A stretch of 64,000 nucleotides of DNA, taken from positions 8,414,993 to 8,478,992 of the forward strand of contig OY540814.1 in assembly GCA_961205875.1 (NCBI GenBank), read 5' to 3'. The notes beneath the pieces are model-generated. The model saw nothing but the letters and a program-made list of their open reading frames with translations. It was not told the origin of the DNA and did not search any database. Below are positions 1-64,000 of this stretch, piece by piece. Both the position numbers and the translations under genes were made by a program. The stretch's first letter is position 1; each line of letters starts with the position of its first letter. This stretch comes from Sialis fuliginosa. Lineage: Eukaryota > Arthropoda > Insecta > Megaloptera > Sialidae.

Positions 1-688
1 GTTAATTTAAATATATACCTCTTTTGTTTATACGCTTTATAAATATATATTTTTATATATACATTAAAATAATAACAATTTTGTGTTAGAAAAATAACAC
101 GCATAATTTGATACCTATAGTAACTGAATTATTTTTAAATTTATAACATATAAAAATTGTATGTCTTCTAATGGTTTTACAATTATTATAATCTGGGTGG
201 TTCAATTTATCTTTAATTGGAAGGTTGGAACAGAGTTCAGGATCCAAAAACGCACATCAATACAGAGATTATTACAATTATATATTTATAAATAATAATT
301 TTCTATTAATTAACTTACACTTGCATTGATAGAGTTTCAATAATTACACTAAACAATAATTTTGATGTAGGTATTCACTAATTTCACAATACAAAATATT
401 CACTTGCGCTTATATATATGTTACACTTACATATAAGTATCCTAAACCTATCCTATAATATATCTATCTTGTTAACACAGTACCTGTGAATTACAGCGTT
501 AAAGGGCAAAAATAATTACAAATGTTTGTAATAAATGTTGTAGAGAACATTATTTTCTGTAATTTATGTTCTATTCTTTTTTTTGTATCTTTTATGAATT
601 GACCAAAAAACATTGACATGGCTGGACTGATGATAAGTCAGACATGATGGCTGAAATTGAATATTTCCTAACAACCGAAACTGATTAT

Positions 689-700
689 GCGCATGCGTCA
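689..700. promoter_or_regulatory. NRF-1-like motif, one mismatch
   Basis: The sequence TGCGCATGCGTC differs at one position from the NRF-1 (erect wing) consensus YGCGCATGCGCR. It stands out in very AT-rich surroundings and lies about 270 bases from a full match. A third, weaker relative (CGCACATGCGTG) is near 2125. Binding is an inference from the motif only. Confidence 0.35.
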
Positions 701-961
701 ACGGATGTTCGAAATTCAAATTTATCAAATTGATTTGTTAAATATATAAATAAATACATACAAGTTCAATTGTATATCAACTACAATACACTTATTTAAC
801 ACGCGAATACCTGTAATTTATTTTAATTATCAAATAATAACTAAATAAACAAACATAGATGCATACTAACTGTCAAATCTGATTAACAATTGAATAAAGA
901 AACTATAGAAGCACGTCACATACCTCTATATTATATCAAAATTGAGTTCAGTGTTGCGTCT

Positions 962-973
962 CGCGCATGCGCA
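962..973. promoter_or_regulatory. NRF-1-like palindrome, full consensus
   Basis: CGCGCATGCGCA matches every position of the NRF-1 consensus YGCGCATGCGCR. NRF-1-family sites usually lie in promoters of ubiquitously expressed genes. No exon or initiator could be recognised beside it, so it may be a distal element or a chance CpG-rich motif. Confidence 0.4.
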
Positions 974-1307
974 AATGGAAATGATACTGTTAGAAAATGT
1001 ATGAAATTTAGCCATCCGGTTTAATAGTAATTCCATAGGTATCCACTATCCAGTTAAATAATACCAGATCAGTGCCAAAAAATAATAATTTTAGTTTATT
1101 ATTAAATTAATAATCTAGTTGTCTATGAAACTAAAATCATTTATTATTTCAACTGTCAATTAAATAGATGTTTAAATACTAATGTAATGTAAGAAAGTGT
1201 TAACTTATGTAATTTCTTCTGTAACATGATGTATAAAAAAGTCTTGTGCCGACCAAGGGAGATTTTTTAAATTATTAATTTAATTAATTAAATTTACGAA
1301 AAATTAA

Positions 1308-1467
1308 ACTTCGAATTAAAATTTCGAACTAATATTTTTTAGTACCTAAAATTGTATCAAAATTAAATGGTTGACCAATGGCAGGCAATTAATCTGAACA
1401 CTTTATCGGTTTTTATTTATATTGTTCAATAATTAACTACCTTTAGTGAATTTAGGACGAGGAAGCA
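1308..1467 (-). mobile_element. Truncated MITE copy, TTGCTTCCTCG family
   Basis: This is the outer end of a repeat family with other copies at 8178-8669, 28735-29263, 50758-51573 and 60437-60970. It ends in ACGAGGAAGCA at 1457-1467 and includes the shared block 'accgataaagtgttcag' in reverse complement. Only about 160 bases remain; the opposite end is missing. Similarity continues a few bases past the terminal motif ('ctgtgcatttacttgg'), so the true boundary may be slightly further out. Confidence 0.7.
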
Positions 1468-2330
1468 CTGTGCATTTACTTGGTAGATGTTTTTTACATT
1501 TCTATTTTTTGCTATACATATATATGTTATATTATATATTATTTTAAATTATGAGTGGGTGATCTCTAATGCTCATTCTTGGTTTTCCAGTACATATTAT
1601 TTCCCCCATACTAATTAGTAGTTCATGTTTTTTGTATGATTTTTTTAGTTTTAATTCGTTATAAACACTTAAAATATATTTTCATGTTTTTAATATTCCT
1701 AGTACGTGATCATACTGTATCAAACCATTAAAACATTTCTTTATTAATATATTTTATATAAAAAGTGTCACTGATTATACAGAAGCCAGATAATATACAT
1801 AAATTAACATTATAAAACAGTCACCATCCCTAAAATTTCAGTAGATTTTTAATCAAAATTGAATAGCGATTGTGTTATAACAAGAAAGAGGTTCAATTAT
1901 TTTAACAAAATGAATGTAATTATTTCTCATATCATGCATCTCCGAACTGTTGGGACGTAATTAAAATCAGCGATTGTATAGAACAACGTTATGTAACGCC
2001 CCACCCATTCATTGAAATTAATAAGAGACATTTGTATAGGTGTCCACCCTAAATATATAACCATAAGGAAGCGGACGTGCTTTTTTAAAATTATAAGAAT
2101 TAATGACGTCTCACAATATTCGCACATGCGTGATGATTTAATCACTAAAGAGAGATAAACGTATCAAGCACGCGTATCTCAGCATACTGACTATCTCCGT
2201 CGTGTAATATATGAATTATTTTATATGTATATCTACTATATAATAATACATAAGTTTAATTTCTTTTTTTCAGTCGTCATATTTCGTGACTTCAAACAAT
2301 AGCGGCCAGATTTGGCGAATGAAAAGCACT
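1468..2330. other. AT-rich non-coding DNA
   Basis: No gene or structured repeat is seen. A short minus-strand open frame at 1927-2145 has no recognisable domain and is probably spurious. A weak NRF-1-like motif lies near 2125. Confidence 0.5.
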
Positions 2331-2590
2331 TATAATACCCCTGTGCTATACTTGTTTTATGTCGCTGGCTGGCTATAGGGTGCCGCCAGGGGGTGTATTT
2401 AGCTTTCATAATTATTCAGGCTTCTACTATTCTGAATAATTATCGATCTGTGAATTAAATCGACGGGAGATGTATAATTAACTCTTGTTTTGCATCTGCC
2501 AGCAGTTGTACAAGTACCAACGAGGGTTATGCACACTCTACATGCGTCGCTCCATGAGAATTAAAGGGTGCAGAAAGAAATCACTGATTA
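2331..2590. promoter_or_regulatory. Candidate regulatory island with CTCF-like motif
   Basis: Sequence complexity rises above the AT-rich flanks. It contains GCCGCCAGGGGGTGT at 2382-2396, close to the animal CTCF core CCGCCAGGGGGCGC, and a perfect 12-base inverted repeat (2408-2419 with 2432-2443, ATAATTATTCAG) around a 12-base loop. Several TAATT homeodomain cores follow. It has no transposon ends and no open frame. Function is inferred from composition and motifs. Confidence 0.35.
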
Positions 2591-2890
2591 TTTTAATTTA
2601 GTTCTATAATGAATGGTTTTTCCAGCTAAATCGTAATGTAGTGAAGGGATTTGTATGCGTGGTTCTGATGTAAGGTATGTTTATCTGTACTCACATGTAT
2701 AATTATAGAGTTTATAATCTATTGTACTGAATTAGATTTTATTATGTCAAAGAAATTCAAATTATATCAAATGTTTAATTTCAAAATGTTACAAAAATTT
2801 CTAGCTGCAGTAGGAATTAATATAAATTGTTTAAAATAAAAAATGATTTATTTAAAAAAAAAATTTAAAGCCCTTTGAAATATTTTATTT

Positions 2891-3588
2891 CACTGACAAG
2901 GGAACCTCATCAAGTGGCGTATTCGTATCAAGTTTAAATTTTGTATATAGTTATAGGGGCTCATGGTAAATAAGAAAAAAATTATCATAGCTGCGGTAAA
3001 ACGGTTTAAGGGGGTAAATACCCCTATTGAAATATGCCAAATAATTATATATTTCGAATAGCTCTCAAACTAATGAAGATTTAAAAAAATCTGTAATACA
3101 AAATTGTTATGATTTTTTTTGTTTTTCGAATGGCAACAGTCGAAATTCGAAAAAGTGAAATCGTTAACCTCCACCTCCCACCCAACCCATTATTTCTTTA
3201 AGATTTTATTTGCTATTTAATTATAGTATCAAATTTCACAAAAAATGTTTAACCCTTTCATCGCCACATTATCATATTTCGAAAATTGTATATAACATTT
3301 TTTATTAAGAAAAGTTTTGACTATAGTTGAAAAGTGAAGAATTTAGAAATATATTAACGGTTTCACTTTTTCGAATTTCGACTGTTGTTTTTTGTATTTA
3401 AGATTTTTAAAAATCTTTATTAGTTTCAAAGTTATTTGAAATATATAACTATTTTGGTTTTTCACCTCCTTAAACCGTTTTAACGCAACTAAGATAATTT
3501 TTTTCTTAATTACCCTGACCCCATCTAACTATATACAAAATTTAAACATGACACGAATGTGCTACTTGAAAAGGTTCCCTTGTGAGTG
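2891..3588. mobile_element. Inverted-repeat element (MITE), about 700 bp
   Basis: The ends CACTGACAAGGGAACC (2891-2906) and GGTTCCCTTGTGAGTG (3573-3588) are inverted complements with one mismatch. The pairing continues inward through the 'ttaaattttgtatatagtta' region and a block around 'cgaaattcgaaaaagtgaaa', giving arms of roughly 230-270 bases around a short centre at about 3170-3350. There is no coding capacity. I could not see a convincing target duplication, so the superfamily is unassigned. Confidence 0.8.
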
Positions 3589-5984
3589 CATATAAAAAGT
3601 GCTATACATTCTTCTAAAATATGCTCTACTGCGTAGAAAAATTTACTATGCACCCAATAATTTTTATTAAGTGGATAAAAAGAATGTCAACTTTATTGGC
3701 AATTATTACCACAATATAGAATGGACATTTTTTTATAATTCTTTATAATAAAAATGTTATAAAATTTTCAAAACATATATTAGGATATTAATTTTTTTTA
3801 ATGTGAAAAGATTTTTCAACCCTAGTTATTTTTTGTTTTGTTCAAAATCCTTTATTTTCACACTACAACCCCTCGATATTACTTTACGTACCCCTTGGAG
3901 AAGTATTCTTTCCTGATTGAGAACTGCTGACTTTACCAACCCTATTAAAGTGTTATATTTAAAACAAACATATGTACCTATAAATATATCACATACCAAT
4001 GTACAAAGTTTAAAATGGAAGTAACACAATATGTTTAAATGGACAAATGGTATAAATTAACTACACAGTCAATATTGTATGGATATTCGTATGTATACAT
4101 ATATGTATAAATATATAACATCATTTAGTCGTCCTTATTAATTTAAGTAATCGGTTTAATGTATATGTTATATTTACACAGTTTTTGAATTAACTCTGTA
4201 TATTAAAAGACAAACATTTTATCATTATTATGGATAATGATAATGAAGTAAAAAATAATATAGGTATAATATGTATAGGGAAAAAAGTTAAATATATCAG
4301 ACAAATTAAAAAAATGGTTTTGTATATCAACCGATCGGTTTGTTTGTTTTGCTATTACTGCTATGTGTTAAATTCAATTTAGTTATTAGTGAATTTCACT
4401 TATGTGTCGGAAGCTGCTTTTGTAAATAGAGATACTTGTTTATTTATAACATTCATTTGTTTGTTAGCTGGTATGTGTCATGTAATATGTATACATATTA
4501 CATTAAATATTTATTCGATAAATAACTTTCTTAAATTATTCAGTTAAGTTGATGCATAGCTACACCAGAGTCAATAATACCTATCAGGTTATTCCAAAAT
4601 AAAGCGGTTTTTAATTATTTTTTTTAAATGAACCAAAAACAAATTAAAATTTTATATTTTTCCTCATTTTTTACAAACTTTTTTTAATTACTTCCGATTA
4701 TTTTTTTTAGTTCTTTTTGGCTAGAACTGAAACATGTGTTCTAGTATGTTCATACCGTTATCAACAGTAACTACTGTATCAGGCTCAAATGATTTATACA
4801 CTTGGAAACAACTGCTAATCCGGTGATAATCTCTGAAAAATATGATGAATGAATTTTATTGTTTTCCAATCGAATTTTTCTAGCTCCCACAACACATCTC
4901 AGTAATTTGAGATCGCGATTGTATTACCTGGGCAACACATTTAGACAGTTTATGCTATTTTTATGTTCTTTTTAACAGTAAATAAAATTTTTCTGAAAGT
5001 CATTTAGCAGTTAATATGGAGTCTTTTTAATCGTTGTCGTCAATATAATTTCATCCCACTCTACTGATTGAATAAGTTTTTTTTTAATTTCGATTGTTAT
5101 TAACATATACTTACATGTAAATTGTATTCCGTTAATTAGTCACTATCATTTTTTTCTTTCTTTTTTGAACTCCAATTTTAAAATATGTATTTTATATTTT
5201 TTAGTTAATTTTTAAACTTCACTACTACTAATTTGTGATTATAATTGCTTTATTACATAATTATGACCTGATACTTTTAATTAAATGTTTTTTTCTTGTT
5301 TATCAAAATTTATGTTAATATATATGTATAATCAGGATCTGGTAGTGGTGTTATTATTTTAGTAAAAAATAAATAAATATAATCACACCATCTAAAAACT
5401 ATATTTCTAAAATAAAATAAACATAAGAGCACATATTGAGAATTAATGGTAATAAAAATTTGTTAGCTAGCATAAATAATGTTGATAATGTTAATAACGT
5501 AATGTCAATTAAATAGTTTATTAACGTAGAATAAAATAAACAATAGCAGATAACGGTCACGAAACAATTAAATATACGGTGTGCCTTATTTAATTGGTCT
5601 ATAAAGAAAAAGGAAATGGGCGACAATAATTAGGCATATGTTTATAAATTATAATAATATATAATTACATAGTACATTTGGAAAAACGAACCTATTTATA
5701 ATTTATTTTGTTAATTACCACAGAACCATTTATTTTTACTGTTTTTAATGGAAAGTTTACGGGTTTGTCCCAATGGATCTCATAAAAATAAAACTCGTAC
5801 ACGTATGTAATTATTATAATAATCACTCATTTTGAGATAATGAAAGCATATCAATTGTTCTCGTTCTTATAACTTTTATAACGCGCAGTATTATACCTAC
5901 AGTGATATAATTAAAGTTTAATGAAAATTTTATTCATCTAGTTAAAACGTAATAAGACATAATAATTATATTTACATAGAAAGA
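3589..5984. other. AT-rich non-coding DNA
   Basis: I see no gene, promoter or paired transposon ends in these 2.4 kb. Short minus-strand open frames (3826-4029, 5399-5626) are hydrophobic AT-rich translations without recognisable motifs. Confidence 0.5.
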
Positions 5985-6190
5985 AAAAAGTCCTGAGTGA
6001 TTTGACTCATCAATGCCCAACCTAAACCACTGGACTTTAAAACGTGAAATATTTAGGAGCGTCTTTCTTTTATGACTGATCCAGTGAAGAAAGGAGAGAA
6101 GGGTATTTTATTTTTTTATACTCCAGTAAAAAATGGACTTCGTCCAAGAAATTATTTTTTATGCATAAATCATCTTCTACGAGAGTGATA
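5985..6190 (+). repeat. LINE/SINE-derived repeat fragment
   Basis: The phrase 'gactcatcaatgcccaacc' followed by 'aaaccactggac' and 'acgtgaaat' matches the better preserved repeat that starts at 14871 ('tgattcatcatcgcccagcc', 'aaacctctggacc', 'acatgaaat'). This is a common arthropod interspersed repeat with RTE-like tails. The copy is short and degenerate. Confidence 0.55.
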
Positions 6191-8177
6191 ATAAAATAAT
6201 AAATTATTGTTAAAATTGTTTCCTGATTGTCCAACATCAAACAAGTCAAAATTAAGTATCTATCTTCATTTATAAATTAATAATAATAATTATATTATCG
6301 TTGAAAGATAAAAATGATATCTATTAAATCATATTTTATTGAACACATATATAATGTGTAATGCACTGTTTAATATGCAATAAATTTTATTTTAGTTCAA
6401 ATTTGAAAAAGTGCCAAACATAACTACTCATGTAAATATTTGCTACATTGAAGTATTTCGTTTATTAACTTATTTAATGTTAGATACATTTTGTATTACA
6501 TGCAGTAAACAGTTTTAATGTATACTTATGTTTTTAATGAAAAGAATTATGCACGCTCATTTTTTTTATTTTTTTTATAATTTCCTAAATATTTACGATT
6601 TGTCTTTAATATGGAAAACTGCCACGAAAGCCTACAGAAAATAAACTATGGTATATCGATTTTTTTTTTATTTTAAAGTCTAGCCATTTAAAATATAATA
6701 TGGGATTAATATAAAAATAATTGGTTATATTAATTAAGCTGTCCGGAAATTAACTTTTTCAGGTCTATGAATTTATAATTTTGAGTTTACTGGTGTCAAC
6801 ACCAAGAAAACTTTCCGCACCTTATAAATTTATTAATTATTAGTTGATATAAAAAATATCATATAATTGAGAGCGTTTAAACAGTAAGGGAAATTGATGT
6901 TTTATAATTACGTAGTTAAATGGGTGATAAACATGTTTTTCAATTTATTAGTATGTAATTAAAATATTGTATTATTTTTTTTTTCAGAAAATTATTTTGC
7001 CATTCAAGTAAAAAATATTTATTCGTTATAAGGATGTAACTAATATTTTATTTTCAATATTGTTTTTTTATGAATTTAGACGATTATCTAATAAGATTAT
7101 TATAATAAATAATGTTTTTTTTAAATTTATTTATTTTACTAAAAATATAGGTACTTATTATAAAAATTATAATCTTTTATTTAAAAATTCAATAGGTAAG
7201 TCTGTAAATTATTGCAATAGAGATAGTAAATTTTGATTTAGGAATTGTAATTTTTTTTTAAATTTGAGTTCCATTTTCTCCGTTATTTTGAGATATCAAC
7301 GTTTTGGATGAAGGCAAAAAATACATTTGTAATTTTGTTACATATTTCTTTTTATTGGAAAAAAGTTATTAATTAAGCTTTTCGTTGGTTAATTAGATAC
7401 ATTTTCTAATAAAATTTGAAAAACATTAGTTTTTTATAGTCAATCTCTCTTCAACCATAGTATTTTGCAGAAAGTATTTTTGTAAAATTATAATTTCAAT
7501 AAAATTTTAATAGTTATCAGTTATTTTCTATAATGTTGTAAATTTTTGTTTTGAATGAAACTACATTAATATCTCAAAACTTTTGTGGGTTGATACATTA
7601 GTGCATAATACAGTTCATTTATAAAGAATAAATTACATAAATTTCATCGACCGAGGGTCTACTAATAATTGGAACAAGAAATTTATTAGATGCGGACATT
7701 TTTTTAACGTTGCCATGAATATAATCAAAATATTAATTTCCGAGTAGCTAAGATAAAAAATATAATTATAAAACAAAATTACACATTTTAAATACCTTAG
7801 TTAGCATTTATAGTTATATTCTTTTTGAATATAACAACTACAATAATTTTCTGTTATTTAGTTTTACGTCAAGTATTCAAAATATTAACTTTTATCTGTA
7901 CTGATTGTACTATTTCAAAATTATTTATTTTGATCAAAAACATATGATTATTAACTCCATTTGTACATAGTTGTTTTGAGAAATATTATTGTTATTTTTA
8001 TACTTTCAGATGGTTACATTCAAATGCATATAGAAACATAAATATCCGGTATTATAGAGGAACTAACAAAATTTATTATTTAACAAGCTTTTTCAAATGG
8101 GATAACACACCTGTATAAAAATTCCTTTCAAGTTTCATATCATGATATGAAAAAATATCTCCCAAATAAATGCACAG
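6191..8177. other. AT-rich non-coding DNA
   Basis: Long T and A runs dominate. I found no coding region, no paired inverted repeats and no regulatory island here. Confidence 0.5.
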
Positions 8178-8669
8178 TGCTTTCTCGTGCTAAATTCACC
8201 AAAGGTAGTTAATTATTGAACAATTTAAATAAAAACCGATAAAGTGTTCAGATAAATTGCCTGGAATTGGTTTTTTTCTTCACAGTTTCAATCTTCAATT
8301 TTAAAAAACAAATGACGATTTTTTAAAGCAAATTGAGATACATCTTTTAGGGGAATATTTTACAACAAACGCTGTAGAATGCTCTACAAAAAAGATTCTA
8401 TAAAATTTTCACGTAACATGTGTCGTTCTTGAGATATCTCAAGCCAGACCCAACCATCCAACCAAATTTCTTTAATATCGGTTCAGTGGTTCATGAGTTA
8501 TGCGTGTGACAAGGATTCAGGGAACAGACAGACACACACACACACACAGTGTTTGTCTTGACTGGAAACGGAAAGATCAATTTGAAATTTTGAAATCGAA
8601 GAAGAATTGTTTTGTCTCATTTTAAAACGATCACAAAGCTTCGCGTATCTTCGATATTGCGAGGAAGCA
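8178..8669 (+). mobile_element. MITE copy, TTGCTTCCTCG family
   Basis: The left end reads TGCTTTCTCGTGC and the right end GCGAGGAAGCA, short terminal inverted repeats. Internal blocks 'ttcaccaaaggtagttaat', 'attctataaaattttcacg' and 'tcggttcagtggttcatgag' are shared with the other copies. The '(ca)n' stretch at about 8530-8549 is copy-specific. There is no coding capacity. At about 492 bp it is close to the 534-bp copy at 60437-60970, suggesting a full-length element of around 0.5 kb. Confidence 0.75.
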
Positions 8670-8889
8670 ATTATCTTGTACTATCAGAGTAATATAAAGT
8701 TGAAGTCTCACTGATATAAATTCCAATAGATAATATATCATAGAATTAAACCCCGTTGAAAGTGCTAGTTAGCTAACATATTTTGTTAACCGGGCATAAA
8801 ACTTCATTTTGGTATGAAAAATATCGCTAAAATACACTCACTAGTGCCATGCACCAATTTCTCGCTTAAATAACCCACAAGTACGTGCA

Positions 8890-9275
8890 GACAGAGATAC
8901 ATTAACGGCAGATCAAAGAATTCCCAAGTGCATAACTACAGAAGTGTTCCCGATCCCCGCATATGCGTTATTGAGATCTCCTCGGCCATATAATAACCAC
9001 GTTGGTAGATTCGCGGGTACGCCGAGAACATGGCAACGGGGGAGGCTGTTTCGCAGAGGGAAGAGAGCGGTGGTAAGATGCGACCTTGAACCTGGCGTCG
9101 CGACGGGAGGGGCGGCCGTGCAGGAGAGCACCACGTGGTGTAGCGACGGCCCTGTTTACGTCGCGCGTTGGTTTTTCATTCATTCATGCGCTTTCAAACA
9201 TCGTCGCAGCTTTTACCCACGCCGCGTGTGCGTATGTGTGTATATGTACGTGTGTACGTGTGTCACGTGAAACTC
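8890..9275. promoter_or_regulatory. GC-rich island, candidate regulatory element
   Basis: This is the most GC- and CpG-rich stretch of the left third. It carries two GCCAT/ATGGC motifs (near 8986 and 9030), GAGAG at about 9063, CACGTG-type E-boxes (near 9132 and 9266) and a purine-rich block. Together these resemble a Polycomb response element or CpG-type promoter. Overlapping short ORFs on both strands are a by-product of GC content and show no domain. I could not place an initiator with confidence. Confidence 0.35.
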
Positions 9276-9339
9276 TATGCTTCCTTTTTTGTTTGGTTAT
9301 GTCGTTTATCCTGCATGTGTTTTGGCAGGTGCAATGATG

Positions 9340-10607
9340 GAAAGTGTGATAATTGGCTCGGATTGTTTTGTAGTATTATGTGCTTAATTTGTTGCAGAAA
9401 TTGTTTTGTATCCTTATTTCTGATTGTATTTAAAAGATTAAACATCAAATATTTGATATTATAATGTCAAATTCTAAAAATCATGTAAATAGAGAAAGTA
9501 TAGCGAAATGTAACGTTCGATAATTTATTAAATACTTGATAAGAATTTGACATTCTAAAATGTTATATAAATTAATGGACTTATGTATAATATAATATAA
9601 ATCTCTTTATTTTTTTTATTATAAAGACACACCTTCAGTCAGTGGCATGTATTTGTGTACTAATATATCCCACCATTTTAATATTATACGTTCATTATAA
9701 ATTGGATATTAACAAATACTTACAATAATAACAAAATTTTCAAAGCAAAAACTCAAATAGTATAATGTGGCTTATATTACAATGCATGCAAAGAAGTAAA
9801 TGTAAAAATAAGTGGCTTATATTTAAAATGTATAAATGGAAATTACTGAATACAATTATTATTATACTGTAATATAAAGTAACAATAAAATATTTACACA
9901 GATATTCATGTGTTTATCTCTGTGATTCATAGAATCTTGGAGAGAAACCAATCAGACAACGGCCTAAGGCTAAACAGAAGAGGGGCGTTGAAGATGTAAT
10001 TTACATACTGTTTTATACATTTAGATAATTGCATGGTTTTGATTTGTAATGGTTTTGCTATTTGGTATAGAGGTAAATTATTTTTTAAAACCTGATTATT
10101 AAATTAAATTGTTCAGGTCAAGTGTCGTTTTATTATTACCCGGTTATTCCGTCGGGTAAATTTTTCTAATTAGTGATTTTTTTAATGGAAATAGTTTTTA
10201 ATTTTAATGAAGTTTATTTGTTATGAAATTACTATTTGTTATTTTTATTTAAAGGTAGTTGAACTTTTATTTATTATATTATATGGAAAACTAATAAAAT
10301 ATATTAGGTATAAGTTTTATTTATTTTTATAGAATTAACATTCATTTAGAAATATTTAAATGATTTTGACAACTTAAAAGTAATATAAAATACTCGTATG
10401 GATATAGACGCACGAAAATTTTCCCGCGAAAATTATTAAAACATGATAAAATTATTTATCTGTGGCATTTATTTTTTGCATTTGAAATTAAGAAATTACG
10501 ATTTCCCAAAAAAGAATTAATTAATGCATAAATATTTAAAATTTTAGTAAAATACAAGTTATTAACTTGTAAAATTTTTAGTTATTTATAAAATAGTTAA
10601 ATAAATA
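9340..10607. other. AT-rich non-coding DNA
   Basis: No gene or paired element ends are seen. A short dyad-like phrase near 9500-9550 is not extensive enough to call. Confidence 0.45.
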
Positions 10608-11833
10608 TAAGGTAAAGTACCCAGTTATGGAACGATTTTTCCACACCTTTTTTTTGCGTTCATATAAAAAATCTATAAGTTATTAAATGGAACATTGTAA
10701 TACATTATTTGATGGGCCTATGTTTCCTCTATAACGTCATACTTACAAAACTCAAATAAATATAATATTTTTCATGATATAAAAAAAAAAGTGAATGAAC
10801 TAATGTCCACTATTATGAAACAAGATTTTTGCATTGGCACCTATGTTCCATAATTCATTCACCTAATATGGAACAGTAGTTTTTCTTCTATAAGTTATTT
10901 TTCCATTGATTTTTATAATTTTATTGATTTTAAATAATTAAATCAACCGCTTTCATTGATTTTTTTTATAAAATTACACTTGAATTCAATCTTCTATTCT
11001 ACTATTGAAGACGGTTTAGTATTTAAGGGTTGATTCTTACCCTTATAATTTATTTTAAATTTTTAATATACAGTACCCTTGTATACAGGGTTTACTACCC
11101 AGTTTGTAAATTTCACAGTTTTATCTTTACCTGTGTCCTTCGAATTAATTGTAATAAATTGGGGTTGGAGTGATTAACGTACAAAGTTGTTATTTCTTGG
11201 ACTTTGAGACAACACCACATTAATGATTTTTCTGAAATTTCATATTAATATGACAATTTTTAACAAAACTGTTCCATTCAAAAAGTCTCCCACTAATTGT
11301 GACAAGCAGTGTATCAGTAATATTAATTGGATTTAAAATATTAGATTTTTATTTTTATTGGAAATGCACCTAAAATAATATTAATGATGAAAGGAAATAA
11401 GAAAAATAATTTGAAAACATCATTAATCTTAAGCAGAACTTTATTAAATTTTTTAAATGTTATAAATCATAATAAAATATAAATATCAATAATATAAAGT
11501 TATAAAATTTAAATATACAAATTTAATACACCCAATTCTGTTTTCTCACGATACGTTCAGCCTATTAATTTAAAATTTAACAAGAAAAAGAACTTCATTG
11601 TATGAAAATAATAAATTGTATAAATTTTACAGTGATTTAGAATAAATGGATCATGTAAAATCAAATCAGTACGCATAAAAAAAAGTTTTTTATTGTTATC
11701 GACCGTGCTTCTTCAAAATCGTGTAAAAAAAATTTGTTTGAAAACAGAATTGGCTGTACCTATATGAAAAATATAAAATATTAAAAATAAGGTAACAAAG
11801 TTTATGAAAAATTAAGTTTCTTGCTTAATTTTT

Positions 11834-12324
11834 AGGGTTTCGTAGAAAACTACGAAACCTTATAGTTTCGCTCTGTCAATCTGTCTGTCTATATAAATTT
11901 TATACCGATTAAAATGAAATTTGGTATACGGACGAAGACTGATAACCCAAAAACAGAAATGATAAGATTATTGAAAAAAAAAAATTATTTGGACCCCCTT
12001 CTCATAGACTGAAAAGTATATTTAAAAAAAATTTCACTTAATCCGTTAGGTGGGGTGTCTTTAGATAGGTCTCCTAAAATGCAATAAAGTATGTTATATT
12101 TTAATTTTAACCCTCCAGTCATGAATTATTTTCTTTTAAATGTCGTTGTCAGAGCTAACTAAACTATCAATTCAAAAAATCTGAAAAAAATCCAGAATGT
12201 AGCTTTTAATTATAACAAACACTGTAGCAAAAATAGTTTATGGAAAATTTTGAAATAACTTTTTTACAAATCATAATGACTACGGAACCCATCATGTGCG
12301 TACCGAACATGCACTTGGCCGTTT
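11834..12324 (+). repeat. Lepidopteran TAGGGTTTCG...GCACTTGGCCG repeat
   Basis: The element opens 'agggtttcgtagaaaac', passes through 'ctgtctgtctat' and 'aaatgaaatttggtatacgg', and closes 'tacggaaccc...gcacttggccgttt'. This matches a very abundant lepidopteran interspersed repeat (usually TAGGGTTCCGTAC...GCACTTGGCCGG). It lies within the larger TIR transposon and abuts the 3' end of the decayed coding region. It is the clearest lineage marker in the window. The match is from memory, not a search. Confidence 0.7.
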
Positions 12325-12441
12325 CATTTTTTTAATTGTTTCATTTGTTCTTCAAATTCTTTATTTTTTTCAGCTAATCATTCGTTTCTCTTCTTGCAAT
12401 TGTTACGATGGTAATTTCATTATGTTGTAAATCAATTATAT
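12324..12441 (-). pseudogene. Decayed 3' coding segment of the transposon
   Basis: Read on the minus strand, an acceptor-like TTCTAG precedes this segment and its first codon would complete, in phase, the codon left open at 12513. The frame begins IIDLQHNEITIVT; after apparent single-base shifts it continues as QLQEEKRMI and AEKNKEFEEQMKQLKK before a stop. The charged, heptad-like composition resembles a C-terminal coiled coil. Its last bases merge with the adjoining nested repeat, so the true C-terminus is uncertain. Confidence 0.45.
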
Positions 12442-12512
12442 CTAGAATTATAAATAATATAGATAAATATTCAACATTAATTAATTAATTAATTCAAACA
12501 ATCAGTACCTAC

Positions 12513-12884
12513 CATCGAATACAATTAAGGGATCATTAAGTGTCTTTGTAACACCTTCTTCATAATAATATATTGATTCTTTGGTAACCACTGTGATAAT
12601 TTGATCAAATGCGTTTTCATTATTTTGCATTGTAAAGTTTCTGTATCTTTCATCGTACATACCTCGGAGAGGTTAAGATGGTAATTTTAATCTATCTAGT
12701 CCAGTTTATACTAGAACATTTGTTATTTCAATCAATTCTTTCGCCTTTGAAGAATTCAAAACATTTCCTTTCTTAATAATGTGACAGCTGACACTGAATC
12801 GTTTTAGATGTACTATTTTTCCTTCTAATTTTATTTTTTTATTTATTTATTTTGATTAATACTCTTTATTTTTCTAGTTTTCAT
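12513..12884 (-). pseudogene. Decayed transposon-borne coding region
   Basis: On the minus strand one frame reads as plausible protein for about 100 codons, with stretches such as EGKIVHLKRFSVSCHIIKKG, KAKELIEITNVLV, YDERYRNFTMQNNENAFDQI and VVTKESIYYYEEGVTKTLND. It is broken by two in-frame stops (12706-12708 and 12673-12675). An ATG at 12884 follows an acceptor-like TTGTTTTAG but is two frames off the main frame. The segment ends at a strong donor, GATG|GTAGGT, at 12513. I do not recognise the family. Position inside a TIR element suggests a transposase or accessory protein, but a captured host gene fragment is possible. Confidence 0.5.
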
Positions 12885-13081
12885 TGCTAAAACAAATATA
12901 AGTATAGGATTAAATTATAAATATTATTGACAGGTAATATTTTGAGGTTAGGTTTTTACTTTATTTCACTCACCTATTTCTTATATTCTTAAATAAAATG
13001 CATGAATATTGATTGATCACACCACTTTGATGATAAAATAATAATTCAAATACAGAAATAATACGATAATGACACAAATTA

Positions 13082-13182
13082 GTTGCAAACAATACGTTCC
13101 AACAGATGATTGAAAAAGTCCCACTCCAGGCACAAGCATTTCGGTTGTTTCATATATTGGTTAATAATGACATTCAATGTTC
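13082..13182 (-). pseudogene. Possible further exon remnant of the same transposon
   Basis: After an acceptor-like TTTCTTTATAG on the minus strand, about 32 open codons read TLNVIINQYMKQPKCLCLEW, then DFF and HLLERIVCN, then stop. Composition is protein-like and it lies upstream of the larger remnant inside the same TIR element. It is too short to classify and could be chance. Confidence 0.25.
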
Positions 13183-13900
13183 CTATAAAGAAACATGTAT
13201 TTATCAATAATGACTTTACTTAAATCTATGAAATAATTATATCATATCATTTATTAAAGACTTACCTACAATTTGAACTATTATTTATATCGTAAAATAC
13301 TTGAAATATTAAGAATTACATCAAAACAGTGAACTGTACAAATCACTACATTTGTGATAAACATGTCAGTGAACACCAACTTTTATGTAGGCTATAATAA
13401 AATAATTTTTTTCGACTATTTATATTTAAATAATACTTTGATTTTTAGTACTATAGTTAAATTAAAAGGTTTAATGACACTAGGTAAATTTTTTTAGTAC
13501 GCAAAACGAAGTATGAATATTATTAAAATTGATTAATATACGTGTGTTCCACAATAGCCGCTGTTTTTCGCGTTGTGCCATAACTGGGTACTTTACCTTA
13601 CTTCTTGGGTAAATATTTATGTATATAATATGTATGCATACCATGTAAAAATATTTTTTATAATACTGGCAACAAAAAAATGCAATTATTTTTAATTAAA
13701 ATCAAACTGTTTTCAAAACTAATTTCGCACATTGGTACGTATCGAGACTGGTTTTTTTAATTACAAATTGAAGAATTAAGATGTCTGTATAAAAAAGTAG
13801 CAAACAGTCGCTTGTCTATGAATAAAATTAATTAATTTTTTGTTACAATCAAGTGTTAATATAATAACCATAAAATATTGAATTTTCAAAATAATCTCAC

Positions 13901-14363
13901 CTGAAGCGTTGGTAAAATACAAATTTCTGTCCGTAGTCGCCGTTGTGGTTGAGGAAGGTACAGAAAAAGTAAATAAAAACTTTTGGGAAGCTGTTTGCCG
14001 CTACTTCTGAATATTCTTTATTGTTCACATATAAACAATTGAGTTTATGTTAAAATATTGTTCTTAATGTTTATATATATATTATTTTTTATTCACTATA
14101 ATTTATTTAAATGTTCACTCTGTCTTAATTTTAACAAACGTTTGATTAAATCAAAGTCAATTTAAAGTTTATAATTAACTTCACCTTTTCATTCAAACAA
14201 ACTTCATTAAAAACAAAAAAACCGAAGCACGGTACATATATTTATAAAAAACTTTGAGTCACTTGAGATAAATGTATCTTGACACATGTATATTACGTGC
14301 AAACATGTGGAGCAAACAGTGTAACTGCTTCGGAACAACAGCACAAGATGTCACTAACTGACT
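13901..14363 (-). ncRNA. Candidate first exon (5' UTR or lncRNA), minus strand
   Basis: Minus-strand initiator motifs (TCAGTC with its A at 14363; TCAGTT with its A at 14359) are followed about 460 bases later by a near-consensus splice donor, CTTCAG|GTGAGA, with the exon ending at 13901. An open frame runs about 50 codons into the donor, with segments such as NNKEYSEVAANSF and NHNGDYGQKFVFYQRF. It may be an upstream ORF, the start of coding sequence, or chance. No partner exon was recognised further left. The TIR transposon at 10610-13598 would lie in the first intron. Confidence 0.4.
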
Positions 14364-14560
14364 GACGATAAAAACACGATCTAGCATGCGGCTACATGCT
14401 AACCCCCCACCCACAAGTGTGTCTGAGAGAGAGAACGCCTCGCGGCTGCTTTACTCTCCCTTACACTTGCACCGTCTCGCTCGTGCATCTCTCTCTGCCC
14501 GCTGCACTCCGCATAGGTTTACTCCGGTGACGTTTCAGTATCCCATTCCAGAGCTACACA
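14364..14560 (-). promoter_or_regulatory. Candidate core promoter, minus strand
   Basis: A GC-rich island in AT-rich DNA lies directly upstream, on the minus strand, of overlapping TCAGT initiators. It contains GAGA-factor-type repeats (GAGAGAGAGA at 14425-14434, TCTCTCTCT around 14488-14496), about 60 and 125 bases upstream of the start. GAGA plus initiator without a TATA box is a common architecture for insect developmental genes. The plus-strand open frame 14386-14571 is low-complexity and probably not translated. Confidence 0.45.
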
Positions 14561-14870
14561 AGTGTCTGTAAAATTTGTAACCCAATTACCACAAAACGGA
14601 TTTTATTGTAGTTACAATACAACCCTTTAATGTAAGGAAAACTGCCGCCTACCCACATTTTAATCAGTTGTTATTTGGATTTAAATACATAATCTGATGT
14701 ATATATTAAAAAAAAGGAATATACACCCCCCCCCTCTCCCACCCCAAAAAGATGGATGAAAATGCATTTTTTGTTTTTATCTACGAGTATACTTTTTTTC
14801 ATCGAGTAAGTATGAGCTAATATGATTTTAAAATATAGGAAAGAATAAGATACAAGTAAATATAACCAAT
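14561..14870. other. Non-coding DNA with C-rich tract
   Basis: AT-rich sequence with a C-rich tract (about 14725-14745). No gene is seen. Confidence 0.5.
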
Positions 14871-15720
14871 GTCCTGATTGACTGACTGATTCATCATCGC
14901 CCAGCCAAAACCTCTGGACCTAGAAACATGAAATTTCAGGGGTGCCTTACTTTTATGATATAAGCACCCACTCAGAAAGATTTTCAATCTCTACGGGGAT
15001 AAAAGAGGGTTTAAAAGTTTATATGGGAAAAATATTCTTTGGTCGGATTTACTTGAAACTTAAAATAAATACTTTACAATACAAATAATTTAACAAGTAT
15101 TTCATCATTTCCGAAAATTTAACCTCTAAAGGATTACAAAGGGGTGAAAAAGTTTGTATGAAATTTTTTTGTTTGTTTTTATTTACTCGAATATAACTTG
15201 GCACAAATACTCTATAAGACAAATAGCATATTCGACAATTCAACCCCTAGGAGTGGGAGGGGTGTGTGTGTTAAATTTTGATATATTTATCTTCATAACT
15301 ATTTACAATGTTAAGGTAAATTCGAACAAAATAAAATTCAATAAAAATAAAAATTTCGATATTCAACCCCTAATGGCGGGGGTAGACAGAGGGTGAGTTT
15401 TTTGCAATTTTTAACTAAGATCCGATATATTTACGATTTTGTATAGATTAAAAAATAATAATTTAATATATCATCCTCTGTAACGTATGGAGAGTTCTAA
15501 TTAGTTTCATTCGATCCTGCGAAAAAATACTACGGAGGAGAGGGTTTTAAGGAGAAAAACATCTTGCATAGAAACCGAGATATTTACGATTTTGTAAATA
15601 TAATGAATAAAAAGGAAGAACACAATTAAATTTTCATCTCCTGTCTTAAAATATTATTTGTGCTGCCAACATAAAAAAATATTACAATACGGGTGAAGCC
15701 GCGGGTAGGTCCGCTAGTAT
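14871..15720 (+). repeat. RTE-like LINE/SINE-derived repeat
   Basis: It begins 'tcctgattgactgactgat', 'cgcccagccaaaacctc', continues through repeated motifs of the type 'gagatatttacgattttgta' and 'caacccctaatggcggggg', and ends 'gaagccgcgggtaggtccgc' followed by 'tagta'. This is a typical arthropod RTE-type 3' region. Within it, similar paragraphs recur ('caacccctaggagtggg', 'caacccctaatggcggg'), suggesting internal duplication. ORFs 15049-15243 and 15154-15396 lie inside and are not genes. Confidence 0.6.
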
Positions 15721-17159
15721 AATATAAAGTTGGCGTATTAGCGCTTGCTAGTACATAAGCACAATAAAGTTAGTAACATATTAGAACTCTTAATAAATAT
15801 TTGAGAATCGAGTTACTAAAAAAACATGAAAATAAAGGACTTTATAGTTTTGTTTTAATACTAGAATAAAATTACTATAGTACGTGATTTTACACGTCGA
15901 ATTCAGAGAAGTGGTTGTAATAATATCCCCTGGCGTTATTCCTGAGTTGGCAGTAAATTTGAAAATTTACTTTGAAGGGAGAATTCAATAGATTTTATCT
16001 ATATAATAAAACCGATTTACTCATATATTTTAAATATATATATTATACTTTAATTATAGGAATATGTTTTTTTTTTATAATTGTTGCAATTAAAACATTA
16101 TAAAAGATTTCTACACTTTTTGTTGTTTATTGTACCTTTATTCTATTAAGGAATATGTTAAATTAATAATAATAATAATATTATTTACAATACAACAAAG
16201 CAGTTATATCGACAGTAATCAATAATTATGCTAGATCAATAAAAACATTATCATTTTTAAATTAGTTAATGTATAATACAAATTATAACAAATAACCTAT
16301 TCTTAAGAAAATAATTGATTTTAGTAACTGGTCATTAAACATTTTGCAACGACAGTCGAAATTTTTAATAATGCTTTATAAAAATATAATTGTACATATT
16401 GGCATAATAAAACACGTATATACAAAAGTAAATTAAAAAATTATAAAGAATGAATTTCACGAAACATAATATACTATTAAATATTTTTTAGGTAGGTGTA
16501 AGGTGGGAGATGATAATATTATCGATATGTAATATAACCTTATAATAACAATTGGTGATTTGGTATAATTATTATATTAATAATATTGTTAATTAATAAA
16601 AGAAATTTTAAAACTAACACTATAAATTTTAATCGGAACAGTTAAAGCTGATAATGTTCAACTATTGTTTATATTGTAGGTGTTATATGTGGTGTTTTAT
16701 GTAATTATTGTTGCTAAAAATAAATTTGATGAATTATATAGCAAAGAATCGGCTATATAAAATATGTTTTGGTAAGTAATAATTATTTATAACAATAAAC
16801 AATTTCAATTCACAGTTTTTGCATAATCAGAAATGGAACATGGATTTTCTTATTTTGTATACATACTTCTTAAACCATGAGTTGTTATAATACAAATAAT
16901 ATTTTTAGAAGAAACTTAAATTAAATTTATAATGAATCATTAAATTTAAACAATTATTTATCAAAAATTAGCCATTGTAGAAAAATATTACAATGAAAAA
17001 TTTTTATCACGATTCAATAATTTTACGAACCTACACTAAACCAATAAAACATATTTATTATAAAAATCATGACCAGGGAAACGTAATTTATGTCAATGTG
17101 TCAAGAAAACCATAGAAATCACAAATATTTAACATACATAATTCATGTTTAATGGTTTA
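15721..17159. other. AT-rich non-coding DNA
   Basis: No gene or paired element ends. A short (TAA)n microsatellite lies near 16165-16182. A phrase near 15930-15960 ('cctggcgttattcctgag') is isolated. Confidence 0.5.
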
Positions 17160-17365
17160 TATTTTTACCAAAATCGCACCGGCTTCGTACGGAAGTTAAT
17201 ATTTCACCCCCTGCCACGTATGGAGGGTTGTAATTAGTTTCATTAGATCCGAAAGGAAAAATACCGCTGGAGTGGGGATTTTATGATGAAAAACAACCCC
17301 CTATCTCGCATAGGAGCCGAGATATTTACGATTTTTTCCGACTTGATTTACTATTATCGTCACTA
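17160..17365 (+). repeat. LINE/SINE-derived repeat, left part of an interrupted copy
   Basis: Phrases 'cctgccacgtatggagggt', 'taattagtttcattagatcc' and 'gagatatttacgattttttcc' match the 14871-15720 repeat. It then reads 'cgacttgatttactattatc', shared with 47403-47430. The copy is interrupted by the nested element at 17366-18039 and resumes after it. Confidence 0.6.
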
Positions 17366-17462
17366 CACGGAAAAAAATATACTGTAAGAACTACAGTTTT
17401 TCCTGTCTATCCCGGATAGTAAACGATACATATAATATTTTACTGTCTGAAACTGTAATCAT

Positions 17463-17856
17463 TAGAGATTGGAAAAATAGTTGTTATTTTCAATGAAATA
17501 GTTACTCTATTATTCATTTAAGAATGCAGTGGTTGCCGGGGTTCTGGCGGTACGAATCGTGCATTTTACCGTCAAAAACTACGGTAACCACTGCATTCTT
17601 AAATGAAATATAGTTGAATTTTTTTTCGGAAAATAGTTGATAAATAGTTTTTTTACGATTTAATAATAATTAGTGCAAACAAAGCAGTAAAAAATGTCGC
17701 AAATAGTTTAAAAATAGTTGGAAAGGTAGTTGCAAATAGTTGATTTCAAATTGTGTTCAATCAAACCAATTTTCTGAAAACGGTGGAGATATGTAATAAA
17801 AATTACAATAAATTCATTTTTACGCAATAGTTGAAAAACTATTTTTCCAATCTCTA
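17463..17856. mobile_element. Middle element of the nest: hAT-like MITE
   Basis: TAGAGATTGGAAAAATAGTT at the left end matches AACTATTTTTCCAATCTCTA at the right end. Flanking octamers gtaatcat and ataataat agree at 6 of 8 positions, compatible with a hAT-type 8-bp duplication. A second copy lies in the opposite orientation at 46786-46999. This copy hosts the small palindromic insertion at 17513-17607. Confidence 0.75.
17513..17607. mobile_element. Innermost palindromic insertion, about 95 bp
   Basis: Arms 17513-17537 and 17583-17607 are near-perfect inverted complements (TTCATTTAAGAATGCAGTGG on the left). The loop has a further small dyad (GGCGGTA / TACCGTC). The sister copy at 46786-46999 reads straight through the equivalent site, showing this segment was inserted. 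The inserted segment may extend about 8 bases further left (to about 17503). It is too small to code. Confidence 0.7.
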
Positions 17857-18018
17857 ATAATAATATAATTTTAGGCTATAATGTTTGCAGTTTATCCATC
17901 AATTTATATTGAGTATTATATTATATTACAGTTTAAAATTATATTATTGCTGTTTCAGAGAGTAAAATATTATATTTTCCCTTACTATCCGGGATAGACA
18001 GGAAAAACTGTGATTATT

Positions 18019-18182
18019 ACAGTATATTTTTTTTTCGTGTAAGTACTTATTCCTTAACGTAAAAAAATATATACTAAAACCTGGCCAGAGAACATATTGT
18101 CTATGAATAAAAAACTACAGTATATTTTTTTTCGTGTACTTATTTTTTAACGTAACAAAATATATACTAAAACCTAACCAGA
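18019..18182 (+). repeat. Tandem partial duplication at the nest's right border
   Basis: The segment 'acagtatatttttt..ttcgtgt', 'acttatt', 'ttaacgtaa', 'aatatatactaaaacct' occurs twice, at about 18019-18084 and 18116-18182. The duplicated unit spans the junction between the outer element's right end and the host repeat, so it arose after the insertion. Host-repeat sequence 'agaacatattgtctatgaat' lies between. Confidence 0.65.
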
Positions 18183-18214
18183 AAAAAAAAACACGTTAAA
18201 AAAATCGTGTTTAT

Positions 18215-18545
18215 AATTCGCCGAATCGTGGTATACCCAAGTTGCCGGGCGTAAAGAGTTGAGCATTCCTACTCCTGTGTGATGTTGCGAATCCCCATGT
18301 CCAGTCTCGCGTCCTGGAGGATCCCGCTCTGTACGCATGAGCGGGGGCCCTAATTAGATTCGTAATGGTAATGTCCAGTTCATTATTTCTGATAACCAAT
18401 TCGGAGCTACATGCGCGGATTGGATTATTTGATTGCCCGTTCCAAATAATAAGGACAGACTTACGTGTGTGCACACGTACAAGTCGTAGAAAAGGACGAG
18501 CCGCGTTTTTTGTTGTTTTGTGAAAAAAGAGAGTTGCAATTTTCA
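18215..18545. promoter_or_regulatory. GC-rich island, candidate regulatory element
   Basis: The island includes 'gcatgagcgggggccctaat', 'taattagattcgtaatgg' and 'gattggattatttgattgcc', a mix of GC-rich and homeodomain-core sequence unlike the flanks. A minus-strand donor-like hexamer GTAAGT lies at 18459-18464. Overlapping minus-strand open frames (18211-18474, 18354-18539) have no recognisable domain. A conserved non-coding element or an unidentified non-coding exon are both possible. Confidence 0.3.
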
Positions 18546-19202
18546 GTTCGCGGTTTCTTTTTTTTAATGATAATGTTTATATAAATCGAATGTATGTATG
18601 TTTAAAATATTGTATGTATATTTCTTATATTTACAATTGAATTTGTATTTATTTTATATTGTTTCATATCAACATTACATTTTTTATAAAATTGTTTTGT
18701 GAATAAAAACACGAATCAAGTCCAAATAAAATAAGAAAGAGTTAGTGATGGTATCTGTTACTATAGATCAAAAACTTGTTGTCTGTAACGTAGATAAAAA
18801 AAACACTGAAAATTATATAATAATAATTAAATTTAACAGTTTTTGATGTCGGTTTTTTTTCTTAAAAAGTTTTTTATTGACTTGGAACCTACTACAAAAA
18901 TAAATTATTGTTATATGCTTTTCAGTGTTTAAGGGTTTTTTTAAAAGTTTTTTCTAATTTCTTTTTTGAGTGGCGTATTTAAGAAGTCCATGGTCAGATT
19001 CTGATAAAATTTATTCGGGACTCCCTCGAGAGTATATTCTTTCAAACAAAGAAAGGTTCACTGAATAGGTGCATATTTGTCAGTGTTATATGACCGGAAA
19101 TACATAAAAAAATATATACAGCAAAATTTAAAATTTCCTCCTTTTTTTAATTCTGTGATCAGATTTTGAAAAAAAGTACATGAAAGTTAAATCGGGAATA
19201 TT
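18546..19202. repeat. Degenerate lepidopteran repeat fragments
   Basis: Between 18840 and 19200, phrases such as 'gatgtcggttttttttctta', 'gtggtcagattctgataaaa' and 'tcgggactccctcgagag' resemble the 'gaagtcggtttt' class of lepidopteran repeats also seen at 58240-58515. No gene is present. Confidence 0.35.
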
Positions 19203-19588
19203 CAGGGCTTCGAATCGTTATTTTTTTCGTTTCGGTTTTCGTTCCGGTTCGAGTAAAAAAATATATTTCGGTTCGGTTCCGGTTATCGTTCCGAAAAAAT
19301 AACGGTTTTTCCGGTTTTTGGTTCAGCTCCGAGTGATTAATTTAAAAAAAATATATTTGTATTAATTTTTTGTTTCTACCATAATTTAGAACATTTTATG
19401 GTACTTGTATGATAGCCCGAACGACAATTGAAGTGGGAAATAAGATCATGTTAACGCGCGTATTTTAACATGTACTGAACCGTAAAAATCGATATTTTTA
19501 TTTCGGTTCTGTTCCGGTTTTCGTTCCAACAAAAAATAACGGTTTTTCCGGTTTTTGGTTTTCGGTTCAGTTTCGGTTCGAAGCCCTG
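19203..19588. mobile_element. hAT-like MITE, CAGGGCTTCGAA ends
   Basis: CAGGGCTTCGAATCG at the left end pairs with CGGTTCGAAGCCCTG at the right. Flanking octamers ggaatatt and ggggtatt agree at 6 of 8 positions. The body is made of repeated 'cggttccggtt'-type motifs with inverted counterparts. It belongs to the same broad CAGGG-ended hAT class as the elements at 36140 and 44914 and shares the subterminal cggttc repeats. No coding capacity. Confidence 0.75.
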
Positions 19589-21184
19589 GGGGTATTATCC
19601 TTCAAACATACAAAAAATCGTCCAAATCAGTGCATGTTAGTTCAAGTTATGCTCAAACATACATACAAAAAATATATACAGGCGAATTGAGAAAAATAGA
19701 GTTTATAATAACCTACTGAATCTAGCAATTCGAATAATTGGAAATTTTTACAGATATTATTATGTATCATCGATACAGTTGAAATTTCATCTGTATGGGA
19801 CAAAATGGGAAAATTAATTTTTAATGAAGAGTTAGTTACTTTTTTTACTTATAGATATGAGAAGGTGAGTTTGTTCGTTCAATCACATTATAATTGAGCG
19901 AGTTTTTTTACAATATAAAATAATGCCAAAAATTTTTTGAAAATTCACTGCATTTCGATTATTTTTTTAAAATGGAACGAACGAGTTTTGGAACTCACCT
20001 CCTCATATATAAAAACTCAATATCTCACAAGGGCTTATATATTAACGTCAATCAGATTATTAACACACACAAATTTTTTTTATTGTTTTTGCAAAAGAAA
20101 AAATATTTCTTACTCATACTGAAATCGTGTTTTGAAATTTTAACCATCGATTTACATATGTCGCCAGCCTCGATTGCTCCGGGACAAGTCCACATCCTAC
20201 CAGTAATCCAGGTGATGGTTGTCCCATTTTTACTGATTACAAATAAAATTAATAATCGTCTGTATTAAGCAAATAAATAACTGACTGCTTGTACAGAGTA
20301 TTATAGCCAACCATTTAAATAAAAAAAATGAACTAAAAAACGTATGTACTTAAGTTCTATATTAAAAAATTTAACGCCACTCCAAGACATTTAACTCTGT
20401 ATCTTTGTGAATCAAAACATACATTAACTTTATTTAAAATAAGTTTATTAAGTGAAAAATACTTTTAAAACAATTTTTTTATCAATGTTTTAAATTAATA
20501 TGGTCGAAAGAAAAAGTTTCACAGTAGGAATTTATTCGATTTTATATATGTATATTATTCTATACTTGGGCCTAATTATAAACATGTTTTTTTTAAAATA
20601 AATTTAGTAATTTTAGTATTGCGGAATAATTTTAGTGATAAGTAAAATTAAATTTAAGTTGTTTTTCTATTTTATCTTTAATAATAACAAATAGTATAAC
20701 TTCTCATAAAGAAATGCAATTTTTAATTCTTAATTGACATAATGAACAAAATAAATATTTTCAATAATTTACAAATTACATATTTTTTTGATTTATTCAT
20801 AATTTTATACAATATTTTTTCGATTTAAAACGTAAAAAGCGTCAATACCATAGATAATTTATTATCTTTGCGCTCACAATCAGATTATGAAACTGTAAAA
20901 ACTAATAATTATGATTCATCACAACTATATAAAATTAATATTCCATATAGATATTTTTAATAGTTTTTTTTTAAATGCTTCACATCTATACGTATGCATA
21001 CATTAAAATAAATACAGGCAAGTAATTTTTTTCCTTGTTTATTATTCATATAAATTCAGTGCATTGTCATACAGAGATATCAACTGCATTTGAATATGCT
21101 GTTATTTATGTAGCATCAACTCATTATAAATATTTGCATGCTTTTAAATTGTAGATAAATAAGTATCTTTGCTAACTAGTGCAG
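19589..21184. other. AT-rich non-coding DNA
   Basis: No gene is recognised. The plus-strand frame 19972-20268 ends in a less AT-rich part ('cgccagcctcgattgctccg'), translating to SPASIAPGQVHILPVIQV, but no family is evident. The remainder is homopolymer-rich. Confidence 0.4.
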
Positions 21185-21636
21185 GTACTATGGGCTTCGG
21201 AAGTCGTCTGCCACCATAAAGGTCAGAATTGCTTACAACAGATTCGATTATATTAAGATAAACATCATCTGATATCTTTTTGTAGGGCAGAGCTTTTATA
21301 TATATTATTTTTAAATAAAAACACAAATAAACGTTCATTTCACTAATTAATTTCATATCAAGTTTAACATATTTTATTTAAATACTAAAATTCGGAACAT
21401 CAAATATTTATTGCCACAAAATTGACTTATACAATTTTCAATAGATTACATAATCATTTAATCGCACTATAAACGAAGAGTACCTACTTTTTTATCTAAC
21501 AAATGAATTTCAAAATATCTGTCATTGTTTGGTACATGGAGAAATGATTTAAATATTATAATAATTAAATGGGAGGAGCCTACTAAGTTTGTGATAAACG
21601 AATTTCAATTACAACTGGTTGACCACTTCTGCATGC
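21185..21636 (-). repeat. Dispersed repeat, copy 1
   Basis: Reverse complement of this segment matches 26035-26255: both share 'gcatgcagaagtggt', 'cacaaac' + 'aggctcctcccatt', 'atttaaatcatt' and a 3' block that translates to SNSDLYGGRRL followed by KPIV. Copy 1 is longer (about 450 versus 220 bp) and keeps a minus-strand open frame at 21144-21356. Conservation of the peptide block hints that the repeat once coded for protein. Superfamily unknown. Confidence 0.6.
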
Positions 21637-21776
21637 GACTCTACCTAGTACTTTTGTATTATAAGTATGTATGCTCTATTTTAATTATATTATTTATAAT
21701 ATAGAATAATCCGAATTATTAAAAACAAGTACCTATTCGGTTTATAGAATTTTTCGAACTATTCGAATTTCATATA

Positions 21777-22318
21777 AGGTACTGGCATCAGTCTTGGCCG
21801 CTTTAAAATACTGTTTTTTGACATTAAAGGGCTTCTTATTTGTAATTCTCATGAACTCATGTTACTAATAAAACAACCACCTCTTTATTAAATTAATTTA
21901 GTTACCATCATTATAATTATATTTTATTTTGTTCATTTTTTTTTATCTAGTAATGGATACAGTAAAACCAGTAATGGACACCTAGTGATGGACACTTGCT
22001 AATGATTACAAAATGATAAGTACTAAATGACACAAAAGTTATAAAATAAAGAATCGTGAAATTTGAAACAATGTAAAGCAGATGTTATAATAATACAATA
22101 ATTAATAAATTAGTAAATTACACTAATAATAAGTTTAAATGTCTACCATTTTGACATTCATTGGCCGATTGTCATTAAATTAAGCTGTTAGTTAAGTGGT
22201 TATCTATTATGAATCAGTAATGGCAGTAATTAAATATCAACAAATATTTCTAATTAAGTATATTTAATTTAAAAAGAATCCAACACTGGAGTATGCTCCA
22301 AGAATGGTGCCAGTACCT
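21777..22318. mobile_element. TIR element, AGGTACTGGCA ends
   Basis: AGGTACTGGCATCAGTCTTGG at the left end pairs with CCAAGAATGGTGCCAGTACCT at the right with few mismatches; TA flanks both ends (21775-21776, 22319-22320). The body matches the related element at 55409-55989, including 'cattggccgattgtcattaa' and 'tcaacaaatatttctaatt'. About 540 bp and non-coding. TA duplication and AGGT-type ends resemble the 10610 transposon, but I see no shared interior. Confidence 0.75.
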
Positions 22319-23557
22319 TAAATGTAAATAACAAGTGAAGATGTGATTTCTTCTCCAACAATCCATAAAAACAGTTTTCGGGCGAGGTTTCGCGTGTTCG
22401 GATAACTGAAGATTAAATTTAATATGGGTTCGGATTATAGAGACTATACTGTATACATGGGTAATTTTAGTTTGTAGTTGTAGCTTGTTTGTGCAGCTCC
22501 AAAAATGAAAACTGCAGATGTAAAAGTTAATTTGTGTAGTTGAAAAATTGCAATTCGAAAGAAAAATATAAAAAAGGTCACTATAATTTGCATAATTACA
22601 AAGTGTAGAGCAAAAAAAAAACAAAAAAATGTATTTGCAGTTGAAAAATTTTCTTAGAGTAACCCGTGACTGTATAGGTAAATAAGATCAAAGTAAATTA
22701 TTGGAAACAAAAATTGTATTTTTCATTATACAGTCAGAGCCTACAGATTTATTTAGGAAAATCCTACTTTTTATCTTATCTTTATCCATCCATTACAAAA
22801 TATTTAGTTTAAATATTGACTATAATCTAACTTGTGAGATAATAAGTTCATGCAAACCTGGTCAAATACATATAACTGGTTGGACAATCAATGTGACGTT
22901 GCAGGATTCACAATTCTCCATTGAACTGAATAGAACCTTGGACAAACTCATCGAATTTAGATAGAAAATCAAATCAAACACAATGTCAAACTAACCATTC
23001 TATATTAAAGCTTAAACATAGCCTACTTCCTACCCCACAGCTCCTTATTTGAATAAATTACATATTAAAAGCACGTCAATATAATATGTTAGTAAATTTA
23101 TAACAATAGCTTAATCAAGATAGTGAATCTAATTATCAGCGTTCATCTAAAATATATCTGTAATGAGACAGATTTAATTATACATTTGAAATAAATCAAA
23201 TTTCGCGCTAGTTCAATTCGAGATTTAAATTAAACCTGCTTTTAGAACAATGCCACAGTTGAATATGTACGATTCGACTCAAAAATAGTAATTCGATTAC
23301 GTCACTGGCAATGTATTTTAGTACATATATGTACAGTGGCGGTCTTTAATAAATACTAAAGGGAATTTAATTAATTATCTGTATATGGACAATGTACATA
23401 ATTGGATAATTTCACTCTTTAATTTGAAATTGTTAAATTAAGAACCTTTGTACTCAATATTTCGATTTGGTTTATGATACAGGTTCAAAAAAAGTTACGT
23501 TAAGTGGACCCTAACATTTACTAACCAGCTGAGAATTCTATATGTACATATATAATA
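22319..23557. other. Non-coding DNA with unassigned open frames
   Basis: The minus-strand frame 22250-22624 partly overlaps the TIR element and is AT-rich. The plus-strand frame 22701-22964 ends CKPGQIHITGWTINVTLQDS, which looks protein-like but has no recognised family; it may be retroelement debris. No splice or promoter signals were recognised. Confidence 0.35.
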
Positions 23558-24144
23558 CAGTGGGGTCACAGTAATTGGGCATTTGTTTTGCACGCTATAG
23601 TGTCCAATTTTCGAAATTGGTTTATTATAGAGTATTAGCTGCCACTAAATTTTAATACTTTTGAGTGGAGTACATCGTAATAGGGTACCTTGTTATTGTT
23701 TTAAAATATTTATAATATGCACACAAATGTGTCAAAATGGGCGTCTACAATGCCCGATTTGACAACTTCAGTGTATTAAAAAAATAGGACCTTTATTTTC
23801 TTTTTCTTAAGAGCACACTATAGACTTTTAGTTGGCCGATAGTTTGATTGGGTCTTCGATTAAACAGTTTAGTTGATTGGTTGCGTACAGTCTGTCAACC
23901 ACTTAAAAATATTTTTTCAGATTTTCCTATGTATTTAGCAGCAACATTTTTTTAACATTTCGGATGCGTACAGAGGAACACAACCTCATAGTGCGAAGCG
24001 CGTATACGAAACTCATTTTGCATTAAGTGGAACTGGTGGAAAATTTGGTGCCAACTGTATGTTCCATGGTAAAACATCAAGGAGGAAGGTTCCTTCTACA
24101 ACCTAATATAAAAGATCGGGGCGATTTTTTTTACCGACACACTG
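23558..24144. mobile_element. Possible Tc1/mariner-type non-autonomous element
   Basis: The left end CAGTGGGGTCACAGTAATTGGG and right end (reverse complement CAGTGTGTCGGTAAAA) share CAGTG and a few further positions, each preceded by TA. TIR identity is weak, so the ends may belong to two different elements. An inner block at about 23812-23890 ('actatagacttttagttgg') resembles ends of a lepidopteran MITE, with a possible counterpart at 24200-24255. Confidence 0.35.
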
Positions 24145-26034
24145 TACATATACGCCATACTGATTGCCAGTCAACTTGAATTGCCCGAATTTTTAATCAA
24201 ATGGGAATCGGCCAACCCTTTTGGTTATTTTAGTCAGCCGATTTTTTATCGGTAGGTATGTGATGTGCATTTCAGTATATATCTATGTCAATTGCCAAAT
24301 CAGAATTTTACAATACTTAAATCTAAAATAATTAGAAAATTCATTAATTTCAGTTAAGTACATACATGAACCGCCACTGACTACAAACATATATACATAC
24401 ATACGTATATACACACATATAACATAAATAATAGTATTAAAGTAAGTTGGAGTTACATCCATTACCAATGCATGTATGCGGTTCACATATTAACTCTATC
24501 CTTGTGTTAGTGCCTACTACTTGTTAATAAATTAGCTTATCTATTTATTATGCACGTCACAGAATATTGTTAATTGCAATACCATCATTTGCAGCTGCAT
24601 AATAAACATTAAATATCGTACGTTATCTTTATGTGTGAATCCGTAATTACAATTTAGATATTGGAGCTATGTTTAAAATAATCCAACTTACACGCCTTTT
24701 GTAATGCTGTTGATAATTGTTGTGTGTGTGTTTGATGCATTTACATATATGTACCGTAATTATGTACATGCATTGAACAAATATGCAGCTTGTTGTGCTC
24801 TATGATAAGTATTTTTAATAGAAATAGATTGTGTTTTGTTAATAAGGTTGCATTTGTTGTAAAATGCAATAGCACGTTTTAAAAGCAAATGTTTATTTTG
24901 TGGTTTCAGTCAAATAAATATTGCTTATTGAAAAGAGCTATTTTAAGAGTGTGAGTGATTATTAATTACTAGCTGTTACCCACAATTTTGTTCGCATGGA
25001 ATTTAGCTTACGTAGACACTGTCATAAAAGGAGAAAATCTACAAGAAGAAGGTTAGGCAATATAAAATATATATTGGGCCCATCGTCAGAACTGGTATTT
25101 TTACATGGGACCCGATAAGTATATAGAAAAAATAAAAATGTTTTTTTTTTGGGAGTATAAATCTGACCATGCATATAATTGAAATTATTAATATTTTATA
25201 TATTGTTTGTTAATATAATATAAATATTATTACTGAATTGGTAGTTTTATGTATGTATGTACTGTACCTACGCGTATAAATATTTTTCTTAGATTTTGAA
25301 AGTTTTTTTTAGAAGATTTAATACAAGCTTTTATGAAATACGTGCGTGTATATTATTATGTTAATTACTATTGTTGTAGATGACCATTTTGTATCTTCTT
25401 AAATTAATGTTTAGACCACTATCCTAAAATCAAAACATTAACTTATATTATTATGTATACCTAACATGTATATGAGTAAGAACGTTAGAAGTAAATACCT
25501 GACAATCAGCTAATATCAGGATAATGTTATGTGTTATACAGGTACATATAGGTATACCTGCGACCTACATAACTATTTGTATTATTGATACACATTTATT
25601 GTAAAATCTCTTCGGTAACTACTAGTAACGTCCATTATAACAGATCAAAATGTGATACAGATGCAATAGCTGAATATTTACATTTCAGCATTGCATTTTT
25701 AATATTAAATATGTATGCGTGTAAACAATAGAAGATCAAATAAAAAAAATATACTTAGGTATATACAACACGTACTAAAAATATTTTTAAGCGTTTAATG
25801 AAAATTGCATATTCAGAAACAAAGAATACAGTCACAACTTACAAAAGTAATATATTCGGTTCATGATGAGGACTTCTAGTGAAGTCACAATACCACTCGA
25901 GTGATATCCTTATATTTATTTTATGTAAATAAATCACAGTTTCTACGTTTTATATAGTAGTATTCTATTTTACAGACAATAATACTTTTAATACATACCT
26001 ATATAATTACCTACATAATATAACATGTAAAATT
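24145..26034. other. AT-rich non-coding DNA with a retroelement tail
   Basis: A fragment at about 24969-25060 ('tactagctgttacccacaat', 'ttgttcgcatgg') is the reverse complement of an RTE-type 3' terminus. Otherwise AT-rich sequence with 'tacatacatatg'-type simple repeats (24370-24425). No gene is recognised. Confidence 0.45.
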
Positions 26035-26255
26035 GCATGCAGAAGTGGTTGATCAGTTTTCATTCAAATTCGCTTATCACAAACATAGGCTCCTCCCATT
26101 TGATTATTATTATATTTAAATCATTTAAAATGATGTTACTATATAAGCTCCACCCTAGAAAAAGATAACCAAAGATGTTTGTGTTAATATTTTTGAATTT
26201 GTTGTAAGCAATTCGGACCTTTATGGTGGCAGACGACTTCTGAAGCCCATAGTAC
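26035..26255 (+). repeat. Dispersed repeat, copy 2 (short form)
   Basis: Opposite-orientation counterpart of 21185-21636 with the middle deleted. It keeps both ends, including the block encoding SNSDLYGGRRL and KPIV in one frame. A short ORF-less form beside a longer form in the same window is typical of a non-autonomous mobile family. Confidence 0.6.
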
Positions 26256-26269
26256 AGTTATAATAAATA

Positions 26270-26490
26270 AATCCATACCAACATTATAAATGCGAAAGTA
26301 ACTCTGTCTATCTCTCTGTAACCTTTTCACGGCTCAACCGCTGAACAATCTTGATGAAATTTGGCGGGGAAATGGCTGAAGAAGGACATAGGCTACTTTA
26401 TATCCCGAAAATTTGATTAGATAAATATATAGAAATTTCACGCGGACGAAGTTACATGTTATAAATATGTCTCTCTCTAATATAAGAAGA
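26270..26490 (-). repeat. RTE-like retroelement 3' tail, inverted
   Basis: 'ccataccaacattataaatg', 'cgaaagtaactctgtctatc', 'gaaatttggcgggga' and 'cacgcggacgaagttac' form a common arthropod RTE-type tail. Only the terminal ~220 bases are present. Confidence 0.6.
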
Positions 26491-26639
26491 TAAGATTTTA
26501 TTAAAATTAAAATATGTTTTTCAATTCTTCAACATTGATAATAATTTTATAATAAAATAAATGCAAATAATATAGCGAAATAATGAGATTACGAACAAAT
26601 ACTTTCTGAAATATGATATTCAAATTAAAAAAATTAACC

Positions 26640-27030
26640 TCTGAAACGGCGAAAACGCAAGGTCTATGTTTTACCCTAACTCATCGCAAGCACGCGGGGG
26701 TGGTTTAACCGCCCTCCATCAACGACTTAATGACAAAGTAGCCGTCATTAATGAGTTGTGCGTCATCATAATTACGCGCTCTCTTGACTCGGAATAAAAA
26801 ATATACCTTACTCCCACCACACTCAATTGTGTTGTTCCAATGTTTCTCACAAAACCCAACAATAAACATAACAACGGCGGCGGCACTGGCGCTGACGTAC
26901 TCCAGTGATTCTCAAACTGTTCAATTTGAGGAAATACCCTGTGTATGCAACCATTGTTCAATCCGTCAACCAACATGGAAGACTGGTAGGATGTGGAGTT
27001 GCCTCGGGGTAATCACACACCCGTTAGATT
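26640..27030. promoter_or_regulatory. Complex island with possible hAT end
   Basis: The left half (26640-26790) is CpG-bearing, non-repetitive sequence with 'cgtcattaatgagttgtgcg' and looks like a regulatory element. From 26903 the sequence CAGTGATTCTCAAACTG resembles a hAT terminal repeat (CAGTGGTTCTCAAACT class), but no matching right end was found. The overlapping ORFs on both strands (26719-26976, 26784-27110) have no recognised domain. Confidence 0.3.
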
Positions 27031-28734
27031 TATTTTATGTAAAAATAATTTTACACCATTCGACTAAATGCGAACAATACCATATTAAAGAGACTAGTAA
27101 AAATGTTTAAAAAACTATCATAATATACAAAGGATGATTTACAACAAGTGTAAAAAAAATTAACAGTAGATCGAGGATCTTATTTTAACTAAAAAACTTC
27201 ATATGAACATGTATGTATGTGGAAATTCTTCGTGAGGGAGCTACAGCCTTTATTGTTGTTACAACTATTCAAAATTAACAAAACGTAAATTAGTTGATTA
27301 TACAGAGTGATTTATATCTGGTGGAACAAACTTTAACAATTAATCGACAAAAATATTTCAAGAAAAAATGTATATATGAATATGTGTCGGAAAACTCTTC
27401 GTGAGGGAGCTTCAGACCCTCAAAATTAGTGTATTCAATATCTAGGAAACCCATTGTGATACAGTTATGAAATTTGATAACTGGTTTATTATTAATTAAG
27501 TGTTATCGATTTCCAGTACAAAACAATAATAATTTAGATTAGGGGTTATGGGGCCAGTGAGTCCGCTGATTTTTATCAAGTATTTGTTCTTTAATTTTTT
27601 CCGAATTGGGTTATTGTAGAAGATTATATGACACAAAATATAAAAAAATATACTTTATCAATTTGTCATAGGATCATTCGTTTTCGAGAAATATCGATAA
27701 AAAGAAAGTATTGCAAAATTTGACTTAATACGGATGCTTCAAATTACACAAAAACAGCTTATTTTCTTCTTCTAGGATTAAAAATTAATATAAATACCTA
27801 TACTCATATGTATATCTTCTATTGCTGGTACACAAACTTTACTAACATGATTAAAATTGCAAACTATTAAATGAAACTAAATTATATTGTAAACAATATT
27901 TATCTTGAAGAGCTGATAAAATGAACTGGCACGAGACTAATACTTTTCTCGGTTGTGAGAACAAGACGAGAATGACTTATATTTGACGAGACGAGACTGA
28001 CAGTTATAAATCGAAATCAAAATGAGACTTATTTAAAAAGTTTTATAAAATGAACAAAATTAATCATCGCTACAAAAATGTATGTATCAATTTATAATTT
28101 ATAAACCTGTCAAGTTTGTAATACCATTAATACTGATTACACCGTTTGTGGAGCACTGGTTTAGACCCCTGTCTACTGCACTGCTATTATCAGCGTCGAT
28201 TTTAAATTATTGTACTTTTAAATGGATTTCATTGTTCATTTTTAATGTTACTATTCGTAATTTATGTCTTATATTTGGACAAATCATCTTTCGTCAAAAC
28301 GATATGTTTAAATATTTAGTATATATTATATCATTATATTTAAGAAATATTTATTAAAAGTAAACCAAAACTCAATATTTCATACATTCGCCAATTAAAA
28401 GTACAACTTCAATGTAAAACATATCTGACTGAATAAGTAATTCTGAGATGAATAGAGGAAGTACCAATATTTTTTAAGAGACGAATAACAAATGTTGTGA
28501 AAAGCATTTAAAAGTCGAATATACAATAAAAGATATTAAACAAAATAATTTTTTTATGGAACACTCGGTATATTGATAGTGAAACCAGGAAAATTCTCTG
28601 TACACAAGTTTAGTGTGTGTATTATGTTGTTAAAATTAATAGTATATAATTTCTAATGATTTAATCTAATAGTAAATAACGAGAAATAGTGTGCTATGAA
28701 AAAGAAAAAAAATATTTAATACGCGCATGATTAT
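27031..28734. other. Non-coding DNA with repeat fragments
   Basis: A motif 'tcttcgtgagggagct' occurs twice about 170 bases apart (27228 and 27399 area). Around 27920-28040 the phrases 'gacgagacgagactgacag' and 'aatgagactt' belong to the dispersed 'gagacgagac' family also seen near 41.4, 47.6, 50.0 and 61.3 kb. The plus-strand frame 28082-28357 is hydrophobic and AT-rich with no family recognised. Confidence 0.4.
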
Positions 28735-29263
28735 TTATTCGTAAATTTTTAACTTTTTGACAAGTTCTTTTTATATCTAAATATCTTAATATTTCTGATA
28801 TGCAAACATTAAAATCACATTTAATATGTCAAAGTAAATAGCGATTGTAAAAAATAAACGACAATTTTTTAAACTAAATTAAGATAAATACATATTCGTA
28901 AGTGAATATTTTACTACCAAAGTTGTGTGACCTATGTTATAGAAAATTGAATGATCTACAAAAAAGATTCTATAAAATTTTCACGTAACATGTGTCGTTC
29001 TGGAGATATTTTGAAAAATAAATATTTTAGGATGACATCCCTCCCCCTTATAACTGGTTTTAATGATTTTTTAAATGGGACCGTCCTCAAACCAGATCCA
29101 ACTAACCAACCAAGTTTCATTAATATCGGTTCAGTGGTTCATGATTATGCTTGTGACAAGGATTCAGGGGACAGAAAGACAGACACGGAACAAAAAGTGT
29201 TTGTTTTCCACATTTTAAAATGATCACAATACTTCTTGTAGCTTCGATTTGGTGAGGAAGCAA
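28735..29263 (+). mobile_element. MITE copy, TTGCTTCCTCG family, left-truncated
   Basis: Shares 'aaagattctataaaattttc' + 'acgtaacatgtgtcgtt', 'tcggttcagtggttcatga' and the right end TGAGGAAGCAA with the other copies. The left terminal TGCTTCCTCG is absent. The open frame 28951-29223 lies inside it and is not a gene. Confidence 0.7.
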
Positions 29264-29584
29264 TAATAAAATTGAAATAAATGCTGAACATCTGTGAAAC
29301 AATTAAAAATATCATATTTAAGTTGTATTGATAAAATATTACAAATAAAAAATTTAAAAGTCGACTTTCTAAAATATTTGTTTTCTGAAATTAGTGTTTT
29401 AAACTTTTGATTTTATTTTTAATTCTAAAATAATTGTGCGGTTAGCATTTTTACCTATAGTCATTATTTCATGTATTTCAATTTGTGTACTAATAATGAA
29501 AATTCATTTACTCAAAATAAATTAATTTCGTTTTGTTGATTAATAAATGATTTGTTCATTAGCTATTATAAAAAAATAGTAGAC
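29264..29584. other. AT-rich non-coding DNA
   Basis: Nothing distinctive is seen. Confidence 0.45.
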
Positions 29585-29870
29585 ACAGAGCATTGTGTAT
29601 GAATTTACGTGCACATTTATTGTTTCTCCCTTGCTTCCCTTTTTCGCAAATGTTTGATTGCAATTTTCAGACCGGGACTTCATTTAGTGAACTAGTAATT
29701 ATTTTTAAAAGTCAATCGCGACTCAAATGGAAATAATTATGCATTGCGTTCAAACCATTCGTCTAGAAATAAGGCCCCATTGTCATTTTTCATTGTGATT
29801 ATTAATGCACTTGTTTTATTTGTAACTATCTAGCGTTAATACGTTTTATGATTAATTTAATTTCAAAATA
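29585..29870. promoter_or_regulatory. Candidate conserved non-coding element
   Basis: Non-repetitive sequence with balanced composition and many homeodomain or POU-like cores ('ggaaataattatgcattgcg', 'tgtgattattaatgcactt', 'tttatgattaattt'). It contains no transposon ends and no open frame. ATGCATTG/ATTATGCA-type sites resemble POU-homeodomain targets. Conservation is inferred, not tested. Confidence 0.35.
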
Positions 29871-31469
29871 ATGTTTCATAATTTTTTCATTTTTTATGTA
29901 AATAGAGATAAATCATTTTCAACATTTTTATTGTATTAAAAGTGATATATTTTTTAAATTGAATTTTTTTATTTTGTGTTTCAGACTAAAAAATTTTTTA
30001 TCCCCCTTTCCTAAGCGGTCCTTACTTAACCCATTTTGATGCTCTCATACGGCGAAATAAAAATCGTACTATAAAAAGTAATTACTAAAGGAAAATAAAG
30101 TACTATAAAAAATTGCATAATTGGTTAGGTTCAAACTATCATTTTTTTTCACTTTTAAGGTATTTCGAAAACCTGATGTGATGAAGAAATTTGGACAAAT
30201 GATTAAGTTTTAGCATGCCAAAATTTTTCGAATCCATCTTTTTCTGGGAGAAAACTGATGTCGAACATAACAAAAGCTAACATTAAAGTTAAAAACATCT
30301 ATAGATATTATAAAAAGTTCCTCACCACGTCTGTCTGTCCATGTACAATTTTCTCAGCAAATACTGAACGGATTTTATTCCAGTTTTCACTAATGGATAG
30401 AGTGTTTTACGAGAAAAATTAAGCGTATAATTATTGGATATTAACCCTGGGAACACCGAGTCCAATGCGCTAGTAAAACATATAACACACAATATTATAA
30501 ACGCTCGAGTAACACCGAGTAGTTTATCGAGTAATTTAATAAAAGAATAAAAGTGACCTGTATTGTGTGCATATATTTAACAGTATCTATATATTCTGTT
30601 GTCTCCAATTAGACTTGCCACCATAATTTATTATATATTAATACTTACATACATATGCATGCAGTTGATATGCGAATGTATGTAATGTGATAATATTTTT
30701 CATTTCTAGTGAATATTTATAATTAAAATTAATTAAATGTAAAATGCGCCTGCAGTGTATTAATTGTGACCGAATGCTGATATAATTCATATTTAACACA
30801 TTTCACAATGGCGTGCATACAAAATATGACAACTGTTGTATAATACCCGCTAATTAAAATTATGGTAAACATTTCATGTTTTTGCTGTACAGTAAACTAA
30901 ATATTATTAAAATTTTACTTGGCTCGACATTGCTTTATTAGCATTTTGTTTCATGTGCTACTCGTATACTATATAATTATGTAGTGTTTTCTAAACAAGA
31001 ACATAGAAGATTTCTAGATAATCATGTCATACTTTGATAAATTGAAATAAACGAACTACTGTGTATATGTATTATCTTATACACATTCTTAATTAATTTC
31101 TGTTTTTTACATTTTTGATTCACCACATAAATTAAAAGAGATCACTAATGTATAGTACATAAATTAAAAATAAATTAGTATGTTAATATTTTATATTTAG
31201 TTTGGTATTAGTTTTCCAACAGAGATATTATTGAAGTACATTAGATAACGTTAAGAAATATTCTTACATTAAAGGTTAATTAGATGCAAAACATGGACAA
31301 GTAGCTAATATAATTAATTGATTTACTTTTACTTTTCTTCAAATATTATCTGTTTTTGCATTATTTTTATACAAAAGTCGTATTTATATATTAAATAAAA
31401 AATATTACATTATTCCCGAAAATTACAGTGCATTTTTATAAGCTTTTAAGACGTTTTTTAATACAAAAA
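29871..31469. other. AT-rich non-coding DNA with a retroelement tail
   Basis: At about 30310-30430, 'tcctcaccacgtctgtctgt' and 'aaatactgaacggatttt' form a degenerate RTE-type tail. The rest is AT-rich with no gene. Confidence 0.45.
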
Positions 31470-31840
31470 TGAAATTTCTAAATCTAGTACGATCATTATC
31501 TCATATATGTACGTCTGTCTTTCTGTAGGTAACTAAATGCTTTAAGGCCCCAACGGTATTTGTGAACATAAAATTTAAGGTTTTAACCTAGGTTTTTAAA
31601 TTTTCTGAACGGTTAATTTACTAATAATTTCTGAAACGATTGTAGAGAATTAGAAAAACGTTTTATAGAGAATAATGTCCAAAATTTCTGTAATCATATT
31701 TCAATTTTTAAAAAATATTTTTGAAAAAGGGTTCATGAAATAATATTAAAAAAAGTATAACGATATTTTGATATATTGAACCGTTTTCATTCTATAGAAA
31801 TCCATGCAAGCGAAGCCGCGGGCATCAGTAATGTATAATA
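31470..31840 (+). repeat. RTE-like retroelement-derived repeat
   Basis: The copy runs from 'tacgtctgtctttctgtagg' to the diagnostic terminus 'catgcaagcgaagccgcggg' at about 31802-31824. The interior is AT-rich and non-coding. A terminal fragment of the same type lies at 61636-61650. Confidence 0.55.
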
Positions 31841-32575
31841 TAAAAACAGTATTCTGATGGCAACATCAGTTTATTTATTTATTTTAAATAAATAGATTTC
31901 AAATAATTAAACGCAAGCAAAAATGAACTAAAAACAACTGCAGACAAAATATTCTTTGTAGTATAAAAAAATGTACATAATGCATCAACTATATTTTATA
32001 TTAACGTTGATCTTCGTGTATGTATCCAGACACACATATGTGAAACTGTCTCGATGAAATATTATTATGCAACAATATTATTTTCCATTCGCATATAAAA
32101 CAGATGAATATAAGCCTCATCCAATCCCATTTAATATAGAAATAGCACAATACTTCATTAATGCAGCGAATACAACGAATGAAAATGCAGAGCGCATGCA
32201 GTTTTTAAATAACATAATTACTTTTTTTATAATCTAATTAAAATTATCGCAGTAGCTGAATATTTTAGAGCATGGAATGTTCGAGAGTATTGTAATAAAA
32301 TATTTTACTTGTTTTGTTTTAATTTATACGTGATTTTGAGATACATTTAAATTGTGTTTCTTTATTTGCCGATGTAGGGGTTGAAGAAATTAACTTTAAA
32401 TGTCAAGGTTTCTGTTTTGTGTGATGATAAATATATTGTATATATTTCTATAATAATAATTTAATGATATGCTTTGTATAATCACCAGTGATTTCTCGAT
32501 CTTTTTTATGAATAATTACTCGATAACGCGAAGTCAAATAGAGCCTAAGCTACTTGACCTATTTCAATAAATGTG
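31841..32575. other. AT-rich non-coding DNA
   Basis: No gene or paired repeats are seen. The last 60 bases are continuous in style with sequence right of the hAT insertion that follows. Confidence 0.45.
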
Positions 32576-32583
32576 GTATCATT

Positions 32584-33339
32584 TAAGACCGTAACTACCA
32601 CAGGGGCAGCCGGGCAGGTGCCCCGGGGTCCCCGAACAAAGAAGGTTTTTTTTACGAAATCGGATTAAAAAAGTTTTAGTTAAACTTATTTTGATTCAAC
32701 ACAGAGAATTTTTTTCAAAAACAAAAACCCCAAAAATAATATTTTAAAAATATTTATAGAATTATCATTAGTGCCATCGCATCACAAGATATCAAGGAGT
32801 AGTTTTTTATTTTTAAATGTGTTTTTTAGCCGTTTTGATTTGAAACTTGTCACACTTACATATTTATAATCATAAGGAATATATCTTTTTCCAAAATTTT
32901 ATTAGGTTTTTTTTTTTAGGTTATGTAATAAAATTATAAGATTTTTAAATATTTAGTTTTATAGAGAAATTCATAATGGAGAAAATTTATTTTTTGTTTT
33001 TGTAATCCGGCTAATAGAATTGGAGATATTTAAAAAAACGTACACGAAAAACCATAAAAATGGTCGTTTTTTCAACAAGGTACCACAAATTTTGTTAATA
33101 TAAAAAAATCGAGTTTTATGCAGCTCAATATGATAAATTATTGTTGGTTTGTTTCAAAAAATTTATTTACTGGTGTAATTTTAATTATTTATAAAAAATA
33201 TTAATAATTAAAATTTGAAAGCCTTCATATTTTTATTGAATCAAAAATAGTCACATACCTAAAAATTGTTAAAAAAATTGTATAGGGTCTCTCGATAATT
33301 TGCTGCCCAGAGGCCCCAGAGCCTCTAATTACGGCCCTA
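32584..33339. mobile_element. hAT element with exact 8-bp target duplication
   Basis: The left end TAAGACCGTAACTACCACAG pairs with the right end, whose reverse complement begins TAGGGCCGTAATTAGAGGCT. Subterminal GC-rich blocks ('gccgggcaggtgccccgggg' and 'ctgcccagaggccccagagc') also pair. GTATCATT lies immediately outside both ends (32576-32583 and 33340-33347). The interior is AT-rich without transposase, so this is a 756-bp non-autonomous hAT. Confidence 0.9.
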
Positions 33340-33347
33340 GTATCATT

Positions 33348-34841
33348 AGATTCGTCTTAATTATTCGCGTCTCATAGGCTACACATGACCCGTGAGACAC
33401 CATATTGTTACTTGTTACAGAAGAATTTATTTTCATCAAAACCTGATTATGACGAGGATCAAATTAAAATGACTTTTAAAGCCATTTTAAAAAGATATAA
33501 TATTTTTGAAGATTTCCATTTTTTTAAATAAAAAAACATTTGAATCTAACAATAAGAAGATATTAAATGTCATAGTAATGCATAATATTAGGTAAAACGT
33601 GTTTAATGCAGATATTTTTTTATTTCATAAATACTTTTTAAAATAGTTACAATCTGTATTGAATCTAATTCACCCTTCTTTAGGCCTATCTAAAAGCTAT
33701 AAACTATTTTATTGATGCAGTGGTTGAGTCTGATAAAATACTTTACACGAATGGTCAAACAGTCGTAATACATAGGGTGCGAACATAAAATAAATGTCTT
33801 GTTTTTTATGTAATACATTTTTGTAACCGTACTAGCTTTGGGTAAAAAATGCAAAACTATTTTAAATTTTATGTGTTATTTTATACATTGCATGCATATT
33901 TTTATTATTATTATTACAAAATATGCAGTGATAAAATTTAAACGCAATATTATAAAAAATGTTTAATTGATTTATTTTTTAACGTAATAATTCTTATCAA
34001 ATTTTGAAATTGTTAATTTTTAATTTGAAAAAAAGGATGTATTTTGAATTTTATGTGTTTATATTTGTCATATACCTATTAAAAAGTGTCTAAATATATT
34101 GTAGTTATTAAATAATGAATTTTTTATGTAATTTATTTTTTACCAATCCATTGTTTTTCATTAAAAACAATCTTAATAATAAAATTTTAAAAAATATAAT
34201 AATAAATAGCATAAATAAATTAGAAATATTGTGTAATATTTTTTACAATTTATAAAAGATAAATGATTTCAAATTAGTATTTAATTAAATGAAATTCAAT
34301 CAGAATGGATACGATGGTGGTACAATACGACACTTTTAAAACAGTTATTGTGATATATGTCTCACCATCAGGGTCAAAACTTGGGGGTCGTAGTTACGAA
34401 TTCAATTTGTCAAAGGGTTATGTTGGAGTATATTTTGACAGCGATTGTATTATAGCATGTCATAGTTACTAAGGGTCTTCACAGAAAAATAAAAAAATGA
34501 ATGAATGCTGAAAAAAACAAAAAAATTTAAAAATTGTTTTTAAGAATTAATTTTTTTTCAAACTCCCGTAAAACATTTAATTTTCAACATTTTGAGCTGA
34601 ATTACTTTAAGATCAGAATTATGACCTGCAGATTGTACGCAAGCAACTAACTCTGACGACGATCTTCAATGGGCGTCAGCTTATAACTTTAACATTTCCG
34701 TCAAAAACGACTTGAAAAATATCTGAGATATAGTTCAAAACATGAATAAAATGATCTCAAAGTTGAAATAAATTCTATTTACTTTTAACGTGCACAAAAA
34801 AATTCACAAAAAAAAGTTTCCTCTCTTAAGTGGTATGAAGT

Positions 34842-34842
<1 letters not shown>
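33348..34842. other. AT-rich non-coding DNA
   Basis: No gene. At 34300-34480 and 34590-34700 the sequence is slightly more complex ('gtctcaccatcagggtcaaa', 'tgacgacgatcttcaatggg') but has no recognisable motif or paired ends. Confidence 0.4.
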
Positions 34843-34872
<30 letters not shown>

Positions 34873-34873
34873 A
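34843..34873 (+). repeat. Poly-C/poly-A homopolymer junction
   Basis: Twenty consecutive C residues are followed directly by eleven A residues. A C20 run is unusual in such AT-rich DNA. It could be a real hypervariable tract or an assembly-sensitive site. Confidence 0.9.
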
Positions 34874-36139
34874 CAGCAACTGTTGTTATATTTATAGATG
34901 GAAACTTTTCTGTACACAATGTAGATGTTGTTTTTTCATTTTTCTCATAAGATAATTTTTATAAAAACTAAAAATAATAAAATACAAGTAAAATAAATAA
35001 AATTAAAAGTGCAAAAACAAAACTGCGTATACCTACATAATTCTACAAATTACGTTATTTAATTAATATTTGTGGTCAAATTATTTCTTAAATTGTTGTT
35101 TAACCAATCACAGCCATTTATTTTACTATAAGAGTTGGTGGATAACTTTTTACGTGATTTCACAAATAAAAAATATCCCTAAAAGAGCTTTAATAGGTTT
35201 TAACTATGACATGGAACATGTCCTTGTGTAATTTAAGTCTATTTTTATCTAAATTGTTCTTAATCGATATTATATTAAATTGTTTATTGCCACCTACTTA
35301 TTTTTATTTAGTAAAATTACGAAATTTGTTCTTAAAGTTAATTTCAAATACCCCTGTCGAATTACGCTAATTGGGGCAATTACCCCCATTGTCCCTGTAG
35401 AATCGATGTACATGTGCAGTGTTGTACAGTAAGAATATGTTTTTACTAAATTTGACGTTGAAAAAATAAATTCAAAAGCATTTTTGTTATTTTTCAAAAA
35501 CCTTTTAATAGAGTAATGTATTTTGAAATTCATCATTTAATTTTTTAAAACATGCCTTATAGTACCTGGAATAAATTAATTAATAAATCAGGCACATACA
35601 TACAATAATTTCTTTGTGGCATATAATTTCATTGAAGAGTCAACGTGAAATTCTACAAAAACATACACACAAGAGGAAAAAAAGATTTAAAAATGTTCTG
35701 ATATCTAATTATGCAAAGGGGGCACAGCTGGGAGTGACGCGTCGGCAGCTTTTGGAGAGGGAGGGGGCAGCCGAAAGGGGAAGGGAAGTGCGAGGCGATA
35801 CAAATTAAACAGATATTTTAATTATGAAACACGTTTTTTAGACTTGTGTAGAGAAAAATGCAAATACTACGAAGTGATGGGTATTATATATTAAATGACG
35901 GTAGCACTTTATAATGAAATCAAGCGTTCTCTTACTTCGGTTAGATTTTTGTTTTAAATTAATTTTGCTAAATTTAATTTTTTTTTCTCCGCGGAGTTGT
36001 CTTGACAGTGTGTTGTTATTTAATGCGATGATTTTTTATTTCAGTAAATTTATTTTTAGGAAATGAACTTTACATGCAGATGAACCGGAAATACTTGTAC
36101 ATTTTTTTACAGAATGTTTATAGGAAACTTGAATATTTA
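34874..36139. other. Non-coding DNA with a small purine-rich island
   Basis: Mostly AT-rich. At 35715-35800 a GC- and purine-rich block ('ggagtgacgcgtcggcagct', 'ttggagagggagggggcagc') stands out; it lies inside a short frame (35614-35808) that is probably not coding. The minus-strand frame 35294-35536 shows no domain. Confidence 0.4.
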
Positions 36140-36699
36140 TAAGGACTTGAACCGGAATTCATTTATGATTCGGTTTCGGTTCGGGTTCAAATATAAATTT
36201 TGGTTCGGGTTTAGGTTCAGTGTGGTCCAAATATTTGGGTTCAAAAACCGTTATTTTTTAAAGGTCCAGGTTCGGGATCGGGTTCGGGTTCAAGTTTGTA
36301 ATTGAAAGAAAATTATGTTGTTCGAAAAAAAAGTATAATTAACAAATAAAACATTTAATGAAGAAAAAAAGACATTAATAGCTTAAAAAATATTGCTAAA
36401 AAAGAGGGCAAAAAATAAAATAAAATTTTAAAGATTGAATTATCTACTTTTCAGATTATTTTTGCAAATTGAAATGTACTTCAGTTATAGAATTAAAAAA
36501 GAAAGTAAAAAATATGTAATTTTTGTAGTGGACTTGATAACTCACATCATACCAAGATTTCTTGTCAGTACCTTTTATAATCTCTTTTAAAAATCATTTG
36601 GTTCAGGTTCGTTGGCTTTGAATTATAGCGGTTCGGTTCGGGTTTAGGTTAATGAAAAATACGTTTTTTTCGGGTTTCGGGTTCGGATTCAAATCCCTG
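36140..36699. mobile_element. hAT MITE copy, CAGGGACTTGAACC family
   Basis: Related to 44914-45551: both have tandem 'ggttcgggttc' motifs near the ends, a shared middle ('tttgtaattgaaagaaaatta', 'aacaaataaaacattt') and a right end reading 'ggattcaaatccctg'. The left terminus has decayed (TAAGGACTTGAACCGG). No clear target duplication remains. The frame 36114-36305 comes from the motif array and is not a gene. Confidence 0.7.
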
Positions 36700-37429
36700 T
36701 ATACAAGTATCATGCATTGCAAATTTTAAATTGTTTATTGTATAATTACTTCATATTATTTTTCATAGCAATTAAAAGTTATATTGGTATTTGTAGAATA
36801 TACTTTTTGTGACATTTAGCAAACAAGTTAATAAGTACCAGTACATGATATGATAATAGTACCTCTCATCGACATTATGAAATATAAATTAAAATTTATT
36901 AACAAATACCAACTTTGTTAAGAATATGAAGAGAGAACAAAAGTCGAAACTTGTCGTTCCATTGTGTATAAGTCTTAAGTTATGTTTAACCTACATTTAA
37001 GTATAAACTAGATCTTAAATATCTATACCTAGATAGGATTTAAATCGTGTAACGAAATCCACGGTGATACTTATAAGTTCCGAACTTTAGACACTGCAAT
37101 TCACTGCATGTATACTTGCATGTTCACCTTTGAGTCTTTTTATTTTTATGAAGTGTTGGTCTTACAATTAGTTGCAATTGTTAATAACTACAAACTAACA
37201 TAGTTGTTTGTAACTATTTATAATTATACATAAATGTAGTACTTATTATTAAGAACCCATAATATTAATTTGTGTTTATATTAGTTTTTAATAGATGAAA
37301 TGAAGTAAAACCAATTAAATTTAAATTTCGGATATTAAATGCAAATACAAAATAATATACATATTAATGAATAATCTTGTTGTGTGAAATCGAAATGAAT
37401 CAAATTAGTGGGCGGTTATGTGCGTGTTG
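36700..37429. other. AT-rich non-coding DNA
   Basis: No gene or repeat pair recognised. Confidence 0.45.
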
Positions 37430-38020
37430 TGTTTTAATAAGAGAACACATCATTTATGAAAATGCGTAGCTGTTTTGCTGGCATAATGGAATTAGCGGGT
37501 TATTCATACAATTGTCATTGAGTCTCGCGGACTAAGATTAAATATAGGCAGCGCGTATAGGTGCATGTATATCATATATATATGTAGAGTAGAGGTACGT
37601 AACGTTTCCAAACGACACACGGAGGAGGCATAACTCTTCCCCCTGCGTTTGCTAAAAAACAAACGTATTATATAGTTTTTTTATTGTATTGTCTGCTAGC
37701 GTTTTTTATTTCTGTGGACATAAAGGGGATTAGAGTGCATTGTTCTGTTAATTAATTGTGATTAATGCGCTGTCTGGTAGCGAACGCCGATGGTTTTGCT
37801 GTCACGGGCTCTGCTAATGTTGGAAAAATATCCCAAACAAGCACATTAGAGGCTCGCGTTCAATGAAGATTGGTCGCTTCATTTGCAATTGACGCCCGAT
37901 CGAGCGCGTGTCTGTGCGAGTGAGACGCGCGCTCACGTGCTCATAGCACTCTCTCACTTGCACACCACTCAACTGACCCCGCGTTCTGCATGATCCTATC
38001 GATATGACATACGCAGCACC
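37430..38020. promoter_or_regulatory. Large candidate regulatory island
   Basis: About 600 bases of complex sequence. The left half has homeodomain-type sites ('tggaattagcgggttattca', 'ttaattaattgtgattaatg'). The right half is CpG-rich with alternating purine-pyrimidine ('cgagcgcgtgtctgtgcgag', 'acgcgcgctcacgtgctcat') and CTCTCTC. A minus-strand initiator-like TCAGTT lies near 37970. It contains no transposon ends. It is the strongest conserved-element candidate by eye, adjoining the putative exon at 38132-38501. Confidence 0.4.
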
Positions 38021-38103
38021 ACCTCTGCGGATATTATATTTTTTTACAAAAATTATAATTTATTTCACACGGTTGAATGTCCATCAGTTTTTTACATCGG
38101 CCA

Positions 38104-38110
38104 TATAAAG
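38104..38110 (+). promoter_or_regulatory. TATA-box-like motif
   Basis: TATAAAG lies about 28-31 bases upstream of CACATTCT (38129-38136), a plausible initiator position, between the island at 37430-38020 and the candidate exon that follows. Confidence 0.3.
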
Positions 38111-38131
38111 AAAAACAGAACAGTGTTGCAC

Positions 38132-38501
38132 ATTCTGACTATGCCGTTGGCAATAGTTGGGCGGTTAGAATGTAAGCGTGCAATGCTCAATCAGAACAAA
38201 TGATTGTACGTAGATGCTTTGTTATCCAATCAAAATTTTAATCAGATTAATGGAGCTTCATTTTTATAATTTCGGTGACCGCTGCAATGGCGGACGCTCT
38301 GTTACTTTCATAATGAAAAATTACGAGATCGATCTACAGAGCCGCGCCGTTGCGCGAATAATGTTTTGTTGTCTTATGATTGATACGCGGCGCAAAAACG
38401 AATTACACGGATTCTTTGTGTTTTATGATAACAATTCATCAATAATAATTTGTTCGAATTTGATATTATTTTTGCGCAATATTTCTGTACCTGGTATTTA
38501 G
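38132..38501 (+). ncRNA. Candidate exon ending at a GTAAGC donor
   Basis: From the putative start after the TATA motif, about 370 bases of non-repetitive sequence run to ATTTAG|GTAAGC at 38501/38502. The segment contains TGATTGAT (38377-38384), a Hox/Exd-type site, and CpG-rich 'agccgcgccgttgcgcgaat', so it could equally be a regulatory element. The frame 38214-38501 (95 codons) ends exactly at the donor with TAG and shows no known domain. Evidence is circumstantial. Confidence 0.25.
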
Positions 38502-38509
38502 GTAAGCAT

Positions 38510-39751
38510 TAATTGCTTACACAGATATAGAAAGATTAAGTTTGTCATATTTTTTTGTTAATGTATTATATTTGTTGAGTAGGATTATTCAAGATATATT
38601 TTATACATATAAATTTACGTTATTTAATTTCAAATCAATAAAAACCCTAAATTTTACTTTGCGTACAATTCCGATCTTCAATTTATCAAATAGATTTATA
38701 AATATAAATATATATAAAGAAAAAAAAGAGAAGGGATTAGACACGACAGAGAGGTCGACAGGAAAGGAGAATAAAAGCTATTTATTATAAATATCGACAT
38801 AAAAATTTTACCGATGATGAAAACTAATTTGAAACGCTATATTTATACCTATACTACCTTCACAAGAGGTAGACCCACGAAAGTTCAAGTGTTCAAATAA
38901 CTTTGTAAATTCAGTGTTGTAGCATGTCCAGTAACTGTTGGTTACTGAAAGTTTTTATATTACCGCACGTTAATTATTACACAGGTCAACACTAATTATC
39001 AACTAATTATATTCTCAGGTAATAGTGGTTAAATCGATACGCGTATATTAAGTTTCATATAATTATACAACTCATTATGGTATACTATAAAGCATAATAA
39101 TTACTGACATAGTCATAAGGAATGTATTGTTATAATAATATATTGATGTTAACAGGAAAAAACTATTCACACTGTAGAGTTAATTATAGTTTTAAAGTCG
39201 TTAAAATTTAAATAAGTTGATATACTAAAGTGTTCGTCTTATAAAATTAAAATTGCTGTTTATTTATATACACATTATTTTTTTTAAAATAGGATATAAA
39301 AATTTAATTAAAAAAAATAAAACATAATTATGTAATTTATGAAACTTTTTTAAGTAGATTGAAAAAATATAATTATAATATGAAAATTAGTCAAATATAA
39401 TAATGATATATTTTATGAAGTTACCTACTGTAAAAAATTTCCCTCTATATTTTTATTATTTATATTATTACCCAGGTATATACATTTATTCTATTGATAT
39501 AATACACCTATTAAACATTGTTTTCATTTATCGCTAACTATTTATGCAGTGCACGCGAAAATACCTAACCTAACCTAAACCTTCGTGAAACACTCTATCT
39601 ATTAGTGAAAACCAGAAGAAAATCCGTACAGTAGTTACTGAGAAAATTGTGCACACACAGACAGACAATTGCAAGATATTGTAATGCCAATTTCAAAATC
39701 AAAAAGATTACTACGAAATTTAAATATGGGTATATTCACCCAAAAAATTAA
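38510..39751. other. AT-rich non-coding DNA
   Basis: No gene. A short run of CCTAA units at about 39567-39580 resembles the insect telomeric TTAGG repeat but is only about three units. 'gtgaaaaccagaagaaaatc' and 'agtagttactgagaaaattg' near 39605-39650 are part of a degenerate retroelement tail. The plus-strand frame 38542-38790 is AT-rich with no domain. Confidence 0.4.
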
Positions 39752-39760
39752 ACAAATAAC

Positions 39761-40284
39761 CAAGGTATATAAAGACAAGGTAGTCTCAACAATTCCTTGA
39801 CCAATCAGCGTTGGCGCGGGAATTAACGTCACTTGGGGGATCTATTCAAATGTCATAAATTTTTAATAGAATATTAATTACAAAAAATTCCTTTATTTAT
39901 TCTTGTTTTTATTTTATTTATTTTTATTCTTCGTTTACAATCAAATAAGTACAAATTCGACATAACAAAATCATAAAGTGCTATCAGAATCATATAACGT
40001 ATTGCCAACTTAAGAATAGTAAAAATGATGCTTCCCGAATTGACCAAATTGTTTTTGACAGCTTTTTTTATGATTTTACAATGTCGAATTTGTACTTATT
40101 TGATTGTATGTGTTGTTAAAATATCAAAAAATACGAAAACAAGAATAAATAAAGGAATTTTTTGTAATTAATATTTTATTAAAAATGTATGACATTTGAA
40201 TAGATCCCCCAGGTGACGTCAATTCCTGCTCTAACGCTGATTGGTCAAGGAATTGTTGAGACTACCTTGTCTTTATATACCTTG
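39761..40284. mobile_element. Foldback MITE with exact 9-bp target duplication
   Basis: CAAGGTATATAAAGACAAGG at the left end is matched as its exact reverse complement at the right end, and the arms pair with few mismatches for over 200 bases each, leaving a centre of about 90 bases. ACAAATAAC lies immediately outside both ends (39752-39760 and 40285-40293). Very long TIRs and a 9-bp duplication fit Mutator-like (MULE) non-autonomous elements best. No coding capacity. The minus-strand frame 39635-39832 crosses its left end. Confidence 0.9.
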
Positions 40285-40293
40285 ACAAATAAC

Positions 40294-40974
40294 CATTTTC
40301 TGATATATGTTGGTCTAGTGCAGGCTTGTCTCCGGTACGGCGAGGATAATTAAAATAATAATAATAATAATAATAATTTTATAATAATAAACCTGTATTG
40401 AAATTAGCATGACTAATAAATTGAGTTTATGCTATGGTCTAGTTTTATACCTATGGTCTAGTAGACACAAGTTTATTTCAGTCGTATAAAATCTTTATTG
40501 TCAATAAGTCGTTGAATATATTCATTCTATCTAATTCAATTAAATATTGTGTATAGCTGAAGCCTCAAATATAAGAATAGTTATACTATATGCGTAAATT
40601 TATTGTAAGTGCATATAAATATATTTAAACTATAGACACATTTAATTAAACAATTAAAGTATGAAAAAAGAATTTTGACCCTACAAGGCTAATCATATTT
40701 TCTCTACGCAGAAACTTTTCATTAGTCAATTCGTCTAACATCAGTTATATTTGATTTGTTTTTTGCATTTTTTGTAATTACATTACATATTTTAGAGGAA
40801 TATAAATGAAAAATACAGTTTTTGTAATTTTTTATTTATTAAAAGTTAAAACAATCAATCATATTCTACTTTTACTAATGACAAAAAATGTTCGCTATGT
40901 TAGTCGAAATGATTAACATTAGCCGTGTAGGGTTAAATTGCATCTTATACTGAAAACTATACATATACTGAAAG
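40294..40974. other. AT-rich non-coding DNA
   Basis: Contains an (AAT)n microsatellite at about 40355-40378. No gene is recognised. Confidence 0.5.
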
Positions 40975-41240
40975 TGTATGCAAGATAGTTTAGAGTGTTT
41001 ATTTTTTATGTTTACACGTGATAGTGTTCATGACCGTTTCTATCAATCACCGTCGCTCGGTCAACAGTGCGATTATTTTTCCGCGAGATGGCAGGCGTGT
41101 GCCGCCGCATACAGAGGTGGCGTAAGAAGCCGACCGGTCCGACGCCGTGAATCAATCAAAATGAATAATTCGAGGCGTTAGTAGACGACGTCGTCCCCCC
41201 GGGCGAGCGTCTCCCGTATCTACAGCGGCCAATCTACATA
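40975..41240. promoter_or_regulatory. GC-rich island with paired Exd/Hox-like sites
   Basis: ATCAATCA (reverse complement TGATTGAT, the Exd/Hox composite core) occurs at 41042-41049 and 41151-41158, on either side of CpG-rich 'gatggcaggcgtgtgccgcc' and 'gccgaccggtccgacgccgt'. GCCAT/ATGGC also occurs. The plus-strand frame 40978-41181 has no recognised domain. It is interpreted as a candidate enhancer or Polycomb-type element. Confidence 0.35.
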
Positions 41241-41522
41241 AACACCCCTAAAGCACGACCAGTGATACACAAACTGTTTCAATAGATATTATTTAATAGT
41301 CGTAACATTTGTGAAATTAATTATAAAAATATACAAACATGGAGTCTATTATAATCATTTTAACTAAACGTTACATATGAAGCTATGGTTTAATGACTAT
41401 TGCAAATAATAATGATATTGTAGTAAATTTTTTTATGAAACGAGACCGAGACGATACTAACTTTATTAAAAAAATTCGACGAGAGTGAAGTACATACATT
41501 ATTGCAAAATGTTTTTGTTTAG
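41241..41522. other. AT-rich DNA with 'gagac' repeat fragment
   Basis: 'cgagaccgagacgatactaac' style sequence at about 41441-41490 belongs to the dispersed gagacgagac family. Nothing else is seen. Confidence 0.4.
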
Positions 41523-42346
41523 TAAGGGGAGATGGGGAGGATTCATACAGATGGATTAATAAGTGTACTAATCATAACTACGAAAATATGTGTAACACCA
41601 ATAAATGGTACTGATCACCCGCCACAACATATCAACAGTTTAAATCTTTAAATTGTCATCTTGATGGTCATTTTCAATGTGAGGGAGTAATTTTGGTGCA
41701 TTATCAAAAATATTTTAAAAACAGTAAAAATTTTGAATTATACGTATAACAGTTACATTTATTTGTTTGTAATGTTGATTTCGTTTTTCTATATTTCTAA
41801 TCTTTCTAAAACATAGATTTTTATAAAATTTTCACTCGGGGAGCGTTTATACAATAAAAACGGGGAGGTTTGACAATGTATAGTACTAATCGAACCATCC
41901 GATCTTCTCGTTTGTATTGATCTGATGACAGACCAATTTATTATCATCCAAAATGATTTGGTTAATTGGCTAATTTAATAAAATGATTATTATATTTGCT
42001 ATTCAGTCATCATAATCTATATTGATAATTTGTTTTTATTTTTTTCAGAGGTTTAATATTTTTCATTGTGAGCTATATTTAAACTATGTATCTTTAATAT
42101 GTATGAATAATATTACGTTACTGTGCTTCGAACTTACCTTTCTTATATGTGTATTATTCCTCCCCAAAATGGTTTAATAAGGTTATCGATTTTTTTTTCA
42201 AAACATGAAATTCATACTTAAATACTAATGTTATTATATTATGTACCTACAAAGGACCAAACAATTATTGTTTTGATTTTTTAATGCTTTTATACAGAAT
42301 ATTTATATTTTATTAAAAATGTATGAACCCTCCCCAACTCCCCCTA
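41523..42346. mobile_element. TIR element, TAAGGGGAG ends
   Basis: The left end TAAGGGGAGATGGGGAGGAT pairs with the right end (reverse complement TAGGGGGAGTTGGGGAGGGT), and pairing continues through 'tcatacat'. The TA at each terminus may be the target duplication. Internal 'ggggaggtttgacaatg' and 'cctccccaaaatggttt' motifs repeat the end sequence. About 824 bp, non-coding. Confidence 0.7.
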
Positions 42347-42779
42347 CATAATAATAAAGGGAAACATATTTTTTATAATATACGATTTATATACGATATT
42401 TCCTGATTCTCGTTTCGCCTATAGTTTTTATGATGATGTAAATGATAGATAATAAAAACAGTTTAAAAATACAGAGAAACAAAACTAAATATTTATAAAT
42501 ATTGTAAAAATATCCACTACCTATATTATAAATAACTGAGAGATAAAAACGATATAATTACAAAACTGTATGTAGCATATAATAAATTATTTAAACAAAA
42601 CTAGTTTTTTACAAATCCTCTAATCCCATTTAACTCCAATTTCAATATCCATTGAAAACAAAACTATGTAACAATAAACCCAAAAAGAAAATCAACAACA
42701 ACTAATAGCAGTCGACGCAATAGATCAATAGCAGACATAAATAAACTATGTACAACAATATATCGTTTAACACATTTTC
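42347..42779. other. AT-rich non-coding DNA
   Basis: No gene or repeat pair recognised. Confidence 0.45.
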
Positions 42780-43130
42780 ACAATCACCGATAACGTGGAG
42801 AGCAGCAGTTGATGGTCGAGTCAGTCGTAGCGCGCAAGGGTTTGGGGGCGGCTGAGAAGGGTCGCAGCCCCCCGAGACAGATAAAGGTGGTCGCTGCGAT
42901 GCGTTACACTTCAATTTCATTTTATCGGCCACTTACACGTTGTTTTCGGTCCGAGTGTATTTTGTCACATACGAGTATGTGTACATACCTGATAAATTAA
43001 TTAAACCGTTTGCGAATTTGTGGAAAGCCGCGCGAAAAATTGATAATGTTGACCAGATAATGTGATTATATTTTGACAGCCGATAGAAATCACCACCACA
43101 TTATGTTGCGCGTTTAATCTGGTAATTCGA
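42780..43130. promoter_or_regulatory. GC-rich island, candidate promoter or enhancer
   Basis: The left half is CpG-rich and carries GAGTCAGTC (TCAGTC initiator core at about 42821) and AGATAAAG (GATA-type). The right half has 'gcgcgaaaaattgataatgt' and 'gaccagataatgtgattata'. Minus-strand donor-like hexamers occur (GTAAGT within 'cacttac' near 42930; GTATGT near 42987). Short overlapping ORFs on both strands are unconvincing. Strand of any transcript cannot be decided. Confidence 0.3.
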
Positions 43131-43713
43131 GTACGAATTTTCGGATACAATACACTTATATAAACAATGTTTGTACCTATATATGTACGAGTGTATGTAT
43201 CTGTACATACGTACACATTTATTAGCATTTATGATAATTGGGTGTTTGTTTGGTTTTTGATATAAGATTTATTATCTTTGTGTTTTCAGTTTTGATTTAA
43301 ATAGGTACATATTTGGAATTTTTGATTTTTTAATATTTGTTCTAAGAGAACTTGTACCTAGTTAAAATGTTTATATTCCTAGATAAGTTATTTGCTAGAT
43401 TTGGTTTCAGTTATAGATTAAAATTCCCATTTTACTGTTAGAATATTCATGTCAACAAAATTCAATTTCCCAATAGTCAATCGTAATCTCGCTGTCAAAT
43501 GCAATTGGTAATTGTTATACATGTTAAAACACAAAACCTTAAATATCTCAAACACAAATTTAACAAATAATGGAACTTATATTAAAATTGATCTTTTTTG
43601 ACAATTTCAAGAGCGAAAGTATAACCAATTAGACAAATTACAAAGGTACAAAATTAATCGCCATATTTGTCTAAAATTGTTCATTTGAGTTTATCTTTCA
43701 AAAACTTTTATCT
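43131..43713. other. AT-rich non-coding DNA
   Basis: Nothing distinctive. The minus-strand frame 43001-43228 is a simple-repeat translation (TYTRTYIG). Confidence 0.45.
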
Positions 43714-44140
43714 TAGGGGTCAAAACAAGTTTAGTGTTTAAAAATACTGATTTTACTGACACAAAAATCTAATAATACTGACTTTTACTGACTATCTGAA
43801 CCGAGTTAAAAATGTAGGTGTTATGTTTTAAAAAAATACTTTTATAATTATTGGCCTCCACCATCTCCATAGACAACACATTACAGTTAATTTTTGTTAA
43901 TTTTTCTCACCGAACTTGGCATAGCCAGTGCTATACATACGTTACAATTATGTCATAAAATATCTTCTAAAAGTTGGTAATAAACAATACAAATAAGTAA
44001 ACAAAATAGAACATTATTTATAATTTGAATATAGTTTTCACGGTAATTGTGTCGTTTTGAAGTCAAATAGTGAGTTTTTTAACTGATCGGGTTACAAAAA
44101 ACTGACTTTTACTGATATTACTGACCAGTTTTGACCCCTG
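43714..44140. mobile_element. hAT-like MITE, TAGGGGTCAAAAC ends
   Basis: TAGGGGTCAAAACAAG at the left end pairs with CCAGTTTTGACCCCTG at the right. Subterminal 'ctgacttttactga' motifs occur at both ends. A 6-bp direct repeat TTATCT sits flush against both ends (43708-43713 and 44141-44146), shorter than the 8 bp expected for hAT. About 427 bp, non-coding. Confidence 0.75.
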
Positions 44141-44146
44141 TTATCT

Positions 44147-44905
44147 ATATAATAACAATGTTATTTAAAATATTACGATTTTTATTAAATTTTTCTTTTA
44201 AAATGTTCCAATACGAAATCGGCAAATTGGACTGTGGCTTAATTATAGTAAATAGTAAAAAATAAAATTTTTACTTTTTGACGTATCTTAGGGGTGCAAA
44301 TGGGTTACCATTTAAAAAAAATTAAACCTGCGGTACAGGACACTAAAACGTGAAGCTTAATCACACTGAACAAAAATATTAAATATAAAATAATAATCCT
44401 GTAAAATTTTACATTCGTTAATATTTGAATTGAATAAAATGATAAAGAATAATATTGTATCAATAATACATAGAATGAAAAAACCACAATTTTCCTTTTT
44501 ATTTATTTAAATTTACTGAGTTTATTTGTGTTCTGTATCTGCAAATTAATTTCATTAATTGTTTAAAATTGAACATACAACTTTATATACAAATACCTAT
44601 ATGATTAAGTGAATTATTTTTTGCGGTTTTTTCTGGATCCATATATAATTTTTATTACGAAACATTCTCTTTTTCACCTTCATCAGATAATTGTAAACAA
44701 GATTTTTAAAAATAAATATTATAAAGTTTAATTGAGTTGAAAGTCAATAAAACCAATTTTCTCTTTTCGCATAATTTACACAGTTTTGTATATTTATTTT
44801 ATAAATTTTTATTTTGAAAGGATGATGTTGAATAAATATTAAAACATTGTTTCCATTTTCTTTCCTTGCTCAAATATTATACAATTGATATATAATTCTG
44901 GTTTA
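44147..44905. other. AT-rich non-coding DNA
   Basis: No gene recognised; short frames such as 44305-44487 on the minus strand are AT-driven. Confidence 0.45.
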
Positions 44906-44913
44906 TTTATCGT

Positions 44914-45551
44914 CAGGGACTTGAACCGGAATTTATTTATGGTTCGGGTTCGGTTCGAGTTCAAATATAAATTTCAGTTCGGGTTCGGGTTCAACTTGTT
45001 GCAAACTATTTGGGTTAAAAAATCGTTATTTTTTAGGGTTCAGGTTCGGGTTCAAGTTTGTAATTGAAAGAAAATTATTTTGTTCGAAAAAAATTATAAT
45101 CAACAAATAAAACATTTTCTGAAGAAGAAAGAAACATGAATAGCGATTAAAATATTGCTAGAAAGAAGGGCAAAAAATAAAATTACATTTTGAAAATTGA
45201 AATCCCTATTTTTCTGATTTTTTTTGCAAATTGAAATGTAATTAAGTTATAGAATTCAAAAAGAAAGTAAAAAAATGTAAATTTTAGTAGTTAAATTGAT
45301 AAGTCACATCATACCATAAAATTCCAGTATTAGTACATTTTATAATCTCTTTTAAAAATTACTGGAGAAAAATATTAAAATATTAAAAATAATTTATTGA
45401 ACTTTTTAAAAATATATGGTTATCCATGAAAAGGTTCGGATTCAGATTTAGTTTCATTGACTTTGAAATATAGCGGGTCGGTTCGGGTTCAGGTTAATGA
45501 AAAATACGGGTTTTTTCAGGTTTACTGTTCGGGTTCAGTTGCAAGTCTCTG
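44914..45551. mobile_element. hAT MITE with exact 8-bp target duplication
   Basis: CAGGGACTTGAACCGG at the left end pairs with the right end (reverse complement CAGAGACTTGCAACTG). TTTATCGT flanks both ends exactly (44906-44913 and 45552-45559). Both subterminal regions are arrays of 'ggttcgggttc' repeats. A related but diverged copy is at 36140-36699. The frame 44885-45067 is an array artefact. Confidence 0.9.
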
Positions 45552-45559
45552 TTTATCGT

Positions 45560-46254
45560 ACATTTATCTCATATTTTTTATTAATATTCATTATATATTA
45601 GTTAAGATTGAGAGAACTGTTTTACAATAAAAACATTTAAATTTTTTTAGAATTGTTTTTTTTTAGCCAATAATCCATTTGATAGTTTAAAAAAAATGTT
45701 ATCTGTATGTCTGTCTGATGTCTTCGATTTGACACGACAAAATACTGCACCCAGAATTAGTTTCGGATGTATAATAATTAATTTAGGGCAGTCCATATTA
45801 AAGAAAATTCACAATTAATATTTTCTAATAAAATTGTATAAAAATGAAAATGGTTTTTCTTATTAATTTCGAATTTCCTTCATATTGAAAAAAAACGTGA
45901 GCGATACCTTCGGGAACTTCAAGTAGTAAAAATAAATCGTCAGTATTGTCAGTAGATATAGATATAAAGTAAGTAGTTATACGGTTAATTAAAATTTGTA
46001 ATCCTTTTAATTAATTATTTTATTCACAATTTAAAAGCCAATAAAATATTATTGACTTCCTCTTTCTCACCCTTTCTCAATACGAAAAAAATGTAATAAT
46101 TATTTTTACTGTACATTAATGATATCATCTAATTTCGTTAACAGCTCTTCGGCCTCATATACCTATCATACAATATAGCACATATGCAAACAAATTAAAA
46201 AAATTACACCAGCACATATAAGCACATGTTAATACGGATACATTATTGTAATAT
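45560..46254. other. AT-rich DNA with a retroelement tail
   Basis: 'ctgtatgtctgtctgatgtc' and 'actgcacccagaattagt' at about 45700-45770 look like a degenerate RTE-type tail. No gene. Confidence 0.4.
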
Positions 46255-46680
46255 GACGGTAAATGAGATACTTAAAACTTTAATTAAATATCCATAGTGC
46301 CTTTAGGTGTATAGCGAGAAAATGTATGTAATTAGAGAAAATGCCAACATTTAATTGCTAATTGAGTCCTGGCTGATGTGTTGCCAGTTCAAATTTTAAT
46401 CACCTAATTACGAAACTGCATCAATACACACACCTAAATGTAGGCGACAGTCAGTGGCTATCATAAACGTGCATATATCTATAATGGCACGGATTCTCAA
46501 CGTGGTAATTGTTTCTGTTAATTGTTATGGGTACATATGTATGTATGTTCCTAATTGAATCTACCGAACCGACTGATGCTCCTTTACTTATTACGATAAC
46601 ATTCACTGTGATATAGTAGAGATTGCGTTACTGTGATGAGTAATGGTGAGAGGTAATGAAGCTGGCTTTTAGGGTGACCT
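46255..46680. promoter_or_regulatory. Candidate conserved non-coding element
   Basis: Balanced, non-repetitive sequence dense in homeodomain cores ('taattagagaaaatgccaac', 'atttaattgctaattgagtc', 'atcacctaattacgaaactg'). It has no transposon ends and no open frame, and resembles developmental enhancers by composition. Conservation is untested. Confidence 0.35.
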
Positions 46681-46785
46681 ATTGTCTACTAAATTAAATA
46701 TCAGTGATAGGATAGATTCAATATTTTATTTAATTATTTTAAAGATTAATATAAAGGATTTTTAATCGTTTACATTATTAATTAC

Positions 46786-46999
46786 TAGAGATTGGAAAAA
46801 TAGTTTTTCAACTATTGCGTAACCGTTTTCAGAAAACTGGTTTGATTGAACACAATTTGAAATCAACTATTTGCAACTACCTTTCCAACTATTATAAAAC
46901 TATTTTTATTATTAAATCGTAAAAAAAATATTTATCAACTATTTCCCGAAAAAAAAATTCAACTATTAACTATTTCAATGAAAATAACAACTATATAGC
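46786..46999 (-). mobile_element. hAT-like MITE, second copy of TAGAGATTGG family
   Basis: In inverted orientation it matches 17463-17856 (end TAGAGATTGGAAAAATAG, then 'caactattgcg', 'aactggtttgattgaacac'). It lacks the 95-bp palindrome and reads directly 'caactattaactatttca' across that site. The far end is degenerate ('aactatatagctct'), so its boundary is approximate. Confidence 0.7.
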
Positions 47000-47590
47000 T
47001 CTTTTGTTATCGTACACTTTTTTTGGAAAAATTCAATTAACCCAAAATTCAAGCTCAAATTTAAAAAAAATGGTAAGCAGAAAATTCCAAAAATTTGGAT
47101 TTCGCCTAGGTTCGACGCGAAAGAACACGAATTAAAATTGTTGAAAATATTTTTTCAGTAATTCAAATAAATATACAGCAGTGTAATTTTTTTTGGCAAA
47201 TCCGACTAACCGTTTATGATATACTAGCGCTGTGCCCGCGGCTTCGCTCGCGTGGATTACGGAGTTATTGTTTTGGATTTTTGAAAAATATAGTTGAATT
47301 ATTTTAGATCTTTTTATTCTACACAGTTTCTTACTACATTATATTGTTCAGTATTTAACATTTTAGGTAGCGTATTGCTTAAGAGCGCGCTGGCGTCAAA
47401 CTTTTTCCGACTTGATTTACTATTATCGTCACTGCTGATTCCTTATGTTACCTAACGTAACAAAATGTATACTTAAACCTGGCTTGAGAACATAATCTAT
47501 GAATTAAAAAAAAGATACTTAAATCGAGTGATAAGCGCACTAACGGACAGACAGAGAGACTTTGAGTTTTATTAAAGTAGTGTTATGAGT
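47000..47590 (+). repeat. RTE-like retroelement-derived fragments
   Basis: 'atactagcgctgtgcccgcg' and 'gcttcgctcgcgtgg' near 47222-47258 form an inverted RTE-type terminus. From about 47403, 'tccgacttgatttactatta', 'cctaacgtaacaaaatg' and 'agaacataatctatgaat' match the repeat interrupted at 17366-18039, giving its uninterrupted version. 'gacagacagagagact' marks a further tail. Confidence 0.55.
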
Positions 47591-48118
47591 TCTAATTAGG
47601 GTTGTAAGCTGAGATCTCGATATCAAAACAAGGTCGAGACTTAGACGAAATTGGCTAAAATTTGAACAAGATGTTATTTAATTAAATTTGGAGACAAGAC
47701 TTGTTACAAAATCGAGACGAAACGAGACATAGTTAAGAAACTAAAAAACACGATTATGTTTATTGTTAGCTATTAAGCAGTCCCTATGACCACCTCCCAT
47801 CTCCATCATCATACAAGCTCCATAGTACCATATTATTGTATTGTCATCAGAAATCCATAAGTTTGCAAAGTTTCAAATCGATACGACAAAGTTGGTGAAA
47901 AGTGAGTTGTAAGATTTTCTTACAAAGTTAGGAAGTTACCGGCTAATAAAACCGTGCTAAAAAAGTTAAAAATTATTTTAACTGTTATATTACCTACACA
48001 CCTATATTTTTTGTAAAAAATGGGTGTGGCTGTATCAGGATGCATAATCGAGGGATTGACGTGAATACGTAGCAGTAGGGTTTAATAAAACTCAGACTAG
48101 TATTGTATAATATAGTTA

Positions 48119-48591
48119 TGTCTTATGATTTGTACGAACATAAAAATTAATATTTACAAGCAAAATTTTGGAAATACAAAATATACTTTTTATTTTCTTA
48201 TTCAATTTAAAAAACTAATATCAAAAATATACAAAATATATTCTTATATATACTGTTATATTTTGTAAATAATAATTCAATTAATTAATATTTACAAGCG
48301 CAATCGTGAACATATAAAGTTTAATTTTTTGTTGTTGTTTTATTATATATTTTTATCACTCATTAAAACTGGTTAAATATTTTCATTTTTACTTGTACTT
48401 CGTAGATCTAATCAAGATCTATAATTTGAGACCAAAATCCTCGTGGTAGCTGCTCTGAGTGTCGAGATATAGTGATTTTAAATTTACGCTAGCGCACAAA
48501 TTGATCTCAGCGCGTTACATCTAGTTTCTGAAATGCCCACTCAGTATCTGGAGTAAAACATAGACGTTACTAACGTCAAAAATAATAAAAA
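48119..48591 (+). repeat. Dispersed repeat (GATCTAATCnAGATC family), copy 1
   Basis: This copy matches 62921-63372 nearly end to end. Shared blocks include 'tgatttgtacga', 'aattaattaatatttacaag', 'tagatctaatcaagatctat', 'gtggtagctgctctgagtgt' and 'tctcagcgcgttacatc'. The element is non-coding. The motif TAGATCTAATCRAGATCTA is an imperfect palindrome. Superfamily unassigned. Confidence 0.7.
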
Positions 48592-48799
48592 ATGAAATAC
48601 ATCATTCTATGTATATTCAAATTAAAATTTTGAACAAAAATCTTGTCTCATTGAGGACAAGTAGACTAGACACGACAATTACAAAATATACAATTAATAT
48701 TAATTAATTACAAGTACTAACATTTCTGATTAAAAGACAACCGTAAACCATTAAATCTATAACAAAAAAATCCAATCTAAATTCACTCGAAAAAATGTG

Positions 48800-49060
48800 T
48801 TGTTCATCCTAGCCAGAACCGAATCAACTGAAAGCATTGCAATAATGGTAATAGCAAAGGCACACACGAATCGCAGTTTTTAACGTCAGTTATGTTTTTG
48901 TTTCATCTGGACAAGTGCGATTGAGCTGTTTTTTTTTTGTTGCGCCATTTCCCTACGAACTACACATTGATTCCGTACAATTTAATTAGAAGCACTAATA
49001 AATTGAACTCTGTTAGTGCTGAAATGTTAATTGCACAAATGTCCTCTCTCTCTCTCTCGC
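48800..49060. promoter_or_regulatory. Complex non-repetitive segment
   Basis: 'gaaagcattgcaataatggt', 'catctggacaagtgcgattg' and 'acaatttaattagaagcact' look like conserved-element sequence. An initiator-like TCAGTT lies near 48893. It falls between the ends of the possible 2.5-kb hAT, which argues either that those ends are unrelated or that this is element-internal. A short (CT)n tract follows. Confidence 0.25.
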
Positions 49061-49596
49061 ACACTAGCTTTGATGTTTTATGAAACGGTTTATTAAATGC
49101 AGTTGTTATTATTTTTTTCCATATGTTCCATTACCCCCCCGCCCTTCCAAAACATAATGAGATAAACCTGAAGAATATGCCATTACCGACGTCACAACTA
49201 TCAAATATCACGTGTTGATGTGTTAGAATATACCTAACCTAACCTAACGAAAACTAACCAACCTAAAACTAATCAACTCGATTTTGCCCCAATAGATTGC
49301 TCTAAATAAGAATAGTTAATTTGTATTTTATTAGAACATCAACTCTGTATGATTTATAAAATATTATACATATAAATACATGATATTGCTCATTCAGTAC
49401 AAATATATCTCTCCAGCCTAATACTCATTTAGATATTTTAAGGAGTATTTTTTTTATGTGTCATTTTATTTCTTTAACGAACAAAAAGTATTTTTTTAAC
49501 GCTAGTTTTTATTAACTATTACTAAAACACTAAAAAGCTGTTCAGAATTGTTTACAAATGCTATAATAGTTTATTAAGTGTTAGAATAGTTTATTT

Positions 49597-49670
49597 CAGG
49601 GCTGGCCAACCCGCAGCCCGTGACGCTCTTATGTGCGGCCCGCGGCTACATATGAAGAAATTATGTTTTT
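49597..49670 (+). mobile_element. hAT terminal fragment, CAGGGCTGGCCAACC
   Basis: CAGGGCTGGCCAACCCGCAG followed by 'tgcggcccgcggctac' is a characteristic hAT end found in many animals. The matching right end is absent, so this is a truncated or one-ended copy. Confidence 0.6.
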
Positions 49671-50098
49671 ATAATGTTTATTTTAAGTATCAGGTTTATC
49701 AGAATGACTGAGGTTGTTTTTAATTTCCCATTGATTCGTTGAAAATATTTTTCTATTTATTCATTTTATTTGATAAACTATCAAGCAAAAGTAAATTAAA
49801 CCAAGTTGCTAAATCAATTGTTTTATAAATATCTTCTTGAAAGATTTTTGTATAATTAATGATTTTGCATCCGACTCAAGACGAGATAAAACGAGAGTAA
49901 AGTAAGTCTCGCCTCACCTGACAATCTCGTTAAAATCTAAGCCATATCTTTAATGTTTATTACTTATTGATAATTCTTTAAAACTGAGACTAAATAAAGT
50001 AATATTGTCTCAATCTCGTCTCATTGAAATTCAAGTATTATCGTTTCAGTCTCGTCTCGTCCGAATTTGAGCCAATCTCGTTTTGGCGTCCAACTATA

Positions 50099-50757
50099 GT
50101 ATTAATAAGGAAGTCAATTACTCATAATAATTTTAATATGATCTGACATTGAAAATTGAATCTACTAATAATAACAAGTCGATGATTAATTTCTATACAA
50201 ACGTAATAATATATTTTATGTTGTCTTGTTAAAGTACAACTCAAAAATTCTCAAGATGGAATTAATAAACGTTAATATTTTCTATCACATGATTAGGTTT
50301 TATAGAGAAATAAAAGTTCAATTTATAAACTTAAATTGGTACTTATATGATAATAAATTATTCAAATCTGTAATTTGTTCGTTGATTTAACAGAGTTGGC
50401 TTAAAGGAAAATAGAAATAATCTTATTTGGTATGAACCAACAAAACTTTTTAAATGCTTGCTAAATGAATTTGATGCATGCAAAAAAAGAGACAACCCAT
50501 AAGAAATTTTTATAACTTCTTGCTTTCTTATACAGCCATATTTAAAAAATACATATAATAAGTAGATATAAATAAGTATTATTGCAAAGTTAATTTATTC
50601 GAATTTGAGATTTTCATGTAAATATCTATTTTAAACTAACCTATAGATATTAGAATAATATTAAAGGTTTTACCTTTTTTTTATTCAAATATTCATTAAT
50701 TAATCAATAAACAAAATAGAATAATTAAAAAGTAAAGTATGTAGTAAGTAAATGCAG
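50099..50757. other. AT-rich non-coding DNA
   Basis: Nothing distinctive is seen. Confidence 0.45.
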
Positions 50758-51573
50758 TGCTTCCTCGTGCTAAATTCACCAAAGGTAGTTATTGAACAAT
50801 TTAAATAAAAACCGATAGTGTTCAGATATATTGCCTGGCAATGGTTAACCATTTAATTTTTATACAATTTTACTAAACAATATTTGTTCGAAATTTTTCT
50901 TAAGACGCACCTGATTATTTTTTCATACATTTTTAATTTTTTGACTATTTCAATCTAAATCTTTTATGCAAACGTCAAAATGACATTTAAAAAGTTAAAA
51001 TGATATTTAATATTTGAGATAAATCTCTGTAAGGTAATATTTTACAACAAATATTGTAAACCTATGTATAGGAAATTAAATGCTTTACAAAAAAAGTCTA
51101 TAAAATTTTCACGTAACATGTGTCGTTGTTGAGATGCCTTGAAAAAATAAATATTTTGGGATGTCACCCCTTCCCCTTTCACACGGTTTTGAAATGGGAA
51201 CCAAGTTTCATTAATATCTGTTCAGTGATACATGAGTTATGCGCATGACAAGGATTGTCTTGACCTGAAACGGAAAGATGAATTTAAAATTTTGAAATTG
51301 GAGAACAATTTTTTGTCTCATTTTAAAACGATCACAAAGCTTCTTCTTCTTCCCCACACATATGGGGGGGGGGGTTCATTATCAAACAAAGGTATAAATA
51401 CATACTTATTTTACATATACAGGATGAAAAAAAAATATGGAATATGCTTGTATTTTCTAAAATATTCATTATTTAAAAAAAATTATGTAACAGTTTTTAG
51501 AAAAATTATTTCCTATGTAATGCTAATTTAAAAAAAATAGTGCTATCAGTATCTTCGATATTGCGAGGAAGCA
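50758..51573 (+). mobile_element. MITE copy, TTGCTTCCTCG family, with nested insertion
   Basis: The left end TGCTTCCTCGTGCTAAATTC and right end 'ttcgatattgcgaggaagca' match the copy at 8178-8669. It is longer because about 210 bases (51340-51552) are inserted near the right end, containing a G-rich run (51364-51374 area) and 'tacaggatg'. The insert resembles 53175-53290. The open frame 51232-51531 lies within and is not a gene. Confidence 0.75.
51340..51552. mobile_element. Insertion within the MITE
   Basis: 'ttcttccccacacatatgg', 'cattatcaaacaaaggtata' and 'aatatggaatatgc' correspond to the 53175-53290 segment ('cccccacacctatgagtggg', 'cattatcaaacaaaagtata', 'catattccatattt'). The uninterrupted sites at 8637-8667 and 29222-29263 show the expected MITE sequence without it. 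Exact borders and element type are unclear. Confidence 0.5.
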
Positions 51574-52020
51574 ATTAAAAATGTATAGTTATGAATACCA
51601 TAACATCTTAATATTACAAGTGAACAATTTTTCAAAATTGTTCCGTAATACTTTTTGCAAATGAATTATTGCTGTGCTCTTATTTTTAATTATTTCAATA
51701 CTATCTAAACCAATAATAATAATAATGTTTACAAGCAAATTAATTCTAGTATATATTAATCAGCCTCGAGTTATCTTTTTAAATCTAAAGGTAATAAACA
51801 TACAACATAGTACTTACATTTCGAAATATCTCGAACCGGATCTGTACAGTACCTATACATAATAACAGAACTTGCATTGATAATACACATGACGTCTATA
51901 CACGTTGCATATGTAAATAGACAGACTGCATAGCCAATTCAAGACCAATTGAAGAAGTTAGTTGCATTATGAAGGGACTGCCAGATTTATTATGCATCAT
52001 ATCTTGTACCACATCTCTAG
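51574..52020. other. AT-rich non-coding DNA grading into complex sequence
   Basis: After about 51880 the sequence becomes less AT-rich ('tgacgtctatacacgttgca', 'agggactgccagatttatta') towards the candidate promoter. No gene recognised. Confidence 0.4.
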
Positions 52021-52040
52021 AGCAGTGTGTACGATATACA

Positions 52041-52122
52041 TATATACTTTTCTATTCCATTCTATCGGCGTTTCAGTTTTGTTGCGTTCCTGTTTGTTGA
52101 GTAAATATTATTCAAAGCAAGG
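52041..52122 (+). promoter_or_regulatory. Candidate promoter with short first exon
   Basis: TATATA (52041-52046) lies about 30 bases upstream of TTTCAGTT, an initiator with its A at 52075. About 48 bases further the sequence CAAGG|GTGAGTAA gives a donor at 52123. The region is non-repetitive with 'ctatcggcgtttcagttttg' and 'ttgcgttcctgtttgttgag'. The spacing is good but each motif is short and the exon would be tiny. Confidence 0.3.
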
Positions 52123-52130
52123 GTGAGTAA

Positions 52131-53174
52131 TATACATTTGCTGCGGGTAATATTCGACCTCCTCCTTGAAGTACGTGTGGTACATTTTGGAAATTTATTT
52201 CAATTGTTACTTCAGTGAATTATTCAGGAATAATAATAATAATGGTATTAGATCAGTGACAGCTCGATAATATTAATATAATAAAATAATGCTCTACAGT
52301 TCTACAATTACAATTTCGTCATGTAAATCATGAAAATACAAGAAAAATACGCAGTAAATACTGTAAACATTGTAATTTTGTCTCATATTTCTACTATTTA
52401 ATGGATTAACTAGTAATAATTCAAAATTTAGAATATTGTGTTGGATTAATAGATGCTACAAAATATTTAAGTAATTTGTATACCATAGATACGATTTTTT
52501 ACAATTTTAGAACGCATATCTTACGTTAATAGAAAAAATACAATTTAGCATTGTAAATTTTAATATATTGGCGCGTCCGTAATAATTTTTAATTTTTTAA
52601 AACATTTTTTATTTGTAACAAAACATTGTAATTTGAATTAATAACGTATTGCTTTTGTTTGAATTACAATCCCACATTGTAAAACGATATTATAGTACAT
52701 ATGGCGCTGTAAATTTTAATAATCAGATTATTTTATTTTCATAGTTTTATTTGTAATTGGGCATTGGGTACCTAATATATCTACATTTTGTTAGATATAT
52801 GATATAGTATAATAAAATATAATACGTAAAATTATTTAATACACGTTGACTGTAAACTGCAAACATAAAAGTTTGGTTTTACTTATACGTTATACCATTT
52901 ACAAAAAAATTGTGAACCTAATGGATAATAGCAATAACGACCAAATTGAAGTAGAGCCTATACTTGACAGGGATGGTCGAATGCTAATTAAATATATGTA
53001 TATATTTAAAAAATAATTGTAATGTTTGTATTTAATCTATTTTCAATCCTATCAAGTTTTTGGTCCAACCCAAATGGAATTTATAAAAATTAAATAGCTA
53101 AAACATGATAAAACTATCAAACACACTAGAAATACTCCACATAGTGATTTTTGTGGTCATAAAAAAGTTAGGTT
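52131..53174. other. AT-rich non-coding DNA
   Basis: The phrase 'cattgtaa' plus 'ttttaat' recurs several times between 52360 and 52720, which may mark a degenerate repeat, but no ends could be paired. Confidence 0.35.
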
Positions 53175-53290
53175 ATAATTACCTCCTCCTCCCCCACACC
53201 TATGAGTGGGGCATTATCAAACAAAAGTATAAATACAAACATAATTTACATATTCCATATTTATTACTCACCCTGTAGATGTTCTGTCCC
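53175..53290. repeat. Repeat segment related to the 51340-51552 insertion
   Basis: It shares 'ccccacac', 'cattatcaaacaaa' and 'gtataaatac'. 'acatattccatattt' and 'tcaccctgta' match the other copy's 'aaatatggaatatg' and 'tacaggatga' in reverse complement, so parts of the two copies are differently arranged. Confidence 0.45.
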
Positions 53291-54399
53291 CATAAAAAAG
53301 ACCGCTCACAAAAATAATAATTTACTTACAATTTTATAATGAGAAAACGATTAAAAATAATTTTAAAAAGATCTCAGGTACCTATAAGTAATTACATATT
53401 AATGTTTTACATCAATAAATATGAGACAGGTATCACAAGGAAATGTAGAAACAACACGTGTACTTATAACACGTATATTGGACACTCCTATAATAGTAAA
53501 CATTATATTGTGTTCACCGTTTTATCATATTATTATTGAATCATTATTATACGGGCCGACATTCTGTTCACAAGATTAATGTCATGAAATTTTTATCTGT
53601 CAATTTAATAATTTACGTCATGTGAATTATTGCGTTCAAGACATCTAATGGATGGTTTGTTTTTTATATTAGAATTAAATAGATTGAGTAATGACTAATG
53701 TAATAATTTCTGTACTTATTGTGTTAATGGTTTTAAGTAGATGAGAACAAGGTTTCTCCACTTTCAAGGGTATTATTATTAATATGTATTATAATTATTA
53801 CTATTGTCATTATTATTATTATTATCGTAATGCTGTATTTATAATTTGTTTGTTAGTAAATTGTTAATTTATGTTTATTATATTATAACTTTGAATTTAT
53901 TTATTTGTTTATTATGTGATATATACCTACCCATAAATATGTTTAACGATTATTTTATACAATTTAATATTCATTATATTGTACTTTTGAAAATAAAAGA
54001 CATGTCATTTGAAAGTCATTAAGAAGTATTATTCATGCTTAAATGTGTTTTATAGTATTTTACGATTAATATCTTTGATTATTATATAGATATTAATATA
54101 ATAAAAAAGTTAAACATTTGATTTATACATAAAAAAATAATTAAAGAAAATATCAAGCGTAGTTATGTTATACAATGTTATATATTATCATAAAAAAATT
54201 TCTATACAATACAAAAATCATAAACAAGCTCTCTAAAGAGACAGGTTTCACTGCATGACAATCCTCTTTTTAATAATAAATAATTTGCGATCTTCTTTCT
54301 ACTTATATAAGTTATAATAACGTATCGTACAATAAACTAAAAATCATTTTTCTTTGCATTAATATAAAATATATGCAGCTTTTTATATTTTTATCTGAA
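53291..54399. other. AT-rich non-coding DNA
   Basis: A slightly complex piece at 53550-53680 ('ccgacattctgttcacaaga', 'acgtcatgtgaattattgcg') may be regulatory. An (ATT)n stretch lies near 53805-53825. No gene recognised; the frame 53339-53539 is AT-rich. Confidence 0.4.
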
Positions 54400-54650
54400 A
54401 TCAGCCAGTAAGTAAGTCATATTCTATCACCATACTGGAAGGATAGGGGTATATCTCGGGGCAATCAAGGTAGGAGACGTTCATGAGGCCCTATTAATAA
54501 TAGTAATGAACTTCATAAACGAAATTTATTAAATAAATTCCCCATTATCACATTAATGAATTTGTTAAGTAAAAGCAGGGTCACCGAAAGGACAGTTTTA
54601 TTACGGACTCCTCCGCGGAAGGGGCCAGGCCTGTTTGATTAATAATAATT
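54400..54650. promoter_or_regulatory. Candidate conserved non-coding element
   Basis: Non-repetitive and less AT-rich, with 'atctcggggcaatcaaggta', 'gacgttcatgaggccctatt' and 'ggactcctccgcggaagggg'. It has no open frame and no paired ends. Confidence 0.3.
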
Positions 54651-54978
54651 TTATTATAATATAATATCATAATAAGCTAATTAAAGATTTGAAAATTACC
54701 CTATTTTTCTTGGTATTTTATGTTATATACGATAAATAATGAAAATGCAGAAAACATTGTACCCCCTTATTAATTAATTTTTTAGTAATTTAAACTCAAA
54801 GTTTTATTTCGAGATGCTTAAAAATATGAAAAATATATATTTTAGATCGTTTTTAATATTCTTCTTTCCATTTTCCTAGCAAATAAAGAACAAATAACGC
54901 ACACACATACAAGTATTATTTAAACAAACTAACAAGATATCGCCAGCGGTAAATGTATTATAACGCATATAGTGTTCA

Positions 54979-55314
54979 TTGTTAAAACACAACATACTTA
55001 GTGCTTTATATTCCTTTAGCATAAAATATTTTTTCCGCTATGTACAAGTGTATGTAGGCTTTGACACGCCACGAGTGGTGCTATCGCGTCTGCAACCGGA
55101 AGGATGTGCAACAAAACATACTTGTGTGACAAGCGCCATTGTCTTCGGGATCATATGTGACATCAAGACCTGCGGCAATGTAATTTACTGTCCTACATTA
55201 CGTTTACATTCTTTAACTAAGTTCTCGAGTGTATTTTTAATAATACCTACCATGTACACTGCTATGTACTTACTACGTAGGTATATACATATGTGTATAT
55301 TTTTGTATCACTAG
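54979..55314 (+). CDS. Unassigned open frame, possible coding fragment
   Basis: A 111-codon frame whose middle (about 55040-55200) is GC-richer than its surroundings and translates to GFDTPRVVLSRLQPEG, CATKHTCVTSAIVFG and CDIKTCGNVIYC, with six cysteines in about 35 residues. An acceptor-like TATTCCTTTAG ends at 55019, inside the frame. No family is recognised and no clear donor follows. It could be an exon, a decayed gene fragment or a regulatory island that is open by chance. Confidence 0.2.
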   Translation: MLKHNILSALYSFSIKYFFRYVQVYVGFDTPRVVLSRLQPEGCATKHTCVTSAIVFGIICDIKTCGNVIYCPTLRLHSLTKFSSVFLIIPTMYTAMYLLRRYIHMCIFLYH

Positions 55315-55408
55315 ATTTTTTTATATGTGCATTTTAAAATATGCTATGATCACTCTCCTGCTAGTAAATAAGAAAAGACCAGGTTTAATAATAAGTTAGT
55401 CTTGTCTT

Positions 55409-55989
55409 GATATTGGCGCCGGTCTTGGTCGTCGAAACTGTTTTTTGGCGTTGATAAAACAAGTATCTTTTTATTAAATCAAGTCCGCAAATACAGTTTT
55501 TTTAATTATAACCTTTTATTTTGTATATGTTTTTTCTTCTGAGAACAACGTAAAACCAGTGATGAACACTTGTTAAAGATTACAAAATGATTAGCACTAC
55601 TACACAAACGTTATAAAATAAAGAGTCATACAATTTTAAACAATGTAACGTATTTACATAAGAAAACACACATTTCTTGACAATCTGCCGAACCGCGATG
55701 TTTTTTCTTCGGTCATAGATAAAGTAAAACCAGAAATAGGAACCCAGTGATAGACACTTGCTAATTATTACAAAATGATAAGAAGAAAGAATTATGTAGT
55801 TTAAATATCCACCATTTTGACACCCATTGGCCGATTGTCATTAAATTTACAGTTACTTATCTTTAGATTATGATTCAGTAATGGTAGTAATCAAATATCA
55901 ACAAATATTTCTAATTTAGTTAATTTAATATTTATTTAATTAAACAAAATTTTAACACTTGGGCATGATCCAAGACTGGTGCCAATATC
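55409..55989. mobile_element. TIR element related to 21777-22318
   Basis: GATATTGGCGCCGGTCTTGG at the left end pairs with CCAAGACTGGTGCCAATATC at the right. The interior shares 'cattggccgattgtcattaa', 'tcaacaaatatttctaatt' and 'gaca/gaacacttg...attacaaaatgat' with the first copy. About 580 bp, non-coding. Target duplication not clear. Confidence 0.75.
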
Positions 55990-56043
55990 TTATATAGTAA
56001 CTAGGTATCTTAAAAATTTAAGCTGTCGTTAATATTTAAGACA

Positions 56044-56077
<34 letters not shown>

Positions 56078-57018
56078 CCGCGGTCAATTTATTTTCAAAT
56101 CGTATTATTGCATTCCTAAAAAATAAATAAAAGCTTTAATAAATTAAATGTCTATTATTTATACTATCAAAACTAGCGTTTTTTGTTGAGATAAAAATGT
56201 GTATCTTATAACGTTTTGATGTGATCCTCAACATATAGAGAAACAGAAATAAAGGTTATTGAAATTAAATTATTACATAAAACATAAAAAATAAAACGTG
56301 TTACCAAATAATAAATAAATAAATATTATTATGTCTGTAAAATTAATTTAAATTAATAAAACAATGAATTGCAAACAATTAATATGGGTATTACATTTTT
56401 TTGATTATTTTTTCACACATGAAATATAAAAAATATTTCAATTACAATAATAGAAAAATCCCACCTAGGTTACAAAGTCAAGATTTTAGTGATCCCTATT
56501 ACCAAGTTCAAACATTGAGCTACACATAGCTTTATATAATATGTTAGTGTGAATTGTTTTATATACAATTGCTCGTACACATTTTTCTAAAACACATTTA
56601 ATAATAATGGCTTTTAAATGGGTTATTAATATTTTATAAAAATCTTATTAACTTTGTCGCAATTTATTGAGACGAACGTTAACATTTGTTTATCAAAACA
56701 AACGAAATTGTTGCAATAAATTTATTCGTTTCGTAAATCATGTTTAGATTTTTCTGAATCTAATTAATAAGCGAGTGGGTATAACAATAGTTTATCGCTC
56801 CATGCATAGATGTAATAATAACTAATTAATGCTTTATCAATTAATATATTGTGTTTAACTGCAATGCTCATATTATATAACGAACTGGATAGATATACTT
56901 CACTTATATAAAATAAAAATAAATATGTATATGTGTTTGATTATAAACATTAAATTACTTTTTTCCTGTTAATGTATAAAAACAAGGATTATTTGCAGTT
57001 CAATCTATTTTTTAAACG
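55990..57018. other. AT-rich DNA with (CT)n tract and small complex segment
   Basis: A (CT)n microsatellite of about 30 bases starts near 56045. The segment 56690-56900 has several homeodomain-like cores ('ctaattaataagcgagtggg', 'aactaattaatgctttatca') and may be regulatory. No gene recognised. Confidence 0.4.
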
Positions 57019-57059
57019 AATTCAAAAAAGGAGGAGGTCCTCAATTTAATCATTATATA
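57019..57059 (+). repeat. Left part of an interrupted lepidopteran repeat
   Basis: 'attcaaaaaaggaggaggtc' followed by 'ctcaattt' is a hallmark of an abundant lepidopteran repeat (ttcaaaaaaggaggaggttctcaattcg). It is cut at TATA by the palindromic element and continues at 58218. Confidence 0.65.
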
Positions 57060-58217
57060 CAGGGTGGTCTGGTTTGGGATACAGATATTATAAGAACTGA
57101 TTCCCTGGATCATTGTGAGTAAAAAATTGTAATGAAAAGGGGGGTCTATCTTCAACACCCTTTGAGCTACAAGGTGTTGAAAAAGTTCGTTCAGAGTAGT
57201 ACTTACAAACAAAGATTATCTCATAACTTCCAAAGTAACGTAACTAGAACAACCACAATGAGTCCGTTTCATAGGTAATATAACTAACGTTTTTTTCAGT
57301 ATAAATCGTTATTGCTAGCCGTGTCTCCAATTCAGGGTTATTGCTCATCAAAGTCAAAAAAGATATATATTTTTTTGAGAGATATATGAGATATATATTT
57401 TTATGAGAATGACATTTTTCTCGAAAAGTATCTACAATATGTGGTATTTTTTATCATTATTACGGTGCGTCATAATGTTGTCTACAAATTCATTTCACGA
57501 AGTTTGGACCTAATTGTAAGTCTTACAATTTTCCAATTACAAAATCTAAATTAATCTCCAAAGTGACTATTTTGCTACCTACCATATAAAATAAACCAGT
57601 CATACATTTTTTTTGTTTATAATTACAAAATAAGATTTAAAACTATATAAATTAGCATTAACAATAAAAAAATGTTATATAAAAAAAAGGTATTACTGTT
57701 TCATTTAATAGGGTAGGTAGCAAATAGTCACTTTGGGGATTAATTTAGATAAATTTATAACTGAAAAACTGTAAGATTCAGGTCGAAACTTTGTGAAAGG
57801 AATTTGTAGGTAACATTATGATATGACACACCAAAAAAATGATAAAAAATTACCACATATTATAGGTATTTTTGGAGAAAAATGTCATTTTCATAAAAAT
57901 TTTCAAAAAAAATAAATATATTTTTTGACTTTGAGTAATAACTCTGAACTCGAAACACGGCTAGCAATAACGCTAATACTGAAAAATACGTTAGTTAATT
58001 ACCTATGAACCTGACTCATTGTGGTTGCTCTAGTTACATTACTTAGGAAGTTATAAGATAATCTATGTTTGTAAATACTACTCTGAATGAATTTTTTCAA
58101 CATCCTGTAGCTCAGAGGGTGTTAAAGATAGACCCCATCTTCCCATACAATTTTTTACTCACAATGAGCCAAGAAATCAGATTCTAAAATACCTGTATCC
58201 CAAACCGGACCAACCTG
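57060..58217. mobile_element. 1.16-kb near-complete palindromic transposon
   Basis: CAGGGTGGTCTGGTTTGGGA at the left end pairs with the right end (reverse complement CAGGTTGGTCCGGTTTGGGA). Pairing continues inward over roughly 500 bases per arm, including 'ctacctaccatataaaa' near the centre, leaving a loop of about 100 bases. TA flanks both ends. The minus-strand frame 57012-57212 lies in the left arm and is not a gene. TA target and CAGGGTG ends suggest a non-autonomous Tc1/mariner-like foldback element. Confidence 0.85.
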
Positions 58218-58515
58218 TATTTATATATATACATTTTTTATATATATCCGAACATAACTCCGACAAATATTACCGATTTGGACGTTTTTTTGTTTGTTTG
58301 AAAGAGCATACTTCCGAGGTGGTCCAATATAAATTTTATCGGAATCTAACCATGGATTTCTCAGATATACACCACTCGAAAGAGAAAAAATGAGACCCTA
58401 AAAACACTGAAAGTATATAATAATTAAGTTTAAAAGTTCTTTAAGATGATGTCATGCCACTAAAAAATTTTTTAAGAAAGAAAAAATAAAGAAAACCGAC
58501 TTCAAAACCGTTAAG
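58218..58515 (+). repeat. Right part of the interrupted lepidopteran repeat
   Basis: 'ccgaacataactccgacaaa', 'accgatttggacgttttttt', 'gaggtggtccaatataaatt' and finally 'aaaccgacttcaaaaccg' follow the standard order of the lepidopteran gaagtcggttt repeat class. Confidence 0.6.
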
Positions 58516-58814
58516 TTTATTATTATATATTTTTTAGTTTTTTTTTTTAATTTATTTTTATTTATAAAGTTTTTTATTCATTAATTGATTTAATGTTATT
58601 AAAATCACGTAACAAAAAGAGCTTCAAATATGATATTTTGTGTTTTGAATTAAATGTGTAAATTAAGATAGAGATAACGGTAGAGCGACAAGTTAATCAA
58701 GTTTTAAATATAGAGTTATGATTATATTATATAGACAAAGACAAAAACAATGATATATAATAACAAATATATGTTCACTGTGATTAAATCTTTATTTAAA
58801 ATATTTAAAATCCC
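58516..58814. other. AT-rich non-coding DNA
   Basis: Nothing distinctive is seen. Confidence 0.45.
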
Positions 58815-59460
58815 AAACGGAATTATAACAAATTCCTCCATGGCGCTGAAAAGCTCGGCGTCCCAGCGTATGAATAATCCAGAATAAAAAAGAGCACGGT
58901 GTTCTATCGGGATTGGTCATTATACAAAATAAAAATATCAAAATGAAACTGATTACGTCTATACACGGGCACGGTTAGTTTCCGAAGACCATTTATTTAA
59001 AAAAAACTCGCCTGTTCACCCACACACGAATGGTAACAATTTTAATCCCCTGATAATAAAAATGAAAATAAATGTTTCGCGATCTCTCCATACTCTCCCA
59101 TCTATGTAACATATAAACCGGGATATATATATCTGTAGCTGACCATATAAATTATAGCCATCAGCCCATCAGGGAGGCGCAATGTATAAGCTATGTTATT
59201 TGTTATTTTTCATTTCAAAAAATCCAGTAAATTAGTTTATGTATTACAGGGATGCGAACACAGCACCATCTATGCACGAATAAGTCAACGCGCGTCGGCC
59301 AAACAGAGACGGCTGCGGCAATTATTTAAATAGATCCCCTCTCTCTCTCACCATACCCACACACGTGGTCTCTCGCTCTGTCGTTCGGACACACACGAGA
59401 AATAGGTGTGTTACGGGGGTGTGAGGCGCTGGTCTCGACTCAGAAACTTCATCTAAAGTA
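58815..59460. promoter_or_regulatory. Large candidate regulatory or promoter island
   Basis: The first part has 'ttcctccatggcgctgaaaa', 'gggattggtcattatac' (CCAAT-type reverse complement) and 'tgataataaaaatgaaaat'. The second part (59250-59450) is CpG-bearing with 'gtcaacgcgcgtcggccaaa', GAGA-type CTCTCTCTC, CACGTG (59363 area) and G-rich 'ttacgggggtgtgaggcg'. On the minus strand GAGAGAGAGA is followed by TATTTAAATAA. No start or splice site can be fixed. No coding frame. Confidence 0.35.
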
Positions 59461-60436
59461 CGTGTTTGATCATTTCAACTAATTCGACATTCAGGTGATT
59501 TGAATTTTTAATTAAATCTTGTCTGATATGGAATCTTACAGATATCTTGATTATTGCAAATTGTATAATATGTACATGCATAATAATATGTAATATGTAT
59601 GTATAATATAATTGGATATATTCACGTGAATGGCTTGTTTTTAAAATCGAAACATATTTTAAAATTAATTATGTGTATGCCCAAATTATGTATAGTATAC
59701 AATTTGAAATTATATTAAAAATAAATTATAAAACTGATGCATATTATTTGAATATATAATTATATATCCTTCAGTTGTATTCTGCTATTAAATAATTAAA
59801 TCTAATACAAAATAAATATTTTTTTTAAAATACATACCTGTCAATATATTCTATATAAATAAAATTATAAATTACAATTCATATTTTATAATGTTCAAAA
59901 TAACAGAATACGTACATAAATGGTCATCAACATTAGTATAATTATAATGAAATATAAATCACAAAAAAATTCGAAAAAACGAAATCATATATAATTTAAA
60001 TGAATGATGAAATAATAGCAACCTTTTTGAAATAATAGATGCACACAAATCAATCACGAATTGCCGTTATTAAATTTGAAATATACTGAATTAATTACGG
60101 GTACAAAAACTCTTCCAGTGAATCTAAATAAAAAATCTCTTATGTGAATCTTGTTTTCTGCTAGCTCCAAATATGTCCAATCGCAAATGTACCTACATCG
60201 ATATATTATTAATTGACGGATATAGAAAATATTCTAGTGAGATTCTATGTAGCTTTAATCTCATAGTTAATACCAATTAGCACTGATTGGGAAGACATGG
60301 TTTTGGAGATTAAAATATCAAGAGTTATTTTATATTTCTTCGTAATGGAGAGGAACAGAATTACATACATACGTTATTCCATTCGGTAGTTTTTTTTTAT
60401 AAAAAAAAGATTTTAAATACAGAATACTTCAATATG
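59461..60436. other. AT-rich non-coding DNA
   Basis: No gene or paired ends recognised. Confidence 0.45.
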
Positions 60437-60970
60437 TTGCTTCCTCGCCACATCGATAGTACGAGAAACTTGTGTGTCTGTTAAGTGAATCCTTGTCACA
60501 CGCTAAACCAATTCTATTGCAACTTGGTTAGATGGTTGAGTCTGGCTTGAGGACGGTCACATTTCGAAATCATCAAAATCATGTGTAAGGGGGAGGGGTG
60601 ACATCAGAAAATATTAATTTTTTCAAGATATCTCAATAACGACTCATGTTACGTGAAAATTTTATAGAATTTTATAGGATCTTTTTTGTAGAGCATTCAA
60701 TGTCCTATAATAGGTCTACAACGTTTGTTGTAAAATATTCCCTTACAAAGATTTATCTCAATTTGCTTTAAAAAAGTCGTCATTTGTTTTTTACGAAAAA
60801 ATAATCCGGTGTATCTTAAGAAAAATTTCGAACTAATATTTTTTATTAAAATTGTATAAAAATTAAAGGGTTAACCAATGCCAGGCAATTTATATGAACA
60901 CTATATCGGTTTTTATTAAAATTGATCAATAATAATTAACTACCTTTGGTTAATTGAGCACGAGGAAGCA
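60437..60970 (-). mobile_element. MITE copy, TTGCTTCCTCG family, likely full length
   Basis: TTGCTTCCTCGCC at the left end and GCACGAGGAAGCA at the right end are the family termini in inverted orientation. Internal blocks match the copies at 8178 and 50758 in reverse complement. Length 534 bp with no insertion, so it probably represents the intact form. Confidence 0.75.
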
Positions 60971-62114
60971 CTGTGGTTTTACTTGGCAAATGTTTTTTTC
61001 ATGGTGATATTAAAATGGTTTTTGGTTTAGATAGAATAGATTACATAATTATAGGACCAAGAATTTTGAGAAAAATTCATATAAACCATAATATTTTATT
61101 TATTTATTTAAATCAGAAGCCGAAATAATTAACTTTACAATATCAATAATTCAAAAAATCAGTGCTTTTATAAGAAAACATAAAATTAAAATTTTTTATT
61201 TTGTAATTTTTTAGTTATACGAGACAAGGTGAATGTTTCATCTCGTACAAATCTCGAACAGTATCAGTCGATTTTTAATTTTTAAATTTATAAAAAAAAA
61301 TTAATTTTATACTTAGCATATAATCATTTAAATATTAATCTCTTAAAACAGACGAGACTGAAGCTGATATCGTCTCAGTATACTGTATTTTGGACATAGA
61401 AGAAAAATCATATTAAATTTGACCACTTATACAAAATAATTCACAATTTAAAATTTGAAGAATATTTTATATATTTCTGTTTCTACTTAAATGATTTTAT
61501 ATATTCCTGCGTACACCACATATGACAGAAAAGCTGATGTCACCTAAAAAGCTTGATTTAAAAACAAGATCCACCACATACACATACACATTTTATGAAT
61601 TGGCGTATTTAAAAAAAATGTACCGTAGCGAAATTCCATGCAAGCGAACATATCTAAATGTTTCTACAAATTGGCAATAAAGAATACATCCACACATATG
61701 AGAATCGTATACAAAACAGCTAATAACAGAAACACGTACATATATACATATTACATAAATTCAACTGAGTATCGCATTTCCTGCCTTTTTATGGCGCGAT
61801 GCATCATTCAATATCGCGGCCGAAGCTGGCGCCCTTTGACCCCGTCGCGCTCAACCTACTATCTCAGTATGTGTACACCGTTATGACAATTTACTTATTT
61901 ATGTTTACTGAGTTAAAGCTCACCGAGAGTACATGATTTCAATAAACGTTTGAATCAGTGTATATAGTATACCCCTGTTGGGTTCTTCACACGGTGTTGT
62001 ATTTTTGGGTCGTCGTTGACAATTCAAATAAAGTTGTATTAACATGTCTATCTGCATGATAGAAATATTATTTTAGTGTAAAATACTTGTAGTAGAGGAA
62101 AATTGGTATTTTGA
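60971..62114. other. AT-rich DNA with repeat fragments and a small CpG-rich patch
   Basis: A gagacgagac-family fragment lies at about 61218-61385 ('acgagacaaggtgaatg', 'cagacgagactgaagctgat'). At 61636 'ttccatgcaagcgaaca' is the end of an RTE-type tail. A CpG-rich patch at 61790-61860 ('atatcgcggccgaagctggc') is part of a short frame (61638-61886) without a recognised domain. Confidence 0.4.
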
Positions 62115-62570
62115 AGTGATGCATTCGGGAAGCTGTATTTTTTTGGATGTTCTCTTTATATGTTCGAAGATAAGTGGAAATTAAAAAAATAGAAAAATCG
62201 ACCATGTGCGTCCCGAGAAAATTGTTTAATTGTGCATTTTTGATATATTTCGAGTGTATCGCTACACTGTTTTTGAAATATCTCCGGTTCTATAGATCGT
62301 TGGAAAATAAAAAATATATTAAAATACTAAATTTAATAGACTATAGAACTGTATAGGCAGCGTTTCTTTTCAAACGCATCTTAACCTCAAAAATAAAAAA
62401 ATTGTCGAAAAACTTTTTTATCACTAATAATGCAATAATTAATGTAAAAATGAGGGGATTTTTACGATTGATTTGTACATGGCCGATTTTTCTAAATTTT
62501 TGATTTTCAACTCATCTTCGAACATATAAAGAGAAAATCCAAAAAAATCCAACATCCCGAATGCATCACT
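62115..62570. mobile_element. Foldback MITE, AGTGATGCATTC ends
   Basis: AGTGATGCATTCGGGA at the left end pairs with TCCCGAATGCATCACT at the right end. Arms of roughly 100 bases pair well ('ctctttatatgttcgaagat', 'aaaaatcg.ccatgt'). No target duplication is clear. About 456 bp; the frame 62174-62356 is internal and not a gene. Confidence 0.8.
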
Positions 62571-62697
62571 ATTCCTCACTTTTTATGTCTCTATTCCTTC
62601 TATTATTGTAGACTATGATAATTATATTAAAGTGTCAGTTCTAACGGAGAAATATACTAATGCATTGATTGCCTATACATAATTTAGAAAAAAAAGC

Positions 62698-62830
62698 GTG
62701 TGACTGATCTAATCGAGATCTATAACTTGTGACCAAAAGTAGTGTGCTAACTGCTCTGAGTGTCGAGATATATTGATTATAAATTTACGCTATCGAAAAT
62801 GAATTTTTTATGTCCATAATATCTCCTAAT
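62698..62830 (+). repeat. Dispersed repeat (GATCTAATCnAGATC family), copy 2 fragment
   Basis: 'ctgatctaatcgagatctat', 'taactgctctgagtgtcgag' and 'aaatttacgctatcg' match part of 48119-48591. It lies just upstream of a longer copy in the same orientation. Confidence 0.65.
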
Positions 62831-62920
62831 TATTAAAATAAAATAGAATAATTTCAATGAAATTGAAAAATCTGTCTATTAATCTAGTTACTTTTTGCAA
62901 TTAACTCTTTGTTTTCGTTG

Positions 62921-63372
62921 TTTTTTATGATTTGTACGAGCATAAAAATAAATGATATTGAAAAATTGTGTAAATGTGAAATTTACTTTTTTTGTTTTTA
63001 TTTAATTTAAATAACTTTAATCAATATATATTCGTATGTACTGTTATTTTTGTTTCAATTCAATTAATTAATATTTACAAGCTAAATCATGGAAATACGA
63101 AATTAATTTTTTTTATAATATGAAGTTTTTTACTCATTAAAACTAGTGAAATGTTTTGATTTGTAATTGTATCTCGTAGATCTAATCGAGATCTATAATT
63201 TGAGACCAAAACCCGCGTGGTAGCTGCTCTAACTGTTGAGATATACTGATTGTAAATTAACGCTAGCGCGCAAACTAATCTCAGCGCGTTACATCAAGTT
63301 TTTGAAATACCCACCTAGTATCTGGCGTAAAACACTATGTAGACACGTTAATCACGTCAAAATAATAAATAA
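62921..63372 (+). repeat. Dispersed repeat (GATCTAATCnAGATC family), copy 3
   Basis: Nearly full-length match to 48119-48591, from 'tatgatttgtacgagcataa' to 'gttaatcacgtcaaaataa', including 'tagatctaatcgagatctat' and 'aatctcagcgcgttacatca'. Non-coding. Confidence 0.7.
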
Positions 63373-64000
63373 TATAGATTGTTTAATACCTACTTATATG
63401 CATTAAAAGTTACATTATATACATATATATGTGTACATACTTATAAAATATCTATTATAATTACGGTCAACTGCCATTTTTCATTTTATATTTAATTTAT
63501 TTTATTTTATTATTTTTTTTTCATAAAAAACTTTACAATTATAAATTAATAATAACAACTTCATTGTTTAAACGTCAGAAAAAACGTGCAGAAAAATGTA
63601 AATGCAAGCTTTCGATTCACAGAATCATCGTCAGGCTTTTATTATAGAAGGAAAATTTGTGATAGATGTCGTATTCTCAACAATATTCATGTAACATTTT
63701 TCTTCAATAAATCATGGCATTTAAACAATTGTTATTATTTATTATATTTCACGTCACTACTATTACATTATTATAAATATATAAAAGTTTGCGATATTTA
63801 TTATATAAAATTCTTTTTAATGGGAAAATTACAGCCATTTACGCTTTAAGAGAAAGCCAGTTATTAGTAGCAATAAATAATAGTGTTTTTTCATATTGTA
63901 TTAATTTATTTTAATCTATAGATTCAAAAGAATTCATTGACATACATAGTAGCCATAAAGATAGCATTTAAATGGTCAGTATTTATAAAAAAATATACCT
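63373..64000. other. AT-rich non-coding DNA
   Basis: The plus-strand frame 63586-63849 (87 codons) is AT-rich and rich in Tyr and Leu; no domain is recognised and I do not call it a gene. Confidence 0.45.

Follow-up and report, generated by a model that had tools for sequence, protein, structure and literature searches.

Promoters of the GAGA/initiator type are usual for developmental regulators. In the Drosophila motif table of one source (Table 3, PMC3743134), the initiator (Inr) is given as TCAKTY and the GAGA element is placed at -100 to 0, and the same source associates GAGA with Pol II pausing at early zygotic genes. A further account implicates the GAGA site in pausing and describes it as not strictly positioned (PMC10950481). 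The comparison drawn in PMC8011201 notes a GC-rich zone around transcription starts in the locust, though not in the fruit fly, and describes distant promoters as becoming more frequent as insect genome size grows. For the Drosophila gene pdm3, PMC6965103 describes a first exon that precedes the start codon, and links the first intron to regulation in D. montium; intron 1 was also probed for nascent RNA according to PMC11161047. PMC11925400 links pdm3 to abdominal pigmentation in Drosophila, and reports that its knockout alters the wing-scale colour pattern in a butterfly.

We analyzed a window of 64 kb of Sialis fuliginosa DNA (C6:8414993-8478992 in a 392-Mb genome of 20 contigs), centering on a candidate region (C6:8428893-8429552) which an earlier note had proposed as the best site for a transcription start. 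Like the focused GAGA/Inr developmental promoters of Drosophila, as presented in PMC3743134, the candidate has a TCAKTY initiator, upstream GAGA sequence and no TATA box. Unlike them, it lacks a correctly placed DPE, MTE or pause button, and its second GA run lies beyond -100. Its GC-rich promoter block resembles locust rather than fruit-fly promoters as these are characterized in PMC8011201. If the candidate joins the pdm3-like gene described below, it would share with the Drosophila pdm3 5' region, in the account of PMC6965103, a first exon before the start codon and a first intron linked to regulation; it differs from that region in lying 124 kb from the POU exon, with a predicted junction. 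As in the distant insect core promoters reported in PMC8011201, the start would precede the coding exons by a great distance, and the intervening sequence bears transposable elements; those promoters were measured by oligo-capping in that report, whereas the present candidate is predicted from sequence alone.

Putative promoter block, candidate first exon and donor

The block immediately upstream of the candidate start (Table 1) is 55.7% GC versus 27.6%, contains 12 CpG, and falls in one of the 10 GC islands of the window (200-bp windows, GC at least 43%); just 1.4% of 100-bp windows reach 52% GC. The motifs claimed earlier are all present at the places given. The GA runs, said to lie at -62 and about -125, have their nearest ends 62 and 126 bases upstream of A+1 (14363); the overlapping TCAGTC and TCAGTT initiators are present at 14356-14365; and the donor CAG/GTGAGA, put some 460 bases downstream, is 463 bases away. 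One detail differs, as the proximal run has its GA on the plus strand and therefore reads CTCTCTCTC on the minus strand. With respect to the GAGA/Inr focused promoter, both initiators conform to TCAKTY, and the first 100 bp or so upstream contain a GAGA element at -62 to -70, in the CT orientation, with a further run at -126 to -132.

Table 1. Positions of the features discussed; seven-digit positions are those of contig C6, all others those of the window, negative values lying to its left
Feature	Position	Strand	Remarks
Putative promoter body, GC-rich and CpG-bearing block	14364..14530	-	upstream of candidate start
Distal GAGAGAG run	14489..14495	-	-126..-132 from A+1 at 14363
Proximal GA run, 9 bases	14425..14433	+	-62..-70; minus strand reads CTCTCTCTC
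Overlapping initiators TCAGTC and TCAGTT (n=2)	14356..14365	-	A+1 = 14363 and 14359
Initiator-like TCAGTA, far side of block	14535..14540	+	possible divergent start
Candidate first exon, 463 nt, treated as non-coding	13901..14363	-	6 ATGs, longest ORF 26 aa
Open frame ending at donor	13906..13995	-	strongest third-position C bias; weak hint of coding
5' splice site CAG/GTGAGA	13895..13903	-	G of GT = 13900, 463 bases downstream of A+1
Possible short intron, 116 nt, GC 21.6%	13785..13900	-	first exon base after acceptor = 13784
Longest GC island of window	8821-9380	+	start candidate 9178/9182; mirror of candidate, pointing right
Promoter-like island	38086	+	
Possible rival pdm3 start	-74250 = C6:8340742	-	TATA-like stretch, donor 7.3
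GA-rich, GC-rich island (L014)	84.1-84.3 kb = C6:8499082-8499299		initiator-like sites both ways; ~70 kb upstream of candidate; other possible pdm3 start
GC block near pdm3-like exons	8310893-8311292		other possible pdm3 start

At the candidate start a TATA box is absent, the best resemblance having 3-4 mismatches of 9. The positioned downstream elements (DPE, MTE, pause button), which are frequent but not required in GAGA/Inr promoters, are likewise not in place: the best MTE has 2-3 mismatches of 8 (3 from 14363, 2 from 14359), the best pause button has 1 mismatch of 7 and lies upstream of the start, and the DPE consensus RGWYV at +28 deviates at 1 position when counted from 14363 and at 2 when counted from 14359. 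A perfect RGWYV occurs solely at +34 of the second start (14359), and KCGGTTSK is found with 1 mismatch at +18/+22. Overall, the layout supports a putative GAGA/initiator promoter pointing left, and it appears reasonable to read the block as its promoter body.

The donor that would end the first exon ranks 3 of the 3182 minus-strand GT sites, and GC content drops from 41% to 21% across it; this rank and the splice-site scores below rest on generic frequency tables, as do the amino-acid values, and none of these tables was trained on Sialis fuliginosa. Within the exon, GC content is 41.9% at 14290-14363, 21.8% at 14001-14289 and 41.0% at 13901-14000, such that its middle is as AT-rich as intron. 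The acceptor before 13784 is a good one, with a score of 6.11 (17th among 2477 minus-strand sites); as it follows the donor by 116 nt, the first intron could be short rather than long. The earlier note had taken the whole of the left 13.9 kb as the first intron, a claim for which we found no support beyond the donor itself: a junction with pdm3 would give an intron of as much as about 120 kb, and one with 13784 an intron of 116 bases. The AT skew of these 13.9 kb on the plus strand is -0.0275 (se 0.0099), slight but opposite in sign to that expected for a minus-strand intron.

Hints of coding potential in the exon center on the frame that ends at the donor (13906-13995). Its third-position C bias of 12.0 is the highest among 14,329 open 30-codon windows (next 9.5). 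A bias of 12 is reached by 9 of 150 second-order Markov sequences built from 300-bp blocks and by 4 of 150 built from 1-kb blocks; local mononucleotide shuffles, a more favourable and weaker control, reach it in 0 of 2000 cases. Searches of Pfam and PDB with this frame gave no match, and the sole genome match of the 47-residue frame at the donor is itself. A two-exon coding model, with an ATG at 14192, the donor AAG/GTGAAG at 14184 and an acceptor at 13990, yields a signal-peptide-like N-terminus that stays open to 13901, and is the only such model among donors scoring at least 1.5 and acceptors scoring at least -4. It is weak, as the acceptor scores -3.38 (50th percentile of minus-strand AG), the start context looks poor and four ATGs precede it; we keep it as a lead only. 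Given that the C bias is matched by random sequences, that Pfam and PDB searches gave no match, and that a start can be joined only via a poor acceptor, the exon is treated here as non-coding.

Rarity of the arrangement and its genomic setting

The elements of the candidate are unremarkable singly, but their combination is rare. TCAGTY by itself is common (60 in the window versus 45 expected), and GAGAGAG is present at 7 window loci, plain microsatellites among them. A strict layout was defined as TCAGTY with a (GA)3-type run at -20 to -160 and a donor scoring at least as high as the candidate's own at +50 to +1000. It has 2 matches in the 64 kb, both at the candidate locus, and remains confined to this locus across 224 kb of surrounding chromosome. 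First-order Markov sequences contain it in 0/60, 1/60 and 5/60 cases under whole-window, 1-kb-block and 250-bp-block models respectively, the last of which keeps the GC island. When the initiator is widened to TCAKTY with the strict donor, the same models give 0/60, 4/60 and 10/60; relaxing the donor to 5.0 gives 8 matches in the window versus means of 0.9, 1.0 and 2.0. As the candidate's own score served as the donor threshold and the layout was defined after viewing the site, all these figures overstate the rarity. The minus strand has 458 TCAKTY sites in 240 kb; 5 of them, at 4 loci, combine GAGAG at -20 to -160 with at least 42% GC upstream, and of these loci only the candidate (8.3) and that at -74250 (7.3) have a donor scoring at least 4 within 1 kb.

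The candidate stretch has a single match genome-wide, in a search that skips very common words, indicating that it is not a repeat; a repeat origin was rejected on this ground, the window itself offering one weak 34-bp match. The exact 25-base pattern of the initiator region was not found in the viral contigs. No Pfam domain was detected in the window in six frames at E 0.1, and Rfam at its gathering cut-off and the tRNA search each returned 0 matches. In the 100 kb to the left of the window, the Pfam scan found no domain on the plus strand and no convincing one on the minus strand, where Med15_fungi (E 0.035) was taken as noise; these scans left out two segments, L030 (6 kb) and L017 (10 kb), and would miss Pfam-less and non-coding genes. 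Over the 50 kb rightwards of the window, Pfam showed only a reverse transcriptase.

Several other islands have promoter-like features (Table 1). In the rightward-pointing one at 9178/9182, GAGAG/CTCTC sites are located at -54 and -115 together with tandem TCATTCATTC (TCATTC) initiators, and no donor scoring at least 3 lies within 890 bp. The island at C6:8499082-8499299 is possibly a further promoter of the same domain as the candidate. The claim that the candidate is the best start thus needs restricting: it is the best minus-strand site by layout, but other promoter-like islands exist. In a similar vein, the proposal of a leftward gene or lncRNA start is supported by the layout, by the single copy and by the gene found first leftwards on that strand (see below), but the 13.9-kb intron that had been joined to it is not.

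A POU class VI gene leftwards on the same strand

A genome-wide homeodomain search placed one of its 99 listed matches at C6:8303232-8303321 (E 1.1e-4, above the curated cut-off), on the strand of the candidate and leftwards of it. The minus strand of the surrounding segment (C6:8298993-8308992) encodes a POU domain (PF00157, E 1.5e-23) and pieces of a homeodomain (PF00046, E 5.1e-11). The best solved-structure match of the POU exon (8305140-8305316) is human POU6F1 (3d1n, E 3.7e-17), with the next POU class at 3e-07; being closest to POU6F1, the gene is assigned to POU class VI by best match alone, without a tree. We take pdm3 to be the insect POU class VI gene. In this segment, introns interrupt both the POU domain and the homeodomain of the class VI gene, and it lies tail to tail with plus-strand frames for what is presumably an Unc-93-like membrane protein.

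This pdm3/POU6F-like gene is the nearest one found leftwards on the strand of the candidate. Its POU exon lies 124.0 kb from C6:8429355, the position of the candidate start. A further candidate coding piece at 8308653-8308754, chosen by amino-acid composition alone, lies 120.6 kb from that start; the AG preceding it scores below 3, so that it is a candidate exon at best, and the gene may not require an exon further upstream. The pdm3/POU6F-like gene, about 120 kb to the left on the same strand, is the likely target of the candidate promoter, which is a new result.

We tentatively favor an explanation in which the locus is a distal, probably alternative, GAGA/initiator Pol II promoter of the pdm3/POU6F-like gene, directed leftwards and furnishing a non-coding first exon. 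Under this scheme GAGA-binding factor would open the GC-rich block, and TFIID would direct initiation to the overlapping TCAGTY pair (14363/14359). The resulting first exon of about 463 nt would then be spliced from CAG/GTGAGA over a very long first intron to the pdm3-like gene. The elements, their spacing, the single copy, the shared strand and the lack of a convincing Pfam domain in the 100 kb scanned leftwards are observed; the transcription, the binding of GAGA factor, the extent of the exon and the junction to pdm3 are inferred. Against this explanation stand the absent TATA box and downstream elements, the AT skew of the left 13.9 kb, the AT-rich middle of the exon, the other possible pdm3 starts, the unproven coding piece and the frequency of GC islands in the region. 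Were the block a pdm3 start, it would offer a precise site for regulatory change more than 100 kb from the POU exons and give a purpose to the seemingly empty 64-kb window; in other respects the biology is ordinary, a distant GAGA/Inr promoter serving a developmental gene. A bolder proposal, which we consider rather doubtful, is that several GAGA/initiator islands, scattered across at least 120 and perhaps 190 kb, drive the pdm3-like gene, each with a non-coding first exon of its own. The islands concerned would be those at C6:8340742, 8429355 and 8499082, which all share the strand of the pdm3-like gene, and the tissue pattern would be set by alternative distal promoters rather than by enhancers alone.

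Alternative explanations and other elements of the window

The block may be a real promoter and yet belong to a separate lncRNA near pdm3, or reflect divergent, unstable transcription, rather than serve pdm3 itself; we consider this rather unlikely. The short first intron (13900-13785), with its 17th-ranked acceptor 116 nt downstream, would fit an lncRNA, as would the lack of any Pfam domain on either strand of the window and the similar motifs on both strands of other islands, while the TCAGTA site facing the other way across the block is consistent with divergent starts. By sequence the lncRNA and pdm3 readings look alike, but the donor would be unusually strong for an unstable RNA. We regard as unlikely the alternative that the block is an enhancer or a Polycomb/GAGA-type island of the pdm3 neighborhood, where initiator and donor would be incidental and little or no processed RNA would arise. 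Islands are indeed common (20 stretches with a 200-bp window at 50% GC in 224 kb), and several have GAGAG sites yet lack a donor scoring 4 within 1 kb; however, two overlapping strict initiators next to GA runs, together with a strong donor in the right orientation, exceed the needs of such an island.

Common short motifs might also have coincided by chance in one of many GC islands. The 250-bp-block counts for TCAGTY and TCAKTY speak for this, as do the definition of the layout after the site had been seen and the relaxed layouts, which random sequences yield about 1-2 times per window; nonetheless, this is the sole locus with the strict layout in 224 kb, and it shares its strand with the nearest gene found leftwards. 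We consider coincidence quite unlikely. The proximal CT run furnishes yet another possibility, as TTCTCTCTCTCAG/A forms a fair 3' splice site (AG ending at 14423; score 5.62, rank 35 of 5062 AG sites). Accordingly, CTCTCTCTCAG at 14433-14423 could be an acceptor instead of a GAGA element, bounding an internal non-coding exon of 522 nt (14422-13901) that uses the same donor, with the start further right. Such an exon would have stops in all three frames, would put the GC-rich block on the intron side, against the usual exon/intron contrast, and would leave the initiators unexplained; we hold it to be very improbable.

Additional elements lie close to the candidate. Around 12505-12760, the minus strand contains a protein-like frame with in-frame stops, with a further coiled-coil-like piece near 12300-12400, and we read these as a decayed gene or transposon remnant. 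The longest open piece (12508-12660) was without a match in Pfam and PDB, and the viral contigs gave 17 pattern stretches, of which 0 were confirmed. On the plus strand, about 14875-15719 is occupied by a Helitron-like element, presumed to be such from its TC start, CTAGT end and small 3' hairpin. Shuffled sequences fold just as well as this hairpin (49/200 as good). Part of this element recurs at 17193-17335, and it holds its own TCAGTCAGTC on the minus strand. Further to the right, a GGTTCGG-rich repeat unit (families D3, D6, D7 and D13) is present at 36143-36670 and again at 44917-45515, in direct orientation and about 8.8 kb apart.
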